36,001 nucleotides of DNA, taken from NCBI GenBank assembly GCA_004124475.1, contig SCKK01000038.1, forward strand, positions 1 to 36,001. Direction: 5' to 3'. Positions within the stretch are counted from its first letter, which is position 1, and every line of letters starts with the position of its first letter. Below, in pieces: positions 1 to 36,001 of this stretch. The notes below the pieces were generated by a model. That model saw only the letters and a list, made by a program, of their open reading frames with translations, did not search any database and was not told where the DNA came from. This stretch comes from Fidelibacterota bacterium. Its GTDB lineage: Bacteria; Fidelibacterota; Marinisomatia; Marinisomatales; SCKK01. Both the position numbers and the translations under genes were made by a program.

Positions 1-125
1 TCCCGGCTTATCGTCGATTGATGAACCCCAATATGTTCAGCAATCTCTATCTGATTAAATCCCTGGTTAAGCATAAGTTTTATTCCATACCTTTGCTCTT
101 GGGTGAGCTGCTTGTATTGTTGCAT
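1..125 (-). CDS. IS30-family transposase, N-terminal fragment (continues off window)
   Basis: Reading the minus strand from the ATG at 123-125 gives MQQYKQLTQEQRYGIK, then a helix-turn-helix with NQIEIAEHIGVHQSTISR. This is the typical start of IS30-type DDE transposases: a Q-L-T-x-E-x-R-Y-x-I opening followed by an HTH that binds the terminal repeats. About 41 codons are visible; the DDE catalytic core lies outside the window. A GAGGAG ribosome-binding site lies four bases upstream of the ATG, which supports this start. No stop or frameshift occurs in the visible part, so the element could be intact. Confidence 0.75.
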   Translation of the reverse strand, partial: MQQYKQLTQEQRYGIKLMLNQGFNQIEIAEHIGVHQSTISR

Positions 126-200
126 TTGTGCTCCTCGTTTTTGTTTGGAAAAGAGGAAGCAAGAATACGGCAGCTTGACCCCTTCTTAAAACAATTGAGA
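1..200 (-). mobile_element. Left part of an IS30-family insertion sequence, cut by window edge
   Basis: The first 125 bases encode, on the minus strand, the N-terminus of an IS30-type transposase, so an insertion sequence enters the window here and continues beyond base 1. The non-coding stretch at about 126-200 should contain its terminal inverted repeat; a run reading AAGAAGGGGTCAAGCTGCC on the minus strand near 170-190 is the likely end, but the other end is outside the window, so neither the inverted repeat nor a target duplication can be confirmed. The outer limit given is therefore approximate. Confidence 0.6.
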
Positions 201-607
201 TGCACTTAATAGTTGAATTCAAGTTAAATTATAAGCACCCTCTTAGAACAATAAACTACCTAAATCGGTCAAAGACGAAACCAAAAATCCCGAAGGTTCG
301 AGATTACCCTAACCGCTCCGTCAGGAGTCCCCACGGGAAAAGACGAAAACATCTCACCACTCTTTGGATTTTCGATTTATCCCGACTGACCAGGAACAAT
401 TTGAAAAATCTTATTTCAAATGAAAATAGTCCCCGATACAGTTCCTGACGCGTCGGAACCTTGCTGTACCTCCTTACCTACCCGACAAAGCCATTCAGGC
501 GGGCGAGACAGGCAATCGTCAATAGTCAATCGTTTCCCGCCTCCTTAGCCTCAGCCTTTTTACCCCCCCCCGACCCCGACTTGTCGGGGGGACGCAGCTA
601 TGTTCTT
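126..607. other. Gene-free stretch between IS30 end and carB
   Basis: About 480 bases without a convincing gene. The open frames present are short, have odd composition and show no family resemblance. The stretch holds the presumed IS terminal region (about 126-200), a CTCC-GTCA-GGAG hairpin near 316-328 that resembles the repeats at 13129 and 20605, and a GC-rich hairpin with C/G runs at 561-590 just downstream of the carB stop codon. Confidence 0.5.
574..589. repeat. Short GC hairpin downstream of carB, possible weak terminator
   Basis: CCCCGA-CTTG-TCGGGG is a perfect six-base-pair stem with a four-base loop, 19 bases past the carB stop. It is followed on the carB strand by a G-run and TAAAAAGG rather than a U-tract, so it is not a canonical intrinsic terminator. 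It resembles the CCCGA/TCGGG hairpins at 8536 and 25177 and may belong to a dispersed hairpin family. Confidence 0.4.
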
Positions 608-3600
608 CTACTTCACCTCGACCCGAAAGTATTCCTGTAAACTCTTCACCTTCAATTTTCCTCTCTGCAATGTCCGAATTCCCCTGACAGCCGCCTGGGC
701 TCCGGAAAGGGTAGTAATCACCGGAACGCTATGCTGAATAGCTGCCCGGCCGATGGCATATTCATCGTATCGCGATTGAGAGCCGAGAGGAGTGTTGATG
801 ACAAGCTGGATTTCATCGTTCTTGATTGCATCCACGACATTCGGTCTTCCTTCTCCCACTTTAAATATTTTCTTAGCCTGAACACCGTTCCGGTTGCACG
901 TTTCCGCTGTACCCTCCGTTGCAACAATATGGAATCCCATCTCCGCAAAGTCGCGAGCAATGGAAATAGCCTTCATCTTATCGTTATCATTAACACTGAT
1001 AAAGACAGCACCCTGGATTGGGAGTTTATCTCCTCCTCCAATAAGGGCTTTCGCAAAAGCATTGCCAAATTGATGAGCCATCCCCATTACTTCACCCGTA
1101 GATTTCATTTCAGGACCTAAAAAAACCTTTTCGTTTGGGAATTTATTAAAAGGAAATACAGGTTTTTTGACAGCGATAAAACCATTAGAATGACCTTTTG
1201 GTAATTTGTAATCGGATAGTTTCCTGCCCAGAGCCAGTCCGGTCGCAATCTTTGCTAAGGAAACATTTGTAGCCTTACTCACAAAAGGTACGGTTCGACT
1301 TGCCCTTGGATTTGCCTCTAACACATAGATTTTCCCATCTTTCTCTGCAAACTGGATGTTGATAAGTCCTATTACGCCTAAAGCCAAGGCGATCTCACAA
1401 GTATAATTTTCGATCTGAGATAAACTCCCCTGACTAATCCAGTAGGGTGGTAACACACAAGACGAATCACCGCTGTGTATACCCGCTTCCTCGATGTGCT
1501 GCATGACACCCCCGATGTAGACCTCCTCGCCATCACAGAGGGCGTCAACATCAAATTCAAATGCATCCTCAAGGAATGTATCAATAAGGATGGGATGTTC
1601 CGGAGAGACTTCAGATGCCAGGCGAACATAATTGAGAAGTTCCATATCATCATACACAATTTCCATAGCTCGACCACCCAACACATAAGATGGGCGTACC
1701 AGGACCGGATATCCGACCACCTTGGCTACTTCCACGGCATCTTCTTCAGAAAAAGCTGTCCCATATTCCGGTATTGTGATATTCAGATGGTCTAATAAAG
1801 CCCCAAACTTTTGGCGGTTTTCTGCCAGATCGATGGATTCAGGGGATGTTCCCATGATAGACGCTCCTGCTTTCTGAAGTTTTTTAGCAATGTTCAATGG
1901 AGTCTGCCCCCCGAACTGAACCAGAATTCCCTCCGGTTTCTCCAGATCCACAATATTCATTACATCCTCAAATGTGAGAGGCTCGAAGTAGAGACGGTCT
2001 GTAATGTCAAAGTCCGTAGAGACGGTCTCCGGATTGCAGTTTACCATGATTGCTTTCCACCCTAATTCTCGAATAGCAAAAACCGCCTGAACGCAGCAGT
2101 AGTCAAATTCAATCCCCTGACCTATCCGGTTAGGTCCTCCTCCGAGGATAATCACCTTTTTCCCTTCCAAAGGTTCAATCTCGTTTTCCTCTTCGTAGGT
2201 AGAGTAGCAGTAGGGAGTGTTTGCTTCGAATTCAGCAGCACAGGTATCTACTACCTTATATGTGGGAATAACCCCTTCCCTCACACGTCTTTTTCTAACC
2301 GCAAGCTCCGAAAGGTTATACATACGTCCAATCTGCCGGTCTGAAAACCCCTCTCCTTTCAACACTTTTAAGGTGGATACATCAAGGCTACCTTTCTCTT
2401 TGAGATTGATATTATCATTTCTCACAATGAGCTCAATCTGGCGCAGAAACCACGGATCAATCTTTGTGATGCGGTGGACTTCCTCCACCGATTGTCCTTC
2501 CAAGAAAGCATTCCTTATCTTTAAAAGACGGAAGGAGGTTGGAAACCGCAGTTTGGTCATATCGAGGGGACGCTTCCCCGGCTTCGGCTCTAAACCATCA
2601 AGTCCGATTTCAAGGGATCGGAACGCTTTCTGTAGCGATTCCCGAAATGTTCTGCCTATGGCCATCGCTTCCCCCACTGATTGCATCTGCACTCCCAAAT
2701 GTCCATTGGCAGAAGGAAACTTCTCGAAATCCCAGCGTGGAATTTTCGTGACCACGTAATCTATCGTCGGCTCAAACGCAGCCAGTGTTTTCCCGGTGAT
2801 ATCATTTTGGAGTTCATCCAAGGTATAGCCCACTGCTAACTTTGCCGCTACCTTGGCAATGGGAAATCCTGTTGCCTTGGATGCCAGCGCCGACGAGCGG
2901 CTTACTCGTGGATTCATTTCAATGATAACCATGCGACCTGTTTTGGGATGAACAGCAAACTGTATATTCGAACCTCCTGTGTCCACACCAATAGCCCGAA
3001 TGCAAGCGATAGCCCAGTCCCTCATCTTTTGGTATTCCCTATCCGTTAGTGTTTGAGCCGGCGCCACTGTGATGGAATCCCCTGTGTGCACACCCATAGG
3101 ATCAACGTTTTCTATAGAACAAACCACAATGACGTTATCGTTCCTGTCCCGGATCACCTCCAATTCAAACTCTTTCCATCCTAACAATGATTCTTCGATA
3201 AGTATCTCTGTTGTTGGGCTTTCTTCCAATCCCTTTTCCACTAATGGAAGAAATTCCTCTTGGTTAAAAGCAGCGCTACCCCCCGTCCCCCCAAGGGTAA
3301 AGGATGGTCGGATAATCACTGGGAATTCAAGTGTCTGCATAATCGTAACAGCATCATCAGGAGAGTGTGCAAATCCTCCCTTTGGAACATCTATTCCCAC
3401 AGTTTCCATTTCGGTCTTGAACTGTTTTCTATCCTCAGCTTTCCGGATAGCTTCAATGTCAGCACCAATGAGTTCCACCCCGAACTTTTTCAAAATTCCT
3501 CGGTTTTGAAGTTCTACCGCTACGTTTAGAGCAGTTTGACCTCCTACGGTTGGGAGCAGAGCATCGGGTTTTTCCTTTTCAATGACAGCTTCAAGAATCT

Positions 3601-3814
3601 CAGGTGTAACAGGCTCAATGTAAGTAGCGTGAGCCATCTCCGGATCCGTCATGATGGTGGCTGGATTGGAATTGACCAGTACTACTCGATATCCCTCTTC
3701 TTTCAATGCTTTACACGCCTGCGTACCTGAATAGTCAAATTCGCATGCCTGCCCGATCACGATAGGTCCAGCACCAATGATGAGAATGGATTCTATATCA
3801 GTCCGTTTGGGCAT
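608..3814 (-). CDS. carB: Carbamoyl-phosphate synthase large subunit
   Basis: At 1068 residues this has the family's usual length. It makes carbamoyl phosphate from ammonia (channelled from CarA), bicarbonate and two ATP, feeding pyrimidine and arginine synthesis in the cytoplasm. The order is the classical one: an N-terminal ATP-grasp half starting at [20 protein letters not shown], with [18 protein letters not shown] and the [17 protein letters not shown] signature; an oligomerisation domain; a second ATP-grasp half with [17 protein letters not shown] and the matching [17 protein letters not shown] signature; and a C-terminal MGS-like regulatory domain of about 130 residues. The start ATG is preceded by AAGGGAAG. 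The gene is separated from carA by about 3.4 kb holding an exporter operon and a transposase remnant, all on the same strand. No disruption is seen. Confidence 0.97.
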
Positions 3815-3845
3815 CTGTCTTCCCTTTACTCATTTAGATTGTCGT

Positions 3846-4634
3846 CTATTCAAATATTTTATCCTTCAAGCCCTGATTAATTTTGTAATTGTTGAATTCC
3901 ATCCTAATTGAGCCTACGAAATCTTTACCCAACTCAAAATCACCCGGTTCTTCATGTTCACCGAATGGACCTCTCCCTTCTCTATGAAGCGCTTCAACAA
4001 AATCGCCTTTGATGTGGAATTGAATGTCCGTCACTTCCGGTAGAAAAAATTCTTCTCCGAATTTTCCATATGTTGATTTTACAGTCATAATTTTCATTGT
4101 GTCAATATACGTTTCAACCCGTGGGACCACCCCTTTCTCCAAATCAATCCATAGTCTCATCAGCATCCGTTTGGATTCATCTTTCATAAAAGTCCATGTC
4201 TTATGATCACCAGAACTGGCTCCCAGACTACCTTCCACTACCCACAACAGATTCCCCTCTAAAGTATCGAGACCTGTAATGTGCGGATTGTTCAATCCTT
4301 TTAGGAGATTCCCAGATGAGGTTGCCAATCCTGATTTGGGGATAATAGCAAACCCCCTCGTTTTTACCTTCAACTTATCCGGTTGCTTGAAATAAAGTTT
4401 AACCTTTTTCTTTGGCATTCGAAACCCAGGCATTTTCACGGTTATTTTTACTTTTACCGTATAATCCTTAATAGAAAGAAAGCTCTCCTCCAACCGTTGG
4501 AATATAGAATCGATGGTAACCCGGAATTCTCCCATATTAACCTGCCCATAACAAGGAATAATTAGCCCACCCATAATCACAACAAGATAGATTGCTATCA
4601 ACTTTATCTGAAAATCCTTCAGACACAAATTCAT
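3846..4634 (-). CDS. Exported LolA-like (outer-membrane lipoprotein-sorting-type) protein
   Basis: 262 residues. A hydrophobic N-terminal segment (about residues 9-30, ending CYGQ) is a signal peptide, so the protein is periplasmic or surface-exposed. The rest resembles the LolA/LolB fold: a long amphipathic start (IDSIFQRLEESFLSIKDYTVKVKI) followed by beta-rich sequence with KLYFKQPDKLKVKTRGFAIIPK, the pattern of proteins that carry lipids or lipoproteins in a half-barrel. The start overlaps the stop of the upstream permease by four bases (ATGA), implying translational coupling and a shared role with the ABC transporter. The substrate is unknown. The assignment rests on fold-like pattern only. 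Confidence 0.65.
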   Translation of the reverse strand: MNLCLKDFQIKLIAIYLVVIMGGLIIPCYGQVNMGEFRVTIDSIFQRLEESFLSIKDYTVKVKITVKMPGFRMPKKKVKLYFKQPDKLKVKTRGFAIIPKSGLATSSGNLLKGLNNPHITGLDTLEGNLLWVVEGSLGASSGDHKTWTFMKDESKRMLMRLWIDLEKGVVPRVETYIDTMKIMTVKSTYGKFGEEFFLPEVTDIQFHIKGDFVEALHREGRGPFGEHEEPGDFELGKDFVGSIRMEFNNYKINQGLKDKIFE

Positions 4635-5470
4635 GTCAAAATATCCTTTCTGGAAAAAACTACAAAGCTAACACCAAGAAATCCTGCTGTATAGATAACG
4701 AGTATCAAAATACTCATGCCGATCTCACGCCATGGAATGGGGTCATAAAAAGCTTCCTTCCAAATGTCTATGTATGTTGTAAAGAAATAGGGTCGAATCT
4801 TTACGAAAAAATCGAGTGGCAGGTTAGAGACTGCAAGTCCGACAAAAATAACAGCCATTGCTCCAATAATGGGACCTATACCATTATTCACCATTGTGGA
4901 AAACATGAAGCATAAAGACGCCACAACCAACATGACACCGATAGAAAAGATAAAGGAAAGAGCAAAGCGCATCCAGGCTATATCCGATGGAAGAATGAGA
5001 ATCCCTTTGTGAATGACAATTAAATCCCCGGTTCCCAACCAGAGAGAGCCAAGACCCAAGCTCATAATGGCAAAGAAAATAATAAGGGCTGCTGTGTATA
5101 TGTAGGTTGCTAATAACTTTGACAGAAGAATTTTCCCCCGGGATACTGGACGAGTCAAATAAATTCGAAACGTACCTGCAGAACCTTCTCCCGCCACAAC
5201 ATCCCCAGCAACCAGCGTTATGAGAAATGGAATATGAATCCACAGAAAATTCATCACTAAATACGTTGCTAAAAATCCATTAAAAACGGAACCGACCACA
5301 ATGAAATTTTCCTGTAGTTGCTCAGTCATATCCCGGTGAACCTGACTGCCCCCAACTTTGAAGCCCCAGAGAATCAACGGCATAAGAATACCAATTACAA
5401 TAAACCCAATAAAGCTACGCCGCTTCCCCCCTATCTTGATCAATTCATTTTTAATGAGTCGCCATAACAT
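4631..5470 (-). CDS. ABC-2 type transporter permease
   Basis: 279 residues with about six hydrophobic membrane segments, beginning with a cytoplasmic LIKNELIKIGGKRRSFIGF start typical of ABC-2/NosY-type permeases. A conserved stretch GDVVAGEGSAGTFRIYLTRP followed by VSRGKILLSK matches the family's coupling region (GE...GTLR..L..P.SR..ll..K). It lies two bases downstream of the ATPase gene and overlaps the next gene by four, so the three form one transcription unit. It probably forms the membrane channel of an exporter with the ATPase at 5473-6384. The substrate cannot be told from sequence. Confidence 0.85.
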   Translation of the reverse strand: MLWRLIKNELIKIGGKRRSFIGFIVIGILMPLILWGFKVGGSQVHRDMTEQLQENFIVVGSVFNGFLATYLVMNFLWIHIPFLITLVAGDVVAGEGSAGTFRIYLTRPVSRGKILLSKLLATYIYTAALIIFFAIMSLGLGSLWLGTGDLIVIHKGILILPSDIAWMRFALSFIFSIGVMLVVASLCFMFSTMVNNGIGPIIGAMAVIFVGLAVSNLPLDFFVKIRPYFFTTYIDIWKEAFYDPIPWREIGMSILILVIYTAGFLGVSFVVFSRKDILT

Positions 5471-5472
5471 AT

Positions 5473-6384
5473 CTAACTATCATCTCCTTTCGTCAGAAAC
5501 AAGAAAAAGTCCTCTAATGAAGAATGAGGCACAATGGCAGACACTTTTATCCCTTTTTCTACAAGAACAGTTGTCAGATTCGGTAAATCATCCTTGCTAA
5601 CCGACACTTTTATTGATTCCTCTCTCACCGCCACGATTTTTACAAAGTCAAGTTGCCGAATAACAGATACGGCCTCATCTACGGGTTGTGCTTGAATCTC
5701 AGTCGTAAAAAGATCGGTCTGTTTCAGCAGGTCTTTAACCTTCCCGGAAACCACCAATCGTCCTTCATTGATGATTGCCATTGTTGAACAAGACTGCTCT
5801 ACTTCGTGTAATAGGTGGGATGAAAGGAAAACAGTAATTCCTTCATCAGACATTGATTTTATCAATTCTCTTACTTCTTTAATTCCATGTGGATCGAGTC
5901 CTGAAGTAGGTTCATCCAGGATCATCAACTTAGGATTGTGAAGGAGAGCTTGTGCAATCCCTAATCTTTGTTTCATTCCATGGGAGTAGGCTTTTACCTT
6001 ATCATCCGCTCGATCAATCAGTCTGACAATCTCCAACACTTCGTCAATACGCCTATTTGTCCCTCCTCCCAGATTTGCTAAAATTTGAAGGTTACGTCTC
6101 GCTGTGAGATTTTTATAAAAGGCAGCTTCTTCGATGAGCGCACCCACGTTTTGTAGAGAGCCATTTCGATGCTTCGTCACCCATTTGCCAAAGATTTCCA
6201 CATCCCCTGAATCCGGTTTTATTAGTGACAGAATCAGACGGATAGTAGTAGACTTCCCAGCGCCGTTAGGTCCGAGAAAACCGAACACCTCTCCTTCAGT
6301 TACTTCGAGATTTAAGGAATCAACTACCTTTCGATCTTTAAAAGATTTGGTAAGATTCTTTATTCTCAGTATTACTTCACTCAT
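5473..6384 (-). CDS. ABC transporter ATP-binding protein (ABC-2 exporter type)
   Basis: 303 residues. Walker A is GPNGAGKST at about residues 38-46, the signature motif is YSHGMKQRLG at about 133-142, and Walker B with catalytic Glu is LMILDEPTSGLD at about 153-164, followed by the switch His in SSHLLHEVEQ. The C-terminal 80-residue extension is common in ATPases that energise ABC-2 permeases of the drug, bacteriocin or Nos type. It is the first gene of a tight three-gene operon with the permease and the LolA-like protein. The upstream REP unit begins nine bases before its start codon, so the native promoter may lie within or beyond that repeat. Confidence 0.92.
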   Translation of the reverse strand: MSEVILRIKNLTKSFKDRKVVDSLNLEVTEGEVFGFLGPNGAGKSTTIRLILSLIKPDSGDVEIFGKWVTKHRNGSLQNVGALIEEAAFYKNLTARRNLQILANLGGGTNRRIDEVLEIVRLIDRADDKVKAYSHGMKQRLGIAQALLHNPKLMILDEPTSGLDPHGIKEVRELIKSMSDEGITVFLSSHLLHEVEQSCSTMAIINEGRLVVSGKVKDLLKQTDLFTTEIQAQPVDEAVSVIRQLDFVKIVAVREESIKVSVSKDDLPNLTTVLVEKGIKVSAIVPHSSLEDFFLFLTKGDDS

Positions 6385-6393
6385 TTCTCACAT

Positions 6394-6485
6394 TGTAGGA
6401 CAAGATGGCATCTTGTCCCTCTTCCCTCCACTCAACTCATCATATACCCTTTTCATAATAAGGCAAGATAACATCTTACCTTACA
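6394..6485. repeat. REP unit, copy A (two palindromes), downstream of RAYT remnant
   Basis: A 92-base unit that recurs at 7170-7261 with about six mismatches. It starts TGTAGG and ends CTTACCTTACA. It contains two palindromes: GGACAAGAT-GGC-ATCTTGTCC (6398-6418, perfect nine-base arms) and GGCAAGAT-AAC-ATCTTACC (6462-6480, with one mismatch that is a wobble pair on the minus strand). This two-palindrome layout is that of bacterial REP/BIME elements, and the transposase-like gene between the two copies is the enzyme type expected to mobilise them. Confidence 0.8.
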
Positions 6486-6502
6486 TTCCGATGCCATATA
6501 CA

Positions 6503-7150
6503 TTATTGTAAAATATCATTTCGCACATATGTCCATTTCCAATTATTCCATTCCTTAACAAGTCCAGCATGGACTGGATTACTAAGAATATAGGAGACCA
6601 CTCTTTCAAAATCATCGTAGTCACGTATGTAATGGTCATAGCTTTCATGAACCCAAAAATCACCATGTCTACATAAAATCTTGTTTCCCTCTCGTGCGGT
6701 ATGCCTTTTTAGCGAATGCATTATCATTGATAGTGAGTGGCAATCGTCATTCTTTTGCAAGGGTTTTAACAGGATGTGGACATGATTTGACATGATGCAG
6801 TAACAATAGAGTTCCTATACCTTTCCATCCCTGTAATGCAAAGCTTCCTCAACGATTTCTGCTATTTTTTGGTTCCTCAGCCAAAAATGTCTTGTTGATT
6901 TTCTGTCAAGATAGGCATCAACCTTCTCAAAATACTTTATCTTTAGTTCCCATAATTTATCAGCAATAATATTCTTGCCTTTAATGTTACTGAACTTTCG
7001 TTTGTGATTTTCATATTCCTGTTGAAGATTTTCCAGAACACTCTTGGGAATGCTTCCCGAAAGCCTGAACGTAACAAAAATAATTGATCCCTTGGGTTGG
7101 ATATGCGGGAGTTTCCTTTTATAAGAAAGTTTATACTCCAGATTACTCAT
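6503..7150 (-). pseudogene. REP-associated tyrosine transposase (RAYT, Y1/IS200-like), split by an in-frame TAG
   Basis: Two open segments in the same frame join into one protein of about 215 residues. The first (6815-7150) gives YKRKLPHIQPKG then SIIFVTFRLSGSIP, the usual start of REP-associated Y1 transposases. It ends LHYRDGKV followed by TAG at 6815-6817. The same frame continues ELYCYCIMSNHVHILLKP, containing the HUH metal-binding motif (HVH), and later HESYDHYIRDYDDF with the presumed catalytic Tyr, ending at 6503. Family members read roughly DGKRYEL at the break, so a point change to TAG is the simplest explanation. The gene lies between two direct REP units. It is probably inactive unless the amber codon is suppressed. 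Confidence 0.8.
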
Positions 7151-7169
7151 TTCCCTCCTTGTCTGTATT

Positions 7170-7261
7170 TGTAGGACAAGATGTTATCTTGTCCCTCTTC
7201 CCTCTACTCAACGCATCATCTACCCTTTTCATAATAAAGCAAGATAACATCTTACCTTACA
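7170..7261. repeat. REP unit, copy B (two palindromes), upstream of RAYT remnant
   Basis: Direct copy of the unit at 6394-6485: 92 bases, same orientation. Its palindromes are GGACAAGAT-GTT-ATCTTGTCC (7174-7194) and AGCAAGAT-AAC-ATCTTACC near 7238-7256. It lies between the RAYT remnant and the carA stop codon, so it may also act as the 3' end structure of carA. Having both copies in the same orientation around the transposase suggests the whole 0.87-kb block moved or was assembled as a cassette. Confidence 0.8.
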
Positions 7262-7269
7262 ATTTCCTT

Positions 7270-8412
7270 TTATTTCATCATATTAACAAACGTTTCAAAT
7301 AAATACCTCGAATCATGCGGTCCTGGACTTGCTTCAGGATGGTACTGTACAGAGAAAGCTGGAAGGTCCTTACACCTGAGTCCCTCCACTGTGTCATCAT
7401 TCAAATTCCAGTGTGTGATATCAACATCGGAAGGCAATGAGTCAGGATCTACCGTAAAGCCATGGTTCTGGCTTGTAATCTCAATTTTCCCTGTTTCTGC
7501 ATTTCTAACAGGATGATTAATACCCCGATGACCAAATTTCAATTTGTAAGTTTTCGCATTTAAAGCCAACGCAAGAATCTGGTGACCCAGACAAATGCCA
7601 AATATAGGTTTCTTCCCAAGTAACTCTTTCACCGTATTGATTGCATAAGTTACCGCTGCAGGATCCCCCGGACCGTTGGACAGGAGGATACCATCAGGTT
7701 TAATCGACAGTATTTCAGTAGCAGAGGCAGTAGCAGGAAACACAGTGACGTTGCAACCGTGGAAATGAAGAAGACGAAGAATATTCCGCTTTATCCCATA
7801 GTCAATCGCAGCAACTTTCCATGGCGGATTTCGGACTGCCGATTTCGGAATGATGTCTTGTGCCCGCAATCCGCAATCCGATATTCGCATTCGATTTCTC
7901 CATATGTAACGTTTCCCACAGGTTACCCTTTTTGCCAAGTCCAGACCCAACATAGATGGAACCTGCTTTAGTTTGACCATCAGTGAGTCGTAGTCAAAAT
8001 CAACTGTTGAGATGATTCCGTTCATAGCTCCCTCAGTCCGAATGTGTCGAACAAGAGCTCGTGTATCAATTCCTTGAATCCCTACAATACCCTCTTCCCG
8101 GAGATAATCCCCAATAGATTGTGTTGACCGATAATTCGAAGGTACTTCTGTTTCTTCCTTTACAATAAAACCTGCCAACTGTATCCCACGTGATTCAACG
8201 TCATCCGGATTAATTCCATAATTCCCAATATGAGGGTTAGTCATAGTTACAATCTGGCCACAATAGGAAGGGTCGGTGAGAATTTCCTGATAGCCTGTCA
8301 TCCCAGTATTGAAACAGACCTCTCCACTGGTTTCACCTTTAGCACCAAAAGCAAATCCTCTGAACAACCGACCATCTTTCAACAGTAATATGGCTCGTAT
8401 CTTCTCCATCAC
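7270..8412 (-). CDS. carA: Carbamoyl-phosphate synthase small subunit (glutamine amidotransferase)
   Basis: 380 residues. It hydrolyses glutamine and passes ammonia to CarB. The N-terminal CPSase small domain (about 1-170) contains FNTGMTGYQEILTDPSY. The class I amidotransferase domain (about 199-380) has SNGPGDP, the nucleophile Cys274 in FGICLGHQ, and His358/Glu360 in QYHPEAS, so the triad is intact. Between the domains, residues 175-197 (MRISDC...RNPP) are an insertion not expected in the family, encoded by a 65-bp inverted repeat (see the repeat entry). Two ATGs stand in tandem at the start (8407-8412), and either could be used. carB lies 3.4 kb downstream on the same strand. Confidence 0.96.
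   Translation of the reverse strand: MMEKIRAILLLKDGRLFRGFAFGAKGETSGEVCFNTGMTGYQEILTDPSYCGQIVTMTNPHIGNYGINPDDVESRGIQLAGFIVKEETEVPSNYRSTQSIGDYLREEGIVGIQGIDTRALVRHIRTEGAMNGIISTVDFDYDSLMVKLKQVPSMLGLDLAKRVTCGKRYIWRNRMRISDCGLRAQDIIPKSAVRNPPWKVAAIDYGIKRNILRLLHFHGCNVTVFPATASATEILSIKPDGILLSNGPGDPAAVTYAINTVKELLGKKPIFGICLGHQILALALNAKTYKLKFGHRGINHPVRNAETGKIEITSQNHGFTVDPDSLPSDVDITHWNLNDDTVEGLRCKDLPAFSVQYHPEASPGPHDSRYLFETFVNMMK
7824..7888. repeat. In-frame 65-bp inverted repeat inside carA
   Basis: Two 25-base arms, 7824-7848 and 7864-7888, are reverse complements at 20 of 25 positions with a 15-base spacer. Each arm is built from CCGCAATC/CCGAAATC-like words. The element lies in the linker between the two CarA domains, keeps the reading frame and encodes residues 175-197. 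This is what an inserted palindromic mobile repeat tolerated by a surface linker would look like. Its sequence is not related to the REP units nearby. Confidence 0.75.
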
Positions 8413-8535
8413 TTATCTACAGCTGTCAACGCCACAGTCTTAATATTTAGGCTAAACAAACGGTCAGGAAAATCATTTTTCTTACCAACGTTACAAAACA
8501 TATCCAACATGTTATTTTTCGACTTACTAAAAAAA

Positions 8536-8556
8536 AGTCCCGATATCGGGGCTTTT
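8536..8556 (-). terminator. Intrinsic terminator (A/T-flanked palindrome)
   Basis: AGTCCCGAT-ATCGGGGCT is a near-perfect 18-base palindrome (one G-T pair). On the minus strand the stem is followed by a run of eight T (8529-8536 region), and on the plus strand by TTTT, so it may work in both directions but best for minus-strand transcripts from the 8585-9060 region. It insulates carA from the decayed gene upstream. Confidence 0.75.
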
Positions 8557-8584
8557 ACTCACTATTCTCAATATCCACCCATTC

Positions 8585-8773
8585 TTACAGATTTGAACCT
8601 GACCAATACCCTAAAACGAGGAGGATTCCTACGGAAAAATGAGTGCCAATGGACGAAACATTGACCATCAATAAGCTATAAGGCAGTTTCTGTCTATCGG
8701 CATTTTTTCCGCCCACTGCTCCAAACACAAGTATGAAAAGAAACGTGACATACAATGATCCCTTATACACCAC
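8585..8773 (-). CDS. Short hydrophobic open frame, doubtful
   Basis: An open minus-strand frame (GTG at 8771-8773, open upstream to a stop near 8827) ends just before the terminator. The 62 residues contain two hydrophobic stretches, SLYVTFLFILVFGAVGG and LLMVNVSSIGTHFSVGILLVLGYW. I do not recognise it. It immediately follows the decayed oxidase-like gene at 8797-9060 and may be part of that decayed locus or a former downstream membrane-protein gene. No ribosome-binding site is evident. It is listed because of its position before a good terminator, not because coding is established. Confidence 0.25.
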   Translation of the reverse strand: MVYKGSLYVTFLFILVFGAVGGKNADRQKLPYSLLMVNVSSIGTHFSVGILLVLGYWSGSNL

Positions 8774-8796
8774 AAAAGGTTTTGCATAATTCGCTA

Positions 8797-9060
8797 CGTC
8801 TCCCCCTTCTGCTGAACGGACAATCTATGTTCTTTTATCCCCTCAGTGCCATCAGGTCTAATGACGCATTGAACTTTGGGATTGACTCGAATCTGTTCCG
8901 CCGTTCATGTGGAGTGAAAGGTAAAGAAATAAAGATCCCATCCGTCCCGTGCAAAAAATACATTAGAGGCAGATGAATTTCCCCCAACTGATGTCCCAAG
9001 AGTAAGAAACATCGCTTTATCCATGAGATTGAGTATATTTTTATCCAATTCCCGATTCAT
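8797..9060 (-). pseudogene. Pyridoxamine 5'-phosphate oxidase-like flavoprotein, broken
   Basis: From ATG at 9058-9060 the minus strand reads MNRELDKNILNLMDKAMF, then LGTSVGGNSSASNVFFARDG and WDLYFFTFHST, followed by TGA at 8905-8907. The same frame continues TAEQIRVNPKVQCVIRPDGTEGIKEHRLSVQQ to a TAG at 8794-8796. Together this is the first half of a PNPOx-like split-barrel FMN-binding protein (pattern: dk..fl.la T.. dg.p.as.vffa.dg.dlyf.t...t.kv.qi..Np.v). Family members normally have Arg or another residue where TGA stands. The C-terminal half is not recognisable. It is probably a pseudogene, with UGA recoding a remote alternative. Confidence 0.6.
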
Positions 9061-9095
9061 TAGGTTTCCCACATTAATTAATAACTGTGAAATAA

Positions 9096-9111
9096 CTCTA
9101 AAAATTTAGAG
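9096..9111. promoter_or_regulatory. Palindrome in the AT-rich upstream region of the AroQ-like gene
   Basis: CTCTAAA-AA-TTTAGAG has seven-base arms and lies 84 bases before the ATG at 9195, in a 130-base AT-rich gap between divergent loci. It could be an operator, but no regulator is known and the call is inference from symmetry and position. Confidence 0.25.
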
Positions 9112-9194
9112 AGAGAATATAAATTCTACTACTAAATACAACAAATGAAAGAAACTATACAATGCGAATTCTTTTTAATACATTGATCTGATAA

Positions 9195-9635
9195 ATGAAT
9201 ATTTTAATACTACATGGTCCAAACATGAACCTTATCGGATTGCGGTCTGCCCAGATAGGAGAACGCATTACACTGGATAAAATTGATACGGCTCTAAATC
9301 GACAAGCAAAAAAACTCAATATTGTATTAAAAACACTACAAACTCATAAGGTGAGTAAAGTTATCACCTTTCTGCAGCGAAACCGGAATTGGGCTGACGG
9401 ACTACTTTTCTCACCAGGGGCATGGTCAATGTGCCAACACGATATTTTTGATACCCTAATGCTTACAAAAACCCCGTTTATCGAAATATTCCCTTCAGCC
9501 CAATTTATGTTGGAAAAGTACGCAACTAATTCCATATTTCATAAAATTGCACTTGACATGGTAATCGATCACCCTATTACAGCATATACGGAGGGATTGA
9601 AAAAACTCCACGCTGTTCTTTTGACTGATCAATAA
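9195..9635 (+). CDS. AroQ-like (type II 3-dehydroquinase fold) protein lacking catalytic residues
   Basis: 146 residues, the usual length of type II dehydroquinases, with the family's opening MNILILHGPNMNLIG and the same spacing of later motifs (ADGLLFSPGAW, then PFIEIFPSAQF). The residues that make the enzyme work are changed. The catalytic Tyr of (I/V)YG is Ile21 in QIG. Asn of NPGAYTH is Ser73. Its His is Met79. The His of EVHLSN is Phe99, and the R-H-S segment is replaced by KYATNS. Arg17 is kept. The fold is probably intact but the dehydratase activity is almost certainly lost. It may have become a binding or structural protein; the function is unknown. The next gene, on the same strand 75 bases later, encodes an M23 peptidase. 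Confidence 0.75.
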   Translation: MNILILHGPNMNLIGLRSAQIGERITLDKIDTALNRQAKKLNIVLKTLQTHKVSKVITFLQRNRNWADGLLFSPGAWSMCQHDIFDTLMLTKTPFIEIFPSAQFMLEKYATNSIFHKIALDMVIDHPITAYTEGLKKLHAVLLTDQ

Positions 9636-9710
9636 AGTCACTCATGTTCCGCAGTTACAATTCATCATGAAATCTATGTTAAAAGGTATACGGTTTATGG
9701 GTAAAGTAAT

Positions 9711-10493
9711 ATGATGATACGAAAGGTCGCTTTTACAGGTTTCATTATTCCATTCTTTATATGCTGTTCACATAATATTCCCAGCACTACGGACGAAACG
9801 GGGTCAATGACAATTATTGATATTGAGACGGTCAAACTTACACATCTTGAGTTCCCCGGTAGTGAATCAACTATTGATAACTTCTCATATCTTTCAGGCA
9901 TCGATCTTCTGTTACCCTGTCCCGATGTAGCTTTACCCGACCAAACGAATCTCCTTCCCAATGCTGCACGCCAATATCGAAACGGGATTCACCGCGGAAT
10001 CGATTTTCAAGCCGATTATGGCACTCCGGTTCTGTCTGTTATGGACGGCATTGTAATTCGTGCCGACCACGGTTTTCAGGAAGTAACCCCCCTTTTCCGC
10101 CAATCACTATTAAAGAAAGCAGCCCGGATTGGGAGGACACCCTCTGATGTGTTTAACAATATTTTACTCGGGAGAAGTGTCTTTATCGATCACGGTACTG
10201 ACCTTGTCCCTGGTAAACGTTTGTTATCTATCTACGCTCATCTCTCTGAAATCGACAGCGTCATACAAATAGGGCGGGAAGTAAAAACAGGACAAATATT
10301 AGGATTGGCAGGGAATAGCGGGACAAGTGATGGTACAAAAGGAAATAAAGCCGGAGCCCACCTCCATTTTGAGCTCATCATTCAGGATGCAGAGGGGGAA
10401 CGGTATATGGGGCAAGGTTTGGAGTTTCAGGAACTCAACATATTACTCAATTCAATCTTCGTCCAAAAAATAGAGAGTACCAAACAGTTATAA
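9711..10493 (+). CDS. M23-family metallopeptidase, lipoprotein
   Basis: 260 residues. The N-terminal hydrophobic stretch ending FFICCSHN is a lipoprotein-type signal, so the protein is probably anchored in a membrane facing the periplasm. Zinc ligands of the LytM/M23 domain are in place: His94 and Asp98 in HRGIDF, and His217/His219 in GAHLHFEL, plus YAHLSE (His177). It should therefore be active against peptidoglycan cross-links rather than a degenerate activator. A segment of about 40 residues (about 120-160) between the first and second zinc motifs is longer than in minimal M23 domains. Two ATGs are tandem at the start. The gene ends tail-to-tail with the PPIase gene: the two stop codons abut at 10488-10493. 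Confidence 0.88.
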   Translation: MMIRKVAFTGFIIPFFICCSHNIPSTTDETGSMTIIDIETVKLTHLEFPGSESTIDNFSYLSGIDLLLPCPDVALPDQTNLLPNAARQYRNGIHRGIDFQADYGTPVLSVMDGIVIRADHGFQEVTPLFRQSLLKKAARIGRTPSDVFNNILLGRSVFIDHGTDLVPGKRLLSIYAHLSEIDSVIQIGREVKTGQILGLAGNSGTSDGTKGNKAGAHLHFELIIQDAEGERYMGQGLEFQELNILLNSIFVQKIESTKQL

Positions 10494-11804
10494 ACTTTCT
10501 TGTGGAGTACTGTAAGAAGAGATAAACTTGCTATTAATACGTATCTTATAACTCTCAACCAAGGATTGGATCAGAATTTTCTCACTTGATATATCAGGAT
10601 TTTCTTCAGCAAGCTGGAAAACGACTTCTTTACGTAAAATAATTATCTTTCTCCGTTTTCCCTGGCGTTCGATGTGTCCGTGCCACTCATCATCCCGAGT
10701 CTCCTTTGCAAATAGAATAGTCAGATAGCGATAAAAGATATGTTCCAGAGTCAGCTTTAAACTTCTTTCGCTAAGAATAAGAGATTGAGTGATACGACCG
10801 CCGAACGCCACCCGTTCCTTAAACCATTCCACACCATAAGGCTCACCATCCGCAGTACAGACAATCCCATTTACATCGATGTGTGGAATCTCTCGTGCCG
10901 TCAGTGCACCTTTCTTCTCTCCATGACTTCTAACAACTGCATTGAATATTGCCGATACTGTCCTACCGTTAAACCGTACCCTATAATGCCGTTTCAGCAT
11001 CGATTCAAACCGCTTCAGTGCCATTTCGAACTCTTTCCCCCTACCCCTCCGAATGAACTCCTTCAGTTTTGTAATTTCCTCTTCAAAAGGTGACAGTTCC
11101 ACCATGCGAATTCCCGTGATCCAAATCAGGTGGTATCCAAAATCTAACTTAATGGGACTTGAGAGTCTTCGCAGAGGCAACGAGAATGCCACGGTTTGTA
11201 CAGGTTCAAACAGTTGTCCCCAACGTAAATAACCCATAAAACCCCCTTTAGTTGCAGATGGACCATCAGAGTATTTTCTTACCGCGTCCCTAAAGGAGAT
11301 TTGCTTATTTTCAATGTCTTGCTTGATTCTACTTATGAATGCCAGTGCTTTCTCCTCAGACCGATCGGACTTGTTACGGGGAGACCCCTTAAATGTGACA
11401 ATTATGTGATTGACGCCCACTTCCCTCCCAAGGCGCTCATAAAGAAGATGCAATGAAGAATCGGATAGGAGGGGTGCCCATACCTCTTCTTCGATGACTT
11501 TCTCAACTATCAAATTATCCTTAAGACTAGCAATTTGTACCTTTATTGTGCTATCTCGCTGAATGCCTCTCTGCTCAGCCTCAAGAACCAATATTTCTTG
11601 CCGGATAAGTTCGTCTACAACTACTCTGCGACGCGATGTATCAAGTTTCACAAAATCAGATTCTATCACCTTGCTTAAAAATTCCGATTTTGTGTAAACC
11701 TTCCTGTCTATGGCTAATACTTCATCCTCCCTCAGCTTGGAGCAGCACGCACCCATCATTGTGGCTAATACCCCCCAGAAAAAAAACCTGCTCAATTCTC
11801 TCAT
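10488..11804 (-). CDS. Parvulin-type (PpiC/SurA-like) peptidyl-prolyl isomerase lipoprotein
   Basis: About 438 residues from the ATG at 11802-11804 (a TTG ten codons upstream is possible but would spoil the signal). MRELSRFFFWGVLATMMGACC is a lipoprotein signal with the Cys near residue 20. A SurA-like N-terminal helical region follows (VLAIDRKVYTKSEF, then a run of helices), then a rotamase domain at about 130-235 (VNHIIVTFKG ... ALAFISRIKQDIENK ... SFRDAVRKYSDGPSATKGGFMGYLRWGQLFEPVQTVAFSL ... GYHLIWI). The last 200 residues are a second helical region without recognised motif. It probably assists folding of outer-membrane or secreted proteins in the periplasm. It converges with the M23 peptidase gene. 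Confidence 0.88.
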   Translation of the reverse strand: MRELSRFFFWGVLATMMGACCSKLREDEVLAIDRKVYTKSEFLSKVIESDFVKLDTSRRRVVVDELIRQEILVLEAEQRGIQRDSTIKVQIASLKDNLIVEKVIEEEVWAPLLSDSSLHLLYERLGREVGVNHIIVTFKGSPRNKSDRSEEKALAFISRIKQDIENKQISFRDAVRKYSDGPSATKGGFMGYLRWGQLFEPVQTVAFSLPLRRLSSPIKLDFGYHLIWITGIRMVELSPFEEEITKLKEFIRRGRGKEFEMALKRFESMLKRHYRVRFNGRTVSAIFNAVVRSHGEKKGALTAREIPHIDVNGIVCTADGEPYGVEWFKERVAFGGRITQSLILSERSLKLTLEHIFYRYLTILFAKETRDDEWHGHIERQGKRRKIIILRKEVVFQLAEENPDISSEKILIQSLVESYKIRINSKFISSYSTPQESL

Positions 11805-11874
11805 ATTACTCTGGTTTCGCAGAAGATGTAACAAGCTGCTCTAAAAGTTCTCTCCTTTGTGTTCAACCCAAAAG

Positions 11875-11907
11875 AAAAAGGGGCAGCATACGAAGCCGCC
11901 CCTTTTT
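11875..11907 (-). terminator. Strong, potentially bidirectional intrinsic terminator
   Basis: AAAAAGGGGC ... GCCCCTTTTT forms a ten-base-pair outer stem, with a short inner AG-C/GC-like extension and the loop ATACGAA. The U-tract forms on both strands. It lies 22 bases beyond the stop codon of the sorting-domain gene ending at 11929 and upstream of the PPIase gene, so it most likely ends transcripts from the secreted-protein cluster. Confidence 0.88.
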
Positions 11908-11928
11908 GGTTTCATCGTATGATCTACT

Positions 11929-12979
11929 TTACTTCAGCAGAATCATCTTCTTGGTCGCACTGAAGTCGCCAGCATCGATCCTGTAGAGATAGACACCGGT
12001 GCTTACAGACTGACCAAGTTCGTTTCGTCCATCCCAAGTCACAGTATGTTGCCCTGCCCGACGATGTTCATTTACCAGCGAGGTAACCTTTTGTCCCAGC
12101 AGGTTGTATATCACCAACGGTCACATCGTTATCAGTGGGAAGGTCGAAGGGGAACGTTGTGACCGGGTTGAAGGGATTCGGGAAGTTCTGACGAAGAGCA
12201 AAAGCCTCCGGAACGATCCTAGCCTCTTCATCGATAGCAACGCCAACCGCCCCAAACCATTCCATCATGTTTCTCAGGAACGCACCATTCGGCTCAGCCC
12301 AATTATCTGTGGTATCCGTTGTCATCTGATACCACCCAATGGGGTCGGCTGCAAGAAAAACCACTTTGCCACCTCCTGTAGCCGAGAAATCGCGTCGGAC
12401 GCCAACAACATTGGATGTGACAGGGGTGCCAGCCGTATCAGCTAAACCTACCCCCGTAATGATAGGTATCGCATCTTCAGCATGCTCAATCCGGTCTGAA
12501 TAGTTGGTGTATCCGAGTAACCCTGTAGGATCGAAGATCATGTCCGTAAAGATAGCGTCCCCTGTTATGGGGTCATTTGCCACACCGTTCATCATGGTAT
12601 CTGCCACGTCATTGAAGACCTTTGTGACACCCATCACCTGGTTGAAGAAGGACCAGTCAGGAATATCAACGGCGGCATCAAAGGAATAATAGGCTCCCAG
12701 GTAGTCTTGAGCCAATATTCCCAAATTCCCACCATTTGCCACAAAGTCCGTCAGCAAGTTTACTTCCGCGCTATCATTACCGATACCAAGTGTAGCAAAA
12801 GCACCGCCATTCCATATTAACGTTGAAATATTCTGCATGGCCTCTGCACTGGGCAATAAGCCAATTGATCCCACATCCCACAGGAAGTACTCATATTCGC
12901 CCTCAAGTGAATTCCCAACATAATCGGTTAGCCAGAATAAATCGAATATCCCTTTCACCAACACAGTTTTCTCTTTCGA
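11929..12979 (-). pseudogene. Secreted protein with C-terminal sorting (T9SS type A-like) domain, 5'-truncated and frameshifted
   Basis: The main frame (stop at 12980, first GTG at 12964) starts directly in domain sequence (TVLVKGIFDLFWLTDYVGN) with no signal peptide, so the 5' end is missing. About 230 residues follow that resemble a domain also found in the subtilisin at 14820-18215 (NGGNLGILAQDYLGAYYS against SGGNLYISGQDLGWDINE). Then comes the linker RQNFPNPFNPVTTFPFDLP. Near 12115-12125 the frame is lost by one base. The next frame continues VIYNLLGQKVTSLVNEHR ... GVYLYRIDAGDFSATKKMILLK, a complete C-terminal sorting domain. The protein would be exported and attached or released at the surface. 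Base 12979 is the limit of the open frame. Confidence 0.75.
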
Positions 12980-13361
12980 CTACGCCTACTCAGACATCGG
13001 AATTTTGCAGGGCGTCCAGCGGTTCACCATCTCACTGAGTTTCTGAGAGCTCATCAGAACGATCCTTCGGGCAGTTCCCAAGAATCAAGTCCCAAATTCC
13101 GCCGAAATGGCACCCCCTTCCCGTAGAGACTCTCCATAGGAGTCCTTTGTGACCTTCGGAGTGGGACAATCACTAATCTTCAGTCCCTAGCTCCGTTTCC
13201 ACCTTTTTCTCCGCCTCTTCTTTTGCCCGTTTGCGGTCGTACTTTGTCTTAGTCTCTTTTACTCTTTTCGGTGGAATGGGGTGAGTAGACTGTCGGAGGG
13301 ATTTCGAAAATTTTTTCTTGCGCCGGGAGGGTTTTCGCTTCTTTGCCGTGGTCTTTTCCCC
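12980..13361. other. Stretch without an initiated gene: basic in-frame tail plus repeat
   Basis: The part 13173-13361 is an open continuation of the LVIVD gene's frame beyond its TGA (62 codons, very Lys/Arg rich, with KKRKPSRRKKKFSKS and KYDRKRAKEEAEKKVETEL). It has no start codon of its own. The part at 13129-13160 is a repeat shared with 20605-20636. Nothing coding was recognised at 12980-13128. Confidence 0.5.
13129..13160. repeat. Dispersed repeat, copy 1 (GGAGTCC..GTGACCTTCG)
   Basis: 32 bases sharing 23 positions with 20605-20636. The 20-base core GGAGTCCTTTGTGACCTTCG has only two differences. The left part can fold (ACTC/GAGT). It lies between two secreted-protein genes, near the lost 5' end of the sorting-domain gene. 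Confidence 0.5.
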
Positions 13362-14618
13362 TCAATGCATCCCGAACGGCAGGAAATTAGAGACCGATTC
13401 TAACTGTACCTGTCCGCCATTTCCGAGAATGATGTCCACAAGGAGCACAATGTCGAAAACATCGATAACAGTATCGTTGTTAAGATCGGCAGCCCAGGCC
13501 TGCTCCTCCGTTGATAGCGGGCCGATGCCAAGCATGAAATTGATGATCTTGATCACATCATAAATGTTGAGAATGCCATCACTATTCACGTCCCCTTTCA
13601 TAAATGTGCACCCCTCAAAGTGCACCACGAATAGGCCGTTGGAAATATCTGAAACGTAGGCGTAACAACTTTCGGTGAAGGGGTAGGTTCCCCAGGCCCC
13701 TTCGTACAGCCCGGAACTATCTGGATAGGTGTCGTAATAGCCCGCTGTTACTGGATTGTACGGATCGGAAATGTCGATAACCTGAAGTCCTAAAACATAG
13801 TGACTGGCGTAGATGTAGTCGTCCCGGACAAACACATTGTGAACGGATGCCTCTAATCCATCATCAGCCATCCACTCCGACACCATGTTGATATTATTAA
13901 AGTCACTGATGTCCCAGATTTTTATATGTCCGCCTGTCGTCTCATCGGCTGTTATGAGAAAGTTCCCGTCTTCAGTCAGCCAGCAAGCGTGGGCAGAACC
14001 TGGATAGGTCCAACTCGATACAGTAGTCGGATTGGTTTTATCGGAGATATCAATAATATACATAGTACTGGAAAAAATTCCACATCCGTAGGCGTAATCA
14101 CCTCGCACATATACATCGTGAATATACTCTCCATTCCATCCCCCCACTTTCACTGGCTCGGCAGGATCGCTCAGATCGAGGATATGAAGGTCATTACCTC
14201 CTGCACCTACTACATACAGATATCCATCCGCCTGAAAGATGTTGTGAGACTTGGTTACACCCGTCCATGTATAAACCAATTGGGCATTGGGTGGATCTTG
14301 AATGTCCACCACCTGAATCCCCTGAGAAGCTTCCGTCCCCACATACATGTAATGATCATACGTTTTAATATCTCGCCATTTGGAATCTTGACCTGAAATA
14401 AACGCCACTTCCGTGGGATTACCGGGATCTGTACTCACATCCACAATGGATGTCCCTGTGTAGGTGCCCACCAGGGCATATTCTGTCCCATCACTGGCGA
14501 CATATCCCCAGATGTCGTTCAAAACCTGATCATAAGCAAGATGACCTACCAGTTCCGTGTTGTGCACTTGAGCTGATAACACAATGGGGAAAAATAGTAT
14601 TATTCTAAATAGCTTCAT
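13362..14618 (-). CDS. Secreted LVIVD-repeat (choice-of-anchor B-like) protein with dockerin repeats
   Basis: 418 residues. A signal peptide (MKLFRIILFFPIVLSAQ) is followed by about seven blade-like repeats containing LVIVD-type cores (TSIVDVSTDPGNPTEV, IQVVDIQDPPNAQLV, LHILDLSDPAEPVKVGG, MYIIDISDKTNPTTV, LQVIDISDPYNPVTAG), which should form a beta-propeller at the cell surface. From about residue 340 come two dockerin-type calcium-binding repeats: GDVNSDGILNIYDVIKIINF and ADLNNDTVIDVFDIVLLVDI. The gene ends ...LPFGMH and TGA. The same frame stays open for 62 further basic codons (see findings). It lies in a minus-strand cluster of secreted proteins. The specific ligand is unknown. Confidence 0.88.
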   Translation of the reverse strand: MKLFRIILFFPIVLSAQVHNTELVGHLAYDQVLNDIWGYVASDGTEYALVGTYTGTSIVDVSTDPGNPTEVAFISGQDSKWRDIKTYDHYMYVGTEASQGIQVVDIQDPPNAQLVYTWTGVTKSHNIFQADGYLYVVGAGGNDLHILDLSDPAEPVKVGGWNGEYIHDVYVRGDYAYGCGIFSSTMYIIDISDKTNPTTVSSWTYPGSAHACWLTEDGNFLITADETTGGHIKIWDISDFNNINMVSEWMADDGLEASVHNVFVRDDYIYASHYVLGLQVIDISDPYNPVTAGYYDTYPDSSGLYEGAWGTYPFTESCYAYVSDISNGLFVVHFEGCTFMKGDVNSDGILNIYDVIKIINFMLGIGPLSTEEQAWAADLNNDTVIDVFDIVLLVDIILGNGGQVQLESVSNFLPFGMH

Positions 14619-14774
14619 AATGATCGGTCGAGAAGTTAAACAATTATTTCTAAAAAAGAAAAAAGGTGGCGTCCGTTAGCTGATGTATGGAATCTTTAAC
14701 TTTAATCTGGAAACCTGGTTTTGAAAGTATTCCCCTATTTTTTTCATTTTAACACGATTAATTTCTTCGTTTTT

Positions 14775-14799
14775 TGTAGGATAAGCTGCCAGCTTGTCC
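14775..14799. repeat. REP palindrome downstream of the subtilisin stop codon
   Basis: TGTAGG followed by GGATAAGCT-GCC-AGCTTGTCC (14779-14799; one G-T pair in nine-base arms), the same outer sequence as the REP units at 6394 and 7170. It lies 20 bases past the stop codon of the protease gene and 57 bases from a second REP palindrome that is inside that gene, repeating the paired layout of the other units. Confidence 0.7.
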
Positions 14800-14819
14800 A
14801 TCTTTCCCAAACTACTTTT

Positions 14820-17800
14820 TCATTTCAGTACTATGAGTTTTTTGGTGTCTGCATAGGACAAGATACCATCTTGTCTTACAACCAATCTATAAAAGTAAAC
14901 TCCACTTGCCATATCAGAGGCATTCCACACTACTTCATGGGTACCACTTACCACTCTACCACTCACTAATTCCGCTACTTCCCTGCCAAGAATATCGTAG
15001 ATCACCAATTCCAAATTCCCAGCTTCAGGTAAACCAAACCGGACGGTGGTAACAGGGTTGAATGGGTTTGGATAATTCTGTTCTAATGAATATCCTTCCG
15101 GTATAATATCTAAATATTCCTCCGTTGAAATAATTAATGTGGTATCTACCATGAGATAAAGATCATCTAAAAACCACCCTACATACGTTTTATTTTCGTC
15201 CGATGTCATCCTGAATCTGAGCCAAAGACCCGATTCAGCTATATAAGGGGTAAGATCAATAACTTCTTCCCTCTCCACACGAATCCCGGTAATAGAAGAA
15301 ACTATCGTCCATTCAATTCCATCGGTAGACAGTTCCACCAAACCAAAATCTTTGTCTGCCTCCAACACTGATTTGTGCCAGAAGAGAAGGTAAGCAGATT
15401 CGTAATAAGAAATATTCATCGGTTCTATTAGTGACAAAACGTTGTTGGCATTATTTTCATAGAATCCTTCCGGAGAATCGTTCATGACACGTCCATGACC
15501 TCCAACATTAACAAACCCCCAGCCATCCCCGATGTCCCAGCCGGATACATCCTCTGCTTCCCAATTGCCTACAGCTAATTCTTTAGTAATTGTAAAGAAA
15601 TTGGGGTCAGACTCCGCCATGTTTTGCTGGCTTGAACTGTCTGTTGCAATCACACTGAAGGTAATAGTAGTGTACCATTGTACATCTGCCCAACTGATTT
15701 CCCCTGTCCAGACATCAACCCCATCAAAACTCATGGGAACTGTAATTACTGCACTGCCTGTGTCACTGGAGATTGAATATTCAAGAACCACATTCCCAAC
15801 CCCGATATTGTCCACCACTTCAGCGGCTATTTCAACCGAGTTTGTGGTACCAAACTGATCCTCCAATTCAGTAACAAATTCAATCACAGGAGACACTGTA
15901 TCCGCTCCGGCATAAAAACTGTAAACATTTTGTGGTGCCCCCACCGGACTTGCCCACGAATAGTAACTATGAACCGTCTCGATGTAGTAGTCGATTCCGG
16001 AAGAAACTCCAACTGCCGGAATAGTCCCTGTATAATCTCCACCACCTGAACCTGCCATCAAACTACCCACGAAGTCATCCATTAATTCTGTTTTGAAGTA
16101 TAGGGTCACACTTTCAAGATCAGTGCTATCCCCGGAAACATGAATGGTAATTTCATAGTCAATATCGATCACCTCGGTATCGGTAAGGGGTTCATGTTGG
16201 ATGAAGTTCAAGTAGGTAAGTATCCGTTTTAGAGCGGTACGTTGCACGTCATTGATATCTTCAGGAGGAACAGAATTATTGTCACTCCCAAACGCTTCCA
16301 ATCCAACACCGGTATACACAAGTCGATAGTCACCTTCGTACCTGAGACCCATCCCGAGGCCATTGTCATACTGAAAAACAAGGTGAGCTGTACCATCTGG
16401 TGTAAACCAGTCAGGATATTGACTACTACCCCCAATTCCGGGCTGATAGACAGGAAAGCTTAATTTATCTCCAATGGGATCATTGTTAATTCCTATCACT
16501 TCCATGGTGCCCGCATGATCCCCACCCCATTGAGCATGTAAATAATCGGCGTAGAAGTTTTGGTGAAAACTGAAACCCGGATTCTCATTGATATCCCATC
16601 CGAGGTCCTGTCCTGAAATATAAAGATTGCCCCCACTGTCCAGATACTCCTTCAAAGCGACAATATCCAGAGAATCGAGGCTGGGGAAATCCCACTCGGT
16701 AAACCAGATCACAATGGGGAAACTTTTAAGGGCTGCAGGGCCTGGGGAACGCAAGCTGGCATGATCCCAAACACCACAGATGAGACCTTCCTCATCCAAA
16801 ATACCTGTGTAGAATCCACTCGCTTCCGTATCCCCGCAACACGATTCATTATCATCTTTAACAATAAGAATTGGCATTTTACCTACAATGATAGATAGAG
16901 TGTCCGTGTCTTGCATTTCACCATCCACAAAAAGAGTGAGAGCAACTTTCGCCATGTGTGGCTCAGCGCTCCCCGATATGGAGAAATTCATTTCATTCTC
17001 AATTGTATGTATAGTATCAGAAGGGAAACTGTAAGTGACAGATATACCGTTTATGATAGTTAAATCAGGATCCTCAGTGGTAAGCGTGACATAATAACTA
17101 TCTGCACCGCCCAATGAATAATTTCTGGATGTAACAGAAAAATGAACTTGTTCTCCCACATCTAAAACACCATCACCGTTTCCTGCAACGGAATCTGTGA
17201 TTCCACTCCCGAGGAATCGTACTGCAGGTGGAATGGAGACAAATTGGGCATCATCATAAGTGAGGGCTTGGCTGGCATTGATCCGACCACTTCCTAACAA
17301 CCCTGCATAGTTCTGATTTAGGTTATCGATATTATCAGTGGTTCCAGCTACTCGAAGAGCTATTTCCTTGTTTGTGAGGTCCGGATAGAATGATTTCACC
17401 AAGGCAGCAAGACCGGCTGTAATGGGAGACGACATGGATGTACCTGAGAGTGCGCCATATTCTCCATCGGGCAAGGTAGACAGTATGCTCTCTCCCGGAG
17501 CAGCCACGTCGATCAGGATGCCAAAACTGCTGAAACTGGCTCTTACGTCATTGCTGCCTGTGGCGGCGACGGCAAAGACCTTTTCGTACGCCGCCGGATA
17601 GAGAAAAGCATCTGAATTTGAGTTTCCGGCTGACGTTACCAGCAGAGCGCCAAGGCCTGTGATGTATTCAATGACATCTCTTTCGAATTCGGAGAAGCCG
17701 CTGCCGCCCCAGCTCGCATTAATAACATCTGCACCCATCTCAGCAGCATACACAATGCCACTGTATCCAAAGTTTACGAGATCTCCCAGATCGTCATAAC

Positions 17801-18215
17801 TCACCTTAACCGGGAGTGTTCGCACATTCCACGCCACTCCGGCGACACCGGTTTCGTTGTTTGTGACGGCGTTTGCCAGTCCGGCCACATGAGTTCCATG
17901 AATCACCCCCGGACCATGGGTAGGATCGTTATCGGGTTGAGGTCCGGCTGCACTGCTGGGACCAGCAAAGTCCCAACCGCTGATATCATTCACATATCCG
18001 TTCCCGTCGTCATCAATTCCCTCCTCACCATTAAATTCGACCTCATTAACAAAATAGTTCACTTCCAGATCAGGATGATCCATATCCATGCCGGTATCCA
18101 CAATACCAATTAATATTATGGAATCTCCATGAGAAATATCCCACGCAGCAGCAGCCTCAATTATTGCCAGATGACCCTGATTGTCATATTGGGGATCATC
18201 AGGAATTTCACTCAT
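14820..18215 (-). CDS. Subtilisin-like (S8) secreted protease with sorting domain, main part
   Basis: 1131 residues from the ATG at 18215, which is not the true start: the frame continues upstream (PQVLYAEPNFIRK) and joins the propeptide at 18229-18573 through a one-base frameshift. The catalytic triad is complete: Asp40 (IVDTGMDMDHPDL), His106 (HGTHVAG) and Ser260 (SGTSMSSP), with the oxyanion Asn198 in TSAGNS. An all-beta region follows. A domain at about 455-690 has SGGNLYISGQDLG and is shared with the gene at 11929-12979. Further beta domains precede the C-terminal sorting domain (QNYPNPFNPVTTVRFGLP ... LVIYDILGREVAELV ... KKLIVLK). Residues of about 1112-1120 (RQDGILS) are encoded by a REP palindrome. 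It probably acts outside the cell on protein substrates. Confidence 0.92.
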   Translation of the reverse strand: MSEIPDDPQYDNQGHLAIIEAAAAWDISHGDSIILIGIVDTGMDMDHPDLEVNYFVNEVEFNGEEGIDDDGNGYVNDISGWDFAGPSSAAGPQPDNDPTHGPGVIHGTHVAGLANAVTNNETGVAGVAWNVRTLPVKVSYDDLGDLVNFGYSGIVYAAEMGADVINASWGGSGFSEFERDVIEYITGLGALLVTSAGNSNSDAFLYPAAYEKVFAVAATGSNDVRASFSSFGILIDVAAPGESILSTLPDGEYGALSGTSMSSPITAGLAALVKSFYPDLTNKEIALRVAGTTDNIDNLNQNYAGLLGSGRINASQALTYDDAQFVSIPPAVRFLGSGITDSVAGNGDGVLDVGEQVHFSVTSRNYSLGGADSYYVTLTTEDPDLTIINGISVTYSFPSDTIHTIENEMNFSISGSAEPHMAKVALTLFVDGEMQDTDTLSIIVGKMPILIVKDDNESCCGDTEASGFYTGILDEEGLICGVWDHASLRSPGPAALKSFPIVIWFTEWDFPSLDSLDIVALKEYLDSGGNLYISGQDLGWDINENPGFSFHQNFYADYLHAQWGGDHAGTMEVIGINNDPIGDKLSFPVYQPGIGGSSQYPDWFTPDGTAHLVFQYDNGLGMGLRYEGDYRLVYTGVGLEAFGSDNNSVPPEDINDVQRTALKRILTYLNFIQHEPLTDTEVIDIDYEITIHVSGDSTDLESVTLYFKTELMDDFVGSLMAGSGGGDYTGTIPAVGVSSGIDYYIETVHSYYSWASPVGAPQNVYSFYAGADTVSPVIEFVTELEDQFGTTNSVEIAAEVVDNIGVGNVVLEYSISSDTGSAVITVPMSFDGVDVWTGEISWADVQWYTTITFSVIATDSSSQQNMAESDPNFFTITKELAVGNWEAEDVSGWDIGDGWGFVNVGGHGRVMNDSPEGFYENNANNVLSLIEPMNISYYESAYLLFWHKSVLEADKDFGLVELSTDGIEWTIVSSITGIRVEREEVIDLTPYIAESGLWLRFRMTSDENKTYVGWFLDDLYLMVDTTLIISTEEYLDIIPEGYSLEQNYPNPFNPVTTVRFGLPEAGNLELVIYDILGREVAELVSGRVVSGTHEVVWNASDMASGVYFYRLVVRQDGILSYADTKKLIVLK
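14854..14880. repeat. REP palindrome inside the subtilisin gene
   Basis: GGACAAGAT-ACC-ATCTTGTCT at 14856-14876, flanked by TGTA on the coding-strand side. On the coding strand, TGTAAGACAAGATGG and the following TATCTTGTCC match the REP unit at 6394 at all but two positions. It is translated as VRQDGILSY, just before the final TKKLIVLK of the sorting domain. Confidence 0.75.
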
Positions 18216-18228
18216 CTTTCGAATAAAA

Positions 18229-18573
18229 TTAGGCTCTGCATAGAGAACCTGAGGAAGTGTTTCCCAACCTCCTTGCGACGAAACTGGGACTCACGTCAGC
18301 GTCGTATATCACCCGATAGATTCGGCTGATGTCCGGCAAATCCCTCCTCCGCTGACGCTGGGTACGGAACATGGGTTCCACAGACCGGGCGCTGACGCTC
18401 TGCAACACGGCGTCCACAGCGGATACGCGGGTGGCGATGGTCTTCTCCCGGATTAGGGGCGTTTCCGGCGCTAATTTCACGATGACTTCACCGGGAATAA
18501 TATTCTCCGGCACAATCTCTTTTGCCATCATGATTGAAGTAATCTGTAGAAAAAAGATGATTCTTCTTAACAT
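18229..18573 (-). CDS. Signal peptide and propeptide of the subtilisin-like protease (frameshifted 5' part)
   Basis: 114 residues in a different frame from the protease body. The start ATG (18571-18573) has a strong AGGAGGAA ribosome-binding site five bases upstream. MLRRIIFFLQITSIMMAK is a signal peptide, and IIPGEVIVKLAPETPL opens a typical subtilase propeptide (proteins of this kind begin ...p.e.ivk...). Near 18249-18266 the frame changes. In the +1 frame the text continues LPQVLYAEPNFIRKMSEIPDDPQYDNQGHL, the propeptide end and the start of the protease domain, so one base has been lost or gained. This part and the next gene are one gene of about 1250 codons, broken either really or by assembly error. 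Confidence 0.85.
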   Translation of the reverse strand: MLRRIIFFLQITSIMMAKEIVPENIIPGEVIVKLAPETPLIREKTIATRVSAVDAVLQSVSARSVEPMFRTQRQRRRDLPDISRIYRVIYDADVSPSFVARRLGNTSSGSLCRA

Positions 18574-18748
18574 AGATTCCTCCTTCTTTACTAAAGTAAA
18601 ATTAATTCATAAAGCATTGCTGTAGCGTGATATTAAACACTTTTATTAAAAAAGGCATCTTTATAATTTAGTCCGCTCCAAAAAGGTTTAATCAATTCGC
18701 GTAGCTATGTTCTATATATTCCCAAATACTGTTTTTCCAATATAGATT

Positions 18749-20449
18749 TTAATACGCAACCGCACCCCCTTTCCCTCTTGGATCAGGGACGCCAACATAA
18801 GCCTGCTCTCTATCACTCCAGGCGATGGCTTGAACTCTACCTAATCCCTTTTTATTATCAAGCTTTAATCCTTTCAACCTAAGTCTAATCTTCAAAAAAA
18901 GTGAGGTATGTTTCTCTATAAACAGTTTATCCGGTATAAATTGATGGTGGAATCGAGGGTGCACTTGAGCTTCTGTCAGGTCAAGTCCAAAATCCAGAAC
19001 TCCAATTATATTGTGAAGTACTGCCGTGATGATGGTAGGCCCTCCTGCACCCCCAAGAATCATAACAGGCTTTCCATTATTCACCACAATGGTGGGCGAC
19101 ATGCTGGAAAGAGGTCTCTTTCCGGGAGCTATGGAATTGGCTTCACTTCCGATCAGTCCAAATGCGTTGGGAACTCCTATTTGTGCAGAAAAATCATCCA
19201 TCTGGTTGTTCAATGCCACTCCTGTTCCCGGGAGAGTAATTTTAGCGCCATAGGTGAGATTAACCGTCTGATTCACCGCAACGGCATTCCCCCACTTATC
19301 AATGACAGCAAAATTGGTCGTATGACCAAAGACAAAATCAGTAACCGGTTGGTCTTCTCTCAAAACAGTTTGTTCTCTATTCATGATTATCTTGACACAA
19401 GAATCGGCATAACTTTTGCCGATAAGTCGTTCCACTGGCACAGGATAAAAATCGCTATCACCCAGATGAACAGCCCTGTCTTCAAATGCCTGTCGCATGA
19501 ATTGGGTGGTCCAATAAACACTGTTCCAATCCCACTCCGATTTCCCTTCGAGCACGCCGGAAGTTTCCAGCATATTGAGAATTTGTATCACATGAACACC
19601 GCCAGAACTCGGAGGCGCCATGCCAATCACGGTATATTGATGATAGGTTCCCATAATAGGTTCTCTCATCCGGATTCTGTAATTCTCCATATCTACTCTC
19701 GTGATGAGACCCCCGTGCTTTGCCATGTATTCTGCCAATTTCTCAGCAAATTCCCCTCGGTAAAAGTAGTCCAGTCCTCCGTGGGCTATCTTTTGATACG
19801 TAGCAGCCAGGTCCTGTTGTACCAGCACATCCTCTTCCATTAAACGGGAGCCGTCTTCATGCAGGTAGATTTTTGCAGAGGCGGAATCTTCTGCAAACTT
19901 ATCAATGGCGCCTTTGTAACGGGAAAGGTAGTAACTGTCCAGAGCAAATCCTTTCCTCGCCACTTTGATGGATGGAGATATAAGTTCAGACAGGGTTCGA
20001 GTGCCCGCCAGTTCCAATGCTTTTACATAAGCTGCCAGAATTCCCGGAATACCTACAGCAAGAGGTCCTAATTTGCTCATTTCAGGATCAAATTTGCCAT
20101 CCCGGAGATACATATCCCGAGTTGCCGCCGCCGGGGCAGTTTCCCTGCCGTCAATTGTGTAAATGGTACCATCTGCCATACGGATGACGATAAATCCTCC
20201 ACCGCCAACCCCTGAGTTGAACTGATCCATTACTCCTAACGCAAATCCGGTAGCTATGGCGGCATCAATGGCATTGCCACCATTTCTCAGAACATTCAAA
20301 CCGATTTCTGAGGCAATGGGGTGGGAAGACACAACCACACCGTTGTTTCCGGAAGCAGATGAAACCTTATCAAAACGGGAAGGACAACATCCAGAAAGGA
20401 CAAGGATGAATGTAATCAGTAAAAAATATGAAAACTGTCTTTTATGCAT
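18749..20449 (-). CDS. ggt: Gamma-glutamyltransferase, lipoprotein
   Basis: 566 residues. The lipobox LVLSGC places the lipidated Cys at residue 21, so it is membrane-anchored, presumably in the periplasm or at the surface. It cleaves or transfers the gamma-glutamyl group of glutathione and related peptides. The large-subunit part has GNAIDAAIATGFALGV, GGGGFIVIR and DGRETAP (Arg102, substrate carboxylate). The autoprocessing site is HTTNFAVID with nucleophile Thr377. The small subunit has KRPLSSMSPTIV and GGAGGPTIITAV. All key residues are kept and the length is normal for the family. It stands alone, 278 bases downstream of the ZnuB-like gene on the same strand. Confidence 0.95.
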   Translation of the reverse strand: MHKRQFSYFLLITFILVLSGCCPSRFDKVSSASGNNGVVVSSHPIASEIGLNVLRNGGNAIDAAIATGFALGVMDQFNSGVGGGGFIVIRMADGTIYTIDGRETAPAAATRDMYLRDGKFDPEMSKLGPLAVGIPGILAAYVKALELAGTRTLSELISPSIKVARKGFALDSYYLSRYKGAIDKFAEDSASAKIYLHEDGSRLMEEDVLVQQDLAATYQKIAHGGLDYFYRGEFAEKLAEYMAKHGGLITRVDMENYRIRMREPIMGTYHQYTVIGMAPPSSGGVHVIQILNMLETSGVLEGKSEWDWNSVYWTTQFMRQAFEDRAVHLGDSDFYPVPVERLIGKSYADSCVKIIMNREQTVLREDQPVTDFVFGHTTNFAVIDKWGNAVAVNQTVNLTYGAKITLPGTGVALNNQMDDFSAQIGVPNAFGLIGSEANSIAPGKRPLSSMSPTIVVNNGKPVMILGGAGGPTIITAVLHNIIGVLDFGLDLTEAQVHPRFHHQFIPDKLFIEKHTSLFLKIRLRLKGLKLDNKKGLGRVQAIAWSDREQAYVGVPDPRGKGGAVAY

Positions 20450-20727
20450 TTAACTGCCAATAGAATTGAGCGGAACTATACCAATGACATGATGTGAATG
20501 TCAACAAAATATCAATAAGCTTTACTAAACATAATCCAGATAAGCAGTCCGTCTGTTGACGTATCCTGTGGAGAACCAAAGAGGAGTCTCCAGGGGTCCG
20601 AAGAACTCCCACAGGGAGTCCGTGGTGACCTTCGTGACCTATCAAGAAATTCCCTGTCTACCCGTCCACCGCTTTCCTGCTGCGGGCAGGCATGCGATAC
20701 AGTAAATTATTCGATTGACGGATACAA
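20450..20727. other. Repeat-rich gap between the permease gene and ggt
   Basis: There is no gene in these 278 bases. They hold the dispersed repeat at 20605-20636 and a small hairpin, CCTGC-TGCGG-GCAGG at 20676-20690. No T-tract terminator is visible. Confidence 0.5.
20605..20636. repeat. Dispersed repeat, copy 2 (GGAGTCC..GTGACCTTCG)
   Basis: ACTCCC-ACA-GGGAGT is a perfect six-base-pair hairpin followed by CCGTGGTGACCTTCG. It matches 13129-13160 at 23 of 32 positions, best in the part after the hairpin. Both copies sit in intergenic gaps in the same orientation. Confidence 0.5.
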
Positions 20728-21564
20728 TCAAACTCTCTGCTCTTGATGTACTACCAGGGATCGAATAAACTTTACCATACCGGCAATAAGCGCTAAAACT
20801 CCTAACGTGGTTACAATACTCGCACCAGTAGGGAAATCCCACCTGTAGGAAAAATACAAACCAAAATAACTTGTAACTATTGCACACAATAGTGTCGCAC
20901 CTACAACAAAGCTTTCCTTTTTCACCAAAATAACGGCAATAACAGGCGGAACAATGATGAAGGAAAAAACAGGGATAACCCCACCCAATTCTATCGCAAA
21001 CACGATGGCAAGCCCTATGGATAGATAAAAGAAAATATTCCAAAGTAGAAATGACCTATCTCCTTCTAATTGATGGTTCTCATATTCATGGGTTATCTGG
21101 AAAATTCTCCTATACCAAATCACATGTAAAACGGCGAGAGTGCCGAAAACCACACCCATCTTAATAAGATCACCTTGGGTAACTCCCAATAAATTCCCAA
21201 ACAGCACCTCCTGAATATCGGCTTCTCCGTGTGGAGTTTTAGAAATGAAGAGGACTGTCAAAGCTGAGGAAACAGCGTAAAAAATCCCGATAATAGCCTC
21301 TAATTTCAATCGTTTATCCCGTATTCGGATAAATGAAAGGACGACAGATCCAACAAGTGCGAAGATGATGGGTACACTTATTTCGTTCCATCCCATAAAA
21401 CCGGCAAAGGCAACACCCAAGTATGAAATCTGTCCGATGGCAAGGTCCACAAACACAATGCCTCTTGCCACCACATGAATTCCAAGATATGAAAGCATGA
21501 TAGACATAATCAGGCATGCGATCAAAGCATAAACCATAAATGTTAGTTCAAACATTTCAAACAT
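20728..21564 (-). CDS. ABC-type metal (Zn/Mn) transporter permease, ZnuB-like
   Basis: 278 residues with eight to nine membrane segments and family landmarks of the ABC-3 group: SYLGIHVVARGIVFVDLAIGQISYLGVA near the N-terminus, EAIIGIFYAVSSALTVL in the middle and ELGGVIPVFSFIIVPPVIA toward the end. It starts two bases after the stop of the ZnuA-like gene, so the two are co-translated. It should carry a divalent metal through the inner membrane, but its partner ATPase is not in this operon: the next gene downstream is ggt and the only ABC ATPase in the window is of exporter type. Confidence 0.9.
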   Translation of the reverse strand: MFEMFELTFMVYALIACLIMSIMLSYLGIHVVARGIVFVDLAIGQISYLGVAFAGFMGWNEISVPIIFALVGSVVLSFIRIRDKRLKLEAIIGIFYAVSSALTVLFISKTPHGEADIQEVLFGNLLGVTQGDLIKMGVVFGTLAVLHVIWYRRIFQITHEYENHQLEGDRSFLLWNIFFYLSIGLAIVFAIELGGVIPVFSFIIVPPVIAVILVKKESFVVGATLLCAIVTSYFGLYFSYRWDFPTGASIVTTLGVLALIAGMVKFIRSLVVHQEQRV

Positions 21565-21566
21565 TG

Positions 21567-22517
21567 TTAATTCCCCAATTCAGTGGATTTTTCTTCATCA
21601 AACTTTTTGAAAGCATCAATCAACTTTCGAAGGTTGTAATCAAATAAATCAAAATAATTTGAGACCCCAATCATGCCTTCGACAGATGGGGCAATTTCAA
21701 CAACTACACCCCCGACTTCCTTCGCAATTCTTTCAGGTATTTTTTTGCTGTAATAGGGAGAAATAATAATGATTCGAATATTTTCCCGCTTCATTGTGTC
21801 AATCGTGCTTTTTATATGTTTGGGGGAGGGAGATATTCCTGGCTTGGGCTCGACGAATCCTGCTATTTGAATACCGAATCGATTTTCGAAGTACGGCCAG
21901 CTGTTATGGAATGCGATAATTTTTCTACCCCCATAAGGCTTCATCATGAGTGTCCATTTAGATATCTCCTGATCTAATCGGGAAATGAACTGTCTTTTAT
22001 TTTCTTGAAAGTAAGCTTCATCATCAGGCGCGATACGAACCAATCCTATATAAATATTTTCTGCAATTGTTTTAGCATTTTCCGGATCTAACCAATAATG
22101 GGGATTACCATAAATGTGAATATCCCCCTCCGCCCTCAGTTTTGTCGGATCTATATTGGGCACCTGTAAAAGTGTTACTCCCTTCGAGGCATTTACATAT
22201 CCATCTCCTCCCCATAGTATCTTTTTATTTCGAGCCCCTTCGAGGAGCGTTGGTACCCATCCAACCTCCAAATCCAACCCTACCTGAATGAATAGATCAG
22301 CCTTTCGTAATTTTATGATGTAACTCGGCTTTGCATCTACATAATGGGGGTCCTGATAACCTTTGGCAATGGAAAAAACACTGACCTTTTCACCGCCAAT
22401 CTCTTTCGCAATTTCTCTAAGGTCGGGTAATGTTGTTACTACTTCGATGGTAGATTTTCCCGAAAGGAGAGTTGCAAACACAAAAACAACAAAAAGATGA
22501 TGCCAAAAAAAATTCAT
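21567..22517 (-). CDS. Zinc/manganese ABC transporter substrate-binding protein, ZnuA-like
   Basis: 316 residues from the ATG at 22515-22517, chosen because it is preceded by GGAG and AAGG and begins a signal peptide (MNFFWHHLFVVFVFATLLSG); the frame is open 29 codons further upstream into the barrel gene's end. Cluster A-I metal-binding features are DPHYVDAKPS (His58), NPHYWLDPEN (His140) and AFHNSWPYF (His204). Three histidines favour zinc over manganese. The fourth position usually held by Asp or Glu reads ISPYYS. There is no His-rich loop. It would deliver periplasmic metal to the permease encoded immediately downstream. It lies 44 bases after the outer-membrane barrel gene. Confidence 0.92.
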   Translation of the reverse strand: MNFFWHHLFVVFVFATLLSGKSTIEVVTTLPDLREIAKEIGGEKVSVFSIAKGYQDPHYVDAKPSYIIKLRKADLFIQVGLDLEVGWVPTLLEGARNKKILWGGDGYVNASKGVTLLQVPNIDPTKLRAEGDIHIYGNPHYWLDPENAKTIAENIYIGLVRIAPDDEAYFQENKRQFISRLDQEISKWTLMMKPYGGRKIIAFHNSWPYFENRFGIQIAGFVEPKPGISPSPKHIKSTIDTMKRENIRIIIISPYYSKKIPERIAKEVGGVVVEIAPSVEGMIGVSNYFDLFDYNLRKLIDAFKKFDEEKSTELGN

Positions 22518-22561
22518 ACCTTTCTCCACATTTTGATTTGTTTTATGAACATTTGTCTCTT

Positions 22562-23602
22562 CTAAAATTTGTGTGCACCATGAGCTCCGATAATAAAGGT
22601 CCATTGGAAATAAATAGAAATAAACGATCTTGGAGTTGAGAAATTTCTCTCCGATTTTTGAAGTTGGAGCTTGATAGTCTGAAATTCACTTGGCCAGAAA
22701 GAAAGAATGGCTGAAATTCGTCTTTCAACATCATCTCCACTGGTTGGTAACCCGCTATAATCATACGAAGAACCGACAAACCAACGTTTGGAAAATTGAT
22801 GTTGCAGGAATAAAAACCAACCAAAGGAATTAATATTCTGATTTTCTACTTCCTTCCGGCTTATTATGGTTTCTGATTGTAATGTGAAAGATCGATATCG
22901 TCCGGATATCAACGGCTTCCAACGATAGATGAAATCAGCTCCATATAGACGGGTTTCATGTCCTGAAGCATCACTTTGAGTCATCATTGTCGATAAACCG
23001 AATTCAATACTATGATTCTCAGAAACATCAAAAAAGTTTTTCAAATGTAGCAGATATAGAAAGTCTTCCGGCGCATTGTCTCTAAAACTTGCCAATTCTT
23101 CTCCGTTCAGAATATCAATGTTCCATTCAATATATAAATTCCACGGATTGGGTATTAAAGCGCTAAGTGAAACACCTGTAGCTGCCAGTCCCTCCTCTCC
23201 AAAAAAGTTTCCTAAGAAAAGGGGTAATGTAGCAAGACGTGTTTCCGGTGGGTGAGTCAAATTGAATTTTCCAAATGATGGACGGAAATGGCCTACTCGG
23301 GCCTGAAAAGAATAGGGTAGAGACAAAAGTGTAATAAAACCTTCCTCTAATTCCACTGCCTCCTCCGGCGGAACTATAGCAATAAAGAAATCCGCCCTTG
23401 CGTAAGGATCCAGAACCATTCGAAATGAAATCTCCACTTCACTAAACTGAAATCCTCGATCTAAGTCGACATCATTGGAGTGGATTTGGTACGAAAAATC
23501 CCCAATCACCCCAATATTAGGATTCATTCCTTGAAAGGTAGTTTGACCCCAACTTATGTTTATTGTCAATACGAATATTATGATATACCGATGGATTAAC
23601 AT
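22562..23602 (-). CDS. Outer-membrane beta-barrel protein of the metal-transport operon
   Basis: 346 residues with a signal peptide (MLIHRYIIIFVLTINISWGQ), alternating hydrophobic/aromatic strands throughout (SEVEISFRMVLDPYARADFFIAI, SFQARVGHFRPSFGKFNLTHPPE) and a barrel-like end, FISIYFQWTFIIGAHGAHKF. The pattern of a porin-like channel with the loop GHFRPSFGKFN is typical of uncharacterised barrels beside zinc ABC genes. Together with ZnuA- and ZnuB-like proteins it probably brings metal across the outer membrane without TonB-box features at the N-terminus. The substrate is inferred from context only. Confidence 0.75.
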   Translation of the reverse strand: MLIHRYIIIFVLTINISWGQTTFQGMNPNIGVIGDFSYQIHSNDVDLDRGFQFSEVEISFRMVLDPYARADFFIAIVPPEEAVELEEGFITLLSLPYSFQARVGHFRPSFGKFNLTHPPETRLATLPLFLGNFFGEEGLAATGVSLSALIPNPWNLYIEWNIDILNGEELASFRDNAPEDFLYLLHLKNFFDVSENHSIEFGLSTMMTQSDASGHETRLYGADFIYRWKPLISGRYRSFTLQSETIISRKEVENQNINSFGWFLFLQHQFSKRWFVGSSYDYSGLPTSGDDVERRISAILSFWPSEFQTIKLQLQKSERNFSTPRSFISIYFQWTFIIGAHGAHKF

Positions 23603-23658
23603 CCTTGCTGCTCCAATTTTTGGATTATTTGTTAACAGTAGTTAGAAAAAAAAGGAGG

Positions 23659-23994
23659 TCAGGCTATTGGCGATGCCCGGGAAGGAGGGAGAGGTAAAAA
23701 GAAGATTGTAAGAAAGGAAATTTCCTTAGAGGTAACCGCAGATTGACAGGGTTGATACGTACTATTAGTTCCTGGGATATTCTGAAAATAGTTGAATGCC
23801 CTGACTCGACACCAATCGTGTTTTACGAGGGGATTTCGATGCTCTCGCTCCCTACAGTCCTCTCTGCAAAAACCCTTCTCAACCCTGCCAAAATGGCTGT
23901 GGGATTGTTGCATATGACTGATTTCGATGAACGGACTGAAAACAACCCAAGCGATCAGAACTATTGCGGCAAAAGCTTTGATAGATATTCTCAT
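23659..23994 (-). CDS. Small exported or membrane-anchored Cys/His-rich protein, unrecognised
   Basis: 111 residues. The first 25 (MRISIKAFAAIVLIAWVVFS) form a signal peptide or membrane anchor. The exported part has many possible metal ligands: His27, His32, His34, Cys43, Cys47, His52, His59, Cys62 and Cys83, including HMQQSHSH and CREDCRER. The ATG overlaps the stop of the Trm112 gene (ATGA) and the outer-membrane barrel follows 56 bases later, so it sits inside the metal operon. I do not recognise a family. A periplasmic metal-binding or sensing role is inferred from composition and place. The last 20 residues are hydrophobic. Confidence 0.6.
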   Translation of the reverse strand: MRISIKAFAAIVLIAWVVFSPFIEISHMQQSHSHFGRVEKGFCREDCREREHRNPLVKHDWCRVRAFNYFQNIPGTNSTYQPCQSAVTSKEISFLTIFFLPLPPSRASPIA

Positions 23995-24251
23995 TCTACA
24001 GTGGACATGTCAATGGCTTCGTCAATAAGCATAATAGGAATGTCATCACGGATAGGATAAAGATACTTTCCATCCGCCCGAAGGAGACCATTATCGATAC
24101 TATGTGTTTCCACTTCACCACTTCGTATTTTGACAACCTCTGCAGTAATGGCTTTATTAATTATCTCGATTTTTTCACCGGAAATGAGATGGACATCTTC
24201 TTTTGTTTCCGGACAACAGAGAATATCAAGTAAATCTTTACTGATAGTCAC
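23991..24251 (-). CDS. Trm112-family protein
   Basis: 86 residues. MTISKDLLDILCCPETKEDVHL and the C-terminal YLYPIRDDIPIMLIDEAI are the hallmark ends of Trm112/YcaR-like proteins, small zinc-ribbon partners of methyltransferases. The bacterial members often lack part of the zinc site; here only the CC pair of the first half is seen. It is coupled by a four-base overlap to the Cys/His-rich gene downstream, and follows the DUF3467 gene by 33 bases. Its partner is unknown. Confidence 0.88.
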   Translation of the reverse strand: MTISKDLLDILCCPETKEDVHLISGEKIEIINKAITAEVVKIRSGEVETHSIDNGLLRADGKYLYPIRDDIPIMLIDEAIDMSTVE

Positions 24252-24284
24252 AATATCAGTCTCAAATGTTTATAGTCTGACGTC

Positions 24285-24605
24285 TTAATTGGGCAGAGTA
24301 GTTTCCGGCGGTGTGAGACCAAATTCACTAAACGTTTCTTTTCTCTGCAATTTTATTTCACCATATTTTTTTTCAAATCGAGAAATATTCTCCTGTAAGG
24401 CTTGCATGTATGCTTTGGCATGTGGTGGCGCCATGATAATTCTAGAATGGATTTTCGCTTTGGGGACGCCGGGCATTAACCGTGTAAAGTCCATTACGAA
24501 TTCAGCAGGTGAATGAGTGATCACCACAAAGTTAGCATATTGTCCTTCACCTACTTCACTATCTAACTGAATATTAATTTTTTGTATTTTTTCATTTTTT
24601 TGCAT
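24285..24605 (-). CDS. DUF3467 family protein
   Basis: 106 residues from ATG 24603-24605 (MQKNEKIQKINIQLDSEVG). This start overlaps the end of the upstream zinc-ribbon gene by 14 bases, and an upstream in-frame ATG at 24674 would add basic sequence not expected in the family. The core EGQYANFVVITHSPAEFVMDF, RLMPG and IIMAPPHAKAYMQALQENI matches DUF3467, a small conserved bacterial family of unknown function. It is cytoplasmic: no signal or membrane segment is seen. It is in the same minus-strand run as the Trm112 gene. Confidence 0.85.
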   Translation of the reverse strand: MQKNEKIQKINIQLDSEVGEGQYANFVVITHSPAEFVMDFTRLMPGVPKAKIHSRIIMAPPHAKAYMQALQENISRFEKKYGEIKLQRKETFSEFGLTPPETTLPN

Positions 24606-24999
24606 TTTTTTTCGCTTCTTCCATATTTCTTCGGTTAAACTCTTCCCAGTCTTCTTCAAGCCCTTCCCATTCATTCATTTTTTCTGTATTATCAAATTCA
24701 ATAATTTCAATATCTTCTTCAAACAGAGATATCAAATCTTTCTTTTTTTCGTATTCCCGAGGATCTATATCTTCCTGATCCGTTGGGTCCAACCTTTCAA
24801 TTTCATCTTTATACAACTTGGTATCAAAAAAATCGATATCCGTTACAATCCCATTAGCCACCAGATATTCAATAAAATTGAGATATTTTGCATCCTTAAG
24901 GTTAGTCCTGCAATATGAACAAACGAGGGAATCTGCAAGTTCTTTTTCATTGAGTGGGATACTACACTCCGGACATATAATTCCTTCTAATAAAGCCAT
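24592..24999 (-). CDS. Zinc-ribbon protein of unknown function, first gene of the run
   Basis: 135 residues. The N-terminal CPEC (residues 9-12) and CSYC (about 27-30) form a four-Cys zinc ribbon. The rest is acidic and probably helical (EEDIEIIEFDNTEKMNEWEGLEEDWEEFNRRNMEEAKK). I do not recognise a named family. It overlaps the DUF3467 start. As the first gene of the run that leads into the metal-transport genes, it is a candidate for a zinc-dependent or zinc-sensing role, which is inference. Confidence 0.7.
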   Translation of the reverse strand: MALLEGIICPECSIPLNEKELADSLVCSYCRTNLKDAKYLNFIEYLVANGIVTDIDFFDTKLYKDEIERLDPTDQEDIDPREYEKKKDLISLFEEDIEIIEFDNTEKMNEWEGLEEDWEEFNRRNMEEAKKNAKK

Positions 25000-25176
25000 T
25001 TAAATTGAATTCTCCTTATAAATTCGGGGCGGTAATATAATCGGAGTCAATACGGTCGTCAACAACTATTTTACAGCCAAATTTCGAACAAATATTTAGT
25101 GTCTGAACGAGAACTAAGATCCAGGAGTTCCGAAGTTTTAGGACTGCAGGGGGCAGGTCTGCTCCCCTTCTCCTCA

Positions 25177-25192
25177 TCCCGAAGTTTCGGGA
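25177..25192. repeat. Short hairpin, CCCGA/TCGGG type
   Basis: TCCCGA-AGTT-TCGGGA, six-base-pair stem and four-base loop, in the 263-base gap between the zinc-ribbon gene and the GlmU-like gene. No gene is supported in that gap. It has the same stem sequence type as the hairpins at 574 and 8536. Confidence 0.4.
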
Positions 25193-25262
25193 CTTCACCT
25201 CTGCCTGAATAGTTACAATGTTTCACGTTTGATGAATACATTTCCCAAACGAAAGGCATACT

Positions 25263-26474
25263 TTACCGGTAATCTGATATCCACTTGTAGAGTGTCTTTT
25301 CAACCGCGGTGAAAGCCTGTCCCCTTCTTTCTTTAACAACGGTAGCTGTTTCAACGAATTTTTCAAAAAGGTGTGTCTGAATTTTCCCGTTAATAACCCA
25401 GGAGAATGGAGGTATGGTTTTCGGAGGAAATCCATAACCCACCACATTTGTACAGGGTCCAATAACCGTGCCCGTATTGAACATGGTGTTAATACCAGAC
25501 TTTGAATGATCCCCCATGAATAACCCAACAAAAAGTGATTTGGTATCTACGACCTCACAGTTAACAGTTACCTTTACATGTGTGTAATTATTTTTTAGAT
25601 CACTGTTGTTGGTATCCGCTCCCATATTTACCCACTCTCCGATATATGCATGACCCAGAAAACCATCATGCTGTTTATTACTAAATCCTTGAAATATGGA
25701 TTCCTCCACCTCTCCACCTACATTGCAAGTGGGTCCAATGGTTGTTCCCTTATAAATTTTTGCACCTGCCTTTATCAGGCAGTCATCACCAATGACCAGT
25801 GGTCCCTGCAGAAAAGAATTGGGGAGGACAGTGACATTTTTCCCAATAATTATCGGACCATCCTCCGCATCAAGGACTGTGGAGGGCATTATTTTGCTCC
25901 CACTTCCGATTACAATACTTCCGGAATTCAAAAGGGTCACTCCGGAGGCAAGAAAACCATTATTCCTGCCCATCTCGAAAAAGCCACTATCCTTTAAGAT
26001 CATTTCACTGTTTTTATTGATACAATCCCATAAGAATTGAACTTTACCTACTGACATTTGAACGGAGGAAAGATTGAATGAAGGAACCGTTTTTACAGAC
26101 CCACCCTGATCAATCCATAATTGTCCATTATCTTCATCCAAATTAGCAGCCACCAATTGGTTGGATGAAAAATAGAGTGTGTTTTCCTTTGTTGCGACTT
26201 TTTCAAACAGGTTTTTATCCCACAGTACAGTGGCATTGAGCCAGATACCGTGGTTAACATTTTTGGGATTAACAGAAATAGAGGGAAACTTGTCTTGCGT
26301 GATTGCTTCCATTTCATCTCTGACAAAGAAGGATAAAGATTGATATTTAATCTCTTTTTGAATCCGCTCCAGAAAAGTAAATGCTCCACATCGTAGATCA
26401 AAGACTGGTCTGGTTAATGAAATTGGCTCAAGGTTGAGCGCCTCATCACGATTTTCAAACAGGTATATATTCAT
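25263..26474 (-). CDS. GlmU-like sugar-1-phosphate nucleotidyltransferase/acyltransferase family protein
   Basis: 403 residues, the usual size of the Bacteroidetes-type putative sugar nucleotidyltransferase family. The N-terminal part is a reduced nucleotidyltransferase-like domain opening with MNIYLFENRD and LEPISLTRPVFDLRCG. From about residue 178 to 345 there is a left-handed beta-helix of hexapeptide repeats (GSIVIGSGSKIMPSTVL, GPIIIGKNVTVLPNS, GPLVIGDDCLIKAGAKI), as in GlmU acetyltransferase domains. It probably acts in UDP-GlcNAc-like or cell-wall sugar activation, but the canonical pyrophosphorylase G-x-G-T-R-M motif is not present, so activity is uncertain. Confidence 0.85.
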   Translation of the reverse strand: MNIYLFENRDEALNLEPISLTRPVFDLRCGAFTFLERIQKEIKYQSLSFFVRDEMEAITQDKFPSISVNPKNVNHGIWLNATVLWDKNLFEKVATKENTLYFSSNQLVAANLDEDNGQLWIDQGGSVKTVPSFNLSSVQMSVGKVQFLWDCINKNSEMILKDSGFFEMGRNNGFLASGVTLLNSGSIVIGSGSKIMPSTVLDAEDGPIIIGKNVTVLPNSFLQGPLVIGDDCLIKAGAKIYKGTTIGPTCNVGGEVEESIFQGFSNKQHDGFLGHAYIGEWVNMGADTNNSDLKNNYTHVKVTVNCEVVDTKSLFVGLFMGDHSKSGINTMFNTGTVIGPCTNVVGYGFPPKTIPPFSWVINGKIQTHLFEKFVETATVVKERRGQAFTAVEKTLYKWISDYR

Positions 26475-26666
26475 GAGTCTACTCCGAAAAGGTTTGACAT
26501 AACAGGTAGGTGGGTAATTGATATTGAATCTCCATAAAAATTTACCTCTCTATCTCTATTATTTTTCAAGCACACCTCTAGAGTGGGTAATGATTTCATC
26601 TATCTGTCGTTAGGGACGATAGACAGGTCAATTCTAACAAAAATAACCTTTTCGGATACGACTCAT

Positions 26667-27209
26667 TCATAAATTCAGCAGTTTTTGAATGGACAAGTAA
26701 GATTTTTCGATAAACTGACTTCCCTTTTTGTCAATTTCCACATTGAAGAAATGCGGCGAAAATTCTCCGGAAAATCCTACCCTTATGGGTGCTTTTGACA
26801 AGTAAGTCAGGTATGCAGTTGCGAGATTAAATGATGGATGCATATCCACTACAGCGTGATATTTCATCGAACAGACCCTCTTTACAAATTCCGGTTGAGG
26901 GAGTCCAAACCAACTGATGTCTTCATCCGTGTATATATGAACCGATGTAGGCAGTGTCCCCATAAACGAATGGTATAAATGAATATCCATCAGAAAATGT
27001 AGATCTACTTCCTTATTGGCATACACAGATTTTAAAAAATATCGTGCAATTCGTGAGTTTTCCTGCCCTTCAGGGAAAATGATAAGCGCAGTCTTAATTC
27101 CAGAACCGTTTTTACGAAATGCCATTAATTCTTTGGTGGGCCTAAGCTTCCTTATAAGCCTTAGCCACAGGATAACACATCGCAACTTGAATCTGTTCAT
27201 GATTCCCAA
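26667..27209 (-). CDS. Heptosyltransferase/GT9-like protein, short
   Basis: 180 residues, about half the length of a glycosyltransferase family 9 enzyme. A basic start with a hydrophobic stretch (FKLRCVILWLRLIRKLRP) is followed by ALIIFPEG, then VDMHPSFNLATAYLTYLSKAPIRVGFSGEFSPHFFNVEI, which resembles the N-terminal half of GT9 heptosyltransferases (d...d....s......ls.a..r.Gf). The acceptor/donor C-terminal half is missing, yet no decayed sequence follows, so it may be a small independent family. It is separated by 192 gene-free bases from the GlmU-like gene and divergent from accC. Confidence 0.5.
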   Translation of the reverse strand: MGIMNRFKLRCVILWLRLIRKLRPTKELMAFRKNGSGIKTALIIFPEGQENSRIARYFLKSVYANKEVDLHFLMDIHLYHSFMGTLPTSVHIYTDEDISWFGLPQPEFVKRVCSMKYHAVVDMHPSFNLATAYLTYLSKAPIRVGFSGEFSPHFFNVEIDKKGSQFIEKSYLSIQKLLNL

Positions 27210-27420
27210 TATATCACTTTTGTAGAAAATTTAAACTTCTTATCTTCATCTGAAATTGAGCGATTCTTTTACACCATTTTCTGAAATGATAGGCGATTCC
27301 AAACTTCCTGATACAGCGTAAATCCCGAATACATTCAATAAATTTAGCCTGATTTAAGCTTAATTTCGACAGAAATGCATACTTCATAAGAAATAAAATC
27401 GGTCAACTTAGGTTCACTTT

Positions 27421-28908
27421 ATGATCAAGAAAATTCTCATCGCCAACCGTGGGGAAATTGCCGTACGAATCATTCGAGCTTGCCACGAACTCAATATGGA
27501 AGCGGTGGCTGTTTATTCCGAGGCAGACCGGACATCCCCTCATGTTTACATGGCAGACGAAGCTTATTGTATTGGTCCTCCTTCATCCAACGCAAGTTAC
27601 TTGCGCAGCGAAAAAATCCTTAAAGTCGCCAGGGACACCAAAACAGATGCTATACATCCCGGTTATGGATTTCTGTCGGAAAATCCTGATTTTGCCGCCT
27701 CTGTATTGGATTCAGGGATATCATGGATTGGTCCACCCCCCACAGCTATGAGAAAACTTGGCAATAAATTAGAAGCCAGGAAGATTGCTCTTTCATCCGG
27801 TGTACCGGTAATTCCCGGCTCTGAAGGCGACGTGAAATCAGGAGATGCCCACAATATCGCAACTAAAATTGGCTACCCTCTGCTGATCAAAGCAGTCAGT
27901 GGTGGTGGTGGTAAAGGGATGAGAATTGTACATAATCCTGATGAATTGACTGCTTCAATTGATAGAGCTATGTCAGAAGCAGGTGCCTCCTTTTCCGATT
28001 CTCGAGTATTTATAGAAAAACTGATAGCGAACCCTCGTCACATTGAGATTCAGATCGCCGCTGACGTTCAGGGAAATATTATAACCTTGACGGAGCGTGA
28101 ATGTTCGGTTCAAAGGCGTTATCAGAAAATTATTGAGGAATCCCCTTCTACTTTTATCAATCGTCAAATGTGGAAGAAAATGGCAAAGTGTGCTGAAGAC
28201 ATAATCCGCGCATCCGACTATACCGGGGTCGGCACTGTGGAATTTCTGATGGACAGTAACAAAAACTTCTACTTCCTCGAAATGAACGCTCGTTTACAAG
28301 TGGAACATCCCGTGACGGAAATGCTTCTATCCATCGATTTAGTTCAGGAACAAATTCGTCTGGCTTCAGGTGAAAAGCTATCCATACGAAATGTCACACC
28401 AAATGGACATGCCATTGAGTGTCGAATCTATGCTGAAGACGGTTTCAATCACTTTTTACCCAGCACCGGAACGATTCTTGAATTATCCGTACCAGGTGGG
28501 AACGGAGTACGGTTCGACCATGCCCTCCGCACCGGACTTGAAGTGACGCCTTATTACGATCCCCTGATAGGAAAACTTATCACATGGGGAAACAATAGGA
28601 ACGTCGCAATAAAAAGAATGAAGCAATCGCTAAAAGAATTATTAATAGCAGGTATCAGGACTACCATCCCCTTTTGCAATTCAGTTATCTCTCACCCAAA
28701 ATTCAGTTCAGGTAATTACACAACACATTTTATCGAAGAAGAAATGGACGCTCTTGTTGAACTCCAAGAAAATGAAAACACCCTGGAAAAAAATATCGCC
28801 GTTGCTGTTACTGCTCTTCACACTCTGAGAGCTTCCTCAGAAAAAACGTCTTCTAACGGTACAACCTCAAACTGGAAAAAAACTGGAAGAAAGGATGCTC
28901 TTCAGTGA
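27421..28908 (+). CDS. accC: Biotin carboxylase subunit of an acyl-CoA (acetyl/propionyl) carboxylase
   Basis: 495 residues, about 45 longer than AccC at the C-terminus. It carboxylates biotin on the carrier protein using ATP and bicarbonate. KKILIANRGEIAVRIIRAC opens the N-domain, HPGYGFLSEN is at about 79-88, the ATP-grasp glycine loop SGGGGKGM is at about 160-167, and ECSVQRRYQKIIEE and EMNARLQVEHPVTE carry the catalytic residues. The extra tail (ENTLEKNIAVAVTALHTL ...) suggests the longer biotin carboxylases of propionyl-CoA or methylcrotonyl-CoA carboxylases. The carrier gene overlaps its stop by four bases (GTGA), and a mutase gene lies further down, so propionyl-CoA carboxylase is the likeliest context. 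The gene symbol names the family, not a confirmed substrate. Confidence 0.92.
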   Translation: MIKKILIANRGEIAVRIIRACHELNMEAVAVYSEADRTSPHVYMADEAYCIGPPSSNASYLRSEKILKVARDTKTDAIHPGYGFLSENPDFAASVLDSGISWIGPPPTAMRKLGNKLEARKIALSSGVPVIPGSEGDVKSGDAHNIATKIGYPLLIKAVSGGGGKGMRIVHNPDELTASIDRAMSEAGASFSDSRVFIEKLIANPRHIEIQIAADVQGNIITLTERECSVQRRYQKIIEESPSTFINRQMWKKMAKCAEDIIRASDYTGVGTVEFLMDSNKNFYFLEMNARLQVEHPVTEMLLSIDLVQEQIRLASGEKLSIRNVTPNGHAIECRIYAEDGFNHFLPSTGTILELSVPGGNGVRFDHALRTGLEVTPYYDPLIGKLITWGNNRNVAIKRMKQSLKELLIAGIRTTIPFCNSVISHPKFSSGNYTTHFIEEEMDALVELQENENTLEKNIAVAVTALHTLRASSEKTSSNGTTSNWKKTGRKDALQ

Positions 28909-29426
28909 ACTTTCAAGCTCAAATCGGAAATGATACTATATCATTCGAGCTAAATGAAAAAGATGGTGAAGTAAAACTTAAATTATTTGATAAAACAGAA
29001 AATTTGGATGTTGTTCGCATTTCTCAAAACTCATATTCCGTTCTCGTAAACGGTAAATCTTACCACTTAACGATCACGGAACATCCTGAAGGTTATTACG
29101 TATCGGTGGGACAAAGCAGTTTATTGATTCGGATAAAAGATGAATCTGATATTTTGTTAGAAAAATATGGGCTTTCAAATCCGGATTCCGTGGAAGTTGG
29201 TGATATTAAAGCCCCCATTCCGGGACTGATCTCTCATCTTTTCGTCGATGAAGGTCAAGCTGTAAACAAAGGAGAAAAATTGTTAATTTTAGAAGCCATG
29301 AAAATGGAAAATGAACTCGATTCGCCTTTATCAGGCATTGTAGATTCTATTTTAATAAAAGAAGGAGAAAAGGTGGAAAAAGAGACGCTTTTGATAAAAA
29401 TAAAGGATGAACATAATGGGAATTAG
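28905..29426 (+). CDS. Biotin carboxyl carrier protein (biotin/lipoyl attachment domain)
   Basis: 173 residues starting at GTG 28905-28907, which overlaps the biotin carboxylase stop. The last 75 residues are a biotinyl domain: IKAPIPGLISHLFVDEGQAV, then the biotinylated Lys133 in EAMKMENE and the closing SGIVDSILIKEGEKV. The first 100 residues are a less conserved region with beta strands, as in the BT domain that joins carboxylase and carrier in longer enzymes. It is translated with the carboxylase. The biotin ligase gene is 3.2 kb further on. Confidence 0.93.
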   Translation: MNFQAQIGNDTISFELNEKDGEVKLKLFDKTENLDVVRISQNSYSVLVNGKSYHLTITEHPEGYYVSVGQSSLLIRIKDESDILLEKYGLSNPDSVEVGDIKAPIPGLISHLFVDEGQAVNKGEKLLILEAMKMENELDSPLSGIVDSILIKEGEKVEKETLLIKIKDEHNGN

Positions 29427-30171
29427 TAGCCGTCTGATATGGGGTGGACTCGGTTGGGTAATGTTGGGACCAATCGGAGCTATCATTGGCTATTCGATGG
29501 CAGCCTTGTCAGAAAGACAAAAAGTTAGAGGGACTTCAACAAGAGGAATAGGCTGGGGGTGGAATGATCCTTCCCCTTATCCTAAAACAAAACCAGGAGA
29601 CTTTGCTGTTTCACTATTGGTCTTGTTTGCCTATGTGATGAAGGCAGATAAACAGCTCTTAAAATCAGAGCTTAATTATGTTAAACAATTCTTCACACAA
29701 AATTTCGGGCATCAGAATACCGAGGAACTTATGATCCTTTTTAAGGACATTTTAAAACAAGATTATTCCCTTCCCACGATCTGCAGGCAAATCAAAAACC
29801 AAATGGATCACCCAAGCCGATTGGAAATGATTCATGTATTGTTTGGTTTATCCCAAGCAGATGGGAATATAGACCCTCTAGAAATAGATGCCATTCGTAA
29901 AATTGCCAATTACCTCGGGATTTCTCATGCGGACTTTGACTCCATTAAAGCCATGTTTGTGAAGGATACAACATCAGCTTACCGGGTTTTAGAAATCGAT
30001 TCCTCAGCTTCGGGAGATGATATTAAACGAGCCTATCGAAAGATGGCGAACAAATATCATCCCGATAAGGTCTCTCACCTCGGAGAAGAATTCCAACAAA
30101 TGGCAGAAGAGAAGTTCAAATCAATCAATGTGGCGTACCAGCAGATTAAGAAAGAGCGGCAGTTTGTTTAA
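29416..30171 (+). CDS. DjlA-like membrane-anchored J-domain co-chaperone
   Basis: 251 residues from ATG 29416, preferred over the ATG three codons earlier because AAAGGA ends ten bases before it. It overlaps the carrier gene by 11 bases. A Gly-rich hydrophobic segment (IWGGLGWVMLGPIGAIIGY, about 8-26) can anchor it to the inner membrane. A TerB-like domain with acidic metal-binding-type sequence (QADGNIDPLEIDAIRKIA) occupies about 62-180, and a J-domain sits at the C-terminus with HPD at 215-217 (RAYRKMANKYHPDK). It would stimulate DnaK. Its place in a carboxylase operon is unexplained. Confidence 0.9.
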   Translation: MGISSRLIWGGLGWVMLGPIGAIIGYSMAALSERQKVRGTSTRGIGWGWNDPSPYPKTKPGDFAVSLLVLFAYVMKADKQLLKSELNYVKQFFTQNFGHQNTEELMILFKDILKQDYSLPTICRQIKNQMDHPSRLEMIHVLFGLSQADGNIDPLEIDAIRKIANYLGISHADFDSIKAMFVKDTTSAYRVLEIDSSASGDDIKRAYRKMANKYHPDKVSHLGEEFQQMAEEKFKSINVAYQQIKKERQFV

Positions 30172-30204
30172 AGAAAGACGCTTCTTGCAAAGCTAACTTT
30201 TTTC

Positions 30205-30233
30205 TTGTATTGATTATTAATAGCGTGTAAAAT
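30205..30233 (+). promoter_or_regulatory. Candidate promoter of the toxin-antitoxin pair
   Basis: TTGTAT and TAAAAT are separated by 17 bases, a sigma70-like layout, 50 bases before the antitoxin ATG in a 111-base gap. Two TAAGTAA words (30239-30245 and 30262-30268) lie between it and the start and could be operator half-sites for autoregulation by the AbrB-type antitoxin. FCB bacteria often use other promoter sequences, so this is weak. Confidence 0.3.
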
Positions 30234-30282
30234 AGGAATAAGTAAGTATTCTCATAATTGGTAAGTAATCCAGAGGAAACCC

Positions 30283-30531
30283 ATGAGGACAAAAGTAACA
30301 TCCAGAGGGCAAACGTCCATCCCAGCCAAAATCAGAAGGGAATTTGAGATTAATGACAAGACGATGCTCGACTGGGAAATTGAAGATGGGAAAATTGTGG
30401 TTTATCCTATTCCTGAGAATCCATTCAAAAAGTTCAGGGGAATCTTTAAGGATATTGGACCCTCAGTAGCAGATCTATTGGAACAGCGCCGGCTTGACAA
30501 GGAGAAAGAAGATAAAAACTTACGTACTTGA
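30283..30531 (+). CDS. AbrB/SpoVT-type antitoxin
   Basis: 82 residues: MRTKVTSRGQTSIPAKIRREF is the standard swapped-hairpin DNA-binding opening of AbrB/MazE/VapB-type antitoxins, followed by GDK-like NDKTMLDWEIEDGKIVVYPI. The C-terminal tail (residues about 46-82) probably wraps the toxin. AGAGGA lies eight bases before the ATG. It overlaps the VapC-like gene and should repress the pair's promoter and neutralise the nuclease. Confidence 0.88.
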   Translation: MRTKVTSRGQTSIPAKIRREFEINDKTMLDWEIEDGKIVVYPIPENPFKKFRGIFKDIGPSVADLLEQRRLDKEKEDKNLRT

Positions 30532-30913
30532 TACTTCTGCAATTCTTACTTTCTTTAAGAAAGAATCAGGCGTAAATATTCTTGATAAACTATTTGAGAA
30601 TCAGGAAAATCATTTCGTTATTTCCTTTCTTACACCCTATGAGATTTATTACACTGCCTTCCGGGATTTTTCCAAACGTATCGCAGATCAGTTTTTGAGA
30701 TCTACAATACAATTTGGTTTTGAAATCGATTATGAAAATGATATAAACGAAATCGTATCTTCAGGATTGATTAAAGGAAGTTTTCCATTGTCTGCAGTGG
30801 ATGCCTGGATTGCTTCCCTCGCAATCCGTAGAAATGCCATTCTTGTTCACAAGGATCCCGAGTTTGAAGCCTTAAAAGACCAGATAGATCTATTATCCTT
30901 ACCGTATAAATGA
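30494..30913 (+). CDS. PIN-domain (VapC-type) toxin ribonuclease
   Basis: About 134-139 residues. [19 protein letters not shown] carries the first catalytic Asp, Glu in [10 protein letters not shown], and [28 protein letters not shown] the later acidic residues of the PIN active site, so it should cleave RNA (tRNA or rRNA in studied homologues). The open frame has a TTG at 30494, but the family usually starts MKTYVLDTS. Here that Met position is ATA at 30512-30514, seven bases after a perfect AAGGAG, so the true start may be ATA. The stop overlaps the next gene by four bases (ATGA). Confidence 0.85.
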
Positions 30914-32403
30914 CCCAGGAAAAGTCTGGCGAATTCCCCTATACACGGGGAATTTATCCCAATATGTACAAAGACCGCCTATGGACCATGCGGCAATATG
31001 CAGGATTTACTTCCGCTGAAGAATCCAACCAACGATACCATTACCTACTGGATCAGGGTGTCACCGGACTTTCGGTAGCCTTCGACTTGCCCACCCAAAT
31101 AGGGTATGATTCCGATCACCCCATGGCTGAAGGTGAAGTGGGTCGTGTGGGAGTTCCCATCTCCTCACTGGAAGACATGGAGATCCTCATGAATGGAATC
31201 CCCATGGATCAAGTGTCTACCTCCATGACCATCAATGCCACGGCAGCCATTCTTCTGGCTTTCTATATCGTCACTGCAGAAAAACAGGAAGTTCCTCTTG
31301 AAAAATTAAAAGGAACCATTCAAAACGATATTTTAAAGGAATATATCGCCCGTGGAACATATATCTTTCCTCCTAAGGCAAGCTTAAAAATTGTGACGGA
31401 TATTTTTGAGTTTTGTCATAGCCACGTGCCCAAATGGAATACTATTTCCGTTTCCGGATACCATATTCGTGAGGCGGGCTCCTCAGCGGTACAGGAACTC
31501 GCATTTACCTTTGCCAATGCCATTGCTTATGTGGAGGCAGCTATTGAGGCAGGACTTAAGGTGGATGAGTTTGCACCTCGGATTTCTTTTTTCTTTAATG
31601 CTCATATCAATTTTTTTGAAGAAATCGCTAAGTTTCGAGCAGCCAGACGAATTTGGGCAAAAATCATGAAAAACCGATTTGGTGCAAAGAATCCGAAATC
31701 AATGATGTGCAGGTTCCACGTTCAGACAGCCGGTTCTTCATTAACAAGCCAACAGGTGGATAACAATATTGTCCGGACTGCTCTCGAAGCATTGGCAGCA
31801 GTTCTTGGAGGAACCCAATCTCTTCACACTAATGCCCGGGATGAGGCACTTGCTCTGCCTACTGAAGAATCCGCTGAATTAGCATTACGGACCCAACAGG
31901 TCATCGCTTACGAATCGGGAGTAACGAAGGAACCTGACCCGTTGGGGGGATCATTTTACATAGAAGAATTAACCGACCGTATGGAAAAAGAAGCTACAAT
32001 ACTTATGGAAAAAATTGATGAGATGGGAGGCGCTGTACATGCTATTGAACAAAGATTTATTCAAGAGGAGATTGCTCAGAGCGCTTACGAACACCAGAAA
32101 AAAATAGACAAAAAAGAACAAATAATTGTTGGTGTGAATAGATTTACCTCCAGCGAATCAGTACTGTCTGAAACACAACAGATTGATGAAGATGCGGTAA
32201 AAAAACAGATGAAACGATTGAAATCATTCAAAGAAAAACGTGACAATAATGGCGTGAAATCTGCAATAAATGACTTAAACAAGGCAGCCAGGGATAATCT
32301 GAACCTCATACCATCCATTTTATATGCCGTTAAAAACCGTGCCACTCTGGGGGAGATTTCTGATACTCTCAGAGAAGTGTTTGGAGAATATCAAAATTCA
32401 TGA
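30910..32403 (+). CDS. Methylmalonyl-CoA mutase large subunit, short N-terminus, no B12 domain
   Basis: 497 residues. It interconverts methylmalonyl-CoA and succinyl-CoA. Family motifs include [76 protein letters not shown] (active-site His) and [20 protein letters not shown]. The cobalamin domain is absent, as in two-subunit enzymes whose small subunit is separate; none is in the window. The N-terminus starts directly at the FPYTRG motif, about 40-50 residues shorter than usual, and a stop codon lies immediately upstream in frame, next to the overlapping toxin gene. It probably forms part of propionyl-CoA use with the carboxylase genes upstream. Confidence 0.93.
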
Positions 32404-32457
32404 AAAACCAAATAACCAGAAACCAGTTACAAGTTGCCACTAGTATTGGGTTTCCTT

Positions 32458-32471
32458 CCGTCAGCTGACGG
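32458..32471. repeat. Perfect 14-base palindrome after the mutase gene
   Basis: CCGTCAGCTGACGG, 55 bases after the mutase stop, with no T-tract. The 18 bases from 32458 match 14673-14690 (upstream of the LVIVD gene) at 15 positions, so it may be a repeat rather than a terminator. The rest of this 288-base gap is made of direct short repeats such as ACATTAACAC at 32536 and 32552. Confidence 0.4.
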
Positions 32472-32626
32472 ATGGCAATAAATGGTGTTTAAGTATTCAA
32501 GTGTTCAGGTTCTCCCGTTGAGATAGGACAATAATACATTAACACATGAACACATTAACACAAATATCTCTAATTAAATCATGAATTGGGGCATAATGCA
32601 ATTCTATCTTCATTGGTTCTTGGTTC

Positions 32627-32642
32627 TTTAATCTTGGTTCTT
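32627..32642. repeat. 16-base repeat shared with prpD coding sequence
   Basis: TTTAATCTTGGTTCTT is identical at 32627-32642 and at 33885-33900. It is embedded here in a run of TTGGTTCTT words (32613-32642), a simple dispersed repeat upstream of the biotin ligase gene. Confidence 0.55.
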
Positions 32643-32691
32643 TCTTTTGCTCTTCACCCAACTCATAAAAGCTAACCTTTCCACTCACACG

Positions 32692-33426
32692 ATGGGAAAC
32701 GAGATTGAACATTATATCAGTCTCGAGTCAACGAACGACGAAGCATTTGAGTTGATTGGTGAAGGATTTGGGGAAGGGACAGTAGTAGTCACAGAACACC
32801 AAACAGCCGGCAAAGGGAGACAAGGACGGAAATGGTTCTCTGCACCTGGGAAGGGACTTACCTTTTCCATTATTCTGACACCAAACTTTCCCATCCAACA
32901 AGGAGGACTTCTATCACTTTTGGCAGGTCTTGCCACGGCTCAAGCAATGGAACAGTTAAAACTCGAACCCACACTCAAGTGGCCCAACGATATTCTTTTC
33001 TCCGGTAAAAAATGTGGGGGGATCCTGGTGGAGAGCAAAGTCCAAGGTGACACCATGACTCATGCCGTGATAGGCATCGGTATCAATGTGAATGAAAGCA
33101 AGATGGAGTTTCCGGAGGATATCAGAGAAACTGCAACTTCCATCGCTATCGAAAAAGGCGCCTCAGTTCAGCGTGAACTGGTGCTGGCATGGACGTTAAA
33201 TGCATTAGAGAAATGGTATACAACACTCAAATCTCAGGAGACCACTTCTATTATTTCCGCTTGGCAAACCCGGTGTGCCCACTTGGGGAAAGAAGTTAGC
33301 TTTACTCACAAAGATAAAACTACATACGGTCTGTTTCACGGAGTAGATGAAGACGGGAAGGCTATTATCAAAACAGATACGGAGCAGATTATTCTCTCCT
33401 CCGAAGAAATTTCGCTGAATTTATGA
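32692..33426 (+). CDS. birA: Biotin--[acetyl-CoA-carboxylase] ligase
   Basis: 244 residues from ATG 32692; a TTG 15 codons earlier is possible but its sequence is not conserved-looking and YISLESTNDEA sits where the catalytic domain starts. It activates biotin as biotinyl-AMP and attaches it to the carrier lysine. The biotin/ATP loop is GKGRQGRKW at about 40-48, with KWPNDI and GGILVE following, then GIGINVN. There is no N-terminal helix-turn-helix, so it is the monofunctional form that does not repress transcription. The C-terminal SH3-like domain is present. The likely client is the carrier encoded at 28905-29426. Confidence 0.92.
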   Translation: MGNEIEHYISLESTNDEAFELIGEGFGEGTVVVTEHQTAGKGRQGRKWFSAPGKGLTFSIILTPNFPIQQGGLLSLLAGLATAQAMEQLKLEPTLKWPNDILFSGKKCGGILVESKVQGDTMTHAVIGIGINVNESKMEFPEDIRETATSIAIEKGASVQRELVLAWTLNALEKWYTTLKSQETTSIISAWQTRCAHLGKEVSFTHKDKTTYGLFHGVDEDGKAIIKTDTEQIILSSEEISLNL

Positions 33427-33586
33427 TGGTCAGACATGGTCAAAACAGAAATCTGAAAAAATTACAACAAAATCAGTAACTCTTGAATTGAGATTCTCAA
33501 CTTCTAATATCTTGCTCCATGCTCTTTCAATTTTCAGTTCTTTGTTCATTTCTTCCAACTTTCAGTTTTGGCTTTCAGCTTTGTCT

Positions 33587-34957
33587 TCAGACGGTTAGTT
33601 GTTCCATAAACTCCCGCACACTCTCCATCGACTCACACGAAAAAATCATATCCCTGATTTCTAATTGCCGATCTGGCGTTATAAGCTCTTCAGAAAGCGC
33701 GTTGAACTTCGCTTCCAGATCCTCCATAGTCATCGGTTCACGGGGGTCTCCCTTAGGATATTCCAGATATGCAGAAAATTCCCTTCCATCTTTCAAATGA
33801 ATGGTCACACGAGAAGGCTGTTTCTCGGGGAACATTGCTTCAAATTCCTCGCTTGCTTCACCTTTAATCTTATGAATCACTTCTTTTAATCTTGGTTCTT
33901 GAATCTTGGATTCATCAAAACTACCCGTGGTAATCTGACGATCCAGAATAGCACGTGCTATGCAGTAGGGTAGGGAATGGTCAGCCGTTTCACGGGTTTC
34001 AGGTTCGTACTTGTGGGAATCGAATAAAATGTCGCAAGCACGAGCGATAGTGGTTACCACTACTTCCTCAATATCTTCCGGCTGAATATCATTTTCATTA
34101 ACTACCTTCAGCGTAGTAGAAATATGGGTATGCGTCAGAGCCTCCGTGGGGAAGGCTTTCATGGAACAATCGAGAATCTTGAATGAATCTCCGAGATTCC
34201 CCACGAGTTTGTTCTCATCCCAATTGGGACCGAAGACGTCCATCAGCCCCTCTTTTCCCTCAAAAACGGCTTCTGTTCCCGTATATCCCTTCTTTGCCAT
34301 CAAAGCGGCAAAGACTCCCGCCTGCACCGCCATGGGATCCACCGTATTTTTCATCATGGTCAGGTGTCCAGCTGTGGGACATCCAATGGTATGATTGTGA
34401 CTACCGGATATACCAATGGCATTCACCATCTGATTTTCATCGAGTCCCAATATTTTCCCTGCCACAATGGGGGAGACAAACTGTGTTAGGGTAGCGTGAT
34501 GCCATTTCCTCTCCCGTACACCCGGGATGGCAAACTCACACAACCGTTGCTCAAATTCATAAGCCAGAACAATAGCCACGATTACGTCCTTCATGGATAC
34601 ATCAACCAACTCCCCTACAGCCAACGCAGCGGGGATGAGGTCGGAAGGGTGACTCGGATCCTCTTTCCAGTAGATATCGTTGAAGTCCAACGCCCTAATC
34701 ATAAGTGAGTTAATAAGGGTTATATTCACAGCTGGGAGTTTGTCGCCAAATCCGATGACCGTTGCCTCCTCACTGCCAGCCATACCTGAGTAGATATCAC
34801 GAATGATGTTGACATCCTTTGTATGATAACCCCCATAGGCACAACCGATGGAATCATAAAGGTAGCGCTTCACTTCGTGAACTACTTCATTTGGAAGTTC
34901 TTCATAATGGAGACTGATAGCAAATTTAGCTATTTGTCTGGATATAGATTTTCTCAT
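33587..34957 (-). CDS. MmgE/PrpD family protein (2-methylcitrate dehydratase-like)
   Basis: 456 residues, family length. Landmarks are VKRYLYDSIGCAYGG, the SHPSDLIPAALAVGE region, ANAIGISGSHNHT, MKNTVDPMAVQAGVFAA and CSMKAFPTEALTHTH, as in PrpD and aconitate-decarboxylase-like proteins. Studied members dehydrate 2-methylcitrate or act on related tricarboxylates. Beside mutase and carboxylase genes it fits propionate use, but PrpC/PrpB are not here, so the substrate is open. Residues about 350-359 (ESKIQEPRLK) are encoded by bases identical to an intergenic repeat near 32627. The gene converges with birA across 160 non-coding bases rich in TTTCAG/TTCTT words. Confidence 0.9.
   Translation of the reverse strand: MRKSISRQIAKFAISLHYEELPNEVVHEVKRYLYDSIGCAYGGYHTKDVNIIRDIYSGMAGSEEATVIGFGDKLPAVNITLINSLMIRALDFNDIYWKEDPSHPSDLIPAALAVGELVDVSMKDVIVAIVLAYEFEQRLCEFAIPGVRERKWHHATLTQFVSPIVAGKILGLDENQMVNAIGISGSHNHTIGCPTAGHLTMMKNTVDPMAVQAGVFAALMAKKGYTGTEAVFEGKEGLMDVFGPNWDENKLVGNLGDSFKILDCSMKAFPTEALTHTHISTTLKVVNENDIQPEDIEEVVVTTIARACDILFDSHKYEPETRETADHSLPYCIARAILDRQITTGSFDESKIQEPRLKEVIHKIKGEASEEFEAMFPEKQPSRVTIHLKDGREFSAYLEYPKGDPREPMTMEDLEAKFNALSEELITPDRQLEIRDMIFSCESMESVREFMEQLTV
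33885..33900. repeat. 16-base repeat within prpD
   Basis: Second copy of TTTAATCTTGGTTCTT (see 32627-32642), here read on the coding minus strand as part of IQEPRLK. The flanking GAATCTTGGATTC continues the same word pattern. Confidence 0.5.
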
Positions 34958-35087
34958 CGTTGACGCTAAATTTGATTTGGTATTTAATGAAATATACAGT
35001 GGAAATGTCTAAAACGATCTTATATCTCCTGGTATTAATTTTATATTTACTATACGATCATTGAAGCAAAAATAATCTTTCTATTTT

Positions 35088-35462
35088 TCAAATGCTGTAG
35101 TTCTCTCCGTAAATCCAAATAGCTTCCTGTTCAATAACTTGTACAAAACGATTTCTATTAGCTTTCATATTTTGCCATTCTTTAGTGGTATAAACCAATA
35201 ATTCCGCTTGTACAGGAAGCACGTGTAAATCCCAGTTCATTGCTCTACATTCAAATTTCTTATTTGACTCCTTCACAATCGCTACAAGATCAAGATCACT
35301 ACCTACTCCCCAATCTCCCCTTGCATAAGACCCAAAATATCCAATACGCAATATTTCAGGATATTTTTTAATTTCAATTAATGCCCAAGAACGAACAGCC
35401 TTATAAATCTGTTTCTGATCTGGCCATTTTATCACGGACGAATTTAAGGATTTCACTGGCAT
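35088..35462 (-). CDS. MNT-type nucleotidyltransferase (antitoxin of HEPN/MNT pair)
   Basis: 124 residues from ATG 35460-35462, chosen because AGGAGG lies nine bases upstream; the open frame runs 29 codons further but into the neighbouring HEPN gene. GYFGSYARGDWGVGSDLDLVAIV carries the polymerase-beta-like GS ... D-x-D motif with Gly44-Ser45 and Asp56/Asp58. In studied pairs this enzyme AMPylates and so silences the HEPN RNase. It overlaps the end of the HEPN gene by 62 bases, an unusually long overlap. Confidence 0.88.
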   Translation of the reverse strand: MPVKSLNSSVIKWPDQKQIYKAVRSWALIEIKKYPEILRIGYFGSYARGDWGVGSDLDLVAIVKESNKKFECRAMNWDLHVLPVQAELLVYTTKEWQNMKANRNRFVQVIEQEAIWIYGENYSI

Positions 35463-35802
35463 ATTGAATTGCCTCCTCGCTTTGCAAAGGACCATAATGC
35501 TCAAACGGAGATCCTTCAGGATGACTATTTGGATATCTTGTTGGGACATAAAAATTGTCTAAAACCTTCCCCTTTTCGACTAAATCATCTGGCACTTGTA
35601 AGGGAAGTTCATACAATAACCGAGCTACCAAATGTCCCCAAGCCTCCTGTCCCAGATATAGATGTAAAGCTTTCACTGCCTTTTCTGAGGATTGTTGGGC
35701 AGCAAAATAAGCCCATTCATATCGATTTTCCGACCCGGAAGATTTTGCCTGTTCAATATCTCTTTCTGCCTGTTTAAGCCAATCTTTTGCCCTGTTAGAC
35801 AC
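35401..35802 (-). CDS. HEPN-domain protein (putative RNase toxin of HEPN/MNT pair)
   Basis: 133 residues from GTG 35800-35802, with GAAGGA about eight bases upstream. NRAKDWLKQAERDIEQAKS and YEWAYFAAQQSSEKAVKALHLYLGQ are the paired helices of HEPN proteins encoded beside MNT nucleotidyltransferases. The R-x4-6-H catalytic motif of active HEPN RNases is not obvious, so catalytic competence is uncertain. It is the first gene of the pair, likely a mobile or defence-related module. Confidence 0.85.
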   Translation of the reverse strand: MSNRAKDWLKQAERDIEQAKSSGSENRYEWAYFAAQQSSEKAVKALHLYLGQEAWGHLVARLLYELPLQVPDDLVEKGKVLDNFYVPTRYPNSHPEGSPFEHYGPLQSEEAIQYASEILKFVRDKMARSETDL

Positions 35803-35917
35803 TTTAATATTCCTTCACTTATCAAAGAGCTTACACAAAATTTTTGTAAAAATAATCAAAATAATCTCTTTTAATTAGGGCTTCCTCAAAAAGTCATATT
35901 TTCAAATTAGCAACATA

Positions 35918-36001
35918 TTATAGCTGATATTGTGTTCTTACTTTACACCCGGCTCTTAGTTTTTCAAGAAGTTTTGTCGCGGTATGATGGTATATAGAAC
36001 G
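35918..36001 (-). CDS. Possible 3' end of a gene entering from the right, doubtful
   Basis: The minus strand is open from the window edge to TAA at 35918-35920: RSIYHHTATKLLEKLRAGCKV and RTQYQL, 27 residues. It is short and unrecognised. The following GACTTTTTGAGGAAGCCC (35877-35894, minus strand) looks like the outer end of an insertion sequence, so this might be a transposase C-terminus. Too little is visible to decide. Confidence 0.2.
   Translation of the reverse strand, partial: RSIYHHTATKLLEKLRAGCKVRTQYQL

Follow-up and report, generated by a model that had tools for sequence, protein, structure and literature searches.

In-frame REP palindromes at a single codon position in the type IX sorting domains of two bacterial lineages

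The protease gene and the RAYT locus

The DNA analysed here (the window, the whole stretch of 36,001 nt) contains a RAYT-like gene between two BIMEs and, at another site, a protease gene with a REP palindrome in its 3' end. The features are as follows:

6393..6485, strand not given: BIME (REP and inverted REP) next to the RAYT gene, from which the matching REP comes
6503..7150, minus strand: RAYT-like gene with IS200-type HUH motif SNHVHILL and HESYDH, with one in-frame stop codon
7169..7261, strand not given: second copy of the BIME (94% identity) at the opposite flank of the RAYT gene
14744..14770, minus strand: non-coding remnant of another sorting-domain end (TKKLIVLK and stop, written with different codons), not in frame with its REP
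14776..14799, strand not given: second REP-like palindrome GTAGGATAAGCTGCCAGCTTGTCC, 20-45 nt 3' of the protease stop
14820..14846, minus strand: native end of the sorting domain, TKKLIVLK and stop
14820..18215, minus strand: subtilase (Peptidase_S8) whose C-terminus is a sorting domain of type IX (Por_Secre_tail, residues 1048-1112+), from a Pfam scan
14850..14882, minus strand: in-gene REP palindrome, codons V-RQDGILSY-A, at the predicted tip of the last beta-hairpin

The Pfam scan assigned the body of the protease to Peptidase_S8 and its C-terminal domain to Por_Secre_tail (PF18962, 30.6 bits against a curated cutoff of 27). Matches of the sorting domain to folds in the PDB were weak, among them PorZ (5m11, E 0.0095). 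The CDS (14820-18215, minus strand) ends with the residues YFYRLVVRQDGILSYADTKKLIVLK, which are followed by the stop codon. The codons for RQDGILSY (14853-14876, minus strand) lie within the near-perfect palindrome GTAAGACAAGATGGTATCTTGTCCTA, composed of arm, loop and arm. The initial annotation had proposed that the codons for VRQDGILSY represent the REP found beside the RAYT gene. This is borne out by the 23-nt core, which agrees with each of the RAYT-flanking REPs at 6395-6417 and 7171-7193 in 21 of 23 positions (two mismatches each). A chance resemblance was ruled out, since 100 dinucleotide shuffles of the window gave no match. A search of Rfam gave no match.

The in-gene REP of the window folds into an 8-bp stem with a 3-nt loop, and the copy at locus L318 into a 13-bp stem. 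The RAYT-flanking copies have the GTAG foot, as do many copies of the second genome described below (G150), while the in-gene copy of the window has GTAA / ATAG. The second palindrome and the relic tail downstream of the protease stop had been overlooked in the initial annotation. The second palindrome and the in-gene REP form a head-to-head pair like the RAYT-flanking BIMEs, and the same set of spacer, second REP and second tail was found at an unrelated locus of the sister species (L255). Another sorting-domain gene of the window (11941-12964) is apparently frameshifted near its end: its profile match (11941-12120) is out of frame with the ORF at 12068-12964.

The RAYT gene (6503-7150) sits between two BIMEs of 93 nt, and the match of the in-gene REP flanks it directly. 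Between carA and an ABC transporter gene, the window's genome (G000) has the arrangement carA-BIME-RAYT-BIME; in the sister species (G001, contig C192, locus L138) one BIME only is present at this place. The difference can be due either to an insertion or to a deletion between the direct BIME copies. It is only an indirect sign of REP mobilisation by the RAYT, which is inferred.

At the protein level, an AlphaFold2 model (pLDDT 87.6) predicts two final long strands, 63-73 and 76-87, joined at Asp74-Gly75, and places RQDGILSY at the tip of the last beta-hairpin. The tip reads A-GDF-VET in ordinary domains and A-VGQDGILSY-xET in REP domains. The suggestion that the REP alters a hairpin near the extreme C-terminus is supported; the terminal hairpin is longer and a tip of 3-4 residues has been replaced. 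Ten protease homologues with a visible C-terminus (L220-L227, L229 and L231), which belong to other families and lack the REP, have ordinary tails such as YRLETSRSVKTRKLLLLK or YRLATDSYTKTRKMVLLK, and their spacing from YRL to T(R/K)K is about 7 residues, compared to 12 in the window protease. RQDGILSY in homologues without the REP would have refuted the REP origin of these residues; since all ten end in ordinary tails, this refutation failed. The protease of the sister species could not be included, because its contig stops within the sorting domain and the tail is unreadable. The exact REP was found in only two of 150 related genomes, both of the window's genus.

The same codon site in other sorting domains

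A pattern search allowing up to two mismatches revealed 17 REP loci in G000, four of them in sorting-domain genes. These four REPs occupy the same codon site in the same frame and on the same strand of otherwise different proteins, namely the window protease, L001 (RQDGILSYKETKK), L023 (KQDDISSYVETKK) and L026 (RQNGILSYMETKK). If the copies had landed independently and at random, the probability of four at the same site would be about 6e-10, but they are probably not all independent. According to a profile search, the genome harbours about 74 sorting domains. In the comparison of their C-termini, proposed in the initial annotation, the other tails read (about 70) lack the REP tip and are of the ordinary RL-QAGDFVQ-TRK type. 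A search for REP-derived peptides had also been proposed: a degenerate pattern for RQDGILSY matched sorting domains only in the window's genus. In the sister species, the ortholog of L023 carries a mutated REP copy. Both the REP and the sorting-domain counts rest on pattern and profile searches.

Several other arrangements were seen in this genus. Non-coding relics of REP-bearing tails are present in the window (14740-14800) and at L114, and in the sister species at L255 and L256. At the L001/L256 locus the hairpins differ between the two species, with the highly frequent palindrome TCCCGAATCTTCGGGA in place of the core ATCTTGT. Abundant in the genus is a second palindrome, TCCCGAANNTTCGGGA (L114, L255 and L256; about 19 sites in the loci examined), which is found nested in REP copies of sorting-domain tails; L255 additionally harbours the nested palindrome CCTGCCCGCC..GGCAGGCGGG. 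At L021 (G000, C50:30224) a REP is located at the junction of prfA- and prmC-like genes, and its foot is the TAG stop of the first.

When GTDB genomes were scanned with the L001 domain, one unexpected match was obtained, L286 with QDGILSYKETKK; it belongs to a MAG (G150) that bears the label Bacteroidetes bacterium FW602_bin.19. In the DNA of this genome, too, the tip codons of L286 correspond to the REP. We found about 24 REP places in G150, at least 18 of them within sorting domains, which number at least 148 in total. The exact 27-mer GTAGGACAAGATGGCATCTTGTCCTAC is present in nine sorting-domain genes, and at least 20 sampled genes of this kind carry the REP or a derivative (VGQDGILSY, decayed or composite forms) at the same site. 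The sample was enriched for REP copies, and the counts apply to the sampled domains only. Two relatives, G152 and G171, have one REP-bearing sorting domain each. According to BLAST, the REP-bearing proteins have for the most part unrelated bodies. A common composite in-frame tip, VGQVQGTPSGDGILSY, is shared by L369, L371 and L372 of G150; here another palindrome-like stretch is nested in one arm of the REP. At L323/L408 (contig C568 of G150) a REP lies about 25 nt 3' of the stop of a sorting-domain gene with an ordinary tip.

G150 also has an intact homologous RAYT ORF with 55% and 39% identity to the two parts of the RAYT gene of the window. The REPs beside it have the GTAG-GGACAA foot as in the window and a different stem; generally, stems differ between the REP families (GATG/CATC, AGCTG, ACTTG) while this foot is constant. 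Since the RAYT of the window contains a stop codon and that of G150 is flanked by a REP with a different stem, an enzyme for the G150 copies was not seen.

Taken together, the same palindrome is present at the same codon site, in the same frame and orientation and with sharp boundaries, in genes with mostly unrelated bodies in G000 and G150. The initial claim that the REP has spread into genes is too weak, as nearly all in-gene copies found here are at one site of one domain.

Origin of the in-frame palindromes

Several REP acquisitions took place in G150. Concerning INDEPENDENCE and precision, a tree of 65 G150 domains, made with the hairpin left out, shows the REP label dispersed as though by chance. 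Parsimony required 17 label changes (mean of shuffled labels 17.2), at least six of which are forced by well supported branches, and a single clade of the REP bearers was rejected (p-AU 0.00014). About 70 columns underlie the domain trees, and the label could also be dispersed by recombination between sorting domains. In 12 clean G150 copies, synonymous differences amount to 5.5% in the REP codons, 48% upstream and 57% downstream. Identity among the copies drops at the REP ends, with the step one base beyond GTAG and beyond CTAC. Directly before the REP, GCT is the Ala codon in nine of 11 cases, in contrast to three of 33 ordinary domains (p=1.5e-5), the next base after the REP is A in 20 of 21 copies, and the orientation is identical in 19 of 19 readable copies. 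The preferred GCT before GTAG fits cutting by a RAYT at CT, although it is no proof. We also considered GCAG as a target, since ordinary tips have the Ala-Gly codons GCA GGN, which are similar to GTAG and in phase with it. This is no more than a conjecture: the REP copies are mostly preceded by GCT and not by GCA.

An empty site without REP was not seen. The net gain at the tip is five codons in G000 and six in G150, and not the nine codons of the REP, so the event looks like a tip replacement rather than a clean insertion. We cannot account for such a replacement by transposition alone.

For the window's genus the situation is different. The four G000 domains and the G001 ortholog are compatible with a single clade (p-AU 0.85), and therefore repeated acquisition is not shown there; a single insertion with subsequent spread of the domain is equally possible. 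The synonymous contrast between REP and flank is weaker in G000 than in G150 but present (p=1e-4, pooled over non-independent pairs). This leads to the strongest competing explanation, that there was only one old insertion, that the 3' end with hairpin and TKKLxVLK was passed on by duplication, gene conversion or domain shuffling, and that conversion from REP to REP kept the core uniform. The REP domains of G000 and G001, for which one clade was not rejected, share V before the REP and TKKL(I/V)VLK after it. The relics mentioned above, of which that at L255 has the same spacer as the window, would be displaced 3' ends of this kind, and a single event would account for the replacement of the same three to four codons every time. 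However, one clade was rejected in G150. There, identical REPs stand between flanks that have diverged almost to the degree seen among other domains, and the REP ends mark the boundary. We regard a single origin as rather unlikely, though it cannot be dismissed.

Could the REP family have arisen as sorting-domain DNA, from the hairpin codons, and have been adopted by a RAYT later? Most G150 copies found are indeed in sorting domains and few outside. But the variable stem and the constant GTAG-GGACAA foot are as expected for a RAYT-led REP, and both the scattered positions of the domains and the decay seen in some copies resemble insertions into domains, which makes this order of events very improbable. 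Even less tenable is protein-level selection, by which GQDGILSY would be a good beta-hairpin reached independently, with the palindrome as a by-product: the peptide is plausible as a hairpin in the AlphaFold2 model, and an unrelated G000 tail (L099) has VRKDGATKFHQARK at the same place without palindrome, but this convergence is rejected by the codon data, with synonymous sites nearly fixed within the REP and free outside, and is at odds with the same palindrome in the non-coding BIMEs beside the RAYT and with the ten homologues that lack RQDGILSY.

We therefore consider it probable that type IX sorting domains took up a RAYT-linked GTAG REP more than once, precisely and in frame, at a single site, with the reservation that for the window's genus one insertion with later spread is just as possible. 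A GTAG-type REP of a RAYT (TnpA-REP) system would enter the 3' ends of genes for type IX secreted proteins. By inference, it would be placed by RAYT activity on single-stranded DNA, with a cut beside a CT or CA dinucleotide and the GTAG foot; the activity of a RAYT on the in-gene REP is likewise inferred. The REP may be tolerated because its stop-free frame, V(G/R)QDGILSY, would provide two short strands and an Asp-Gly turn, which lengthen the terminal hairpin. For the window's genus, it is possible that a single insertion was later carried along with the sorting domain.

Relation to known elements and meaning

REPs are regarded as extragenic elements, which normally lie between genes. GTAG-tagged, RAYT-linked REPs inside ORFs were described by Di Nocera et al. 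2013 (PMC3733652); they are read in frame, also at C-termini, and their GTAG can supply a TAG stop. In that survey the intragenic REPs were found in varied unrelated proteins and mostly at differing sites, with the exception of recB, in which two Xanthomonas species share the site, and no GTAG REPs are listed for the two lineages found here (PMC3733652). The palindromes described here are also RAYT-linked and in frame, but they occupy one codon site of one domain in many different proteins of two lineages. An extragenic majority and many copies per genome, as expected of a GTAG-type REP, were not observed: G000 has 17 loci, four of them in sorting-domain genes, and the G150 copies seen are mostly intragenic.

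Rickettsia palindromic elements (RPE) are similar in being in-frame palindromes within protein genes. However, they are found in diverse proteins, and REPs of the RPE type have a CGTC foot and no RAYT (PMC3733652); here the foot is GTAG/GTAA and a RAYT is present. In REPtrons, a RAYT gene is flanked by REP and inverted REP, as in the window, and TnpA-REP cleaves single-stranded REP DNA at a CT or CA adjacent to the hairpin, for which GTAG serves as the guide (PMC8266576). Unlike in these systems, the RAYT of the window is interrupted and the mobile step is inferred. The known Por_Secre_tail domain (PF18962, TIGR04183) is the same domain that carries the REP; here a REP encodes the tip of its last hairpin, which has gained 5-6 residues. 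Our search for literature on type IX domains with a palindromic insertion gave nothing relevant. REPs in genes are thus already known, while a report of recurrence at one codon site of one secretion domain in two lineages was found nowhere.

The combination of one palindrome, one preferred, codon-precise site and a domain that each genome encodes about 60-150 times offers a natural series of acquisitions of different ages, from which the insertion mechanism could be read. Further, in unrelated proteins an element of the mobile type forms the end of a secretion signal, so that one could test if the longer hairpin is tolerated or used by type IX secretion. It is tempting to speculate, and quite possible if not yet probable, that the hairpin tip of the sorting domain is a recurrent landing site of RAYT-driven REP in single-stranded 3' gene ends, used at one codon position and in a fixed orientation, and that this arose separately in two lineages or more. 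If this is true, a DNA hairpin would become a protein hairpin in dozens of secreted proteins.
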